A stretch of 35,876 nucleotides of DNA from a virus, in IMG/VR virus record IMGVR_UViG_3300037502_000228, positions 1 to 35,876 of that record; one strand, given 5' to 3'. A program made the translations under genes and the position numbers. The notes under the pieces are model-generated. The model made no database searches and was not told the origin of the DNA. It was given only the letters and a program-made list of their open reading frames with translations. This document shows positions 1 to 35,876 of the stretch, one piece after another (position 1 is the first letter of the stretch; the number at the start of each line of letters is the position of its first letter).

Positions 1-18
1 CACAATGAACTTTAGGGT

Positions 19-94
19 TGGCCCGGCTGGCAGGAATCGAACCCACATCGGACGCTTTAGAAGAGCGTTGCCTTATCCATTAGACCACAGCCGG
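19..94 (-). tRNA. tRNA-Arg (anticodon UCU)
   Basis: The minus strand folds as a full cloverleaf of 76 nt. The acceptor stem CCGGCTG/CAGCCGG is perfect and is followed by discriminator G and an encoded CCA (bases 21-19). The anticodon stem ACGCT/AGCGT closes a seven-base loop CTTCTAA, so the anticodon is TCT and the tRNA reads AGA and probably AGG. The T arm has the normal TTCGATT loop with two G-U pairs in its stem. The encoded CCA means it does not depend on host CCA addition. AGA is a common codon in the phage genes here, so the tRNA probably supplements a scarce host tRNA; that role is inferred. Confidence 0.96.
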
Positions 95-129
95 AAAAAA
101 AAGTCTGCTGAACTTTCGCTCAACAGACT
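95..129 (-). terminator. GNRA-capped hairpin with T-tract, directly before tRNA-Arg
   Basis: On the minus strand the two arms AGTCTGTTGAGC and GTTCAGCAGACT pair over 12 bp, with two G-U pairs, around a GAAA tetraloop. A run of about eight T follows. This is the form of a Rho-independent terminator for the leftward transcript. Its T-tract touches the first base of the tRNA, and a promoter-like sequence (161-134) would start transcription at about its first base. It may instead be a leader hairpin or attenuator for the tRNA. Confidence 0.75.
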
Positions 130-133
130 TTGT

Positions 134-161
134 ATTTTACTCTTTTTTGGGGGTTTGTCAA
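134..161 (-). promoter_or_regulatory. Putative sigma70 promoter for tRNA-Arg
   Basis: Minus-strand -35 TTGACA (161-156, six of six) and -10 TAAAAT (139-134, five of six) are separated by 16 bp. The predicted start, near 127, falls at the foot of the GAAA-capped hairpin. It would give a transcript that begins with the hairpin and continues into tRNA-Arg. Confidence 0.55.
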
Positions 162-170
162 GAGTCTTAC

Positions 171-201
171 AAATTAGTTGAGCCTTTTTGTCAACTAATT
201 T
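171..201. repeat. 11-bp perfect inverted repeat, 9-nt loop
   Basis: AAATTAGTTGA (171-181) and TCAACTAATTT (191-201) are perfect inverted repeats. They lie between the stop of the 65-aa membrane protein gene (221) and the -35 box at 161-156. No T-run follows on the minus strand, so this is either a 3' stabilising hairpin of the upstream mRNA or a protein-binding site. The interval 130-220 holds no other gene that I can see. Confidence 0.5.
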
Positions 202-220
202 GATTTCTCTTCTTAGTTGA

Positions 221-418
221 CTAGTTGGTTGATGTTCTCCATGGTCGATTACCCTGTACAATACCAACCAACACTAGTGCGGCTAGCCACTCATTAAATC
301 CATAGGCAATGGTAGTGCCGAACAATGTATTGATGGACCAAATTGCGGCGAGCGGTGATAGCACCACTACCGTCAATACGATACAAATCAATAAAATAAC
401 TGCTGTGTTCTTCGACAT
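221..418 (-). CDS. Small two-helix membrane protein (65 aa)
   Basis: The protein begins MSKNTAVILLICIV and has two hydrophobic stretches, at about residues 5-27 and 34-55, separated by a short loop (SINTLFGTTIAYGFNEW). A short polar tail follows. I chose the ATG at 418 because AAAGGA lies five to eight bases upstream; an in-frame extension to 448 has no such site. Small proteins of this look are frequent in T4-like and other tailed phages and have no assigned role. An inner-membrane location is expected. It is the last protein gene before the tRNA region and is followed by an inverted repeat at 171-201. Confidence 0.75.
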   Translation of the reverse strand: MSKNTAVILLICIVLTVVVLSPLAAIWSINTLFGTTIAYGFNEWLAALVLVGIVQGNRPWRTSTN

Positions 419-480
419 ATTCCTTTTACCTTTGAGATTGCATAACAAAAAAATTCTTCATCTTCTATATATAACGCAAC

Positions 481-681
481 TCAGTTATTATAGAGGTCAT
501 CATCAAAATCTTCCTCAGAAAAATTTTTAGGATCAAAGTTTCGTAACTTGTTCTTTACTTTCATCCTATCGCCTTTGATATCAGACGCATTCTTCTTTTT
601 CTTTGGCTTGTCTTCTTCGTACTCTTCATAGAATTCACGAAAGCCACGAAACTTGCCTTTAGATTTTTCCGTTTTAGACAT
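481..681 (-). CDS. Small highly charged protein (66 aa)
   Basis: The protein has a lysine-rich first half (GKFRGFREFYEEYEED, then PKKKKNASD) and an acidic end (FSEEDFDDDLYNN). No fold or catalytic motif is visible and it is probably largely disordered. It overlaps the end of the 674-1129 gene by 8 bp, with a GGGGAAAAAG purine tract upstream, which suggests translational coupling. A basic-then-acidic design is compatible with binding nucleic acid or a protein partner, but there is no direct evidence. A 62-bp gap follows before the next start (418); it holds AT-rich sequence and no promoter I would defend. Confidence 0.75.
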   Translation of the reverse strand: MSKTEKSKGKFRGFREFYEEYEEDKPKKKKNASDIKGDRMKVKNKLRNFDPKNFSEEDFDDDLYNN

Positions 682-1129
682 TTTCTACTTCTTTTTCCCC
701 TGCGAAAAGTTCTGGTAGTGCTTCTACTACCATCTTCTTTGTGAAACCTTTGTATGTAAGTTTTTTGTCTTTCATCATCAGTACCAACTTAGCCTCTTCT
801 TCGCCAAGACTTTCAAGCATTTCAATGAAAATCTTTTCTCGCTTGATAGCATTCAAGTTGTTACCTTTGAAAAAGTACTTAAACTTTCTTAACTCTTTCG
901 GGAGTCTATTATACCCCCAATTGTCTGGCATGTCAACAGTCTTGTATGGAGGTACTCCAGGCGGCAAATCAAACACATAACCATCATGGTATGCGTATGT
1001 TAGGACTGTCTTCAAGTCAGGCTTTAGATTCGCCAGTTCTCGCAAGTGTTCTACTCTCTTGCTTGCAGGCAAATCTGAAACCAGTTTCAATAATTCTGGT
1101 AAAGTCATCTTGCTAATATCTGTAGGCAT
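674..1129 (-). CDS. Conserved T4-like phage protein, DUF6433-like (151 aa)
   Basis: A soluble, mostly helical protein starting MPTDISKMTLPELLKLVSDL. A central segment (PPGVPPYKTVDMPDNWGYN, about residues 57-75) has the look of a family found in many T4-like marine phages that I believe is catalogued as DUF6433; that family assignment is from memory. No catalytic residues are evident. The start lies two bases after the RNase H stop codon, with AGGA about eight bases upstream. Placement directly behind RNase H hints at a DNA-metabolism or early role, which is inference only. Confidence 0.8.
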   Translation of the reverse strand: MPTDISKMTLPELLKLVSDLPASKRVEHLRELANLKPDLKTVLTYAYHDGYVFDLPPGVPPYKTVDMPDNWGYNRLPKELRKFKYFFKGNNLNAIKREKIFIEMLESLGEEEAKLVLMMKDKKLTYKGFTKKMVVEALPELFAGEKEVENV

Positions 1130-1130
1130 C

Positions 1131-1991
1131 TTAAAATTCCTGTATGTGTTCCATCAATTGCTTCATACGATTCTTGATGAAATAGTTTAACAATTTGTCT
1201 CGCCCGTTTCTAGGCGCAGACTCATAGGCATCTAGAATCTTCTGCTGATATTCTACGGGAATCTTACCCAAATCAATAAGTGATTCGTTCCGTTTGAAGT
1301 TTCTCAACATCAGACTGTCACAGAATTGCACAGGCTCTTCTGTTACCCATATATTTAGTTTTTTCTCAGTTACAGGCTTTTGACGCTTATCCGTCACAAA
1401 CGTATCATCGGACGATAGGATGTTCGGAATGCCGTCACCTCTGTCGCCTTTGATGATATGTTCACGCAAGAATTTGTCAGGCTCATTCGTTCTCAGAAAT
1501 TTCTTAGCGGCAGGACTAAACTGTTCTACATTTGCGAACTTTTGCAGTTGCATGAAGTCTTTGTCACTTGACAGAATGAGAATCTTTTCTGTAGTCTCAT
1601 TCATCAGGTGAACGCCATGCTTGTGGCAGAGTGTGCCGATGATATCATCAGCCTCAGTCTTATCCACTTGCAATACACGATACGGAAACGTATCACGCAA
1701 TTCATCACGAATTTTGTTCAATGTTTCAAAGATAAGATTCCAGTCAAACGGCGATGCTTCACGATCACGTTTACGGCTTGCTTTGTAGTATGGAAACACA
1801 TCCCTGCGCCAATACTTACGGTCATCTGCGCAGATAACCATTTCGCCATACTCATCTTTGAACTTGACATTGTACATGCGAATGCTGTTAAGCACCATAT
1901 GTCGAATCAAGTTTTCTTCTATGTTGTTCGCCGCACCAGGTTGCATCATTATATTTGCAATCATGACTTGGTTCAAATCAAGTAGTATCAT
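1131..1991 (-). CDS. rnh: RNase H (FEN-1-type 5'-3' exonuclease)
   Basis: In T4 this enzyme removes RNA primers and some adjacent DNA from lagging-strand fragments as part of the replisome. The sequence has the acidic metal-binding cluster of the FEN-1/T4 Rnh family: D5 in the N-terminal strand, D56-D57 in CADDRKYWRR, E113/D115/D116 in TEADDIIGTL and D143/D145 in SSDKDFMQLQ. Basic residues of the bridge region follow in YYKASRKRDR (about 69-78). At 286 aa it is close to the T4 protein (305 aa). The start codon overlaps the end of the 61-aa gene upstream by 14 bp, so the two are probably coupled. Confidence 0.93.
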   Translation of the reverse strand: MILLDLNQVMIANIMMQPGAANNIEENLIRHMVLNSIRMYNVKFKDEYGEMVICADDRKYWRRDVFPYYKASRKRDREASPFDWNLIFETLNKIRDELRDTFPYRVLQVDKTEADDIIGTLCHKHGVHLMNETTEKILILSSDKDFMQLQKFANVEQFSPAAKKFLRTNEPDKFLREHIIKGDRGDGIPNILSSDDTFVTDKRQKPVTEKKLNIWVTEEPVQFCDSLMLRNFKRNESLIDLGKIPVEYQQKILDAYESAPRNGRDKLLNYFIKNRMKQLMEHIQEF

Positions 1992-2163
1992 TATCTTTTT
2001 CTTCGTTTACAATTACAGAATTTTTGTTTAGCCAATTGTTTGCATCTTCTTCAGAATCAAAGTATGGTCCGTAAACTTTACTTTGTTCTGTAATCCAAAA
2101 GTATGTGTATGTTGGTAGACCAGCATCACGATACTTTACCAAGGTAAACTTGGCAACTTTCAT
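1978..2163 (-). CDS. Small unknown protein (61 aa)
   Basis: The protein MKVAKFTLVKYRDAG... has a beta-rich centre (TYTYFWITEQSKVYGPYFD) followed by a helix (SEEDANNWLNKN). A beta strand pair then 'GPYFDSEEDAnnWL' resembles small phage-encoded domains that pair a short sheet with one helix, but I cannot name a family. The ATG overlaps the TGA stop of the upstream 368-aa gene by 4 bp (ATGA), and its own 3' end overlaps RNase H. This tight coupling supports it being a real gene. Confidence 0.7.
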   Translation of the reverse strand: MKVAKFTLVKYRDAGLPTYTYFWITEQSKVYGPYFDSEEDANNWLNKNSVIVNEEKDNDTT

Positions 2164-3266
2164 AGCACTCTAAGAATAATTGTATCAGAGTTTAGCCTCC
2201 CTGTCAATAGCGATTCCTTAGTCTTTAGTTCGGAAAGAATCTTGCGCAGTTTAATCTTGCCACCTTCAAGGACATCCTTGATTGGTTGATCTGGCTTGCG
2301 CAATCGTTTGCCAGTGGAAGTATTCTCTTCGAAGTTTTGGATTGTCGTGCCCTTGATGGACAGACCCTTTGCGTTGGATGCGTTGTACACACCAAGCAGT
2401 TTTGTTTTTGTATTGTAAGTCCACACCTGTAGTGCGCCGATGATCTTCTCAGGCAATACACTCTTCAGTTTCAAGTCTTCAAACTCTGGCATGTAGTTCA
2501 CTTTGGTGACTAGCAATGCCGCAGGCTTTTCTTTAGTCTTGCGCTTCTTACGCACAGGCTTGTTGTTCATAGCGCCTTGATTTGCGGCGGCTACGATAGA
2601 GTCAATAAATTCTTTCAGCCTACGCAATTCAGGTTTGGTGAAGTTGCTATAACCCTCAATCAGTTGTGGGTCTTTTGTTGTCAATGCTTCATTGATTTCT
2701 TTATTGCGATCCACAAACGTGTCGCAGATTTTCTTCAACACTACAGACGAAAGATTACGGGACTTGAAGTAGTTCTCCATGTCGATATCTTTCTTGCAAC
2801 GGCTTAGAACAAACTCATCAATCAAGCCTTCAACTTCACCAGCCTCTGCGTTTGCTTTTTCTGTAATGCGTTGTTGAATCGATACAGTAGAAGTAACCGT
2901 AGCAGTATCTTCTACTACCGGTTGTGGCGCTTTACGATTTGCTTCTAGAATGCTACGATACGTTGTAGCAAAGTACTTTTTTGTTTTGTCATCCGGCACA
3001 AAGCCTAGGCTGATCATGCGTGACAGCCAGCCAAATTGGATGGGAATAGCACTCTCTGGCAAAGACCTGATCAATGCGATTTCATCTTTTGCACGATTGA
3101 GTTTCTTGAGATAGTCGGCTACGAATTCTCTAGCATCCTTACGGGTGCAGTTGTAGCCATACCAATTGAATGACCTTGTTAGGTCGCTTTGTTGATTCTC
3201 TAGACTTTGTACAGTCCAGGTGGGTTCTGAACCCTGCATTGGATCAATAGGTGTGATCTTTTTCAT
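2160..3266 (-). CDS. Unknown conserved phage protein (368 aa)
   Basis: A soluble protein starting MKKITPIDPMQGSEPTW. The N-terminal 100 residues include an aromatic segment (TRSFNWYGYNCTRKDAREF). There is a charged, lysine-rich linker (KPVRKKRKTKEKPAA) near residue 245 and a C-terminal region ending in LNSDTIILRVL. No catalytic motif is recognised. I chose the ATG at 3266, with TTGGAAG about ten bases upstream; the longer frame would start at a TTG at 3296 without support. Its position between glutaredoxin and RNase H in a likely early operon suggests a nucleic-acid role, but this is inference. Confidence 0.75.
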   Translation of the reverse strand: MKKITPIDPMQGSEPTWTVQSLENQQSDLTRSFNWYGYNCTRKDAREFVADYLKKLNRAKDEIALIRSLPESAIPIQFGWLSRMISLGFVPDDKTKKYFATTYRSILEANRKAPQPVVEDTATVTSTVSIQQRITEKANAEAGEVEGLIDEFVLSRCKKDIDMENYFKSRNLSSVVLKKICDTFVDRNKEINEALTTKDPQLIEGYSNFTKPELRRLKEFIDSIVAAANQGAMNNKPVRKKRKTKEKPAALLVTKVNYMPEFEDLKLKSVLPEKIIGALQVWTYNTKTKLLGVYNASNAKGLSIKGTTIQNFEENTSTGKRLRKPDQPIKDVLEGGKIKLRKILSELKTKESLLTGRLNSDTIILRVL

Positions 3267-3322
3267 GACAAATAAACTTCCAAGAGTTGCGTTCAATATT
3301 CCATTCAGTTACGGTGCGGCGG

Positions 3323-3652
3323 TCATTCTTCCTTGTGAATTCCACTATGATCTGGTTTGTTTTTAGCAATACCATTAAAAAGTTTTTCAACCCGATCAAG
3401 TCGTGAAATTGTTCCGTCACCGAGATTTTCACTCGCTTGTAAGAATTCATATAGTTCCTTCATGCCACCGATATATTTTGTTCCGTGATAGATTTGAGGA
3501 ACTGTCTTTACGTCAGGAATAAGTCTTTCAAGTTGGTGTATTGTGTAGTCAACACCAATGCGATACATTCTGTAATTGTGCCCAAGTGTATGTAGAATAA
3601 ACTCGGCTTTGTCACACGCTTTACTGTTTAGTGCACCATATACAAAGAACAT
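3323..3652 (-). CDS. Glutaredoxin-like protein with a single active-site cysteine
   Basis: A thioredoxin-fold protein of 109 aa. The active-site loop after strand one reads NSKACDKAEFIL, so only C13 of the usual CxxC pair remains (monothiol type). The cis-proline motif TVPQIYHG (about 45-52) and the substrate-binding glycine pair in KYIGGMKELYEF (about 54-65) are intact. T4 carries the glutaredoxin/thioredoxin NrdC, which feeds electrons to ribonucleotide reductase. Loss of one cysteine makes a direct dithiol reductase role less likely; deglutathionylation or Fe-S handling is an alternative. The start overlaps the upstream stop (TAATG), with GGAG five bases upstream. Confidence 0.85.
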   Translation of the reverse strand: MFFVYGALNSKACDKAEFILHTLGHNYRMYRIGVDYTIHQLERLIPDVKTVPQIYHGTKYIGGMKELYEFLQASENLGDGTISRLDRVEKLFNGIAKNKPDHSGIHKEE

Positions 3653-4185
3653 TAAGGCTCCACTCTGGTTACAAGCCTAACATGCGAACCAGGGTGCGAA
3701 GTCATAACAAGTGTATTTTGAGTACCATCAATTTCATAAGTCACACGATAACCAATCGTGCGATTTGCTTCCAATGTTTCGTAATGTGTTTGGCAATAAA
3801 GTCGATTATGATAGGTGACGTTTGTTACAGTTTGACCTGTCCAATATGGATGTGTCGAACGTACATGATCACCAACTGAATATCCTACTGCACCACCAGC
3901 CAACGCACCCAAACCTGGTGCCGATGCTACGCCGTGATAACCAACTACAGCACCAATGATCATGCCGACAATAGGTGCCGGCGAATTAGGATCACGATAT
4001 GTTTGGTATACGGGTGCGGAATTGTAAACAGGAACTGTTTGCGTATTGCAAACCCTGCGTGGTACGCTAATAACTTCCCTGTGCTGAACCGGCTCAACTG
4101 AGATAACCGGCGCAAGTCTCACATTCTGCGCATATGCGCCTGATGCGACTAGTGCTAATGCAACGGCAAGCAACTTATGTTTCAT
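3652..4185 (-). CDS. Exported glycine-zipper (2TM) outer-membrane-type protein
   Basis: The first 20 residues (MKHKLLAVALALVASGAYAQ) form a classic signal peptide with an AYA cleavage site and no lipobox. The centre (about 75-105) carries PIVGMIIGAVVGYHG and LGALAGGAVGYSVGD, the GxxxG repeats of the glycine-zipper 2TM family (SlyB, Rickettsia 17-kDa antigen). Two cysteines (C46 and C130) may form a disulfide. The C-terminal 60 residues look like a beta domain. Start 4185 is chosen by AAAGGGG upstream; the longer TTG frame (4206) would cover the promoter leader. It has its own strong promoter and resembles a bacterial envelope gene, so a host-derived moron is likely. Superinfection exclusion is a possible role, inferred only. 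Confidence 0.85.
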   Translation of the reverse strand: MKHKLLAVALALVASGAYAQNVRLAPVISVEPVQHREVISVPRRVCNTQTVPVYNSAPVYQTYRDPNSPAPIVGMIIGAVVGYHGVASAPGLGALAGGAVGYSVGDHVRSTHPYWTGQTVTNVTYHNRLYCQTHYETLEANRTIGYRVTYEIDGTQNTLVMTSHPGSHVRLVTRVEP

Positions 4186-4214
4186 AGGACAATTTTCCCC
4201 TTTCAACAGTATAT

Positions 4215-4243
4215 ATCTTATCAGAGTATTACGAAAATGTCAA
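4215..4243 (-). promoter_or_regulatory. Strong sigma70-type promoter
   Basis: Minus-strand -35 TTGACA (4243-4238, perfect) and -10 TAAGAT (4220-4215, four of six) are separated by exactly 17 bp. The predicted start lies near 4208, giving a leader of about 23 nt that contains AAAGGGG before the ATG at 4185. It lies just after a hairpin that closes the upstream gene, so it begins a new unit: glycine-zipper protein, glutaredoxin and the genes towards RNase H. Confidence 0.75.
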
Positions 4244-4252
4244 GGGGTAGGA

Positions 4253-4280
4253 CAAAGTGTTGTTTTTATACAACACTTTG
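4253..4280 (-). terminator. Hairpin after the Ala/Pro/Lys protein gene, weak terminator
   Basis: CAAAGTGTTGT (4253-4263) and ACAACACTTTG (4270-4280) form an 11-bp perfect stem with a six-base loop, starting four bases beyond the stop of the 4284-4532 gene. The minus-strand 3' side is CTTTGTCC, so the T-tract is poor and termination may be partial. The promoter at 4243-4215 follows at once. Confidence 0.55.
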
Positions 4281-4283
4281 ATT

Positions 4284-4532
4284 TTACTTCGCTTTTCTAG
4301 GCGCTTTTGGAGCCTTAGGTGCTCCACTTGCCTTTTTTGCCGCAGGCTTCTTAACTGCTGGCTTGTTTACCACACGCTCAACTGCGGCTTTGATTTGTTC
4401 TTCAGTAGGTGCTTTTGTCTCAACTACTGGCGCAGGTGCAGGCGCTGGTGTTACCGCCACAGGCTCAGGTGCTGGTGCTGGCTTTGGCTCACCTACGAAA
4501 ATCTTTCTAAAAATGTCTGTAATAAAACTCAT
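4284..4532 (-). CDS. Ala/Pro/Lys-rich, histone-H1-like protein (82 aa)
   Basis: After a short hydrophobic N-terminus (MSFITDIFRKIFVG) the protein has a proline-alanine spacer (EPKPAPAPEPVAVTPAPAP). It has a short helix (TEEQIKAAVERVVNK) and a tail of KPAVKKPAAKKA and APKAPKAPRKAK repeats. Such tails are typical of histone-H1-like and other bacterial nucleoid proteins and bind DNA through lysines spaced by Ala/Pro. A role in compacting or masking phage DNA is therefore plausible but unproven; a membrane-anchored linker is the alternative because of the amphipathic N-terminus. ATG 4532 is preferred, with GAGGGAG eight bases upstream, over GTG 4538. Confidence 0.75.
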   Translation of the reverse strand: MSFITDIFRKIFVGEPKPAPAPEPVAVTPAPAPAPVVETKAPTEEQIKAAVERVVNKPAVKKPAAKKASGAPKAPKAPRKAK

Positions 4533-4547
4533 GGTCACTTCTCCCTC

Positions 4548-4733
4548 TTATATTTGTACTGGATATGTTTCTACATGCCAATTATAGAATCTACGCATTT
4601 CATTAACGATACCCCTCACATTGTCGGGAACATCGGTTGTAGAATCTACCTCGGAAATAAGGCGATTGGAAAACTCCCGCATCGCCTTAATCTCTACAGC
4701 GGTACCGATAGGCATAACTTCAAAATCGTTCAT
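4548..4733 (-). CDS. Small unknown protein (61 aa)
   Basis: The protein MNDFEVMPIGTAVEIKAMREF... is acidic and helical, with a C-terminal aromatic segment (MRRFYNWHVETYPVQI). No family is recognised. GGAGAT six bases before the ATG is a good ribosome-binding site. The gene sits 12 bp after the metallophosphoesterase stop and 15 bp before the Ala/Pro/Lys gene, in the same direction. The upstream gap reads TATAAATA, but that octamer overlaps the preceding stop codon and is too near the ATG to be a useful late promoter. Confidence 0.65.
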   Translation of the reverse strand: MNDFEVMPIGTAVEIKAMREFSNRLISEVDSTTDVPDNVRGIVNEMRRFYNWHVETYPVQI

Positions 4734-4745
4734 GGTATCTCCTAT

Positions 4746-5648
4746 TTATACTTCGTAATACTTCAGTTCGAAATAGTCGGCTCTCGCTTCGTAGTGTATA
4801 TAGCCACGTGGATTGCAGACAACTCTAGTTGTACCAACCATATAGTCAAAGTCATCATGGGTATGCCCATGAGTCCAGAACTTGATCTGAGGATGATCCA
4901 GAATGAACTCAGTCAATTCTGAAGAATATCCACCATTCATCAAATAATCACCTTTGTATGCAGGCTTGGTAGAAGCCTTGCTAGGCGCATGGTGTCCAAC
5001 AACAACAAGTCTCTTGTTAGGATTATCAGTCATGAACCGTTCAAGAAACTTCAAAGTTTCTTTATGTTGTTCTACCGCATCTTCTGGACAGAATCCAGCA
5101 TCACGCTCTTTGAAGTGTGTGGCAATAACATTACTATAGTCTGTAGTACCATCTTCGTTCTTAGCGAATTCTGGAACTTTGTACGTTACTTTACGATTGC
5201 TGTTCTTCACAGTCTGAAAGTCATTCATTCTGCGAGAAATGTAACGCAAAGTCATTTCGTCTTCTTTGTTCATGTCTGTCCAAAGAGTACCACCCAAGAA
5301 AACAACACCTTGAACTTCAACTGCACTCTTTTCTAGAATGTGAAGATTATACAAGTAGCCAAGGCGCTGACGTAGTGTTCCTTCTGTATGAGCAAAGTCT
5401 CCATGATAGTGTTCGTGGTTGCCCATGATGTAAACAACATGAGAAAACTCACGGCAACAATTCTCAAAGAATTCGTGATACTTGTTTGAACGATCATTCT
5501 CGCCACGAATGTTGTAGGTATCTCTATCCTGCAAATCTTTCGCAACGCAAATGTCACCAGAAAGCACTAGCACATCTGCGCCTTCTGTGTTCTTAAATTC
5601 AATGGGTCCGAATTCTAGATGTACATCGGACGCTAGAGCAAATTTCAT
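4746..5648 (-). CDS. Calcineurin-like metallophosphoesterase (300 aa)
   Basis: The five metal-binding blocks of the family are present in order: DVHLEF (D8, H10), LSGDICVAKD (GD near 32), MGNHEHYHG (GNHE near 96), VVVGHHAPS (near 217) and THGHTHDDFDY (GHTH near 260). These coordinate two metal ions for hydrolysis of a phosphomono- or diester; the substrate is unknown. Phage relatives act on nucleotides, cyclic nucleotides or RNA ends, so this could be a nuclease, a 2',3'-cyclic phosphodiesterase or a phosphatase. The start overlaps the stop of the 49-aa zinc protein gene by 4 bp (ATGA). Confidence 0.9.
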   Translation of the reverse strand: MKFALASDVHLEFGPIEFKNTEGADVLVLSGDICVAKDLQDRDTYNIRGENDRSNKYHEFFENCCREFSHVVYIMGNHEHYHGDFAHTEGTLRQRLGYLYNLHILEKSAVEVQGVVFLGGTLWTDMNKEDEMTLRYISRRMNDFQTVKNSNRKVTYKVPEFAKNEDGTTDYSNVIATHFKERDAGFCPEDAVEQHKETLKFLERFMTDNPNKRLVVVGHHAPSKASTKPAYKGDYLMNGGYSSELTEFILDHPQIKFWTHGHTHDDFDYMVGTTRVVCNPRGYIHYEARADYFELKYYEV

Positions 5649-5794
5649 TTTCCAAAAAACCTTTTAACTGCATTGAACAAATTCAAAAACCGCATACTGT
5701 GCGGATTGATATAAGGCGGATGCAATGGGCATCGACCTTGTTGAAAGTCGCAAGACGGACTATACTCTTTTTTACAAACATCACATTTAGTCAT
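5645..5794 (-). CDS. Tiny zinc-binding protein (49 aa)
   Basis: An open frame of 49 codons begins MTKCDVCKKEYSPSCDF and contains CxxC (C4, C7) followed by C15 and C22. These could make one zinc site. The C-terminal half (SMRFLNLFNAVKRFFGK) is an amphipathic basic helix. The ATG follows the upstream stop (TAA at 5797-5799) by two bases, and the TGA overlaps the metallophosphoesterase ATG by 4 bp. This fills an otherwise unexplained 148-bp gap with the same overlap style as the rest of the operon, which is the main support. Function is unknown; a nucleic-acid-binding or protein-adaptor role is possible. Confidence 0.7.
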   Translation of the reverse strand: MTKCDVCKKEYSPSCDFQQGRCPLHPPYINPHSMRFLNLFNAVKRFFGK

Positions 5795-5796
5795 AA

Positions 5797-6444
5797 TTAA
5801 TCCCACAACGCTTGGTAGTACTTACCGAACAAACGGAAAGCATTTTGTTTGCGACTTTGAAATGCCTCAAGGCCTTCTTTGTCAACCTTGACTTTGGTAA
5901 ATTGTTTATCTAGTGTCTCTTTACGATCCACCTCACTATGATCAAAGAATTTATCTTCGGCATTGTCATCGTTATGAACTTCAAATGCCCAAATCATTTC
6001 TTCCATGACCCAATCCCAACGCTTGAAATGATTTTCGTCAGTATCCCACTCATTTTCTTTTGGTGGCGCTGAAGTAGAACGTAGTTCTTCTGGCACATCT
6101 TCATCATCAACGAAAGGCGCACCGTGCTTAGTTGTGTGAAGTTGCTTTAGCATAGGCGTGATGATATACGCAAGAGTGTGGTCCATTGACCAAGTATCGT
6201 AGTTGTCGATCTTGACTTTGATTTTGCGCTTGCGCTTAGATTCAAACCACTGGCAAAACTTAGTCAGGCGAGAGTCATCGCCGTTCTTGTCATTGGCAAG
6301 CCAGTCACCAAACTTGTCTTGAAGTTTGTAGTCCCAACGCTCCATCAATTTTTCGTCAGGATGTTTTTCGCACCAGAAGAAAATCATATCAGCAATCTGA
6401 TATGGTCCGATCCAGTTTTTATACGGTCCGATCTTTACTCTCAT
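5797..6444 (-). CDS. Conserved T4-like phage protein (215 aa)
   Basis: The start MRVKIGPYKNWIGPYQIADM, with repeated 'GPY' turns, is a signature I associate with a conserved family in aquatic T4-like phages. The function of that family is not known to me. The rest is hydrophilic, rich in W and acidic residues, with a central MDHTLAYIITPMLKQLH segment that resembles a substrate-facing helix. No membrane segment or signal peptide is present. The ATG at 6444 is preferred (GAAAG upstream) although the frame is open to 6474. It overlaps the upstream 79-aa gene by 26 bp. Confidence 0.75.
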   Translation of the reverse strand: MRVKIGPYKNWIGPYQIADMIFFWCEKHPDEKLMERWDYKLQDKFGDWLANDKNGDDSRLTKFCQWFESKRKRKIKVKIDNYDTWSMDHTLAYIITPMLKQLHTTKHGAPFVDDEDVPEELRSTSAPPKENEWDTDENHFKRWDWVMEEMIWAFEVHNDDNAEDKFFDHSEVDRKETLDKQFTKVKVDKEGLEAFQSRKQNAFRLFGKYYQALWD

Positions 6445-6658
6445 ATATTCTTTCTGCCCATGATTTTTGATCAAACCAATCGGGCAACCTTTCTGCTATT
6501 AATTCGAAATGAAAATTATCAGGATAGTGTCTCAGAACATGATACGCTCTCCTACGAATGTCTTTCGGCACTCTAGGAGTTTTCTTAGGGTCAAGCAAAT
6601 CATATAGAAACTCTTTGCCTGCTTTCATCGCACGATAGCGTTCGTCAGGCAAAGTCAT
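6419..6658 (-). CDS. BPSL0761-family-like protein (79 aa)
   Basis: The sequence MTLPDERYRAMKAGKEFLYD and DPKKTPRVPKDIRRRAYHVL closely follow the pattern of the BPSL0761 family, short proteins I know from Burkholderia and other Betaproteobacteria, where they have no assigned role. The C-terminal half (HYPDNFHFELIAERLPDWF) is more divergent. GGAG seven bases upstream and a one-base overlap with the preceding stop (TAATG) support the start. It is probably host-derived and is one of the better pointers to a betaproteobacterial host. The family assignment is from memory of the motif. Confidence 0.75.
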   Translation of the reverse strand: MTLPDERYRAMKAGKEFLYDLLDPKKTPRVPKDIRRRAYHVLRHYPDNFHFELIAERLPDWFDQKSWAERIYESKDRTV

Positions 6659-7128
6659 TAGTAGTCTCCGTCACGGATGTGTTCATCAACCTTTGTGAAA
6701 AATGCTTCTACTTTCTTTTCATCGTTCCATGTCTTGCAATAGTCATTGTCTTCATCGCAAATTTTCAATGCTTCTTCCATAGTCACAACACGATGAGAAG
6801 TGATAGTTTCTCCAAGATGTTTCTGTGAGAATTCTTTTGCTTCTTCTAGTGTGACAGTATCAAGTGCCCAATCAGCCTTGTCTTTACCAAAGTCATCTGT
6901 GCCAACAGGAACTTGTACCATGTAACGATGACGAAACATCTGTACAGTCTCAACCATTACCCATTGTAGTTCACGTTTTTGCAAGGTCCAACTCCCATCT
7001 TTATTATCAACCCATTCAATAGTGTCGCCTTCAACCCAACCGGTGCCTTCAATCACCTCATCGGGAAATTCGATGAATGCTTCACCGTTTGCATTTTCTT
7101 TAACTTCAAGTGTCCAAGATTTAGTCAT
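6658..7128 (-). CDS. Protein with N-terminal AbrB/SpoVT-like domain (156 aa)
   Basis: Residues 3-52 have the strand-turn-strand pattern of swapped-hairpin AbrB/MazE DNA-binding domains: WTLEVKENANGEAFIEFPDE, then EGTGWVEGDTIEW and GSWTLQK. In toxin-antitoxin antitoxins this fold binds DNA as a dimer. Residues 55-156 form a separate domain with VMVETVQMFRHRYMVQVPVG and a C-terminal charged helix. No toxin gene lies next to it, so a transcriptional or structural role is more likely than an antitoxin. The start has GGAG seven bases upstream. Confidence 0.7.
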   Translation of the reverse strand: MTKSWTLEVKENANGEAFIEFPDEVIEGTGWVEGDTIEWVDNKDGSWTLQKRELQWVMVETVQMFRHRYMVQVPVGTDDFGKDKADWALDTVTLEEAKEFSQKHLGETITSHRVVTMEEALKICDEDNDYCKTWNDEKKVEAFFTKVDEHIRDGDY

Positions 7129-7144
7129 AATAAAACTCCAAAAA

Positions 7145-7432
7145 TTACATCAACATTCTTATCAAACCAACGCTATCAATTGTAGTGAGCAAGAGGTAGT
7201 TAGCCAACATCCCAAAAGACTTGCGAGTCCAAGCAGCCCAAGCATAGAGACTACAGCCGATGATCCAAATAGGATACAAAACCAGTAGGGGCGGATTCGG
7301 GACTGTAAGAGCCATGGTAATGCTACACCCAATCGAAATGCCCCAAGCAAGCAACTCAATGCAAAAACGAAAAGGATGAGAGCGAAAGTCATCTTTTATC
7401 CATTGAAGTGTACTTGTAAATATATCATGCAT
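7145..7432 (-). CDS. Small membrane protein, three helices (95 aa)
   Basis: After an amphipathic N-terminus (MHDIFTSTLQWIKDDFRSHP) come three hydrophobic stretches: FCIELLAWGISIGCSITMAL, PPLLVLYPIWIIGCSLYAW and an end segment with MLANYLLLTTIDSVGLIRML. The charge pattern, with R and K at the cytoplasmic turns, fits an inner-membrane protein. I have seen similar 'LLAWxISIGxS' proteins in bacteria and phages but cannot give a function; a transporter fragment or envelope modifier is possible. The start overlaps the stop of the DUF5672 gene by 8 bp. The overlapping frame at 7162-7392 is a shadow. Confidence 0.75.
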   Translation of the reverse strand: MHDIFTSTLQWIKDDFRSHPFRFCIELLAWGISIGCSITMALTVPNPPLLVLYPIWIIGCSLYAWAAWTRKSFGMLANYLLLTTIDSVGLIRMLM

Positions 7433-8156
7433 TAGTTACTTTCTGTGCTATCTCTTGCCATAACTTGGCGTAATCTTTCTTCTGGCAGTTTTGCCTTAAC
7501 ATCTCTATGCGATCATTATACCAGTGTCCAACTGGAATGTCAAGTAGATGCTCTAGGCATTCTTGTTCTGTGAAGAAAAGAGGAAAATTCCATACACCAT
7601 GGAAGCCGAATGTCTCACCAGTGGGATTGCACCACTCATGAGAAAATTGATTTGCTAACTCTACAGGCGCAAACTTGATGCCTTTTTTATCTCTAAGATA
7701 TTTAGAATAACCTTGACAGATTGCGGCGTCTTCATTGGCAAATCTAGGGTCTTGTCTTGGATGAATCAACGGATCACGCAATGCATCTAAAAGTTTTGCG
7801 CTTCGTAGACTGAAGCCACCGTTGCCGACTTTCTCATCTTTGCCAATCCATGTGAACCTATCAGGCCATGGTGCGCCGATGTAGTCGTACTTTAGAAACT
7901 CATCTGTCCATATGTTGCGATTGGCTGCCATACCATCGTACTGAATGATCAGAACAAAGTCTGTCTTGACAAATGCCCACATGTTCTTCAGAGAAAAATA
8001 TGTGTAGTCGTGGATATCAAAGTTTGGTCGTAGTTTCTTCTCATCGAAAATCACTACGTCTTCAATCTGTGAACAATGCTGAATCGTTTTAGAGATAGCA
8101 AAGTCCATCATGTTCTTGTGAGTGTTACCCACAATCATCAATGTAATTGGTTTCAT
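7425..8156 (-). CDS. DUF5672-type glycosyltransferase-like protein (243 aa)
   Basis: A central block typical of DUF5672, a GT-A-like family, is visible: FVLIIQYDGMAANRNIW (about 67-83), then YDYIGAPW (about 90-97), VGNGGFSLRS (about 112-121) and FANEDAAIC (about 139-147). The 'QYDG' aspartate sits where GT-A enzymes place the metal-binding DxD. It probably transfers a sugar to a phage or host surface polymer, or to a nucleotide, but the acceptor is unknown. It begins inside the stop of the GT9 gene (ATGA overlap), and the two probably act in the same pathway. Confidence 0.8.
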   Translation of the reverse strand: MKPITLMIVGNTHKNMMDFAISKTIQHCSQIEDVVIFDEKKLRPNFDIHDYTYFSLKNMWAFVKTDFVLIIQYDGMAANRNIWTDEFLKYDYIGAPWPDRFTWIGKDEKVGNGGFSLRSAKLLDALRDPLIHPRQDPRFANEDAAICQGYSKYLRDKKGIKFAPVELANQFSHEWCNPTGETFGFHGVWNFPLFFTEQECLEHLLDIPVGHWYNDRIEMLRQNCQKKDYAKLWQEIAQKVTNA

Positions 8157-8980
8157 ATTTTAGTGTATGAGTAAGTGTACCCAATGTCAATGTCTGTCTT
8201 GTTGAAGAATGTATTGGTTGGATCAATCCAAGAGAACAACCAGTTGCGAATGTCGCCAGGTCTGAATGTCATCAAAGTGTTTCTCGGAAACTCCATCAGC
8301 ACAATACGCTTCTCTACTCTTGGATAGCAGTTTGCAATGTGCATTGGACCAGAGTTAACACCAATGAATCGTGCAGACTGTGAAATTAGTTTTGCAACTT
8401 CCCAATAGTCTAGTTTACCGCAAGCATTGATTGAGTGTCCACCAAGGGGTTTGTCACCTTCACCGCCAACTTGAATGATGTTATAGTTTCTGTAGTTCTT
8501 GAGAATTGCATCACACACTTCATCAGAGAAAACACGAACTGCGTCTTCTCCTGATGAAGTACGAATTGATATTTCACCATCTCTGCGCCTATCTGAGCCA
8601 GAAGTGTGAACTACAATTTGAGTTGGATTGATTTCAGAGTCTTCGTAGACATACAATCTTGGATGACGCAAACGAACATCGTTGAAACCCATGTTGACGC
8701 ATTGATATTCAGTCTGCCCGTTTGTTGCGAGAGTTTGCATCATTTCATTGTACTTCTTAGCCTGATCAGGAATTCTACAATCAGGAATTAGACTAATGAC
8801 TGGATAATCTTTAGCCTCTTCTTCAGACATGAAGACAACGTATGGGTTGTGTTTGAACGCCCATATCTTCTCATCTGTGATGATGCACTTCTCACCAGTA
8901 ACATTGAAGATATTTTCAGGCAATGCAGTAGTGCATACCTGATCGCCAATGTGTCTGAAATTAAAATGTAATTTATGCAC
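8153..8980 (-). CDS. Glycosyltransferase family 9-like (heptosyltransferase-like) protein
   Basis: The C-terminal half has the GT9 nucleotide-sugar-binding signature: IIQVGGEGD (about 168-176), then LISQSARFIGVNSGPMHIAN (about 197-216). The latter matches the 'lixxaxxxigxDSGpxHlA' helix-turn of heptosyltransferases, with N in place of D. The N-terminus (FRHIGDQVCTTALPENI) aligns with the 'GDxvlttpl' start of GT9 enzymes. It probably transfers a sugar, either in lipopolysaccharide-like glycan alteration or to a virion component. The start is taken as GTG 8980, with AGGAAG four bases upstream, inside the end of the ClpP gene. At 275 aa it is shorter than bacterial WaaC/F (about 320-350). Confidence 0.8.
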   Translation of the reverse strand: MHKLHFNFRHIGDQVCTTALPENIFNVTGEKCIITDEKIWAFKHNPYVVFMSEEEAKDYPVISLIPDCRIPDQAKKYNEMMQTLATNGQTEYQCVNMGFNDVRLRHPRLYVYEDSEINPTQIVVHTSGSDRRRDGEISIRTSSGEDAVRVFSDEVCDAILKNYRNYNIIQVGGEGDKPLGGHSINACGKLDYWEVAKLISQSARFIGVNSGPMHIANCYPRVEKRIVLMEFPRNTLMTFRPGDIRNWLFSWIDPTNTFFNKTDIDIGYTYSYTKI

Positions 8981-9611
8981 TTTTCTTCCTAGCCGTTTTT
9001 CTCGCAGGCTTGGAAGACTTAGTTTCTTCTTTCTCTAGAATATCCAACTTGCTCTGCAATCGTTTCATAACTTCTTCACCATCCATCCAGATATCTTTGT
9101 TGTCTAGTATAGACTTCATTTCGTCATCTGTCAAGAACCCACTATAAACTTTTTCTACGATTTTCTGAGACCACTTACGTTCATTTACAAGTTGGTCGTA
9201 CATCTCACCACCTTTACCAAACACACCACCTGAGTAGTTGTGGAACATAAACAAACAATGCTCTGAGATTTCGTACATGTCGGCGCATAAGAAAATCATT
9301 GTAGCGGCTGACATACATGCGCCTTCTGCCGATGCTACAATCTTTGCTGGCGATTCTGCAATCGAACGAATGAATTGAATTGTGGTGAACAAATCGCCAC
9401 CGGGTGAATTAATATGAATCTTTACAACATCTTCTTCGCCAGCATTACGAATTGCTTCATAGCAGTCCAGATAGTTCTCCGGTCCTTCAATCTCACCGAC
9501 AAGATAAATTGTGTATAGATTACCTAATGGCTTAACATCAACGGTTCTGTCTTTCAACAAATCGGCTAATGATGTGTCATTCGATTTTAGAATTTTGTTG
9601 TTCTTTAGCAT
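8973..9611 (-). CDS. clpP: ClpP-like serine protease
   Basis: The ClpP fold is clear: IHINSPGGDLFTTIQFIRSI (about 65-84, the oxyanion-side glycine pair) and EGACMSAATMIFLC with catalytic S101. FMFHNYSGG follows with catalytic H124, and D173 in KDIWMDGEEV completes the triad. The N-terminal 25 residues and a basic C-terminal tail (SSKPARKTARKKSA) are phage-specific. ClpP-like proteins in T4-like phages may process proheads, interact with host ClpX/ClpA or degrade host proteins; no Clp ATPase gene lies in this window. GGGGAAAGA before the ATG gives a good ribosome-binding site. It overlaps the RuvC-like gene by 35 bp. Confidence 0.92.
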   Translation of the reverse strand: MLKNNKILKSNDTSLADLLKDRTVDVKPLGNLYTIYLVGEIEGPENYLDCYEAIRNAGEEDVVKIHINSPGGDLFTTIQFIRSIAESPAKIVASAEGACMSAATMIFLCADMYEISEHCLFMFHNYSGGVFGKGGEMYDQLVNERKWSQKIVEKVYSGFLTDDEMKSILDNKDIWMDGEEVMKRLQSKLDILEKEETKSSKPARKTARKKSA

Positions 9612-10158
9612 TCTTTCCCCATTCTGTTAAACCATATTTACAAATCCAATAAGCATCGATGATATCCGATGAAGGATTCCATTGCTTATCTGTCATGTTC
9701 AATTCATGCTTCAAGCGAATAGTGTTCTCCGCTTCAAATGAATCTTGCATCTTTTGCTTGTCTGAGTTGCCTTTGCCTGTTGCAAATTTCTTGATAACAG
9801 TCGGTGGCACACAAACAACGTCAACCTGAAACTGCCAAAGACGATACTTCAGAATGCCCGTGTTCTCGGCAATATGAAATACCTTGCCCTTTGACCCCAA
9901 AGAGTAGTCCTCTATGTACACATATTGTATATCATTCTCTAGCACTCTGTCAATGAAGAATGAGGAGATTTTGTCGTATCTGTCCATGGCATCGGTATAC
10001 TCTAACAGTTTGCCATGGATGTTGTTGTGTTCAATCTCATACTTTTTCAATTGTGTCATGAAGTAGACTTCACAATTATCAAACTTGAATTCTTTCGATG
10101 TGTCGTGAATGCAAATTGCTGGTGAAGTCATCGAATAGTCGATGCCAGCGATTTTCAT
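9577..10158 (-). CDS. RuvC-like Holliday junction resolvase/endonuclease
   Basis: The RNase H-fold catalytic acids of the RuvC family are visible: D7 in MKIAGIDYSMTSP, E83 in VYIEDYSLG and the pair D165/D168 in SSDIIDAYWI. The region KKFATGKGNSDKQKM (about 123-137) resembles the RuvC loop that contacts junction DNA. The enzyme would cut branched recombination intermediates made during UvsX-dependent replication, a job done in T4 by the unrelated endonuclease VII (gp49). At 193 aa it is slightly longer than bacterial RuvC (about 173). The start overlaps the zinc-ribbon gene stop by 4 bp. Confidence 0.85.
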   Translation of the reverse strand: MKIAGIDYSMTSPAICIHDTSKEFKFDNCEVYFMTQLKKYEIEHNNIHGKLLEYTDAMDRYDKISSFFIDRVLENDIQYVYIEDYSLGSKGKVFHIAENTGILKYRLWQFQVDVVCVPPTVIKKFATGKGNSDKQKMQDSFEAENTIRLKHELNMTDKQWNPSSDIIDAYWICKYGLTEWGKNAKEQQNSKIE

Positions 10159-10358
10159 TTCCAGTCATCAATATCTTTTAGAAGTTCATCGGTATCCCAA
10201 TCATCGGACTCATCGATTTCACCTTCTTCAATAACTGATGTATCATCTAGTTCTGCGCCACATGCTGTGCAATGTTTAGGTGCGACATTCTGATTTTGAA
10301 TCTCTACAGAATAGTCGCACTCACAAGCATCGCAGAAGACTTGAAATAATTTCGACAT
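10155..10358 (-). CDS. Zinc-ribbon protein with acidic tail (67 aa)
   Basis: Two knuckles, FCDACECDY (C9, C12) and HCTACGAEL (C30, C33), form a probable four-cysteine zinc ribbon. An acidic tail follows (EEGEIDESDDWDTDELLKD). Such small ribbons often act as adaptors that bind nucleic acid or RNA polymerase; the acidic tail would suit a protein-protein contact. No specific function can be assigned. AAAGGAGAA seven bases upstream of the ATG is a strong ribosome-binding site. The 48-bp gap to NrdB shows an AT-rich stretch but no convincing promoter. Confidence 0.8.
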   Translation of the reverse strand: MSKLFQVFCDACECDYSVEIQNQNVAPKHCTACGAELDDTSVIEEGEIDESDDWDTDELLKDIDDWK

Positions 10359-10406
10359 ACTTTCTCCTTTTGTAAGTTGTGTCGAAATATATAGCCAAAT
10401 CTGAAT

Positions 10407-11405
10407 TTATGCGGCTTTACCCCATACGTCTTCCCATGTTCCTTTGTGTGCTGCCTTTGCGTAATCTGTTGCACGGTTCTCAAAGAAATTGGTGTGAATC
10501 GGTGCGTTGATCATTTCTTCAACCCATGGCAGAGGATTCTTCTTACGCTTGAAGATACCTTTCATACCAAGGCTAATCAATCGTCTGTCTGCAATGTATC
10601 GAATGTATTCCTTTACATCTTCTTTCTTCAAGTCTTCCATCGGACCCATTTCAAATGCAAGGTCGATAAACTTGTCTTCAAGTTCAACCATCTTTTCTGC
10701 GATTGCGTAAATCTTGCTTTTTAGTTCATCAGTCCAAATCTCACGATTCTCTTCGATGAATGTTCTAAACATTTTAATCATCGCTTCTGCGTGTTGCGTT
10801 TCATCAACAATTGACCATGTAACGATCTGACCCATACCACGCATCTTACCGTGGCGTGGAAAGTTCAGCAACATGATGAATGATGAGAACAGTTGCATAC
10901 CCTCTGTGAATGCAGAGAATGTAGCAATGTGTGCGGCAGTATTTTCTTTTGTTGTATTCTGTGACGCAATCTCTTCTACGAAATTGTGTTTGTCACGCAT
11001 CGCTTGATACTCTAAGAAATCATTATACATGGTTTCAGGAAGACCAAGCGTTTCAATCAAGTGTGAATAAGCGGCTACATGCAATGCTTCTCTTGCGGCA
11101 AAGCCGCATAGCATCATACGAATTTCAGGCTGAGGAAAATAAGGCAAGTAGTTGTTAACGTAACCACCAGCAACGTCAATGTCGCCTTGCGTAAAAAATC
11201 TGAAAATGTGTGTGAGAAATTGCTTCTCTTCTTTTGTTAGTCTCTTCTTCCAATCTTTAACGTCTTCAAGCATTGGCACTTCGGTGTGTAGCCAATGTGA
11301 TTGTTCATGCTTCAACCATGCATCGTATGCCCATGGATAGTTGAATGGTTTGAAGTTTGTTCTATTGTCTGTTAAATTTAGTTCTTGCTGTTTTCTGGGA
11401 GCCAT
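10407..11405 (-). CDS. nrdB: Ribonucleotide reductase class Ia, small subunit (R2)
   Basis: All iron ligands and the radical tyrosine can be placed by spacing against E. coli NrdB: D75, E106, H109, then Y113 in AAREALHVAAYSHL, E168 in AFTEGMQ, and E202 and H205 in VDETQHAEA. The protein therefore looks like a working diiron-tyrosyl radical subunit. It pairs with NrdA to make deoxynucleotides from ribonucleoside diphosphates for phage DNA synthesis. Length (332 aa) is normal, and the C-terminal tail would dock on NrdA. The start overlaps the end of the small membrane protein gene by 28 bp, with AGAGAAA upstream. Confidence 0.96.
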   Translation of the reverse strand: MAPRKQQELNLTDNRTNFKPFNYPWAYDAWLKHEQSHWLHTEVPMLEDVKDWKKRLTKEEKQFLTHIFRFFTQGDIDVAGGYVNNYLPYFPQPEIRMMLCGFAAREALHVAAYSHLIETLGLPETMYNDFLEYQAMRDKHNFVEEIASQNTTKENTAAHIATFSAFTEGMQLFSSFIMLLNFPRHGKMRGMGQIVTWSIVDETQHAEAMIKMFRTFIEENREIWTDELKSKIYAIAEKMVELEDKFIDLAFEMGPMEDLKKEDVKEYIRYIADRRLISLGMKGIFKRKKNPLPWVEEMINAPIHTNFFENRATDYAKAAHKGTWEDVWGKAA

Positions 11406-11674
11406 TTGATTTTCTCTTTCGACAAAAGGTTAAGGTTTCTATCAGGGAATTTTTCTTTTAGTTTATTGACGAAATCTTCTTTTGAGGAAGACTGTAGTAT
11501 AAACTCATTGTGGTCGAACATCCAACCATAGTAGTTGTCGTTGATGACCTCTACCTTGATCTTGACAGGTTCAACCTCTTTGAGTTTTTCTTCTAAGTTG
11601 TTTTCTGTATCTGCTAAAATTCTACGCATTAACATTGCAAGAATCAAGCCAATAATCAATTCAACAATAATCAT
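11378..11674 (-). CDS. Small membrane-anchored protein between nrdA and nrdB (98 aa)
   Basis: One N-terminal hydrophobic segment (MIIVELIIGLILAMLM, residues 1-16) is followed by a charged region (ENNLEEKLKEVEPVKIKVEV). A beta-alpha domain then reads NYYGWMFDHNEFILQS and KEDFVNKLKEKFP. The ATG overlaps the TGA of the 210-aa gene by 4 bp; a longer frame to 11746 has no good start. The N-terminal segment suggests a single-pass inner-membrane protein with a cytoplasmic domain. Its function is unknown. Location in the nrd operon suggests coexpression with the reductase but does not prove a shared role. Confidence 0.7.
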   Translation of the reverse strand: MIIVELIIGLILAMLMRRILADTENNLEEKLKEVEPVKIKVEVINDNYYGWMFDHNEFILQSSSKEDFVNKLKEKFPDRNLNLLSKEKIKWLPENSKN

Positions 11675-12303
11675 TCGTACATCACCGTATCTGAGTCGCC
11701 AAGTGCCCACTTGGGATTTTGTTCTACAACATATTTCTTTGTGCAAACTTTGAAGTCAGGAAACTTCAGGTCTTTTGGATTGCTTGCGGCATCTAAGAAT
11801 ATGCAACGATTGTTTGGTTGTGCGGCATATTGTCCGTTATCAAGTTCTAGAAAGTTATATGATTTATGATCTTCTGGATTTTCACTATCGCCTACATCTA
11901 GGTATTCATCTGACGCACAGTTGTCAACTGTAAACAAATAATTGCCTTGATACCATTGCTTGTTCTTTGCATAAAACTTGCCACTCAGATTCATCAAAAA
12001 AGATTTCTGTATCACAGTTACATCATACGACAAACAGTCCCATATTTGCAAGTGATCTAGTGGTAGAAGACTATCTAACTTCAGATTGTCCGTTCTACTC
12101 ACATAGGCACTCAATGGAAGTTTATCATACAATGCACCATACTCAGGCAGATATGATTCAATAAAGAATGCCCTACGGCTCATTGATTTGATTGATACCC
12201 AAATGCATGGAACGTATTCACCAAATCCTTTTTCAAAGTTGTACAGATATTCTTTTCTAACATAACAACGAATGCGTGGTATATTTGCTACTAAGTGTGC
12301 CAT
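11671..12303 (-). CDS. Unknown conserved protein between nrdA and nrdB (210 aa)
   Basis: The protein begins MAHLVANIPRIRCYVRKEYL and has many aromatic residues (GEYVPCIWVSIKSMSRRAFF; KQWYQGNYLFTVDNCAS). The pattern suggests a soluble beta-rich fold. I recall related unnamed proteins in aquatic T4-like phages but have no function for them. The start at 12303 is supported by GAGGG six bases upstream; the stop of NrdA lies two bases away. The ordered gene set nrdA, this gene, the membrane protein and nrdB reads as one operon. Confidence 0.75.
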   Translation of the reverse strand: MAHLVANIPRIRCYVRKEYLYNFEKGFGEYVPCIWVSIKSMSRRAFFIESYLPEYGALYDKLPLSAYVSRTDNLKLDSLLPLDHLQIWDCLSYDVTVIQKSFLMNLSGKFYAKNKQWYQGNYLFTVDNCASDEYLDVGDSENPEDHKSYNFLELDNGQYAAQPNNRCIFLDAASNPKDLKFPDFKVCTKKYVVEQNPKWALGDSDTVMYE

Positions 12304-12305
12304 TA

Positions 12306-14123
12306 TCAACCCTCACATGCTAGGCAAGTCTCACCGTCAATGATTGCTTTCATATCTAGTTCTTCAATGACTTGTCTTTCAATCTTCTTCGACACTTTAT
12401 CCGCTTTGCCAATCTTCTCTGAACGGCAGTAGTAAAGAGTCTTCAAGCCTTGCTTCCATGCCATGAAGTGTACTGCGTGAATGTATTTGATGTTGCTGTC
12501 TGGACGGAAGAATACATTTAGAGATTGTGCTTGATCAATAAACTGTTGACGATCTGCGGCATGTTGAATGATCCAACGCTGATCAATCTCCATAGATGTT
12601 TTGAATACATCTTTCTGCCACTCATCAAGAAAGTCCAAGTGCTGTACTGAACCATCGTTTGCAATGATGCTAGACCAAATCTGTTGATACTCATCCGTGC
12701 CTTTTGGTGTCAATGGTGCACCATCAGGCGACAAGTGCTTCATGATAAAAGAATCAAGATATTTGTTCTTGTTCAAGTGTGCGCCAGATAGTGTGTCTTG
12801 ACGATAAGCATTAGCACGATACGGCTCTATAGAAGGGCTAGTATTACCCATAAGAATACTAGAACTAGCATTAGGGGCAATTGCCATTGTGTGGGAGAAT
12901 CTGCGTCCCGTACCTTGGGCGTCAGGTGCTTCACCACGTTCTTTACCAAGTTCAAGATTTGCATGATCAAGTTTCTTTTTGATGTTTGAAAAAATCTTCA
13001 TGTTAGCGGAAGTTGCAAGTGCAGTCTCCCACGGAATGTTATTCTTCTGCAAGTATGCATGAAAGCCTAGTGCGCCGATTCCAATGCTACGTTCTCTCTC
13101 TGCTGAATACTTTGCTCTGCTGATTGGCTCTGATGCATTGTCAATGAAATGTTGTAGAACATTGTCAAGCATTTCTGCAACGTCTTTCAGAAACAACTCA
13201 TCGTTCTTCCAGTCATCATAATACTCTAAGTTAACTGATGATAGGCAACAAACTGCTGTACGTTCTTTGTCTGTTGGAAGAATAATTTCTGAACACAAGT
13301 TGCTCTGACGAATTGACAGACCAAGTTTCTTCTGAAACTCAGGCATTGCTCTATTGCTTGTATCGATGAAATGAATGTATGGCTCACCAGTCAACATGCG
13401 TGTTTCAATGATACGTTGCCACAAGTCTCTAGCAGAAACAACTTCACGAACTTCACCGCTATGTGGGTCTTTGAGTTCCCACGAATCATCAAAGTGGGAG
13501 TCCAACATAGACTGTTCAACAAGACGCATGAAGTCATCGGTGATGTTAACACCATGATGCAGATTTAAGGTTCTCATATTTGGATCGCCAGTAGGCTTTC
13601 TCATTTCCAAAAATATAAGAATATCTGGATGAGAGATATCAAGGTAAGCGGCATAAGAACCACGGCGAGTACGACCTTGGCGGTATGCGAGACTTGACGC
13701 ATCATAAGTGCGCAAGTGAGGCATAACACCAGTAGATTTATCATCGGCAGAACGAATGCCAAGTCCAATTCCAACGCCGCCTCCTAACATTGAAAGCCAG
13801 TTTACCTCTGCGAGACAGTCCACCAGACCTTCTGCGCTATCGTGCAGATAGGGTAAAAAACATGAAATAGGCAGGCCACGGCGACTACGCCCAAAAGACA
13901 AAATGGGAGTAGAATATGAAAGCCAATGCTTACTGCTGTACTCATAAAGCCTTTGAGCGTGATCTTCGTTTGAGCCGAACGTCTTTGATACATATGCGAA
14001 TCTTTCCTGTGGAGATGTTTCGTCCTCTCTCATATATGATTCTTTTAATCGTATTCTTCCAAGTTCGTCAAACAAAGAATCCCTAGAATAATCTACCTTA
14101 ATTCCGTGAACAATACTCTCCAT
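12306..14123 (-). CDS. nrdA: Ribonucleotide reductase class Ia, large subunit (R1)
   Basis: The catalytic residues can be seen: C88 (LPISCFLPY) and the active-site loop N275-L-C277-S-E279 (RQSNLCSEIILP), which carries the thiyl-radical cysteine and the N/E pair. The partner cysteine is C292 or C293 (TAVCCLSSVNLE). The C-terminal shuttle pair is C600/C603 (TCLACEG). At 605 aa it lacks the about 100-residue N-terminal ATP-cone of E. coli NrdA, so the overall activity switch by ATP/dATP is probably missing, which would keep dNTP production on during infection. It is in an operon behind thyX. AAGGA six bases upstream supports the start. Confidence 0.96.
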   Translation of the reverse strand: MESIVHGIKVDYSRDSLFDELGRIRLKESYMREDETSPQERFAYVSKTFGSNEDHAQRLYEYSSKHWLSYSTPILSFGRSRRGLPISCFLPYLHDSAEGLVDCLAEVNWLSMLGGGVGIGLGIRSADDKSTGVMPHLRTYDASSLAYRQGRTRRGSYAAYLDISHPDILIFLEMRKPTGDPNMRTLNLHHGVNITDDFMRLVEQSMLDSHFDDSWELKDPHSGEVREVVSARDLWQRIIETRMLTGEPYIHFIDTSNRAMPEFQKKLGLSIRQSNLCSEIILPTDKERTAVCCLSSVNLEYYDDWKNDELFLKDVAEMLDNVLQHFIDNASEPISRAKYSAERERSIGIGALGFHAYLQKNNIPWETALATSANMKIFSNIKKKLDHANLELGKERGEAPDAQGTGRRFSHTMAIAPNASSSILMGNTSPSIEPYRANAYRQDTLSGAHLNKNKYLDSFIMKHLSPDGAPLTPKGTDEYQQIWSSIIANDGSVQHLDFLDEWQKDVFKTSMEIDQRWIIQHAADRQQFIDQAQSLNVFFRPDSNIKYIHAVHFMAWKQGLKTLYYCRSEKIGKADKVSKKIERQVIEELDMKAIIDGETCLACEG

Positions 14124-14144
14124 ACAAGTTCCTTATTATTTTTA

Positions 14145-14810
14145 TTAAATTGTTTTCGCTAGAGGAAATACTTTAGCGATTACTTCGGCACACGCCTTAG
14201 CGATTTCCATATGCTCCTTCTGCGTACCATTAGCAGAACGGAGTTGTATGTAGTGAATCCATGAACGCAATGTGCCATTCATGTACATTCTAGAAACTGT
14301 AAGTCCTTCGGGTAGCACGGCTCTTGCTTGTTCTTTTGCAATACCATTTGCGATAGCCCATTCATACTCACGTTTAGCGGCATAGATGACTCTTTGTTGC
14401 GCACGTTCCCATTCAATCTGCAACATCTTATCTTCAGTCTCTATACTGTTTTGTCTATTAACGGTGTCCTGTAGTCTTGCTTCTCTAAGTACGAACGACA
14501 AGTCTTGAGTAGGATCAGCATATCGCTGGCTGAACTCTTGAAATGAGAAACTTCTGTGTCTGAGGATTTGTCTTGCAATGTCTCTTGTGGTTTCGATTTC
14601 GATACAGGCGGAGACCATTTCAAGTGGCGACCAGTGCTGGTGTTTGATGAGGTATTTGATGAGCCGTTCTGAAGTCTCTGTATTGGACTGATTGGCTGGA
14701 TTCGATACCCTGGCGCAGTAGGCCACCAGGTCCTCTGCGTCCATTGTGTAACCAAGATCATTTTCGAATTCCTCAGATGCTTGTGAATAACTTATCAGTT
14801 TAATTTTCAT
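14145..14810 (-). CDS. thyX: Flavin-dependent thymidylate synthase (ThyX)
   Basis: The ThyX motif RHR-x7-S is present as R84-H85-R86 and S94 in RHRSFSFQEFSQRYAD. The enzyme makes dTMP from dUMP using FAD and methylene-tetrahydrofolate. T4 uses the unrelated ThyA (td), so this is a replacement typical of many aquatic phages. Further conserved blocks are LVAYCARVSNP (about 28-38) and HWSPLEMVSACIEIE (about 59-73). The ATG at 14810 has GGAA six bases upstream and overlaps the primase TGA by 4 bp; the longer TTG frame is not needed. Length (221 aa) fits the family. Confidence 0.96.
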   Translation of the reverse strand: MKIKLISYSQASEEFENDLGYTMDAEDLVAYCARVSNPANQSNTETSERLIKYLIKHQHWSPLEMVSACIEIETTRDIARQILRHRSFSFQEFSQRYADPTQDLSFVLREARLQDTVNRQNSIETEDKMLQIEWERAQQRVIYAAKREYEWAIANGIAKEQARAVLPEGLTVSRMYMNGTLRSWIHYIQLRSANGTQKEHMEIAKACAEVIAKVFPLAKTI

Positions 14811-15835
14811 GTATGTTTCCAATTATTAAAATTCAAAAGGGCCATAGGCCCACGGAAAGTATTTTTATTTATTGTGTTGACGATTTCATCTGCACTCATT
14901 TTCCCATTCATCACCATGTCGTTGATATCTTTTTCCATGATGTTATCAGGCCAAATGACTACAGAGAAACCCAACTCAATCGCTGTCTTTATCTCTCTTA
15001 CAATTTCTTTGTTTCTTGGTTCATTGTCATAAACCAAAACAATATTATCTTTCGGCAGGTAGTCGCCAACCGATTTTAGATTTGCGTTACCCACAGCAAC
15101 ACTATTAGGTAAAAATAGACTATCAATAGGACCTTCTGTGACATAGATTGTCTGATCCTTGTTTACATTGTTTAGATTGAAGATCATTGGAGCATCGTCT
15201 TTAATACGAATCGTTACATAGCGAATCTTTTCGCCACGCAATGCTCTACCTGACAAACCAACTAGATCATCGTTTTCATCAAAAAAGGGAAGCACTAATC
15301 GTGGTTCATCACCTACGATTTTTTCATCATAACCTTCTGCAAATTGTTTGAACTTTGAAATGTCATCTACAAAGTACAGGTCTTCATATCTATGTTCGGG
15401 AATTTTTCTAGAACGCACATAATCAATGACTTCAGAATCTGCCGCCATTTTTTTAAGTGGTGAGAGTAGACCACGGAATGCATTATCTTGTCGATTGCTT
15501 TCGAAGACTACAGGTTTGAAAACATAGTTATGCGCTTTGTGCGCTTTGCGTCCTGTGTCGCCTTCTTTATAACGATCCAAGCAATACTGTTTGTATAGAT
15601 TTGGATCAACATGCTTGATGAGATTGCCAAGAGTTAGACTTGCTTGGCAGTTATGGCACTTGAAAAACATGCCACCTTTTTGCGGAAAAATATAGCCCCT
15701 TGCTTTGTTGCGATTCGTTTGAGAGTCGCCACAAATGGGGCATCGAAAGTTGTAAAGATAGTCGCCTTTGCGAGAGAACTTCTCCAGACGAACTGAGATA
15801 GTACCGATGTACTGATGATCAAGCCACATGCTCAT
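14807..15835 (-). CDS. 61: DNA primase, T4 gp61-like
   Basis: An N-terminal zinc finger is formed by C32-x2-C35 (RCPICGDSQ) and C60-x2-C63 (KCHNCQ). A TOPRIM core follows: TIYVTEGPIDSLFLPNSVAV near residue 230 holds the catalytic glutamate, and VLVYDNEPRN (about 264-273) supplies the acidic metal site. At 342 aa it matches the length of T4 gp61. It lays RNA primers on the lagging strand together with the helicase gp41 encoded at 29572-30984. It is the first gene after a near-consensus promoter (15901-15873). No good Shine-Dalgarno precedes ATG 15835, so a second ATG six bases on is an alternative. Confidence 0.92.
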   Translation of the reverse strand: MSMWLDHQYIGTISVRLEKFSRKGDYLYNFRCPICGDSQTNRNKARGYIFPQKGGMFFKCHNCQASLTLGNLIKHVDPNLYKQYCLDRYKEGDTGRKAHKAHNYVFKPVVFESNRQDNAFRGLLSPLKKMAADSEVIDYVRSRKIPEHRYEDLYFVDDISKFKQFAEGYDEKIVGDEPRLVLPFFDENDDLVGLSGRALRGEKIRYVTIRIKDDAPMIFNLNNVNKDQTIYVTEGPIDSLFLPNSVAVGNANLKSVGDYLPKDNIVLVYDNEPRNKEIVREIKTAIELGFSVVIWPDNIMEKDINDMVMNGKMSADEIVNTINKNTFRGPMALLNFNNWKHT

Positions 15836-15872
15836 AGTGTTTCATTATAGACAAAAAGGGTGTATTTTGTCT

Positions 15873-15901
15873 ATTATAGCATACTGCTATGCTAAAGTCA
15901 A
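15873..15901 (-). promoter_or_regulatory. Near-consensus sigma70 promoter before primase, with internal palindrome
   Basis: Minus-strand -35 TTGACT (15901-15896, five of six) and -10 TATAAT (15878-15873, perfect) are 17 bp apart. The spacer holds a perfect inverted repeat TAGCATA-N4-TATGCTA (15877-15894), which looks like a small operator. A second repeat, TAGACAAAA/TTTTGTCTA (15848-15856 and 15865-15873), spans the predicted start near 15866. It should begin the primase-thyX-nrd operon. Confidence 0.8.
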
Positions 15902-16329
15902 CCGAATAGTTTTGCCAATACGCTTAGGTTTAGATTGGAAATAAGCCATGCCAAAACGACTACTCCTCCTGCTACCATCCACTTCCATTGGAAGATTTTC
16001 TTGAGGTCTTCATCCTCTTTCTTATTGTGTGCGTCAATAGTTGCACGGAGAGATTTAATCTCATCCATGATCCTACGTTCAGTCAATTCTATCTTATCAG
16101 ATAGGTTTCTGTCAACTGTCGTAATTCGTGAGTGCAATTCTTTAACGTCTTCCACAGTATCTCTTTTTCTCTGTTCCATATCATTGTAAATTTGACCAAC
16201 AATACGGTCTTGGTTATCGACTAGTTTTTCGATAACCTGATCCATCTTTCCGCAAAGATGGGTGATGTTGTCAACTTTTTCTTTTAGAACTTCAACATCA
16301 ATTTTTAATTCGACCGTATCATTGGACAT
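15898..16329 (-). CDS. Coiled-coil protein with C-terminal membrane anchor (143 aa)
   Basis: Residues 5-105 form a long heptad-rich coiled coil (for example KIDVEVLKEKVDNITHL and IELTERRIMDEIKSLRATI). One C-terminal transmembrane segment follows (WMVAGGVVVLAWLISNL, about 117-133). This tail-anchored layout is seen in several small phage proteins of lysis regions and in some holin-associated or antiholin proteins. A role in the lysis module is likely from position but not shown. Its TGA stop overlaps the -35 box of the promoter at 15901-15873. Confidence 0.75.
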   Translation of the reverse strand: MSNDTVELKIDVEVLKEKVDNITHLCGKMDQVIEKLVDNQDRIVGQIYNDMEQRKRDTVEDVKELHSRITTVDRNLSDKIELTERRIMDEIKSLRATIDAHNKKEDEDLKKIFQWKWMVAGGVVVLAWLISNLNLSVLAKLFG

Positions 16330-16335
16330 GATGTG

Positions 16336-16557
16336 TTATTTCTTGTCGCCTTTTTCAGGAACTTTAGTGCCTTCAAGTTTCTTATGAACTTTCATTTCTT
16401 TGCATTCTTGAACTGGCTTACCATCTTTACCTAGGACAGGCTTACCGTCTTTGGTAATCTTATCGATACAGACCTTTTGTGTCTCAGCGGCTAGGACACC
16501 GACATTATAACTCATTAATGCAAGTGATGCAAGTGCTATTGCTAAAATCTTTTTCAT
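16336..16557 (-). CDS. Small secreted periplasmic protein (73 aa)
   Basis: The N-terminus MKKILAIALASLALMSYNVG with VLAAE is a clear signal peptide, with likely cleavage after VLA near residue 23. The mature part, about 50 residues, has two cysteines (C30 in KVCIDK, C52 in QECKEMK) that may bridge, a repeated KDGKPVLGKDGKPV element and a lysine-rich end. Function is unknown; export suggests an envelope or lysis-related role, or a moron that changes the host surface. The start overlaps the upstream stop by 4 bp (ATGA). Confidence 0.75.
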   Translation of the reverse strand: MKKILAIALASLALMSYNVGVLAAETQKVCIDKITKDGKPVLGKDGKPVQECKEMKVHKKLEGTKVPEKGDKK

Positions 16558-16868
16558 ATTTCTTTCTCCTGTGTTCTTGGCAATGGAGTGCCAAGCATTG
16601 GTCTATTTATTGGTTGATAGTACGTTGGCTGAATTGGATTTGGGGGTGCGCTGTTTCTAGTAGAAAATTTTTCTGCTACAGTCACACCTAACCCTGCCAT
16701 GGCGAGATAAATCATTCCTTCGAACATGTAAGTTTCTACTTTGTATCCCCAAAACAAATTTGCTACAAAGGCAATACCGCAAAGTAGAAACGCAAGAAAA
16801 GTGATAACTCTCTTACTGCTAAGAGAGCCATCTACTCCGTCTTGTAACATACTCTTCAGATATGACAC
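16554..16868 (-). CDS. Two-helix membrane protein, holin candidate (104 aa)
   Basis: After a short head (SMLQDGVDGSLSSKR) come two hydrophobic segments: VITFLAFLLCGIAFVANLFW (about 19-38) and FEGMIYLAMAGLGVTVAEKF (about 48-67). A proline-rich tail follows (PPNPIQPTYYQPINRP). This 'SSKR... 2 TM ...AEKF' layout is common in phage holin-like membrane proteins, and the gene lies in the lysis region just after the endolysin. I take GTG 16868, two bases after the upstream stop; the open frame extends to 16916 and an ATG at 16850 is possible. Holin function is inferred from layout and context. Confidence 0.65.
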   Translation of the reverse strand: MSYLKSMLQDGVDGSLSSKRVITFLAFLLCGIAFVANLFWGYKVETYMFEGMIYLAMAGLGVTVAEKFSTRNSAPPNPIQPTYYQPINRPMLGTPLPRTQEKEI

Positions 16869-16869
16869 A

Positions 16870-17337
16870 TTAAATCTCTGGTTGTGGTGCTGGTGGTGGC
16901 GCAGCCTTACCGCCAAAGCCAGTAATTACTTGTGGTGGTTGACCTGGTTGGTTAACTGTCACATTAAATGTAGGCTCCGATCTTTCTGATCTTGGTGGCG
17001 CTGTCATTGCTTTCTTTGTCTCTGCAAAGTTTTCTTGTGCCTGCTTTTGTGCGGCTAACATCGCTTCCTGATCTTCTTTCTTACCACCTGCTAACATGAT
17101 GCCTGATAGTGTACCAGTCAAGAATGTAGCAATAGGAACAATCAACTCAAAGAACTTCTGGTCGATTGGAGAGATAGCATTAAGAGGCTGTGTCACGAAA
17201 ATCAATGAGTATAGAACAACGAACACAATACCAGTCAACGTCAATGATAAGCAAACACCAATGAAAAACTTCAGGCGTGCCATTAGTTGGTCTTCAGTAT
17301 ACACGAATAATTCACCTTTCTGTTTATTATCTTCCAC
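16870..17337 (-). CDS. Two-helix membrane protein with Pro/Gln-rich tail (155 aa)
   Basis: An N-terminal cytoplasmic stretch (VEDNKQKGELFVYTEDQL) leads to two membrane segments: LKFFIGVCLSLTLTGIVFVV (about 22-41) and ELIVPIATFLTGTLSGIMLA (about 60-79). A charged helix follows (GGKKEDQEAMLAAQKQAQEN), then a Pro/Gln/Gly tail (NQPGQPPQVITGFGGKAAPP). The GTG at 17337 is preferred because AAGGAG lies six bases upstream; the frame is open further but would cover the previous gene. A holin or holin-partner role is possible from the context. Confidence 0.75.
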   Translation of the reverse strand: MEDNKQKGELFVYTEDQLMARLKFFIGVCLSLTLTGIVFVVLYSLIFVTQPLNAISPIDQKFFELIVPIATFLTGTLSGIMLAGGKKEDQEAMLAAQKQAQENFAETKKAMTAPPRSERSEPTFNVTVNQPGQPPQVITGFGGKAAPPPAPQPEI

Positions 17338-17617
17338 AGTTAACTCCTTGTGCTGGTTGTGATTGTTGTGCGCCTTGAGGCAATTGGTCCGCAGGCACTC
17401 CGAGTCTTGGGTCACGTTGACCCTTGAACACATGCTCTGGACATGTTCTAGTCACATCACACAAAGGTTTCTGACAAAACTCTTTGTCCCAATTCTTTGG
17501 GTCTTGGCAAGGATATCTAAATCTGTCTCCTCCAAAAATCGCAATGAATAGGGGCAATACTAAAAGAACGGTTAGCCACTTGAACAGTTTTCTGTCGTTT
17601 GGGATTCCTGGTGACAT
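17327..17617 (-). CDS. Single-pass membrane protein with Cys-rich periplasmic domain (96 aa)
   Basis: One transmembrane helix (KLFKWLTVLLVLPLFIAIFG, about 9-28) is followed by a cysteine-rich segment, YPCQDPKNWDKEFCQKPLCD and TRTCPEHV. It has four cysteines that could make two disulfides outside the cytoplasm. A Gln/Pro-rich tail ends in GVNCGR. I have seen a similar 'CQDPxNWDKExC' element in other phage genomes without a known role. GGGAGG four bases upstream, overlapping the endolysin stop region, supports the start. It is probably part of the envelope or lysis module. Confidence 0.75.
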   Translation of the reverse strand: MSPGIPNDRKLFKWLTVLLVLPLFIAIFGGDRFRYPCQDPKNWDKEFCQKPLCDVTRTCPEHVFKGQRDPRLGVPADQLPQGAQQSQPAQGVNCGR

Positions 17618-18241
17618 TTAGCCTCCCAATACATGTAGGGCGTGTTCATAATGTTTAATGCGGTCATCAAGACCGATAGTACCACCGTTAATACGTTTTG
17701 TTAAAGTCACGATATCGCCAGCATCAGCCCACTGGTTCAACTTGTTGGTTTCCCAGAACCAGCAAGCAGACTGAGCCGCACCTTCAAATGTGCCAAGATA
17801 CTCTGTCGCCTCTTCAGGTGTAATACCCAAAGATGCGGCGAACCATGTATAGTTCTGGCGACCTGTCAACTGAATCAAACCACGACCACAGTATCTGTAG
17901 CCATCACCCGATTCTTCAGGACCGTTGCCCATGCGATTTGCATAGACACGATTTGCAATTGCTTCTTGCTTGTTAGGCATTGACGCATAGCGTTGCGCAA
18001 TTGCATCGTCTGGAAAATACTTAGGGAAAATCTTTCTAAGACTTGCCGCACGATAGTTTAGATTCTCTTTGAGAACCATAAAGCCACCAGACTCATGTGC
18101 GCATTGTGCTACGAATGCGGCCACTCGCTTTGGTGTATTGATTTCGTAATCTGGTAGTAGTTGAGATAGCGCATTGTGCCAATGACTCACATACGGATTC
18201 TTTGGTAACAATTGCTTCAACTGTTCTAATGTTAATTCCAT
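17618..18241 (-). CDS. Endolysin, glycoside hydrolase family 19 type (207 aa)
   Basis: The chitinase-19/endolysin fold is indicated by QCAHESGGFMVLKENLNYRA (about 47-66), which carries the catalytic acid E50 and a second glutamate E59. YRYCGRGLIQLTGRQNYTWF (about 115-134) and a C-terminal KRINGGTIGLDDR follow, as in phage GH19 lysins. It would cleave the glycan chain of peptidoglycan at the end of infection. No signal peptide is seen, so a holin is needed for access. T4 uses a GH24 lysozyme instead. AAGGAGAAGAA before the ATG is a good ribosome-binding site. Confidence 0.93.
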   Translation of the reverse strand: MELTLEQLKQLLPKNPYVSHWHNALSQLLPDYEINTPKRVAAFVAQCAHESGGFMVLKENLNYRAASLRKIFPKYFPDDAIAQRYASMPNKQEAIANRVYANRMGNGPEESGDGYRYCGRGLIQLTGRQNYTWFAASLGITPEEATEYLGTFEGAAQSACWFWETNKLNQWADAGDIVTLTKRINGGTIGLDDRIKHYEHALHVLGG

Positions 18242-18250
18242 TTCTTCTCC

Positions 18251-18517
18251 TTATTTAATGTCAAAACTTTTCTTTTGCTCATTATACCATTCAATCCATG
18301 CATCATTTTTCAACGAACACTCATGATAGAGTGTGTAGTTCTCAGTTACCGACTTGATAACTTCGCTGAGTAATGGATCGTTCTTTTCTATTTTCTTCAA
18401 TGGTGGGCACGGAGTCATAAGTGTCTTAGGTGCGTCAGGAAACTTTCGTGTCACTGGCACCGTAGTACTACAACCTGCAAGCATTACCAAAACAAAAGCG
18501 ACTAGTGCGTGTTTCAT
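18251..18517 (-). CDS. Outer-membrane spanin (o-spanin) lipoprotein, Rz1-like
   Basis: The signal peptide MKHALVAFVLVMLAGCS ends in a lipobox (LAGC, C16), so the mature protein should be lipidated and placed in the outer membrane. The mature part (about 73 aa) has a proline-containing stretch (RKFPDAPKTLMTPCPPLKKI) typical of o-spanins and a helical end (TENYTLYHECSLKNDAWIEW). The gene overlaps the i-spanin stop by 4 bp and precedes the endolysin, as in two-gene spanin systems. The spanin pair fuses inner and outer membranes in the final lysis step. Confidence 0.8.
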   Translation of the reverse strand: MKHALVAFVLVMLAGCSTTVPVTRKFPDAPKTLMTPCPPLKKIEKNDPLLSEVIKSVTENYTLYHECSLKNDAWIEWYNEQKKSFDIK

Positions 18518-18951
18518 TTCTTCACGCCCTCCGCCGCTGAATTGACTGCTGTTACTGCCTCTTTAGGAATTTCACATTTAGAATCGTATTTCACAACCTC
18601 CCTATCAACATACTGAACAATATCTTTGCCTCTCTCACGAACAACTTGAGTCTTTGTAACAACCTTTTCGACAACCTGTACGTTTACTTCTTGCGACTTT
18701 GCTTCCGCTTGCGCAACTTTTACTTCTAATTCTTTTACTTTAGCAAGCCACGCTTCTTCGTTCGATATTGCTCCAGACATGTAGACGCCCACAACCATCA
18801 AAATTGCTGATACAATTTGAATAGGTGTCTTGTACATGAAGAGTGCTGGAATAGGAACGAATCGCAACAAGTAAGTTGCAATGAACCCTAGCAACCCTAC
18901 GAAGAAGGTCGCATAAAATATCCAGAACGGTAGCCATTTAAGTATCCACAT
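18514..18951 (-). CDS. Inner-membrane spanin-like (Rz-like) protein (145 aa)
   Basis: Two N-terminal hydrophobic segments are present: LPFWIFYATFFVGLLGFIAT (about 7-26) and TPIQIVSAILMVVGVYM (about 41-57). A coiled coil follows (EAWLAKVKELEVKVAQAEAK, EVVEKVV...), then a C-terminus with SKCEIPKEAVTAVNSAAEG. The C-P-x4-V-x2-N-A end is the usual finish of Rz-like proteins. The extra transmembrane helix is unusual: most i-spanins have one, so topology should be N-out/C-out. ATG 18951 is preferred to the longer frame to 19002. It overlaps the o-spanin gene by 4 bp. Confidence 0.75.
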   Translation of the reverse strand: MWILKWLPFWIFYATFFVGLLGFIATYLLRFVPIPALFMYKTPIQIVSAILMVVGVYMSGAISNEEAWLAKVKELEVKVAQAEAKSQEVNVQVVEKVVTKTQVVRERGKDIVQYVDREVVKYDSKCEIPKEAVTAVNSAAEGVKK

Positions 18952-19627
18952 GGTCGTGTTTCTCTGCACCAAAAGATTCGGTGAACATACCACTTCGACC
19001 ATAACGTAGGAAAATCATCGAACCTGTCTTGTCATCTTGAAGAATAATTGGCTTCTTAGGATTCTTTCTTCCATATTCACGAATGGCGGTGCCAACTTCA
19101 TCCGTGCCAACATAAGTCTCATACTTCAAGTACTTCTTCTTGCCAAGTCTTGCTTTATTAAATCTTTGCGTGTCAACAACAAAAACATCGTTGCCTGCAA
19201 ATCTGCGCATCATAACACTCTTACCAACTGGAGGGTTGCCATCTGTTCCTGCAATGTTGCCTGAACCTACTACGTTTGCAATGTCTTCAGTTAGCATTTC
19301 ACTATTAAGATATGCATTGAATCTTTCTTCAATGTTCTCTTCAGTCAAACTCTTTTCTTCTTTGATGAGTAGAAGTGCAGCCGCATAGGTTGCAAAGCGA
19401 CCTGCGCCTCCTGGTATCTTTGCTAGTAGTCTTTTTAGTTTGGCAATCAAATTGTCAAACGGTGTATATGAATCCATCTCCGCCTGCGTTCTACGCTGAT
19501 CGGACTTCTTCAATAGATTTCCGTCAGCATCGATCACGCCAGTCTTGTACGCATCCCATTCTGTGAATGGAGTGGTCAACTTGCGCAGAATTCGATATAC
19601 GATGTATAAGTCTACTAGATTTGCCAT
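18938..19627 (-). CDS. Conserved phage protein, probable virion-associated (229 aa)
   Basis: The N-terminus NLVDLYIVYRILRKLTTPFT with AYKTGVIDADGNLLKK matches a pattern I recognise from conserved proteins of T4-like and other phages near structural genes. The middle (KLKRLLAKIPGGAGRFATYA, then LTEENIEERFNAYL) is helical, and the C-terminal 80 residues look beta-rich. Function is not established; a head, neck or tail-associated role fits its place after two virion-type genes. The ATG overlaps the upstream stop (TAATG). Confidence 0.7.
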   Translation of the reverse strand: MANLVDLYIVYRILRKLTTPFTEWDAYKTGVIDADGNLLKKSDQRRTQAEMDSYTPFDNLIAKLKRLLAKIPGGAGRFATYAAALLLIKEEKSLTEENIEERFNAYLNSEMLTEDIANVVGSGNIAGTDGNPPVGKSVMMRRFAGNDVFVVDTQRFNKARLGKKKYLKYETYVGTDEVGTAIREYGRKNPKKPIILQDDKTGSMIFLRYGRSGMFTESFGAEKHDHVDT

Positions 19628-19977
19628 TATACGTTTCTCTTTAACTTTTCCAACAATTCTTCGTCATACAAAACGCCATCATGTCTTATGTAATTAAGAT
19701 AGATGAGAAAAGAATTTAGTATGTGCCGATTCTTTTCTTCTACCTTAAACGTCAACATAGTAACAGTTGCTTCAGCACCAAACACGTTTGAAAGAAAGAT
19801 GATATGATTTAGAACCAATCTTTCTCTCAATTCATTTTTATCGGCGTACTTGTTTATCAATCGCTTGATGTACTTAATTTTATTCAAGTCATCAAGAAAT
19901 TCAAGTACCGATACGCAATTTGGATTTCTGTAGTTGTTTACTGCGTATGCTTCAAACTCATCATCAGTTATAATCAT
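19627..19977 (-). CDS. Small helical conserved phage protein (116 aa)
   Basis: An all-helical protein that begins MIITDDEFEAYAVNNYRNPN and continues with EFLDDLNKIKYIKRLINKYA. LRERLVLNHIIFLSNVFGAE and LIYLNYIRHDGVLYDEELLE follow. No catalytic motif is visible. Similar short proteins accompany structural genes in T4-like marine phages; their role is unknown to me, though an assembly chaperone or adaptor would suit the size and fold. It lies six bases after the virion-type gene at 19984 and overlaps the next gene by one base. Confidence 0.75.
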   Translation of the reverse strand: MIITDDEFEAYAVNNYRNPNCVSVLEFLDDLNKIKYIKRLINKYADKNELRERLVLNHIIFLSNVFGAEATVTMLTFKVEEKNRHILNSFLIYLNYIRHDGVLYDEELLEKLKRNV

Positions 19978-19983
19978 AGTGTA

Positions 19984-20394
19984 TTAGAATGTTGCGAGTG
20001 CGACCCTCTTAATTGTAGTGCCGTTCACGGCAATGTACAAATAGTTTGCGTCCCAAGAAATAGTTCCAGTCGCCCAACCAAGGATAGAGTTATCCGAGTT
20101 TGCTGGCGTCTGTGCTGTGCGAATACGAATTTCATCGTAGTTGAAGTCACCTAGACCTTGCACTTCAAATCGTGTGGTTGGTGTGATCTTAACTACGTCA
20201 CCGCCTAATGTTGTATTTCCTGTTGCAGTCACGTTAATGACTGAAAAACTAGTCTGTGCAGTCTCACCGAAAATGTCACCAAGTTCAATCTTCTTGGAAA
20301 CAGGTGTACCGCTTGGATCGTCAACAATCAGCAACAAGTCTGTGTTTGCTGGTGCTGTTAGCGCAGTTAACTGCGTAATCTTTTTATCTGCCAT
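19984..20394 (-). CDS. Putative virion structural protein (136 aa)
   Basis: The start MADKKITQLTALTAPANTDL, with LLIVDDPSGTPVSKKIEL, is the usual N-terminal signature of tail-fibre or tail-associated proteins in many marine phages. There the 'KITQLTal...D.l.ivdd' element acts as an attachment domain. The remainder is a beta-rich stretch ending in NGTTIKRVALATF; at 136 aa it is short for a fibre. It therefore may be a small accessory fibre or head-decoration protein. AGGAG is nine bases upstream. It lies in a unit with the 20465-20944 gene, downstream of a TATAAATA late promoter. Confidence 0.7.
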   Translation of the reverse strand: MADKKITQLTALTAPANTDLLLIVDDPSGTPVSKKIELGDIFGETAQTSFSVINVTATGNTTLGGDVVKITPTTRFEVQGLGDFNYDEIRIRTAQTPANSDNSILGWATGTISWDANYLYIAVNGTTIKRVALATF

Positions 20395-20464
20395 TTATTC
20401 TTCTCCTAATATAAACCCAACCGAATGGGAATGCTACTCCTGGGACTCAGGCCAATGTTATAGA
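20395..20464. other. 70-bp intergenic spacer with weak hairpins
   Basis: Between the two small virion-type genes the minus strand contains short GC-rich stems: CCCA/TGGG around TTCGGT, followed by TTTATATT, and CCTG/CAGG around AGTCC. The first has the shape of a weak intrinsic terminator and could lower expression of the downstream gene relative to the upstream one. The stem is only four base pairs, so this is tentative. A ribosome-binding site (AGGAG) for the downstream gene lies at its left end. Confidence 0.25.
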
Positions 20465-20944
20465 TTAACTGTCTGCGGCAACGTCATCGTCTGGTGCATC
20501 GCCAGTTGTCGCTGAAGACATAACCACAAGAACTTCAGTCTTGTAGCGAGTTGTGCCGTGCATGTCTGTGTATGTTACATACTTAGTCCAGCCTGGTGTA
20601 GTAATTCCACGTGCCTTGTTGGCGGCCAACTGTGCTTCGGTGTCATCAACGCCGATGATGTTGTTTGCAGTTACTTCTGATGCAGGAACGTACTTTGGAA
20701 TGTCCTGACCAAATGCTGTGCCGCCAGTTACGTTACCGCCAGTCCAGTTGTCAGCCAAAGTCAAAGTGTTTGCGCTGTCAACAGACGCAATCTTTCTTCT
20801 TCTGCCGTTCAGAATAAGTGCATCACCGATGTTCAATTCGGTTGTGAATACTGTGTTTGCATCTCCATCAACTGCGGTTGTGTTATTGCTAACATCAACT
20901 GTGCCAGTAACTGCAAACGAATCTCTTGTTCCCCATAGTGCCAT
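20465..20944 (-). CDS. Putative virion structural protein (159 aa)
   Basis: The protein begins MALWGTRDSFAVTGTVDVSN and ends with a segment (RGITTPGWTKYVTYTDMHGT, then RYKTEVLVVMSSAT) typical of small virion proteins of T4-like marine phages. In those, 'GI(s/t)tPGWv.Y.ty.D..G..R.k.EvLVaM' recurs. Repeated beta stretches (NTVFTTELNIGDALILNGRR, KIASVDSANTLTLADNWTGG) suggest a compact beta structure. The strong AAAGGAG before the ATG and the TATAAATA late promoter 57 bp upstream agree with high late expression. The exact position in the virion is not known. Confidence 0.75.
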   Translation of the reverse strand: MALWGTRDSFAVTGTVDVSNNTTAVDGDANTVFTTELNIGDALILNGRRRKIASVDSANTLTLADNWTGGNVTGGTAFGQDIPKYVPASEVTANNIIGVDDTEAQLAANKARGITTPGWTKYVTYTDMHGTTRYKTEVLVVMSSATTGDAPDDDVAADS

Positions 20945-20956
20945 GGTGTTCTCCTT

Positions 20957-21457
20957 TTAATTAAAGCCTAATTTTCTAAGTTGAGAAATTGTCTTCATAG
21001 TATTTATATGACGAATACCTATGCCACCTTTTGCTACCCACTCATTAATGTTCTTTAGATGATCGTCAATCAAAATGTTTGGTTTACCATCTATCGTGAC
21101 AGCATAGTTTTGTTTTTGTTCTCTAGGAACAATATGTATCTCATTGATATTGTTCTTCCCTAGGTGCTTACTTATCCACTCTATCTTTTCTTGCTTACAT
21201 GTAGGCATTCTCTTAGATGGAGTTGACAAAATGTTAATATTGTATGGACGGATGAATCTCCACAGAGCCAGACCATCAGGCATAGGTTCTAGATTTGCCC
21301 AAAACTTAGGTACGCTTTTGATTGCTTCCCATTTTTCTTCTTTACCGGCAAGAGTGAATTCAGGCAGACCTTTTTCACGAAGAGCATCATTTGCGCCCTT
21401 CATAAAGTTTACAAGGACCTGATCCATGTCACAGTAAATTTGCGGCAATTCGTTCAT
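20957..21457 (-). CDS. 5'(3')-deoxyribonucleotidase-like HAD phosphatase (166 aa)
   Basis: The HAD motifs of the NT5C family are present. Motif I is YCDMDQVLVNF (nucleophile D10 and acid D12), and motif II lies in NINILSTPSK (S/T near residue 78). Motif IV is PNILIDDHLKNI, with the acidic pair D131-D132. Such enzymes remove phosphate from dNMPs and could rebalance nucleotide pools or salvage. A gene of nucleotide metabolism placed inside a structural block is unusual. The start overlaps the upstream stop by 4 bp (ATGA), and its end holds the late promoter for the next gene. Confidence 0.85.
   Translation of the reverse strand: MNELPQIYCDMDQVLVNFMKGANDALREKGLPEFTLAGKEEKWEAIKSVPKFWANLEPMPDGLALWRFIRPYNINILSTPSKRMPTCKQEKIEWISKHLGKNNINEIHIVPREQKQNYAVTIDGKPNILIDDHLKNINEWVAKGGIGIRHINTMKTISQLRKLGFN
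21001..21008 (-). promoter_or_regulatory. T4-type late promoter (TATAAATA)
   Basis: The minus strand carries the perfect T4 late octamer TATAAATA at 21008-21001. It lies inside the 3' end of the deoxyribonucleotidase gene, 57 bp before the ATG at 20944. The transcript would start near 20995 and carry the two small virion-type genes. T4 late promoters need the gp55 sigma factor, gp33 and the sliding clamp; those genes are not in this window. Confidence 0.65.
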
Positions 21458-22635
21458 TTTTTGTTTTCGATTTCCGGATTAATTTCGATTGGTTCTCTCT
21501 TACCTGATAGAGCATCACCACTCTTCATGTTGTCTTTCTTTGAAGGTGCTTCTTCTTGCTCTTTCATCTTTTTCTTTTTGGATGCTGAAAGAACTTTCTT
21601 CATTGCAGCCTCATTGACTGAAACATTTCCAACAGTCTTCATTTTGATATTAGTTTTGACACCAAGTTTAGCAAATGCTTTTTCGAACTTCTTAGCCAGA
21701 GGTTCGCCGCCAGTCTTGTACTCAGGAACTTTGTCTGCTTCGTTGATTTCAACTTCTACAACTTCCATTACCTCTTCTTTGACTGAACTCTTTTGCTTTT
21801 GTAGAGTCTCACGCTCTTTCTGCTGTTTCAATCTTAGTGCGGCAATCTTAACTGCAATGTCTGCTCTTTTCTTTTGAGCGGCCGCTGACTTGAGAGATTG
21901 TGTGTTGACTGATGTACCGCCACCAACTGCTTCGTCAATGTCTTCTTTGTACATGTTCAATTCATAACGCTTATTGTCAAGATTTGTAACTTGTACTTGA
22001 ATTGCTTTCTTACCTGTCTTATCTAGTAGACGATATGAGTTTGCTTTTCCTGAAGATGGCTTTTTTGGACCCATAGCAACATTTCTGTCAATCTCAGTTG
22101 GATCAATTTCGATGTTGTACTTCTTCTTTGCAAAGTCATAAGCATGTGCCATTGCTGAAGAAAAGTCTTTGTGATACAGTTCGTAGCCTGTGCCAGACTT
22201 ACCCTCTTCAAGGTCTGTGTCTTCTTTCACGGTTTTCTTTTGACTCTTTTTCATTATCTTGTTCAATACTTTTAGACCGTGTTTAGAGATATCTTTAGAC
22301 TTCATTACATGTTCTGGTCCTAGATGTATTTGTTTTTTAGTCGGATCAATATCACCATCACGGCCTGGTGGAGTTTGTGTTTTGTCCATTTCGTTCAAAC
22401 CTTCTTTCACATCCACTTCTTCATTCTTTGACTTGGCACGGTTAACACGATTCTGCGCAAGCCCTGATACAAACTTGATTTTAGCACCAGCAAGGGTCTT
22501 TAGATCGTCTAGTTCTAAACGATCTAACATAGCAACCAATTGCTTGTATGCTTGCCCAGACGGATCGATTGTGCTAATCTTTCCGTACTCATCTCGCAGT
22601 TTTGCGATTTGTTGTGGTGAAAATCTTTCTTGCAT
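21454..22635 (-). CDS. Large charged protein, late region (393 aa)
   Basis: The N-terminus MQERFSPQQIAKLRDEYGKI, with a following LDDLKTLAGAKIKFVSGLAQ, is a pattern I associate with conserved late-region proteins of marine T4-like phages. The remainder is Lys/Glu-rich and of low complexity (KKMKEQEEAPSKKDNMKSGD), with a short ordered domain around residues 150-225 (SSAMAHAYDFAKKKYNIEI). The composition resembles prohead scaffold or core proteins, but this is only a suggestion. The ATG at 22635 follows the upstream stop after a GAGAG stretch. It overlaps the deoxyribonucleotidase gene by 4 bp. Confidence 0.7.
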   Translation of the reverse strand: MQERFSPQQIAKLRDEYGKISTIDPSGQAYKQLVAMLDRLELDDLKTLAGAKIKFVSGLAQNRVNRAKSKNEEVDVKEGLNEMDKTQTPPGRDGDIDPTKKQIHLGPEHVMKSKDISKHGLKVLNKIMKKSQKKTVKEDTDLEEGKSGTGYELYHKDFSSAMAHAYDFAKKKYNIEIDPTEIDRNVAMGPKKPSSGKANSYRLLDKTGKKAIQVQVTNLDNKRYELNMYKEDIDEAVGGGTSVNTQSLKSAAAQKKRADIAVKIAALRLKQQKERETLQKQKSSVKEEVMEVVEVEINEADKVPEYKTGGEPLAKKFEKAFAKLGVKTNIKMKTVGNVSVNEAAMKKVLSASKKKKMKEQEEAPSKKDNMKSGDALSGKREPIEINPEIENKK

Positions 22636-22636
22636 T

Positions 22637-23239
22637 TTACTTTCTCTCATTCAACGAATTGATAAATTCAACGTCCTCTTGAGTTAGTTCATAACTTTCT
22701 TTCTGAGGTGCGCTTTGTGCTTTACCTTTGACTAGTTTGCCCTTTGCTTGTACAGCGGCTAGACGGGCAGCCTTGTCGTTGTGACCTGGATGTAGACTTG
22801 TCATTGGCACTTTACCCTCTGGAGCCTTACGCTCATTGTCGGGATTGTCGTAGCCTTTGCCTTTGACGATGGCTTCGTCAGTTTGTTCTACTTCTTCTTT
22901 CATCGCTTCGTAGCCCATGCCTTTGTACTTGTCTAAGGCTGAGGCTTGAATCTTCAGTTCTTTACCTGAAGTTTTATGCTTAACCATTACAGTTTTTTGT
23001 TTCTCTTTTGAACTAGGCAAGTCACTTTCGACAACTGTTTCTTCGTTCTTGGCTTTGTGTGCGGCATCTAAATCGTTGAAGAATTTTTTCTTTTCGTCAG
23101 CCGATAGATCACCCAAAGACTTGATGCCTTTCTTCGCCATGTGTGCTTTGACTTTGTTCTGATATTCGTTACTTTCGTCCAAGACTTGCTTAACGGAATC
23201 GAACAATCCTTCTGGTACATTAAACTTCTGTTGTAGCAT
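22637..23239 (-). CDS. Lys/Glu-rich protein, possible scaffold-like (200 aa)
   Basis: The protein starts MLQQKFNVPEGLFDSVKQVL and is mostly charged and helical (HMAKKGIKSLGDLSADEKKK). A short conserved end reads SYELTQEDVEFINSLNERK. It shares with the 1060-aa and 393-aa neighbours patches such as 'MKEEVEQTDEAIVKGKGYDN' and Lys/Glu linkers. The set may therefore have common ancestry or a shared packing role in the capsid; this is inference. AAAGGGG six bases upstream of the ATG supports the start. No enzyme motif is present. Confidence 0.7.
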   Translation of the reverse strand: MLQQKFNVPEGLFDSVKQVLDESNEYQNKVKAHMAKKGIKSLGDLSADEKKKFFNDLDAAHKAKNEETVVESDLPSSKEKQKTVMVKHKTSGKELKIQASALDKYKGMGYEAMKEEVEQTDEAIVKGKGYDNPDNERKAPEGKVPMTSLHPGHNDKAARLAAVQAKGKLVKGKAQSAPQKESYELTQEDVEFINSLNERK

Positions 23240-23240
23240 G

Positions 23241-23516
23241 TTAAACCCCTTTTTCCTTTATTTCTAAAACCAAATCGTTTTTACCTTTGATAACTCTGTG
23301 GTATGTTTCTGCTTTAATGAAATAAGACTCACCAATTTTCAAATCTACAGGCAACTCATTATCTATCTGTAACTGCCAACTGTCACCACCAATTACTCTT
23401 ATTTCTCTATCACTCTTGTCTCTGTGCCAAATCAGTTCTTCAGTTTCTGTTTCATTACTGAATGTTCGAACGAAATGGTTTTCGCCAAGAGCAACATCTT
23501 TATATGGATTTACCAA
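23241..23516 (-). CDS. Cupin-like small protein (91 aa)
   Basis: The beta-strand order and motifs resemble a single-domain cupin: LIWHRDKSDREIRVIGGDSW has the histidine and acidic residues of the first metal box. GESYFIKAETYHRVIKGKND gives the second box with H74. Phage relatives are often of unknown function; the fold can bind a metal or sugar. It starts with TTG at 23516, and AGGAGG nine bases upstream is one of the strongest ribosome-binding sites here. That site lies inside the last codons of the 1060-aa gene. No in-frame ATG lies near. Confidence 0.7.
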   Translation of the reverse strand: MVNPYKDVALGENHFVRTFSNETETEELIWHRDKSDREIRVIGGDSWQLQIDNELPVDLKIGESYFIKAETYHRVIKGKNDLVLEIKEKGV

Positions 23517-26500
23517 TAGAAGTTACCTCCTCCTGAAAGCCCTAACTGCTTTGCATATCGTGGTGTGTTGCAAGCCCAATATGCAGCCGATGTTCTATCT
23601 TTTTGTGTTGAGCATTGATGGCGTGCGGCGAAAGATTTTCTCGCTTCTGGATCGTTCATCTTTACTGTTAGTCCAGTAGTGTCGCCCCATGTAACTTTCT
23701 TAATGTTACCTGATGATGGGTCACGCACGAACACATAGAATTTCTTAGGACCACCACGCTTTGGTTGATTCAAAGGTGGGTCTTTCTCATCTTCTTCTTT
23801 CAAATGTGCTTTAGCACCCGGTTTATTTTTTGATACAATAAACTTTGCTTTAGGATCATCTTTCTTAAAGATTTCAAGCCATTTATCTTTTGTTTCTGGT
23901 GTAACTGTTCTTTCTGATTTCCATAGACCTGATGCAGGATTATACTTCCACAGCGTCATTTCCTCTTCTTCAATCATTGGGCAGTCTAGAGGCACATGTT
24001 TGCCTTCATGTTCTACAATTTCACCAATGTCTGTTTCTTCAATTAGATGTTTGTTCAAGCCTTTGAGTTCAACACCAGACTCTCTGACTGCACGGAAGAA
24101 TTCGAAAAACTTCTCTGAGCCAAGTCTGTAGTTGTTGTCAATTAAGTCAACACCTTCAGTCAAGCAACGGTCAATTTCTTTTGCAATGTCTTCGCTAAAG
24201 TTAGACTTGACAGTTTCCATGTTTTGCTTGAAGATAGCATTTAGTGTATCATCTGCTTTGATATGATCTGCAACTTGAATTTCTGTAGTTTGCCCTGGAG
24301 TATCGTCTGCATACTTCTTGCGCAGTTCATCAGTTCCCCACTCCAGGGCTTCGATAAAATTTGAGAATTCTTCGTTCTTTTCTTTAGCACCACCAACTTT
24401 TGCGGCTAGGTCGCTGTCTGCGCCACCCCAAGTTCCTTTGCCTTTGGTGATGAATGAGTTCACTCTAGCAAATGCCCATTGCTGTGGTGTTGTACCCGGA
24501 CGATGCCCGCCCTTCCATGCGGCCATACCTCTGTCGTAAACTTTCTTTAGAATGCCGTATGGAATACCAGACTTCTCTGCTTTCTTTTTCAGCCCTTCGA
24601 CTTCTTCGAATAACTCAGCAACATCTTCATAGAGTTCGCCTAGTTCTTCTTTGTCCATATCTTTGATGCATTCATAGACTGCATCGTAACTTTCTTCACC
24701 TGAGAATTCGGCTTCGTCTTCATCGTCCTCTTCTTCTTCTGGAGGTTCTGCGTAGCCATGAAATTCTAGATAGTCTCTTGCAGTTCCAATGTAGTCAACT
24801 GCTAATGTAATCTTAGATGTTACCCATGCTTCTGGTTCCTCTTCCATGCTTTCAAGCATCATTAGAATTTCTTCAGCGTCAGCAATCAGATTGCTAAGTT
24901 CAATCTTAGCCATATACAGACCATCGGATTCTTCATCTTCCCAATCTGCTTCGTCTTCACCTTCATAGCCATCGTCTTCGTATACGAATGCTTCGTTGAA
25001 TTCTTTACCAATCAACTTGATGCCAGTCACGCCAGACACCAGTGCCCACGCTCTCTTAACATCTTTCTTTGCTAGAAGTTCTTTGAACATACCAATCTGT
25101 TCTGGTGTTGCTTTTTGGAAAAACTTAGCAAGTTCCATCATGCCGATGTTGCCTGGATATGCGGCTTCATCCAATTCTAAATCTTCACCGACATACTTTG
25201 CGTAGTCTGCTTTCATTTGTGCAACTGGCACTTTAGACAACTGACCTTTAGTTGTAGTGAACACATTGTTTGTCGTAACAATGTCAAGTAAAGTCATTAG
25301 AAGATTTTGTGTCGCATCTCTTTCAGCAGGATTCAAAGTATCGCCTGCGTCAATCTTAGTGACTGCACGTTGAATCGTAGCAAGCATTTTCTTGTCTGCT
25401 AGACCCAAACGAATCAACTGATTCAAGCGACCCATTTCTTGTTTGTCTACTGCCTCACCAAACATGTCTTTGTATTTCTTAGTGTGCTTAGACTGAGGCA
25501 TATCTCTTTCTCTCGCCTCTTTGTCGCCTGGTGCATCTTTGTACGATGATGGATCACTATCGCTCTTCTGCGCATGTGCTTTGAAGTGTGCGTCACGCTT
25601 TTCTTTGGTGTCTTTTTCTAGACCCTTATAATACTTTGCAGGTTGTGTTCCTTCTTTGCCACCAACATGTTTATCTTGTGGAAGTTTTGGTGCTTCAATG
25701 AACAACTCAAACTTCTCATTGATTTCTGCGTTGAATGACTCTTGCTGATTTGCGGCTCTCTGCGCCGCTTTGCGTTGGACTTCTGCTCTGCGTACTTGTG
25801 GTAGCAAACGTGATGCAATCTTACCCACGACTGGCATCAGTTTCTGAACCTTTTGGTCGATTGAAACTTTCTGTCCTGGCGACAAATCTGCATAACTTTT
25901 ACCTGAAGAATATCTCTGCTTCAAGAAGTTGATTGCCATACGTCTTGCTCTGCGGTTTAGAACCTCAGGGCTTGCAAAACGCTTCATCGCTCTCTGTCGT
26001 GCAACTGCAATCTTCGATTTCATTCTACGCAATTGCATCGCACGTTTTCTGCGACCTGCTAGTGAAAGAACTGCTTCGTCTAATTCTTCAGTAGCAAACT
26101 CATTCATGAAATGTTCGTTAATGTTCATGCCTTTACGCACCTCATCGAAAAGTTTTTTAGCATCGGCATCGGACAACTTAGATGGTACACCTTTGCTGAA
26201 ACTTTCAAAGTCATTCATCTCCGCAAACTTTCGCATTTTTGATCCGGACATGCCTTCTACTCCTTCTGCATCAGGGTCTCGCTCTCCTGCTGATACGATA
26301 TCGATTGAATTGAAATTGTAATCTTTGCCATTGTACTTGTTCAGTAGCGTCTTGAATTCTGGAATTCTGTCGCTACCTACAACTACAATAACATCTGAAA
26401 ATTTACCATTGAGTTCTTTGAAGACCTCAATAATGGTTCTAGCCGCCGAAGACTGCACAATGTTGCCAAATGCTTTTTTGGCAAACTTTACTTTCGTTGC

Positions 26501-26692
26501 AAAGTCTAGCGGGTCTTTTTTAGGATTGGTGCTGTGGGAAAGGTAAAGTCTTGCGGTAGCGCCTTCAGATTGGGCTACTGACTTTAGTTTGTTTGCTAGT
26601 TTCTCATGCCCATTTGTCATAGGATTCATTCTGCCGAATGACACTACGACTTTTCCACCTTTGGCTTCTAGCAAATTTTTGAATGTTTTCAT
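23510..26692 (-). CDS. 1060-aa multidomain protein with N-terminal cytidylyltransferase-like domain
   Basis: Residues 12-190 form a nucleotidyltransferase of the HxGH type: SFGRMNPMTNGHEKLANKL (T26-N-G-H29) and MSGSKMRKF (S149 to R154) match the ATP-binding signatures of cytidylyl- and NMN adenylyltransferases. A very basic helical region follows (about 205-330, with RRRARRMAINFLKQRY... patches), then acidic linkers. Next is KKVYDRGMAAWKGGHRPGTT near 740 (a DUF5824-like block). The end, YWACNTPRYAKQLGLSGGG, after FAARHQCS, resembles DUF5872. It may join enzyme and capsid-related parts in one chain; the catalytic substrate is unknown. It is the largest gene of the window. Confidence 0.8.
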   Translation of the reverse strand: MKTFKNLLEAKGGKVVVSFGRMNPMTNGHEKLANKLKSVAQSEGATARLYLSHSTNPKKDPLDFATKVKFAKKAFGNIVQSSAARTIIEVFKELNGKFSDVIVVVGSDRIPEFKTLLNKYNGKDYNFNSIDIVSAGERDPDAEGVEGMSGSKMRKFAEMNDFESFSKGVPSKLSDADAKKLFDEVRKGMNINEHFMNEFATEELDEAVLSLAGRRKRAMQLRRMKSKIAVARQRAMKRFASPEVLNRRARRMAINFLKQRYSSGKSYADLSPGQKVSIDQKVQKLMPVVGKIASRLLPQVRRAEVQRKAAQRAANQQESFNAEINEKFELFIEAPKLPQDKHVGGKEGTQPAKYYKGLEKDTKEKRDAHFKAHAQKSDSDPSSYKDAPGDKEARERDMPQSKHTKKYKDMFGEAVDKQEMGRLNQLIRLGLADKKMLATIQRAVTKIDAGDTLNPAERDATQNLLMTLLDIVTTNNVFTTTKGQLSKVPVAQMKADYAKYVGEDLELDEAAYPGNIGMMELAKFFQKATPEQIGMFKELLAKKDVKRAWALVSGVTGIKLIGKEFNEAFVYEDDGYEGEDEADWEDEESDGLYMAKIELSNLIADAEEILMMLESMEEEPEAWVTSKITLAVDYIGTARDYLEFHGYAEPPEEEEDDEDEAEFSGEESYDAVYECIKDMDKEELGELYEDVAELFEEVEGLKKKAEKSGIPYGILKKVYDRGMAAWKGGHRPGTTPQQWAFARVNSFITKGKGTWGGADSDLAAKVGGAKEKNEEFSNFIEALEWGTDELRKKYADDTPGQTTEIQVADHIKADDTLNAIFKQNMETVKSNFSEDIAKEIDRCLTEGVDLIDNNYRLGSEKFFEFFRAVRESGVELKGLNKHLIEETDIGEIVEHEGKHVPLDCPMIEEEEMTLWKYNPASGLWKSERTVTPETKDKWLEIFKKDDPKAKFIVSKNKPGAKAHLKEEDEKDPPLNQPKRGGPKKFYVFVRDPSSGNIKKVTWGDTTGLTVKMNDPEARKSFAARHQCSTQKDRTSAAYWACNTPRYAKQLGLSGGGNFYW

Positions 26693-26751
26693 GGAGTTTT
26701 CCTTAGACTTATCCTAGCAGGTTTGTCTTGACCTAACTGCTTTCATAGGGG

Positions 26752-26758
26752 TATTTAG
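26752..26758 (-). promoter_or_regulatory. Possible late promoter variant (CTAAATA)
   Basis: The minus strand reads ACTAAATA at 26759-26752, 60 bp before the ATG of the 1060-aa gene and just after the stop of the upstream gene. This variant of the T4 late octamer has been described in T4-like cyanophages, as far as I recall. Two mismatches to TATAAATA make this a weak call. Confidence 0.3.
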
Positions 26759-26765
26759 TATTTTT

Positions 26766-27821
26766 TTACTTTGCGTAGATACCTTTTCCTACTTCCAGAT
26801 AGAATTTTGCTTCATTTGCTGGAGGTGGTCTGAGTTTCGTGCGGATTTGAAAGATTGCGGTTCCAGTCTTTTTATCAGCAAAGACTAGATTGTTGCCGTT
26901 AGACTGTGCGACAAGTGTTATGTTTTTACGCAACTGATTGAAGTACTCTACAGTAATCTCTTTGACTGCACCAGACTGAACATCGACAACATCGGATAAG
27001 TCTGATCCGAAAATGCTTTTGCTTAAAAAGTCTAACGCCTTGTTTGTGAATGCTGGTTTTATTGACTCAGCAATCATTCGTGTTTTTAGATCATCGTACA
27101 TCTCTTTGATCAATGCAAATTTAGCCGCTTGTTCTACGGGACCATTAAATGGCTTTGCAAGTCTAATGTACTTTTCTTCAGCATCCCATTGAATGCCGAT
27201 TGCTTTAGCAATGTCTAGCATACCACGATACGGCGACAGGTTCGCAACCGTGACTGATTCTGATTTAAGTGAGAAAGGTAGAGTTCCGCTAATGATTTTC
27301 TGATTGCTACCCTTTTTCATTGCGTAGACTTCTAGTGTAACGTCACCTTTGATTTCGCCACCGGAAGACTCACCCGCAATACCATCAGCAATGATTGTGA
27401 ATGTTACAACTTCACCTACGTTATTGTTTAGAAAGTGGTTGACTGCGGCGTTTGCTCTACGGCTGAAACTTGCGCTTTCTACGGCTTTAATTAGTTGATC
27501 GATTTTCTTGTCAATCTTACCAATGTCTTTTGATGACTTGTATAGAACCTCAAACTCTTTATCAAATGCTCCTTGCACCGATTCTGGTTTCAGTCTCATT
27601 TCAAAGTTTACGTTAAAGAAGTCTGGAGGATTCTTTGCTCTCTGACGCATGTGCCCTTCGACAACTTTGTACTTGAAACGACCTGTGCTGAACATTTTCG
27701 TATCCACTTTGGTACGAATCTCATTCAACTTGCGTTTATCGACTTCTCCGTAGGCAAGATAAAGACTTAGGGCAATCGTAAAGATGCCTTCGATCACATC
27801 GCCTTCGTTCAGTTTTGCCAT
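26766..27821 (-). CDS. Unknown conserved phage protein (351 aa)
   Basis: The protein begins MAKLNEGDVIEGIFTIALSL and runs through NFEMRLKPESVQGAFDKEFE and NNNVGEVVTFTIIADGIAGE. It ends in FYLEVGKGIYAK. It has no signal peptide; the one hydrophobic stretch near the start (IFTIALSLYLAYG) is part of a helix. The opening 'EGDVIEGIFtIALsLYLA' is reminiscent of restriction-endonuclease-like phage proteins, but no PD-(D/E)xK residues can be fixed with confidence. AAGG with good spacing precedes the ATG. It lies between the ligase-like gene and the 1060-aa gene. Confidence 0.65.
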   Translation of the reverse strand: MAKLNEGDVIEGIFTIALSLYLAYGEVDKRKLNEIRTKVDTKMFSTGRFKYKVVEGHMRQRAKNPPDFFNVNFEMRLKPESVQGAFDKEFEVLYKSSKDIGKIDKKIDQLIKAVESASFSRRANAAVNHFLNNNVGEVVTFTIIADGIAGESSGGEIKGDVTLEVYAMKKGSNQKIISGTLPFSLKSESVTVANLSPYRGMLDIAKAIGIQWDAEEKYIRLAKPFNGPVEQAAKFALIKEMYDDLKTRMIAESIKPAFTNKALDFLSKSIFGSDLSDVVDVQSGAVKEITVEYFNQLRKNITLVAQSNGNNLVFADKKTGTAIFQIRTKLRPPPANEAKFYLEVGKGIYAK

Positions 27822-27902
27822 ATTATTGCCTTCTTTTTCTTGTTTTTTTGACGCTGAAACTTATAAGTATGGGTGTAGCCTTTCAATGAAGACCTATAGG
27901 TG

Positions 27903-29135
27903 TTACCTCTGCCAACCCTTGATAATGTCAGGAGAGAAATTGGCATAACTGAATTGCAGTCTATCAACTAGTTTGACTGCGTTTCCTGTCAAGTGATCAA
28001 TCGCAACGTAACCTTCAACACCAGTTACTTTGTATCCATCTTTAGTCAGCAAGAATGTGTGAAGATTCTTCACCTCATTCAACTTTCCAATCAAAATATT
28101 CTTAGCATCAACTAACAGATTCATCACGGTGAATATGTTCACCAAGTCTTTTTTTGCTTTTGTTGTAAAGAACCCTAGCACGCCACTTGACTTCTCTTTT
28201 ACTGATTGCTTACCTTTTTCCGTTTTCTTACTTGCTGTTTCTGCTTCGTAATGTTGCTTTAGATACTCTATTAAATCGTCTACATGGCGGCTAGGGTTGC
28301 TAATCTTCTCTTGCGCTCTTACTTTTGTATTGTTGAACGTCTTGATCTTCATCAAGAGTTCTTCGTTATCTGAAATTCCATTTAGAATCTTAGGGTCTAT
28401 TCTGTAAAAAATTCTTCCTGCTTCGGACAGTATATCAGTTACTTTGTCTGTCTCTTCTTTCGTCATTGTCGCTTTGCCTGAAACGTCTTTGTAGTCTACA
28501 TCTGTCGACCAAACATCTTCTGACTGAGTGAGTGTGCTTAGAATGTCTTTGCCAAAGACAGCCTTCATACCTTCTAGTGTTTCGCCCTCATAAAACGTAT
28601 GCCATACAATGCCAATTTTGGCTCTTTTGATCTTTTTTGCAAGTACACTATTTGCTGGTACTGCATACACGATTGTGTTTGGATGAAATGTGATGTATGA
28701 TTCGCTATCGATTGTCGCTGTTTTGATATCGTTTGATGTGAAAAGCAAATCACCTTGAATGACGTTGGTGATTCCAAGTTTAGGCAGGTGCTGAAGACAT
28801 GCTTTCAACTTGTTGGCTAAGTCGCCGCTAGTGTCTGCGTCAATTTCTGCGTTTGTCTTGTATAGTTTTGGATTCTTGTTGAAGATACCCTTCTTTGCGA
28901 CAAAAAACTTGCCATCGGAGGGGTCTTTTCCAGCAAAAATTGCTGGTGCGCCGTCCCACTTTACAGTAAGAGACACTTTTTTCTCTGAGTGACCAGCCAA
29001 CATATCACGGATTGCTCTCATGTAGTTGATGGTAGCCCGAGTTCCTGCAACACCGCCATTGAGAACATTGTCCTCTGCGTGTTCCATGTGAAGATTTTTC
29101 TCTTCTGTGATGTATTCTTTGAATTTCATGTGCAT
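27903..29135 (-). CDS. Ligase/nucleotidyltransferase-like protein, DUF6267-like (410 aa)
   Basis: The N-terminal EDNVLNGGVAGTRATINYMR and TVKWDGAPAIFAGKD (K59-W-D-G62) fit the DUF6267 pattern as I remember it. K59-x-D-G also matches motif I of the covalent nucleotidyltransferases (ligases and capping enzymes). Later blocks fit too: GIVWHTFYEGE (motif III-like, near 178), VEGYVAID (motif IV-like, E374-G375) and AVKLVDR (motif V-like, K388). If so, the protein could adenylylate itself and join nucleic acid ends. This is inferred from motif order only. An ATG at 29129 is an alternative start. Transcription could start from the TATAAATA at 29173-29166. Confidence 0.75.
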   Translation of the reverse strand: MHMKFKEYITEEKNLHMEHAEDNVLNGGVAGTRATINYMRAIRDMLAGHSEKKVSLTVKWDGAPAIFAGKDPSDGKFFVAKKGIFNKNPKLYKTNAEIDADTSGDLANKLKACLQHLPKLGITNVIQGDLLFTSNDIKTATIDSESYITFHPNTIVYAVPANSVLAKKIKRAKIGIVWHTFYEGETLEGMKAVFGKDILSTLTQSEDVWSTDVDYKDVSGKATMTKEETDKVTDILSEAGRIFYRIDPKILNGISDNEELLMKIKTFNNTKVRAQEKISNPSRHVDDLIEYLKQHYEAETASKKTEKGKQSVKEKSSGVLGFFTTKAKKDLVNIFTVMNLLVDAKNILIGKLNEVKNLHTFLLTKDGYKVTGVEGYVAIDHLTGNAVKLVDRLQFSYANFSPDIIKGWQR

Positions 29136-29166
29136 AAAAACAAAAAGCCTGTTAGATAACAGGCTT
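29136..29166 (-). terminator. Rho-independent terminator after the 111-aa gene
   Basis: On the minus strand AAGCCTGTT and AACAGGCTT form a 9-bp perfect stem around ATCT (29166-29145). They are followed by a T-rich tract, TTTTTGTTTTT, that runs up to the ATG of the next gene at 29135. It lies about 20 bp beyond the stop of the 111-aa gene. It should end the transcript started at the promoter 29575-29547. Confidence 0.85.
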
Positions 29167-29173
29167 ATTTATA
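29166..29173 (-). promoter_or_regulatory. T4-type late promoter (TATAAATA) touching the terminator
   Basis: A perfect TATAAATA octamer (29173-29166 on the minus strand) shares its last base with the 5' arm of the terminator hairpin. A transcript would begin near 29160, so late RNA would lack most of the 5' arm (29166-29158) and could not form the terminator. The 111-aa gene stop is 13 bp upstream. It should drive the ligase-like gene and those below. Confidence 0.7.
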
Positions 29174-29185
29174 ATCTTTTGTTTA

Positions 29186-29521
29186 TTATCTTCGCATTGA
29201 TGCTTGATCCTTTGCGTCATCGGCACTAAAGATTGGTACTGCATTCGATTTGTGTAGAGTTCCAATGCCTAGCATAGCACTTCCGGTATAGACTTTGCCT
29301 TGAATAGGCTTTGTCGCTACACCTGCGTGGCTGTTCAGACTAGGAATCTTCGGTGTCTCACGAATGTGCGGCTTTGGAGGCGTGTATGCTTGTGCAGTCT
29401 TCGGCGCACTAGTCTTCATTGCATATTTTTGCTTAATTTCTTCCCATGAAGCGAGTAATTCTCTCTCTTTTTTATTCATATTCTTACGTTTCTTAGACCT
29501 TTGGTAAGTGTAGATAATCAT
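29186..29521 (-). CDS. Unknown conserved phage protein in its own transcription unit (111 aa)
   Basis: A basic N-terminus (MIIYTYQRSKKRKNMNKKER) leads to a helix (ELLASWEEIKQKYAM) and a proline-containing linker (TPPKPHIRETPKIPSLN). A C-terminal motif follows, KVYTGSAMLGIGTLHKSN, then AVPIFSADDAKDQASMRR. I recall this C-terminal pattern as conserved in T4-like marine phages with unknown function. ATG 29521 is supported by AGGAG six bases upstream. A strong promoter, a gene and a terminator form a closed monocistronic unit, so it is probably made early and at high level. Confidence 0.8.
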   Translation of the reverse strand: MIIYTYQRSKKRKNMNKKERELLASWEEIKQKYAMKTSAPKTAQAYTPPKPHIRETPKIPSLNSHAGVATKPIQGKVYTGSAMLGIGTLHKSNAVPIFSADDAKDQASMRR

Positions 29522-29546
29522 GGCAAACTCCTAGACAGATACATCT

Positions 29547-29575
29547 AGTATAGCATAGGACGTTTGCCATGTCAA
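29547..29575 (-). promoter_or_regulatory. Strong sigma70-type promoter with flanking inverted repeat
   Basis: Minus-strand -35 TTGACA (29575-29570, perfect) and -10 TATACT (29552-29547, five of six) are 17 bp apart. A perfect 9-bp inverted repeat, ATGGCAAAC and GTTTGCCAT, has one arm in the spacer (29570-29562). The other arm is at the ATG of the gene (29528-29520). This looks like a two-site operator about 42 bp centre to centre. The TGA of helicase gp41 forms part of the -35 box. Confidence 0.85.
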
Positions 29576-30984
29576 GTCTTAAATCCACTAAAGTTTCTCT
29601 CCGATTTCATTCGATTGCCAAAGGAAGACTTGTCGAACATTGGCTTATCGTCTTGTTGTTGCACTTGTCCACTATCGGAAATGTCAGACTGTGCGGATGC
29701 TTCTGCATCGTAGAGTTTCATCTTGCCTCTGTCAACACCAATGACAAATCGCTTGTTTGTGTCTGGACTGTTATAGCGATTCTTCAACTGCTTGACCATG
29801 ATTTGGTTTAGATCATTCAGTTCTTCAGTCGCAATCAAAGCAAACATGAAGTCTGCTGTTGCTGGAAGACCAAACGATTCTGAAGTGTCAGTCAAGTCAA
29901 CGTCAGAGTTAGAATAGCCGCTTCGTGTAGTCTGAGTTGCAGAGATTACTGGCACAGCATACTCAACTGCAAGACCACGAAGTTCTTCAGCAATCGCTTT
30001 GATGTATGTGTATGAGTTGACGTTAGCGCCTGGCTTGATGCGTGATGACGAACAGATGTTCAGATAGTCAATGTAGATAACATCAGGAGAAAACTGACGC
30101 TTCAAACGCAATTCATTCAGTAGATGCTTGAAGTGTCCTACGTTTGCCGATGCAGTTGGATACTCTTTGATGATCAACTTACCCATCGTCTTTTCTTTGA
30201 TGCGTTCAATCTTTTTCATGTAAGATTCTTTTGGCATCACATTCAACTTGTCGATATCGATGTTCATAAGATTTGCATCGATACGTTCAGCAATACGCTC
30301 TTCAGACATTTCTAGCGTGATGTACAAAACATTCTTGCCAAGCGATAGATTGGCAGCGGCACAATGACACATGAACAAAGACTTACCAACACCAGTGCCG
30401 GCAAGAATGATGTTCAGAGTTTTGATTGGGAGACCGCCTTTGGTGATGCGGTTGAAGTAGTCCAAATCAAACGGGAGTCTTTTCTCAATTCGATGGTAGA
30501 ATTCGTATCGACTCTCAGCGTCATCCACGAAATCATGACCAACGTGATTATCAAAAGAAACAGCAAGCGCATCGGATAGAATAGTCGGAATCGACCCCTT
30601 GTCTAGTTTAGTAGCCTTACCATCAAGAATGTTGATGGACTCCATGATAGCATTGTAGACTGCTTTCTCTTGACAAAACTTCTCAGTCTCATCTAGCAAC
30701 CACTCTGCGTCTTTCTTATTAAACTCTGAAGACTTGATATCTTCAAGTGTCGAAACAACTTTCTTGTATTCTGTGTCGTTAAGGTTTTCCTTTTTCTCAA
30801 GGTCAATCTCTAGTGACTCATGTGTAGGCAAAGCATTGTATTTTGTGATGTACTCTGAGATTTGTTCAAATAGAACCTTCTCTGCTTTGTCGGTGAAATA
30901 ATCTGAACGGAGGAACGGAATAATCTTTCGTGTGTAGTCCTCATCATTCAGGAGATGTTTCAGAATCTTCTTTTCTATGCTCAT
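29572..30984 (-). CDS. 41: Replicative DNA helicase, T4 gp41-like (DnaB family)
   Basis: A RecA-type ATPase with Walker A GTGVGKS (196-202) in LNIILAGTGVGKSLF is present. Walker B lies in DVIYIDYLNICSS (near 300), and the GYSNSDVDLTDTSES region (near 362-376) supports a DnaB-like hexameric helicase. The N-terminal 140 residues form the primase-interaction domain. It unwinds DNA 5'-3' at the fork together with the primase encoded at 14807-15835. At 470 aa it matches T4 gp41 (475). Its TGA stop overlaps the -35 box of the next promoter. AAGG seven bases upstream supports the ATG. Confidence 0.94.
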   Translation of the reverse strand: MSIEKKILKHLLNDEDYTRKIIPFLRSDYFTDKAEKVLFEQISEYITKYNALPTHESLEIDLEKKENLNDTEYKKVVSTLEDIKSSEFNKKDAEWLLDETEKFCQEKAVYNAIMESINILDGKATKLDKGSIPTILSDALAVSFDNHVGHDFVDDAESRYEFYHRIEKRLPFDLDYFNRITKGGLPIKTLNIILAGTGVGKSLFMCHCAAANLSLGKNVLYITLEMSEERIAERIDANLMNIDIDKLNVMPKESYMKKIERIKEKTMGKLIIKEYPTASANVGHFKHLLNELRLKRQFSPDVIYIDYLNICSSSRIKPGANVNSYTYIKAIAEELRGLAVEYAVPVISATQTTRSGYSNSDVDLTDTSESFGLPATADFMFALIATEELNDLNQIMVKQLKNRYNSPDTNKRFVIGVDRGKMKLYDAEASAQSDISDSGQVQQQDDKPMFDKSSFGNRMKSERNFSGFKT

Positions 30985-31273
30985 TCATGTACCTTTTTTC
31001 TGCTTCAGCCAATGCATCATATAGTATATCATTAAGAATCTCTTCCAGCAAGAGTTCGAACCTCTCTTTTACCTCTGGCGTTTTCTCTATGTCTTCGTTG
31101 TCATGAATGCGATAGTCAAATGATATGGTAGCAGAATCTGCACTCTCATTGACGCTAATTGTACCAAAGGTAAATTCAACTCCATCAAATTCACCTTCGT
31201 CTGTTACGACTACTGTAGCAACGTCTTCTGGCTTTGTGTAGTCGCTGGTGTCGATAAATTTATACTTCTTCAT
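30944..31273 (-). CDS. Small acidic protein after uvsX (109 aa)
   Basis: The protein [20 protein letters not shown] has a beta-rich half ([37 protein letters not shown]) and a helical acidic end ([20 protein letters not shown]). No motif gives a function. The ATG at 31273 has GAGGAG seven bases upstream, inside the last codons of uvsX, and overlaps that gene by 14 bp. The longer frame to 31351 is not supported. It also overlaps the gp41 gene by 41 bp, so the three genes are tightly coupled; a role in recombination is possible. Confidence 0.75.
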
Positions 31274-32327
31274 CTGCCAACTCCTCAGATTCGGAATCGC
31301 TTTGTGCACCTTCTTGTCCGTACAAGAATTCTTTCTTGCAGGCATCGTCAATCAAAGCCAATAAGTCATTCGTCCAATACTTTTCTGGTTCATCGTTGAT
31401 GCTTTTTCCAAAGACTTTTGTTCCGTCTGGAAGTTCGTATCGTGTGGAGACTTTCTTGATGATGTTGTATTTTTCTGCAATCTCCAAGAGTCCATAGTAT
31501 CGATCCAGTCCCTTGTCGTAGGTGATTTTGACTTCCACATTTTTGTTTTCCTTAGTCAATCGGCTCTTGTAGAGTTTAGCCTTTACGATGTTACCAATCA
31601 CCTCAGTACCGTCTTTGTCTTTCTTCTTAGACAGGTAAACGATTGTCGATGCGGTGTACTTTAAGCCAGAGCCTCCAGACATTTCTTTTGTCGGAATGTA
31701 TGCACCAACAACATCGTAAACGTGATTCGTTACAATCAATGGCACGTTAATCTTCGCAAGTTTCAAGTTCAACACACGGAAGGTTGCTTTAAGTGTAGCA
31801 CTCTTCGTCATGTCTTTTGTTTCTTTGCCTTCTGCGGTGTCTTCCATTTCTTTAGTAGAAGACAATTGGCCCATAGAGTCAAGCACCATCATCATAGGTT
31901 TACGTTTTGCTTCTGGCTGTGCAGAATACTTTTCAATAATCTGTAGCGCAGTATGACGAAACTTCTGAATCGTATCAGGCTCAGAGATAACAACACGCTT
32001 GGTGTCTACGCCTCTGCTCTCCATCATTGCTTTTGTAACTGCGGCTTCAGTATCAAAGTAGATAACGCCGCCTTCTGGATTGTCATCAAGAAATTGCTTG
32101 ACAACACCTAGAACAAAGAAAGTTTTGCCTGTAGCAGATTCACCTGCGAATGCTGTTACCTTATTGTTAGGTACGCCCCCATAGATACTGCCACTAAGCA
32201 AAGCATTAAGAGCATACGAACCAGTATCGATACAGCCGCTATACTCAGCGGATGCTGTACCATCTGCCAAAATCTTTGTGTCTTCATCTTTTAATTGTTC
32301 AACTAAATCTGTAAAAAAATTACCCAT
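31260..32327 (-). CDS. uvsX: UvsX recombinase (RecA-like)
   Basis: The RecA core is clear: Walker A GESATGKT (62-69) in [31 protein letters not shown] (near 86) with the catalytic glutamate, and [14 protein letters not shown] (Walker B, near 140). The L2/DNA-binding side follows with [16 protein letters not shown]-type residues and [17 protein letters not shown] (near 207). It polymerises on ssDNA and drives strand exchange and recombination-dependent replication. Start 32327 is chosen because GAGGTG lies before this ATG; the frame extends to 32396 without a better start. The acidic tail ([13 protein letters not shown]) is typical of UvsX. Confidence 0.95.
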
Positions 32328-32343
32328 AATCACCTCACTAAGT

Positions 32344-33252
32344 TTACATAGAGTCCTGATCTCTATGATATAATTTTGTTGCGTTGACGATTTCATCCTT
32401 GTTCATAGGAATCGGTTCAACAGAAGTCATGTTAATGTCAGTCTCTTTCATTTTAGGCTCAGGTGCCACTTCAACTTTAGGTTGTTCTGGTTCTTCTTTT
32501 CTCTTTAACTGAGAAAGGTTATAGTTACCAGCAATAACCATCAAGACTGCTAACGGATCAAATACTAACACTAATAGTATTATAACAAATCTTACAGCAG
32601 AATCCAAGTGATTCTTTGCTTCTTCACCATAAATTAGTTCGGCAATGTATTTCAGCGGACCAACTTCTGCCTCCACTTTACGAACTTCTGCACGGAGAGG
32701 CGCAGACTCTTCACCAAGGGCAACAATGGTTTTCTGATTAGATTCGATTTCTTTTGCTAGAGAATTTCTGTCGCCGGCTTGACTTCTACGGATTGTGTTT
32801 GCTCTAGCGGCACCTTGCTCTGTGGTGCTTCTTGCCATGACTTGATCGACTGCCTCATCCATCTGTTTGAGTTGACGGCGTGCGACTTCGATATTATCTC
32901 TTGCCGTTCTAATCTTTTCATCATATACCGCCACCTTCGTTGCAATCTCTGATGTGGAAGAAGTTTGATCAATGTGTGCTTTGGAAAGATAACCGAAGAT
33001 ACCAAGAGAGGTAATCAACATCAACACCACAACGGCTGAAGTAAAATAGTACTTCAACATGCGTGGCGCATCTTGCCAATTGCGATACAACCAACTTGCG
33101 GTTACAAGTTTTGCAACCTCAAGCGAACCGCCCATGATAGCGATTGGTATAGGTGCTGAAGCAAAGATTGCAATCAGACCTACGATAGAATAATACGCCG
33201 CAATGGCGGATAGGCCAAATGCGGTAAGAAACAATAGAACAATGAAGAACAT
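32344..33252 (-). CDS. Membrane protein with long coiled coil (302 aa)
   Basis: Three or four hydrophobic segments are visible: [40 protein letters not shown] (about 24-43), [20 protein letters not shown] (about 72-91) and [20 protein letters not shown] (about 222-241). A coiled coil of about 110 residues (about 100-210) lies between the last two and faces one side of the membrane. A charged tail follows ([20 protein letters not shown]). Homologous proteins occur in T4-like marine phages without a known role. A membrane protein between polymerase and UvsX is unusual and may tether replication to the envelope; this is speculation. Confidence 0.75.
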
Positions 33253-33656
33253 TAGGTACCTCTAGTCAACGCCAGTATCTTATCTATCTGTTCTTGAATT
33301 TTCTCTTTACGATTAGGCCAATAGATATACTCTTTGTCCGTGTTCTTCATCAGATTTACCAACAACGGCATAATCAACTTTTCCAATTCAGTCAATCTAG
33401 ATTTTACACTATCTTCCAATTGAACACGTTTAGATTCAAGACCAAACTTCTCTTGGTTGTATAGTTCCAACATCATATCAATTTTTGACTCTAGGCGTGA
33501 AATGCTTTCGCTTGACGCTGATACTGTTTCTTTGATGACCTTAGTCTCCATATTTGTCTCATCGACAACCTGTTTGACTTCCATTTCATCAATTGCGCTG
33601 AAACCAAAATCTTCTTGCGATCTTGGCAACAGATACTCTTGTGGGATTGTACTCAT
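33252..33656 (-). CDS. Coiled-coil protein (134 aa)
   Basis: A nearly all-helical protein with a flexible N-terminus (MSTIPQEYLLPRSQEDFGFS) and heptad-rich sections (SSESISRLESKIDMMLELYN and RVQLEDSVKSRLTELEKLIM). No enzymatic motif is seen. The ATG overlaps the stop of the polymerase C-part by 4 bp, and its stop overlaps the next gene by one base, so it is translationally linked to both. The coiled coils could mediate self-association or contact the coiled coil of the next protein, but there is no direct evidence. Confidence 0.75.
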   Translation of the reverse strand: MSTIPQEYLLPRSQEDFGFSAIDEMEVKQVVDETNMETKVIKETVSASSESISRLESKIDMMLELYNQEKFGLESKRVQLEDSVKSRLTELEKLIMPLLVNLMKNTDKEYIYWPNRKEKIQEQIDKILALTRGT

Positions 33657-34744
33657 ACGAAGAAACTCTCCAATGATGATTTCTTTTCTACACTCCAGCC
33701 AAATGTGTCTACAATAATTTTGAGCGGTTCAAGATATGCTTTCTCAAATTGCAAATCGTAGTCGATGTACTTCTCAAGCCCAAACTCTTTTGGTAACACA
33801 GTCATGCAAGAGAATACGTTTTCCTGCATTGGGTTTGGTACTTTCATGTAGCAAAACTTGATCTTGTCGCCGTCTTTGATTGGCTGGTACTTTTTTGTCA
33901 ACTTCTTCACATTCAACATGTGATTGTACATAATAGCACCACGAACGTGAATTGGTGTGCCTTTCTTGTACATGCTGACTCTATCCGTATATTTAGACAG
34001 TTCTGAAACGCCTCTAGGAAAAGCAACGTCCGTAAATGGTAGCGTATAGAATTCTTCACGGAAGTTTGCAATGAACGATTGAAGTTCATACTCTGTGCCT
34101 GTCATCACAATCTTCAATGCTTCTTTAATCTTTTCACGACATGCCATGGGTGTGGAAGACTTGACTGCTTCAATACCAGACATTTTTAGTTTTGGTTCGT
34201 TATAACGAACACCTTCTGAGTCCCATACGTTAAGAATATAACGCTTCTTTGCAGTCCAGATGCCTTTGTCTGCGATAACTTCTCGCTTCATCTGCATCTT
34301 CTGCGCATAAGCATTCATGTAGTCTGCTAGTTCTTGATACGCCTTGTCAATAAACGGCTCAATCTTTTCTTGGCAGGCTTTGTCGATAAAGTCAACAATC
34401 TTCTCTTTCGGAGGATTCTTCGATCCGTAGACCATATCCACCAGCGGACCAAGATGGAGGTATACAGAATCCGTATCTGACGCAATAACATAATCTACAC
34501 CTTCAGTCTTCAATAATTTATTCATGTATTGGTTGAGTTTCATTCCGATCCATCGAATACTCAATTGACCAGAATAGGTAATGGCTTCTGCTTGGCGCAA
34601 GTCAAAGAACCGAAAGTATTCATTGCCAAGGGCGCCATAAGCGGAGTTCAATTGAACCTTCTTTGCAAGTTGAAGGTTCTTGTAACGTGAGATATCTTTC
34701 AGTAGTTGTTCTTTTTTGAGCAACAATTGTTCTTTTTCAGACAT
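33653..34744 (-). CDS. 43B: Split DNA polymerase, C-terminal part (fingers second helix, palm, thumb)
   Basis: The protein starts at the tip of the fingers domain: the first 25 residues (with KEQLLLKKEQLLKDISRYKN) form the second fingers helix. Family B motif B follows, K29-x3-NSAYG in KKVQLNSAYGALGNEYFRF. Motif C carries D90-T-D92 (YVIASDTDSVYLHL). KKRYILNVWDSEGVRYNEPK and a thumb domain follow, and the end SSLESFFV resembles the clamp-binding tail of T4 gp43 (gp45 contact). Motif A is encoded by the other part (35243 to beyond the window). The start overlaps the oxygenase stop by 8 bp. No good Shine-Dalgarno is seen, so it depends on translational coupling. Confidence 0.94.
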   Translation of the reverse strand: MSEKEQLLLKKEQLLKDISRYKNLQLAKKVQLNSAYGALGNEYFRFFDLRQAEAITYSGQLSIRWIGMKLNQYMNKLLKTEGVDYVIASDTDSVYLHLGPLVDMVYGSKNPPKEKIVDFIDKACQEKIEPFIDKAYQELADYMNAYAQKMQMKREVIADKGIWTAKKRYILNVWDSEGVRYNEPKLKMSGIEAVKSSTPMACREKIKEALKIVMTGTEYELQSFIANFREEFYTLPFTDVAFPRGVSELSKYTDRVSMYKKGTPIHVRGAIMYNHMLNVKKLTKKYQPIKDGDKIKFCYMKVPNPMQENVFSCMTVLPKEFGLEKYIDYDLQFEKAYLEPLKIIVDTFGWSVEKKSSLESFFV

Positions 34745-35246
34745 AATGGAAGTAAGTGCTTGCTATGTATTTGGTAGTTTTTGTAGGCATTAGACCCTCA
34801 TGTGGAAATAACCACATCGGAGGAAACACTAGTATGTTACCACATTTTGCATCAAAAGTAAAGTGTCCTTCTGGTGTATAAAATTTTGTACCAGCATCAC
34901 TATCATTGAAGTACATTAGAAATGCGAGATAGCGTGTGCAGTTACCAGCATGTCCAACGTCAACGTGTAAAGGAAAACTATGCGTGTTTGGTTTGTATCT
35001 CTTCATTCTGATGGCTTCAATCTTTCGATTTTGCGGCATCATCTTCATCGGATCATAAAACCTGCCATAGTGTTCTGCTAAGTCTTTACATATAGCAATC
35101 AGATCATGCGACTCATCTTCCCAATGGCGAATCTCCAATTGGTCAAACATCTCATAACTTTTATCAAGTTCAGGTTCGCTCTCAAATTTATCAATCATGT
35201 AGTCGCAGAAACTTTTGGGCAAAACATTTTCATACATCTGCATCAT
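34737..35246 (-). CDS. 2OG-Fe(II) oxygenase (prolyl-4-hydroxylase-like) between the polymerase halves
   Basis: The iron facial triad of the family is visible: H94-x-D96 in SFPLHVDVGHA and H149 in FPHEG. K159 in TTKYIAS is ten residues after H149, where prolyl-4-hydroxylases place the lysine that binds 2-oxoglutarate. The core strand ILVFPPMWLFPHEG and TRYLAFLMYFND are typical of the P4H fold. The substrate may be a protein, nucleic acid or free metabolite. At 169 aa it is a complete single domain. It overlaps 43A by 4 bp (ATGA) and 43B by 8 bp, so all three belong to one transcript; it is not a homing endonuclease. Confidence 0.88.
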   Translation of the reverse strand: MMQMYENVLPKSFCDYMIDKFESEPELDKSYEMFDQLEIRHWEDESHDLIAICKDLAEHYGRFYDPMKMMPQNRKIEAIRMKRYKPNTHSFPLHVDVGHAGNCTRYLAFLMYFNDSDAGTKFYTPEGHFTFDAKCGNILVFPPMWLFPHEGLMPTKTTKYIASTYFHYV

Positions 35247-35876
35247 AGTTGTGCTAACCTTTCATTCACTTTCTCTAGTTCTTTTTGTGCTTGAATCATT
35301 TTCTTTTTGTACACCGTGCGGTCTTCGTACATTCTCTCCATCATCGCTGGCAGAAAGCCTTGAACGTCACGCCTGAAGAAATGACCGTTGGCTGCCATGC
35401 AATGTTCGCCGTCAGGCTCATATTCGCTGTTCAGCAAATTATCGATAGAGATTGATTTGTGTTTGCCGTCAACGATTGTTTCAGGTGAAACATTATACTG
35501 CATAATCAAATGCGGATACAGACTGTTCAAGTCAAACGAAACAACCCAATCGTGTTTGCCAACGATAGGGTCTTTCACATATGCACCCTCATACTTTTCA
35601 TCTTTGTGTGAAGTTTTTTTCTGCGGCACAACAATCTTCTGCTTGATCAAATGATTGTGTGTCAGAGTATCCCACATGCGTACTTGCGTGAATACGTCAG
35701 TCAAATTCACTTTGGCGTCATATGCAAGAGCAAGCACCATATCGATGAATTTCATCTTGTCATCAAGTTTGTCAACAAGGTCAACGTCTTTGATGTTATA
35801 GTCAATGAACTTCTGATAATCTAATTTATACAACTGATGCAAGTTCTCAAACTCAGAATAATCTAACTTCTTCTCA
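35243..35876 (-). CDS. 43A: Split DNA polymerase, N-terminal part (43A), partial at window edge
   Basis: The last 210 codons of the first polymerase part lie in the window; the gene runs on beyond base 35876. Visible parts are the end of the exonuclease region (FIDYNIKDVDLVDKL) and palm motif A, WVVSFDLNSLYPHLIMQYN. The first fingers helix follows (YEDRTVYKKKMIQAQKELEK), and the protein ends NERLAQL. In T4 gp43 the corresponding chain continues through the fingers tip. The stop overlaps the ATG of the oxygenase (ATGA). The exonuclease catalytic residues lie outside the window and cannot be checked. Confidence 0.95.
   Translation of the reverse strand, partial: EKKLDYSEFENLHQLYKLDYQKFIDYNIKDVDLVDKLDDKMKFIDMVLALAYDAKVNLTDVFTQVRMWDTLTHNHLIKQKIVVPQKKTSHKDEKYEGAYVKDPIVGKHDWVVSFDLNSLYPHLIMQYNVSPETIVDGKHKSISIDNLLNSEYEPDGEHCMAANGHFFRRDVQGFLPAMMERMYEDRTVYKKKMIQAQKELEKVNERLAQL

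Follow-up and report, generated by a model that had tools for sequence, protein, structure and literature searches.

How a replicative DNA polymerase, among the most constrained of phage enzymes, comes to be encoded in two pieces with a complete oxygenase gene between them is the question raised by this locus. The stretch of DNA analysed (the window) is an IMG/VR virus contig of metagenomic origin, 35,876 bases long. On its minus strand three overlapping frames follow each other: 43A, the N-terminal chain of a family B polymerase (35243-35876, the frame being open to 35875); a complete prolyl-4-hydroxylase (P4H)-like 2OG-Fe(II) oxygenase of 169 aa (34737-35246); and 43B, the C-terminal polymerase chain of 363 aa (33653-34744). 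The 43A stop and the oxygenase start share an ATGA (4 bp, 35243-35246, minus strand), and the oxygenase stop shares the 8 bp ATGTCTGA with the start of 43B (34737-34744, minus strand). A preliminary description of this DNA had given the coordinates of the two polymerase genes and the lengths of both overlaps correctly. As set out below, the polymerase gene of many uncultured T4-like viruses from water is cut at one exact spot, which behaves as a swappable gene slot.

The divided polymerase

Both chains match the Pfam profile DNA_pol_B (43A at 3.6e-19), and in PHROG 43A is assigned to phrog_2062 (8.8e-74) and 43B to phrog_1918 (6.4e-144). These two families mirror the halves of the window: phrog_2062, with 502 positions, stops at the break and phrog_1918, with 382 positions, begins there. 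In the window 43A comprises the end of the exonuclease domain, palm motif A and the first fingers helix, and 43B comprises the second fingers helix, motif B, motif C (DTDS), the thumb and a C-terminal SSLxxFF. The separation of motif A (SFDLNSLYP) from motifs B and C (KKVQLNSAYG and SDTDS), which had been noticed before, is thus confirmed, and the motif set of the T4 gp43 type is complete (DxxSLYP in 43A, KxxxNSxYG and DTDS in 43B). About 270 N-terminal residues of 43A are missing because the record ends at 35,876 bases. A relative (L100) has the full 43A of 480 aa, which matches phrog_262 over residues 1-474 and contains DIE, the GWNIQFFD region and YNIKD; the 3'-5' exonuclease domain is present, its end in the window and the whole part in this relative. 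A second polymerase was sought in a 143-kb and a 113-kb relative, both probably incomplete, and none was found.

When the chains are mapped onto RB69 gp43, R186 and K190 of 43A correspond to R482 and K486, the last aligned 43A residue (207) corresponds to 503, and K29, N33 and Y36 of 43B correspond to K560, N564 and Y567. The break therefore falls between about 506 and 532, in the loop joining the two fingers helices. This mapping and an alignment with the polymerase of phage 44RR agree with the earlier proposal of a break at the fingers tip that leaves one helix to each chain. Both helices are lengthened: 43A has a tail of 24 residues past the R482 equivalent, followed by the stop codon (35243-35317, minus strand), and 43B has a head of 28 residues ahead of motif B (34661-34744, minus strand). 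In an AF2 model of 43B alone this head lies in a long N-terminal helix (residues 3-43), and the model is uncertain at 20-57 and 145-193, which is expected if the two chains complete each other.

The lengthening is a property of the split polymerases in general. Summed over both chains, the segment separating the R482 equivalent and motif B has 49-53 residues in nearly all split loci, with any cargo; the exceptions are L273 with 42, a value that depends on which start codon is chosen, and L285 with 73. In the 117 continuous polymerases counted it has 36-42 residues, one outlier being taken as a pattern-matching error, so that the fingers segment is about 12 residues longer in split than in uninterrupted polymerases, whatever the cargo. 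Nearly all split loci have a 43A tail of 22-26 aa (L285 has 46), and in both tails leucine, isoleucine and valine show, as read by eye, the spacing typical of coiled coils. These lengthened and conserved tails look like ready parts for a two-piece polymerase.

The oxygenase and other occupants of the break

The middle gene matches 2OG-FeII_Oxy_3 (PF13640) above the cut-off and phrog_61 at 7.6e-27. Its iron triad and 2OG residue (H94, D96, H149 and K159) are identical in 22 out of 22 in-break copies, which bears out the claim of a complete prolyl-4-hydroxylase-like oxygenase with an intact HxD...H...K in the gap. Its AF2 model has a pLDDT of 93.6, and Foldseek finds P4H and PHD2 (TM up to about 0.8), with which it shares the double-stranded beta-helix and the HxD...H...K residues at an identity of about 12-18% among the structural matches listed. 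Judged by sequence and model, it is a separate, selected enzyme of the P4H type with predicted hydroxylase activity, and it more likely acts on a protein of the phage or host, or in nucleic acid repair, than on the polymerase. The PHROG labels "DNA endonuclease" and "endonuclease V" (2297, 274) also match this gene (34737-35246) as well as L264:2167-2733; these labels look wrong.

An AAAGG lies about 11 bases upstream of the oxygenase start in the window, and most relatives have an AAGGA about 7 bases ahead of it, in both cases within 43A codons. Before the 43B start a Shine-Dalgarno-like sequence was sought and none was found. As 43B starts on the oxygenase stop and lacks a ribosome signal of its own, it is probably translated by ribosomes that re-initiate at the end of the oxygenase gene.

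In a plain search the window oxygenase as query retrieved nothing from IMG/VR, and an alignment of five oxygenase copies retrieved 80 loci. In 21 other IMG/VR contigs, which come from 19 datasets, 43A, oxygenase and 43B follow each other with the overlaps seen in the window; the total of 22 contigs includes two (L103, L104) that each show one side of the break only. In these relatives the in-break oxygenases are 55-69% identical to the window copy and the polymerase chains about 71-81% identical to those of the window. With dN/dS values of about 0.03-0.2, 43A, the oxygenase and 43B are all under purifying selection. The arrangement is real and old. One contig with a frame slip in 43B (L094) was not relied on, and a single scan of a bacterial and archaeal genome collection found no split polymerase that carried an oxygenase.

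Among 234 loci with a readable junction, 172 polymerases are continuous and 62 interrupted. The window type of oxygenase occupies 20 of the 62 breaks, or 22 when the two partial contigs are counted. A second oxygenase lineage is found in two (L182 and L266; the L182 copy is 42% identical to that of the window), and a small DUF6948-like gene of about 90 aa in 25, to which a third oxygenase type is added in L263 and L264. Eight contigs are empty, the 43A and 43B frames overlapping directly without an insert. The DUF6948-like gene is accompanied in L181 (2210-3004) by a membrane protein that normally lies 3' of the polymerase, and in L253 (1786-2328) a weakly matching homing-endonuclease-like ORF (phrog_314, 3e-07) shares one break with the small cargo gene; L253 is a possible intermediate. 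The remaining interrupted loci are reference phages, L135 and L136, and L061, which was discarded as a split and taken as a probable indel (gap near 0, truncated A frame). The small cargo gene had by eye been thought to be Sm-like; this was dropped, and its naming rests on weak DUF6948 and phrog_527 matches only. The oxygenase is hence one among several genes that occupy a reusable slot, and the idea that it is the gene that split the polymerase did not hold, since this split allele, lengthened helices included, is also seen without insert and with other genes.

Movement of the split allele

Two closely related contigs differ in the presence of the split. On the 43A side the DNA of L084 (split, with oxygenase) and L193 (continuous) is 88.6% identical as far as a point 33 bases short of the 43A stop, and on the other side the identity is 87.4% from about codon 19 of 43B onward; between these flanks 592 bp with the oxygenase stand against 54 bp without it, and they show no similarity. 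The difference can be either a gain in L084 or a loss in L193. The cargo differs in another pair, L266 with an oxygenase and L262 with the small gene, which are 78-82% identical on both sides of the break.

In polymerase trees built without the junction columns, a single-clade origin of the oxygenase-split polymerase is rejected by the AU test: the polymerases with the window-type oxygenase do not form one clade (p = 0.009, and 3e-05 with L193 included), and neither do all split polymerases together (p = 0.02). The oxygenases form one supported group, which also holds a freestanding copy from L086; the in-break copies as a clade on their own are not rejected (p = 0.31), and the L086 copy falls inside. 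This copy (L086:5001-5510) is 64% identical and shares 4 bp with the 88-aa gene upstream of it, and the polymerase in the same record is continuous.

A source of the cargo is suggested by the surrounding replication cluster. Downstream of the polymerase the window encodes a tetraspanin/DUF4407-like membrane protein (32344-33252), whose homologue is the one inside the L181 break, a UvsX-like recombinase (31260-32396; Pfam, PHROG) and a DnaB-like, gp41-like replicative helicase (29572-30984; PHROG), all on the minus strand. In the fetched loci with a continuous polymerase, oxygenase homologues lie downstream in 23 of 23 cases, membrane-protein homologues in 55 of 56 and homologues of the third oxygenase in six of seven, the seventh (L189) starting at the polymerase gene end. 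T4-like cyanophages have 2OG-Fe(II) oxygenases in the same cluster, with the same phrog_61 assignment and catalytic residues at about 33-34% identity. These sit between uvsX and gp41, downstream of an uninterrupted polymerase, and a role in DNA repair has been proposed for them (PMC3037559, PMC2984593). Between the gp41-like helicase and uvsX of the window we found no oxygenase. The downstream homologues, the cyanophage position and its vacancy in the window together suggest movement within the replication cluster.

Reassembly, origin of the break and known systems

The precedent to which the preliminary description had pointed, split gene 43 of Aeromonas phages, is real and lies at the same place: phages 25 and 44RR also have a T4-type family B polymerase in two chains with a break at the fingers tip, and the split 43A and 43B of phage 25 are described as co-purifying and polymerising (Petrov et al. 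2010, reviewed in PMC2988022). The break of 44RR holds a 49-bp spacer and that of phage 25 a homing endonuclease; neither contains an oxygenase, and their tails are longer and unrelated in sequence to those found here. In the window break the homing endonuclease or untranslated spacer of the Aeromonas type is absent and, as had been stated, the oxygenase alone fills the gap.

The reading that we favour, at a probability of about 0.7, is that the two chains reassemble, that the break is a tolerated slot exchanged by recombination and that the oxygenase is a translationally coupled passenger. By analogy with phage 25, and in line with the conservation of both chains, the replicative polymerase would be made as two chains rejoining at the fingers, with 43A supplying the exonuclease, motif A and helix N, and 43B supplying helix P, motifs B and C and the thumb. 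Residue patterns and the single-chain model suggest that the lengthened helices probably form a short antiparallel coiled coil which replaces the lost loop. The allele, consisting of long tail, cargo or none, and long head, would be gained or lost by recombination in the conserved polymerase sequence on both sides. Within the slot the cargo is exchanged, as the relatives show, presumably by a similar route; the oxygenase probably moved in from the replication cluster, and the slot may originally have been opened by a homing endonuclease, as phage 25 and the weak L253 match hint. The overlaps, which place the oxygenase start on the 43A stop and the 43B start on the oxygenase stop, would then couple translation of the three frames. 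The fingers tip of so constrained an enzyme nonetheless appears to be filled, emptied and refilled as a gene slot. The natural series of polymerases that are continuous, split and empty, or split with varied cargo makes it testable how a polymerase functions with its nucleotide-binding pocket shared between two chains, how split genes originate without splicing and whether an essential gene serves as an anchor holding accessory genes.

Other explanations put more weight on the insert or on the origin of the break. An endonuclease could have split the gene at the fingers tip and later been replaced by accessory genes riding occasional endonuclease-driven conversion. A GIY-YIG-type endonuclease at this place in phage 25, the endonuclease-like ORF and small gene sharing the L253 break, and homing-endonuclease-like inserts after motif A, a second interruption site of gp43 (L014:4000-5060, L048:2800-3800, L072:1500-2560), all speak for such a scar. 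However, no oxygenase-bearing break holds an endonuclease, a GIY-YIG gene was found in only one of the four in-break oxygenase records searched, away from the polymerase and not enriched, and simple frame overlap could yield the empty splits. We regard this history as possible though doubtful; it concerns the origin of the break and is compatible with reassembly around an exchangeable slot. The oxygenase could instead be functionally tied to the polymerase: it might hydroxylate the fingers, be a third subunit or help the chains to assemble, and replication would then respond to oxygen, iron or 2-oxoglutarate. The tight coupling of three frames kept in 22 contigs, all with one oxygenase group, and the entry of three different oxygenase types into the same break argue in this direction. 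Against it, lengthened split fingers also occur empty or with a non-oxygenase gene, the freestanding L086 oxygenase lies in a record with a continuous polymerase, and the in-break tails contain no proline among the loci listed. A functional tie is therefore unlikely, and we consider it quite improbable that the oxygenase is a working polymerase part tuning phage replication by oxygen, iron or 2-oxoglutarate, with the three oxygenase types reflecting convergence and not chance.

Rejoining of the polymerase by RNA or protein splicing, with the oxygenase inside an intron or intein, has parallels in phage polymerase genes (the 43B intron of phage 25, the split intein of MIJ3). It is nevertheless very improbable here, as an Rfam scan of the window gave no intron, the Pfam matches of the window proteins include no intein (Hint) domain, the overlaps of 4 and 8 bp leave no space for splicing elements, and stop and start are conserved. 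That the window is a metagenomic record could raise the suspicion of an assembly artefact, or else of a decaying gene. The oxygenase frame as an assembly chimera had been named as a danger, and the search of viromes for the gene order, proposed at the same time, settles the matter: with 21 further diverged contigs, purifying selection and intact catalytic residues, artefact or decay is hardly conceivable.

Split polymerase genes with small ORFs in the break are already known or public; what appears new here is the oxygenase and the exchangeable slot. Deposited records of cyanophage ACG-2014f and Acinetobacter phage MD-2021a have two polymerase ORFs with a fingers-tip break and ORFs between them, and ACG-2014f also has an ATGA junction, but the ORFs in the break are small and unknown, two in ACG-2014f and six in MD-2021a, and none is an oxygenase. 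In the OM43 phages MEP401 and MEP402 the polymerase gene is split, with a small unknown ORF between the parts; according to PMC10580990 these phages are related to Zobellviridae and not T4-like, and no oxygenase in the break is reported there. In the phage collection no record covers 80% of the three-gene stretch of the window, and the isolate oxygenases that come closest share less than 40% identity; among the matches listed, none lies between polymerase halves. In line with the earlier suggestion that an oxygenase in the break had not been described, neither this nor exchangeable cargo in a gp43 break was found in the isolates searched or in open-licence papers.

Some further features were seen in these records. 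In ACG-2014f (L165:4464-5028), and likewise in L135 and L136, no ATG precedes motif B in the 43B frame, and a protein begun at the annotated 43B start of ACG-2014f would lack motif B. The window also carries a tRNA gene (22-94, minus strand) and, at 23510-26692, an ORF of 1060 aa whose N-terminus is cytidyltransferase-like and which has other, weak matches to protein families.
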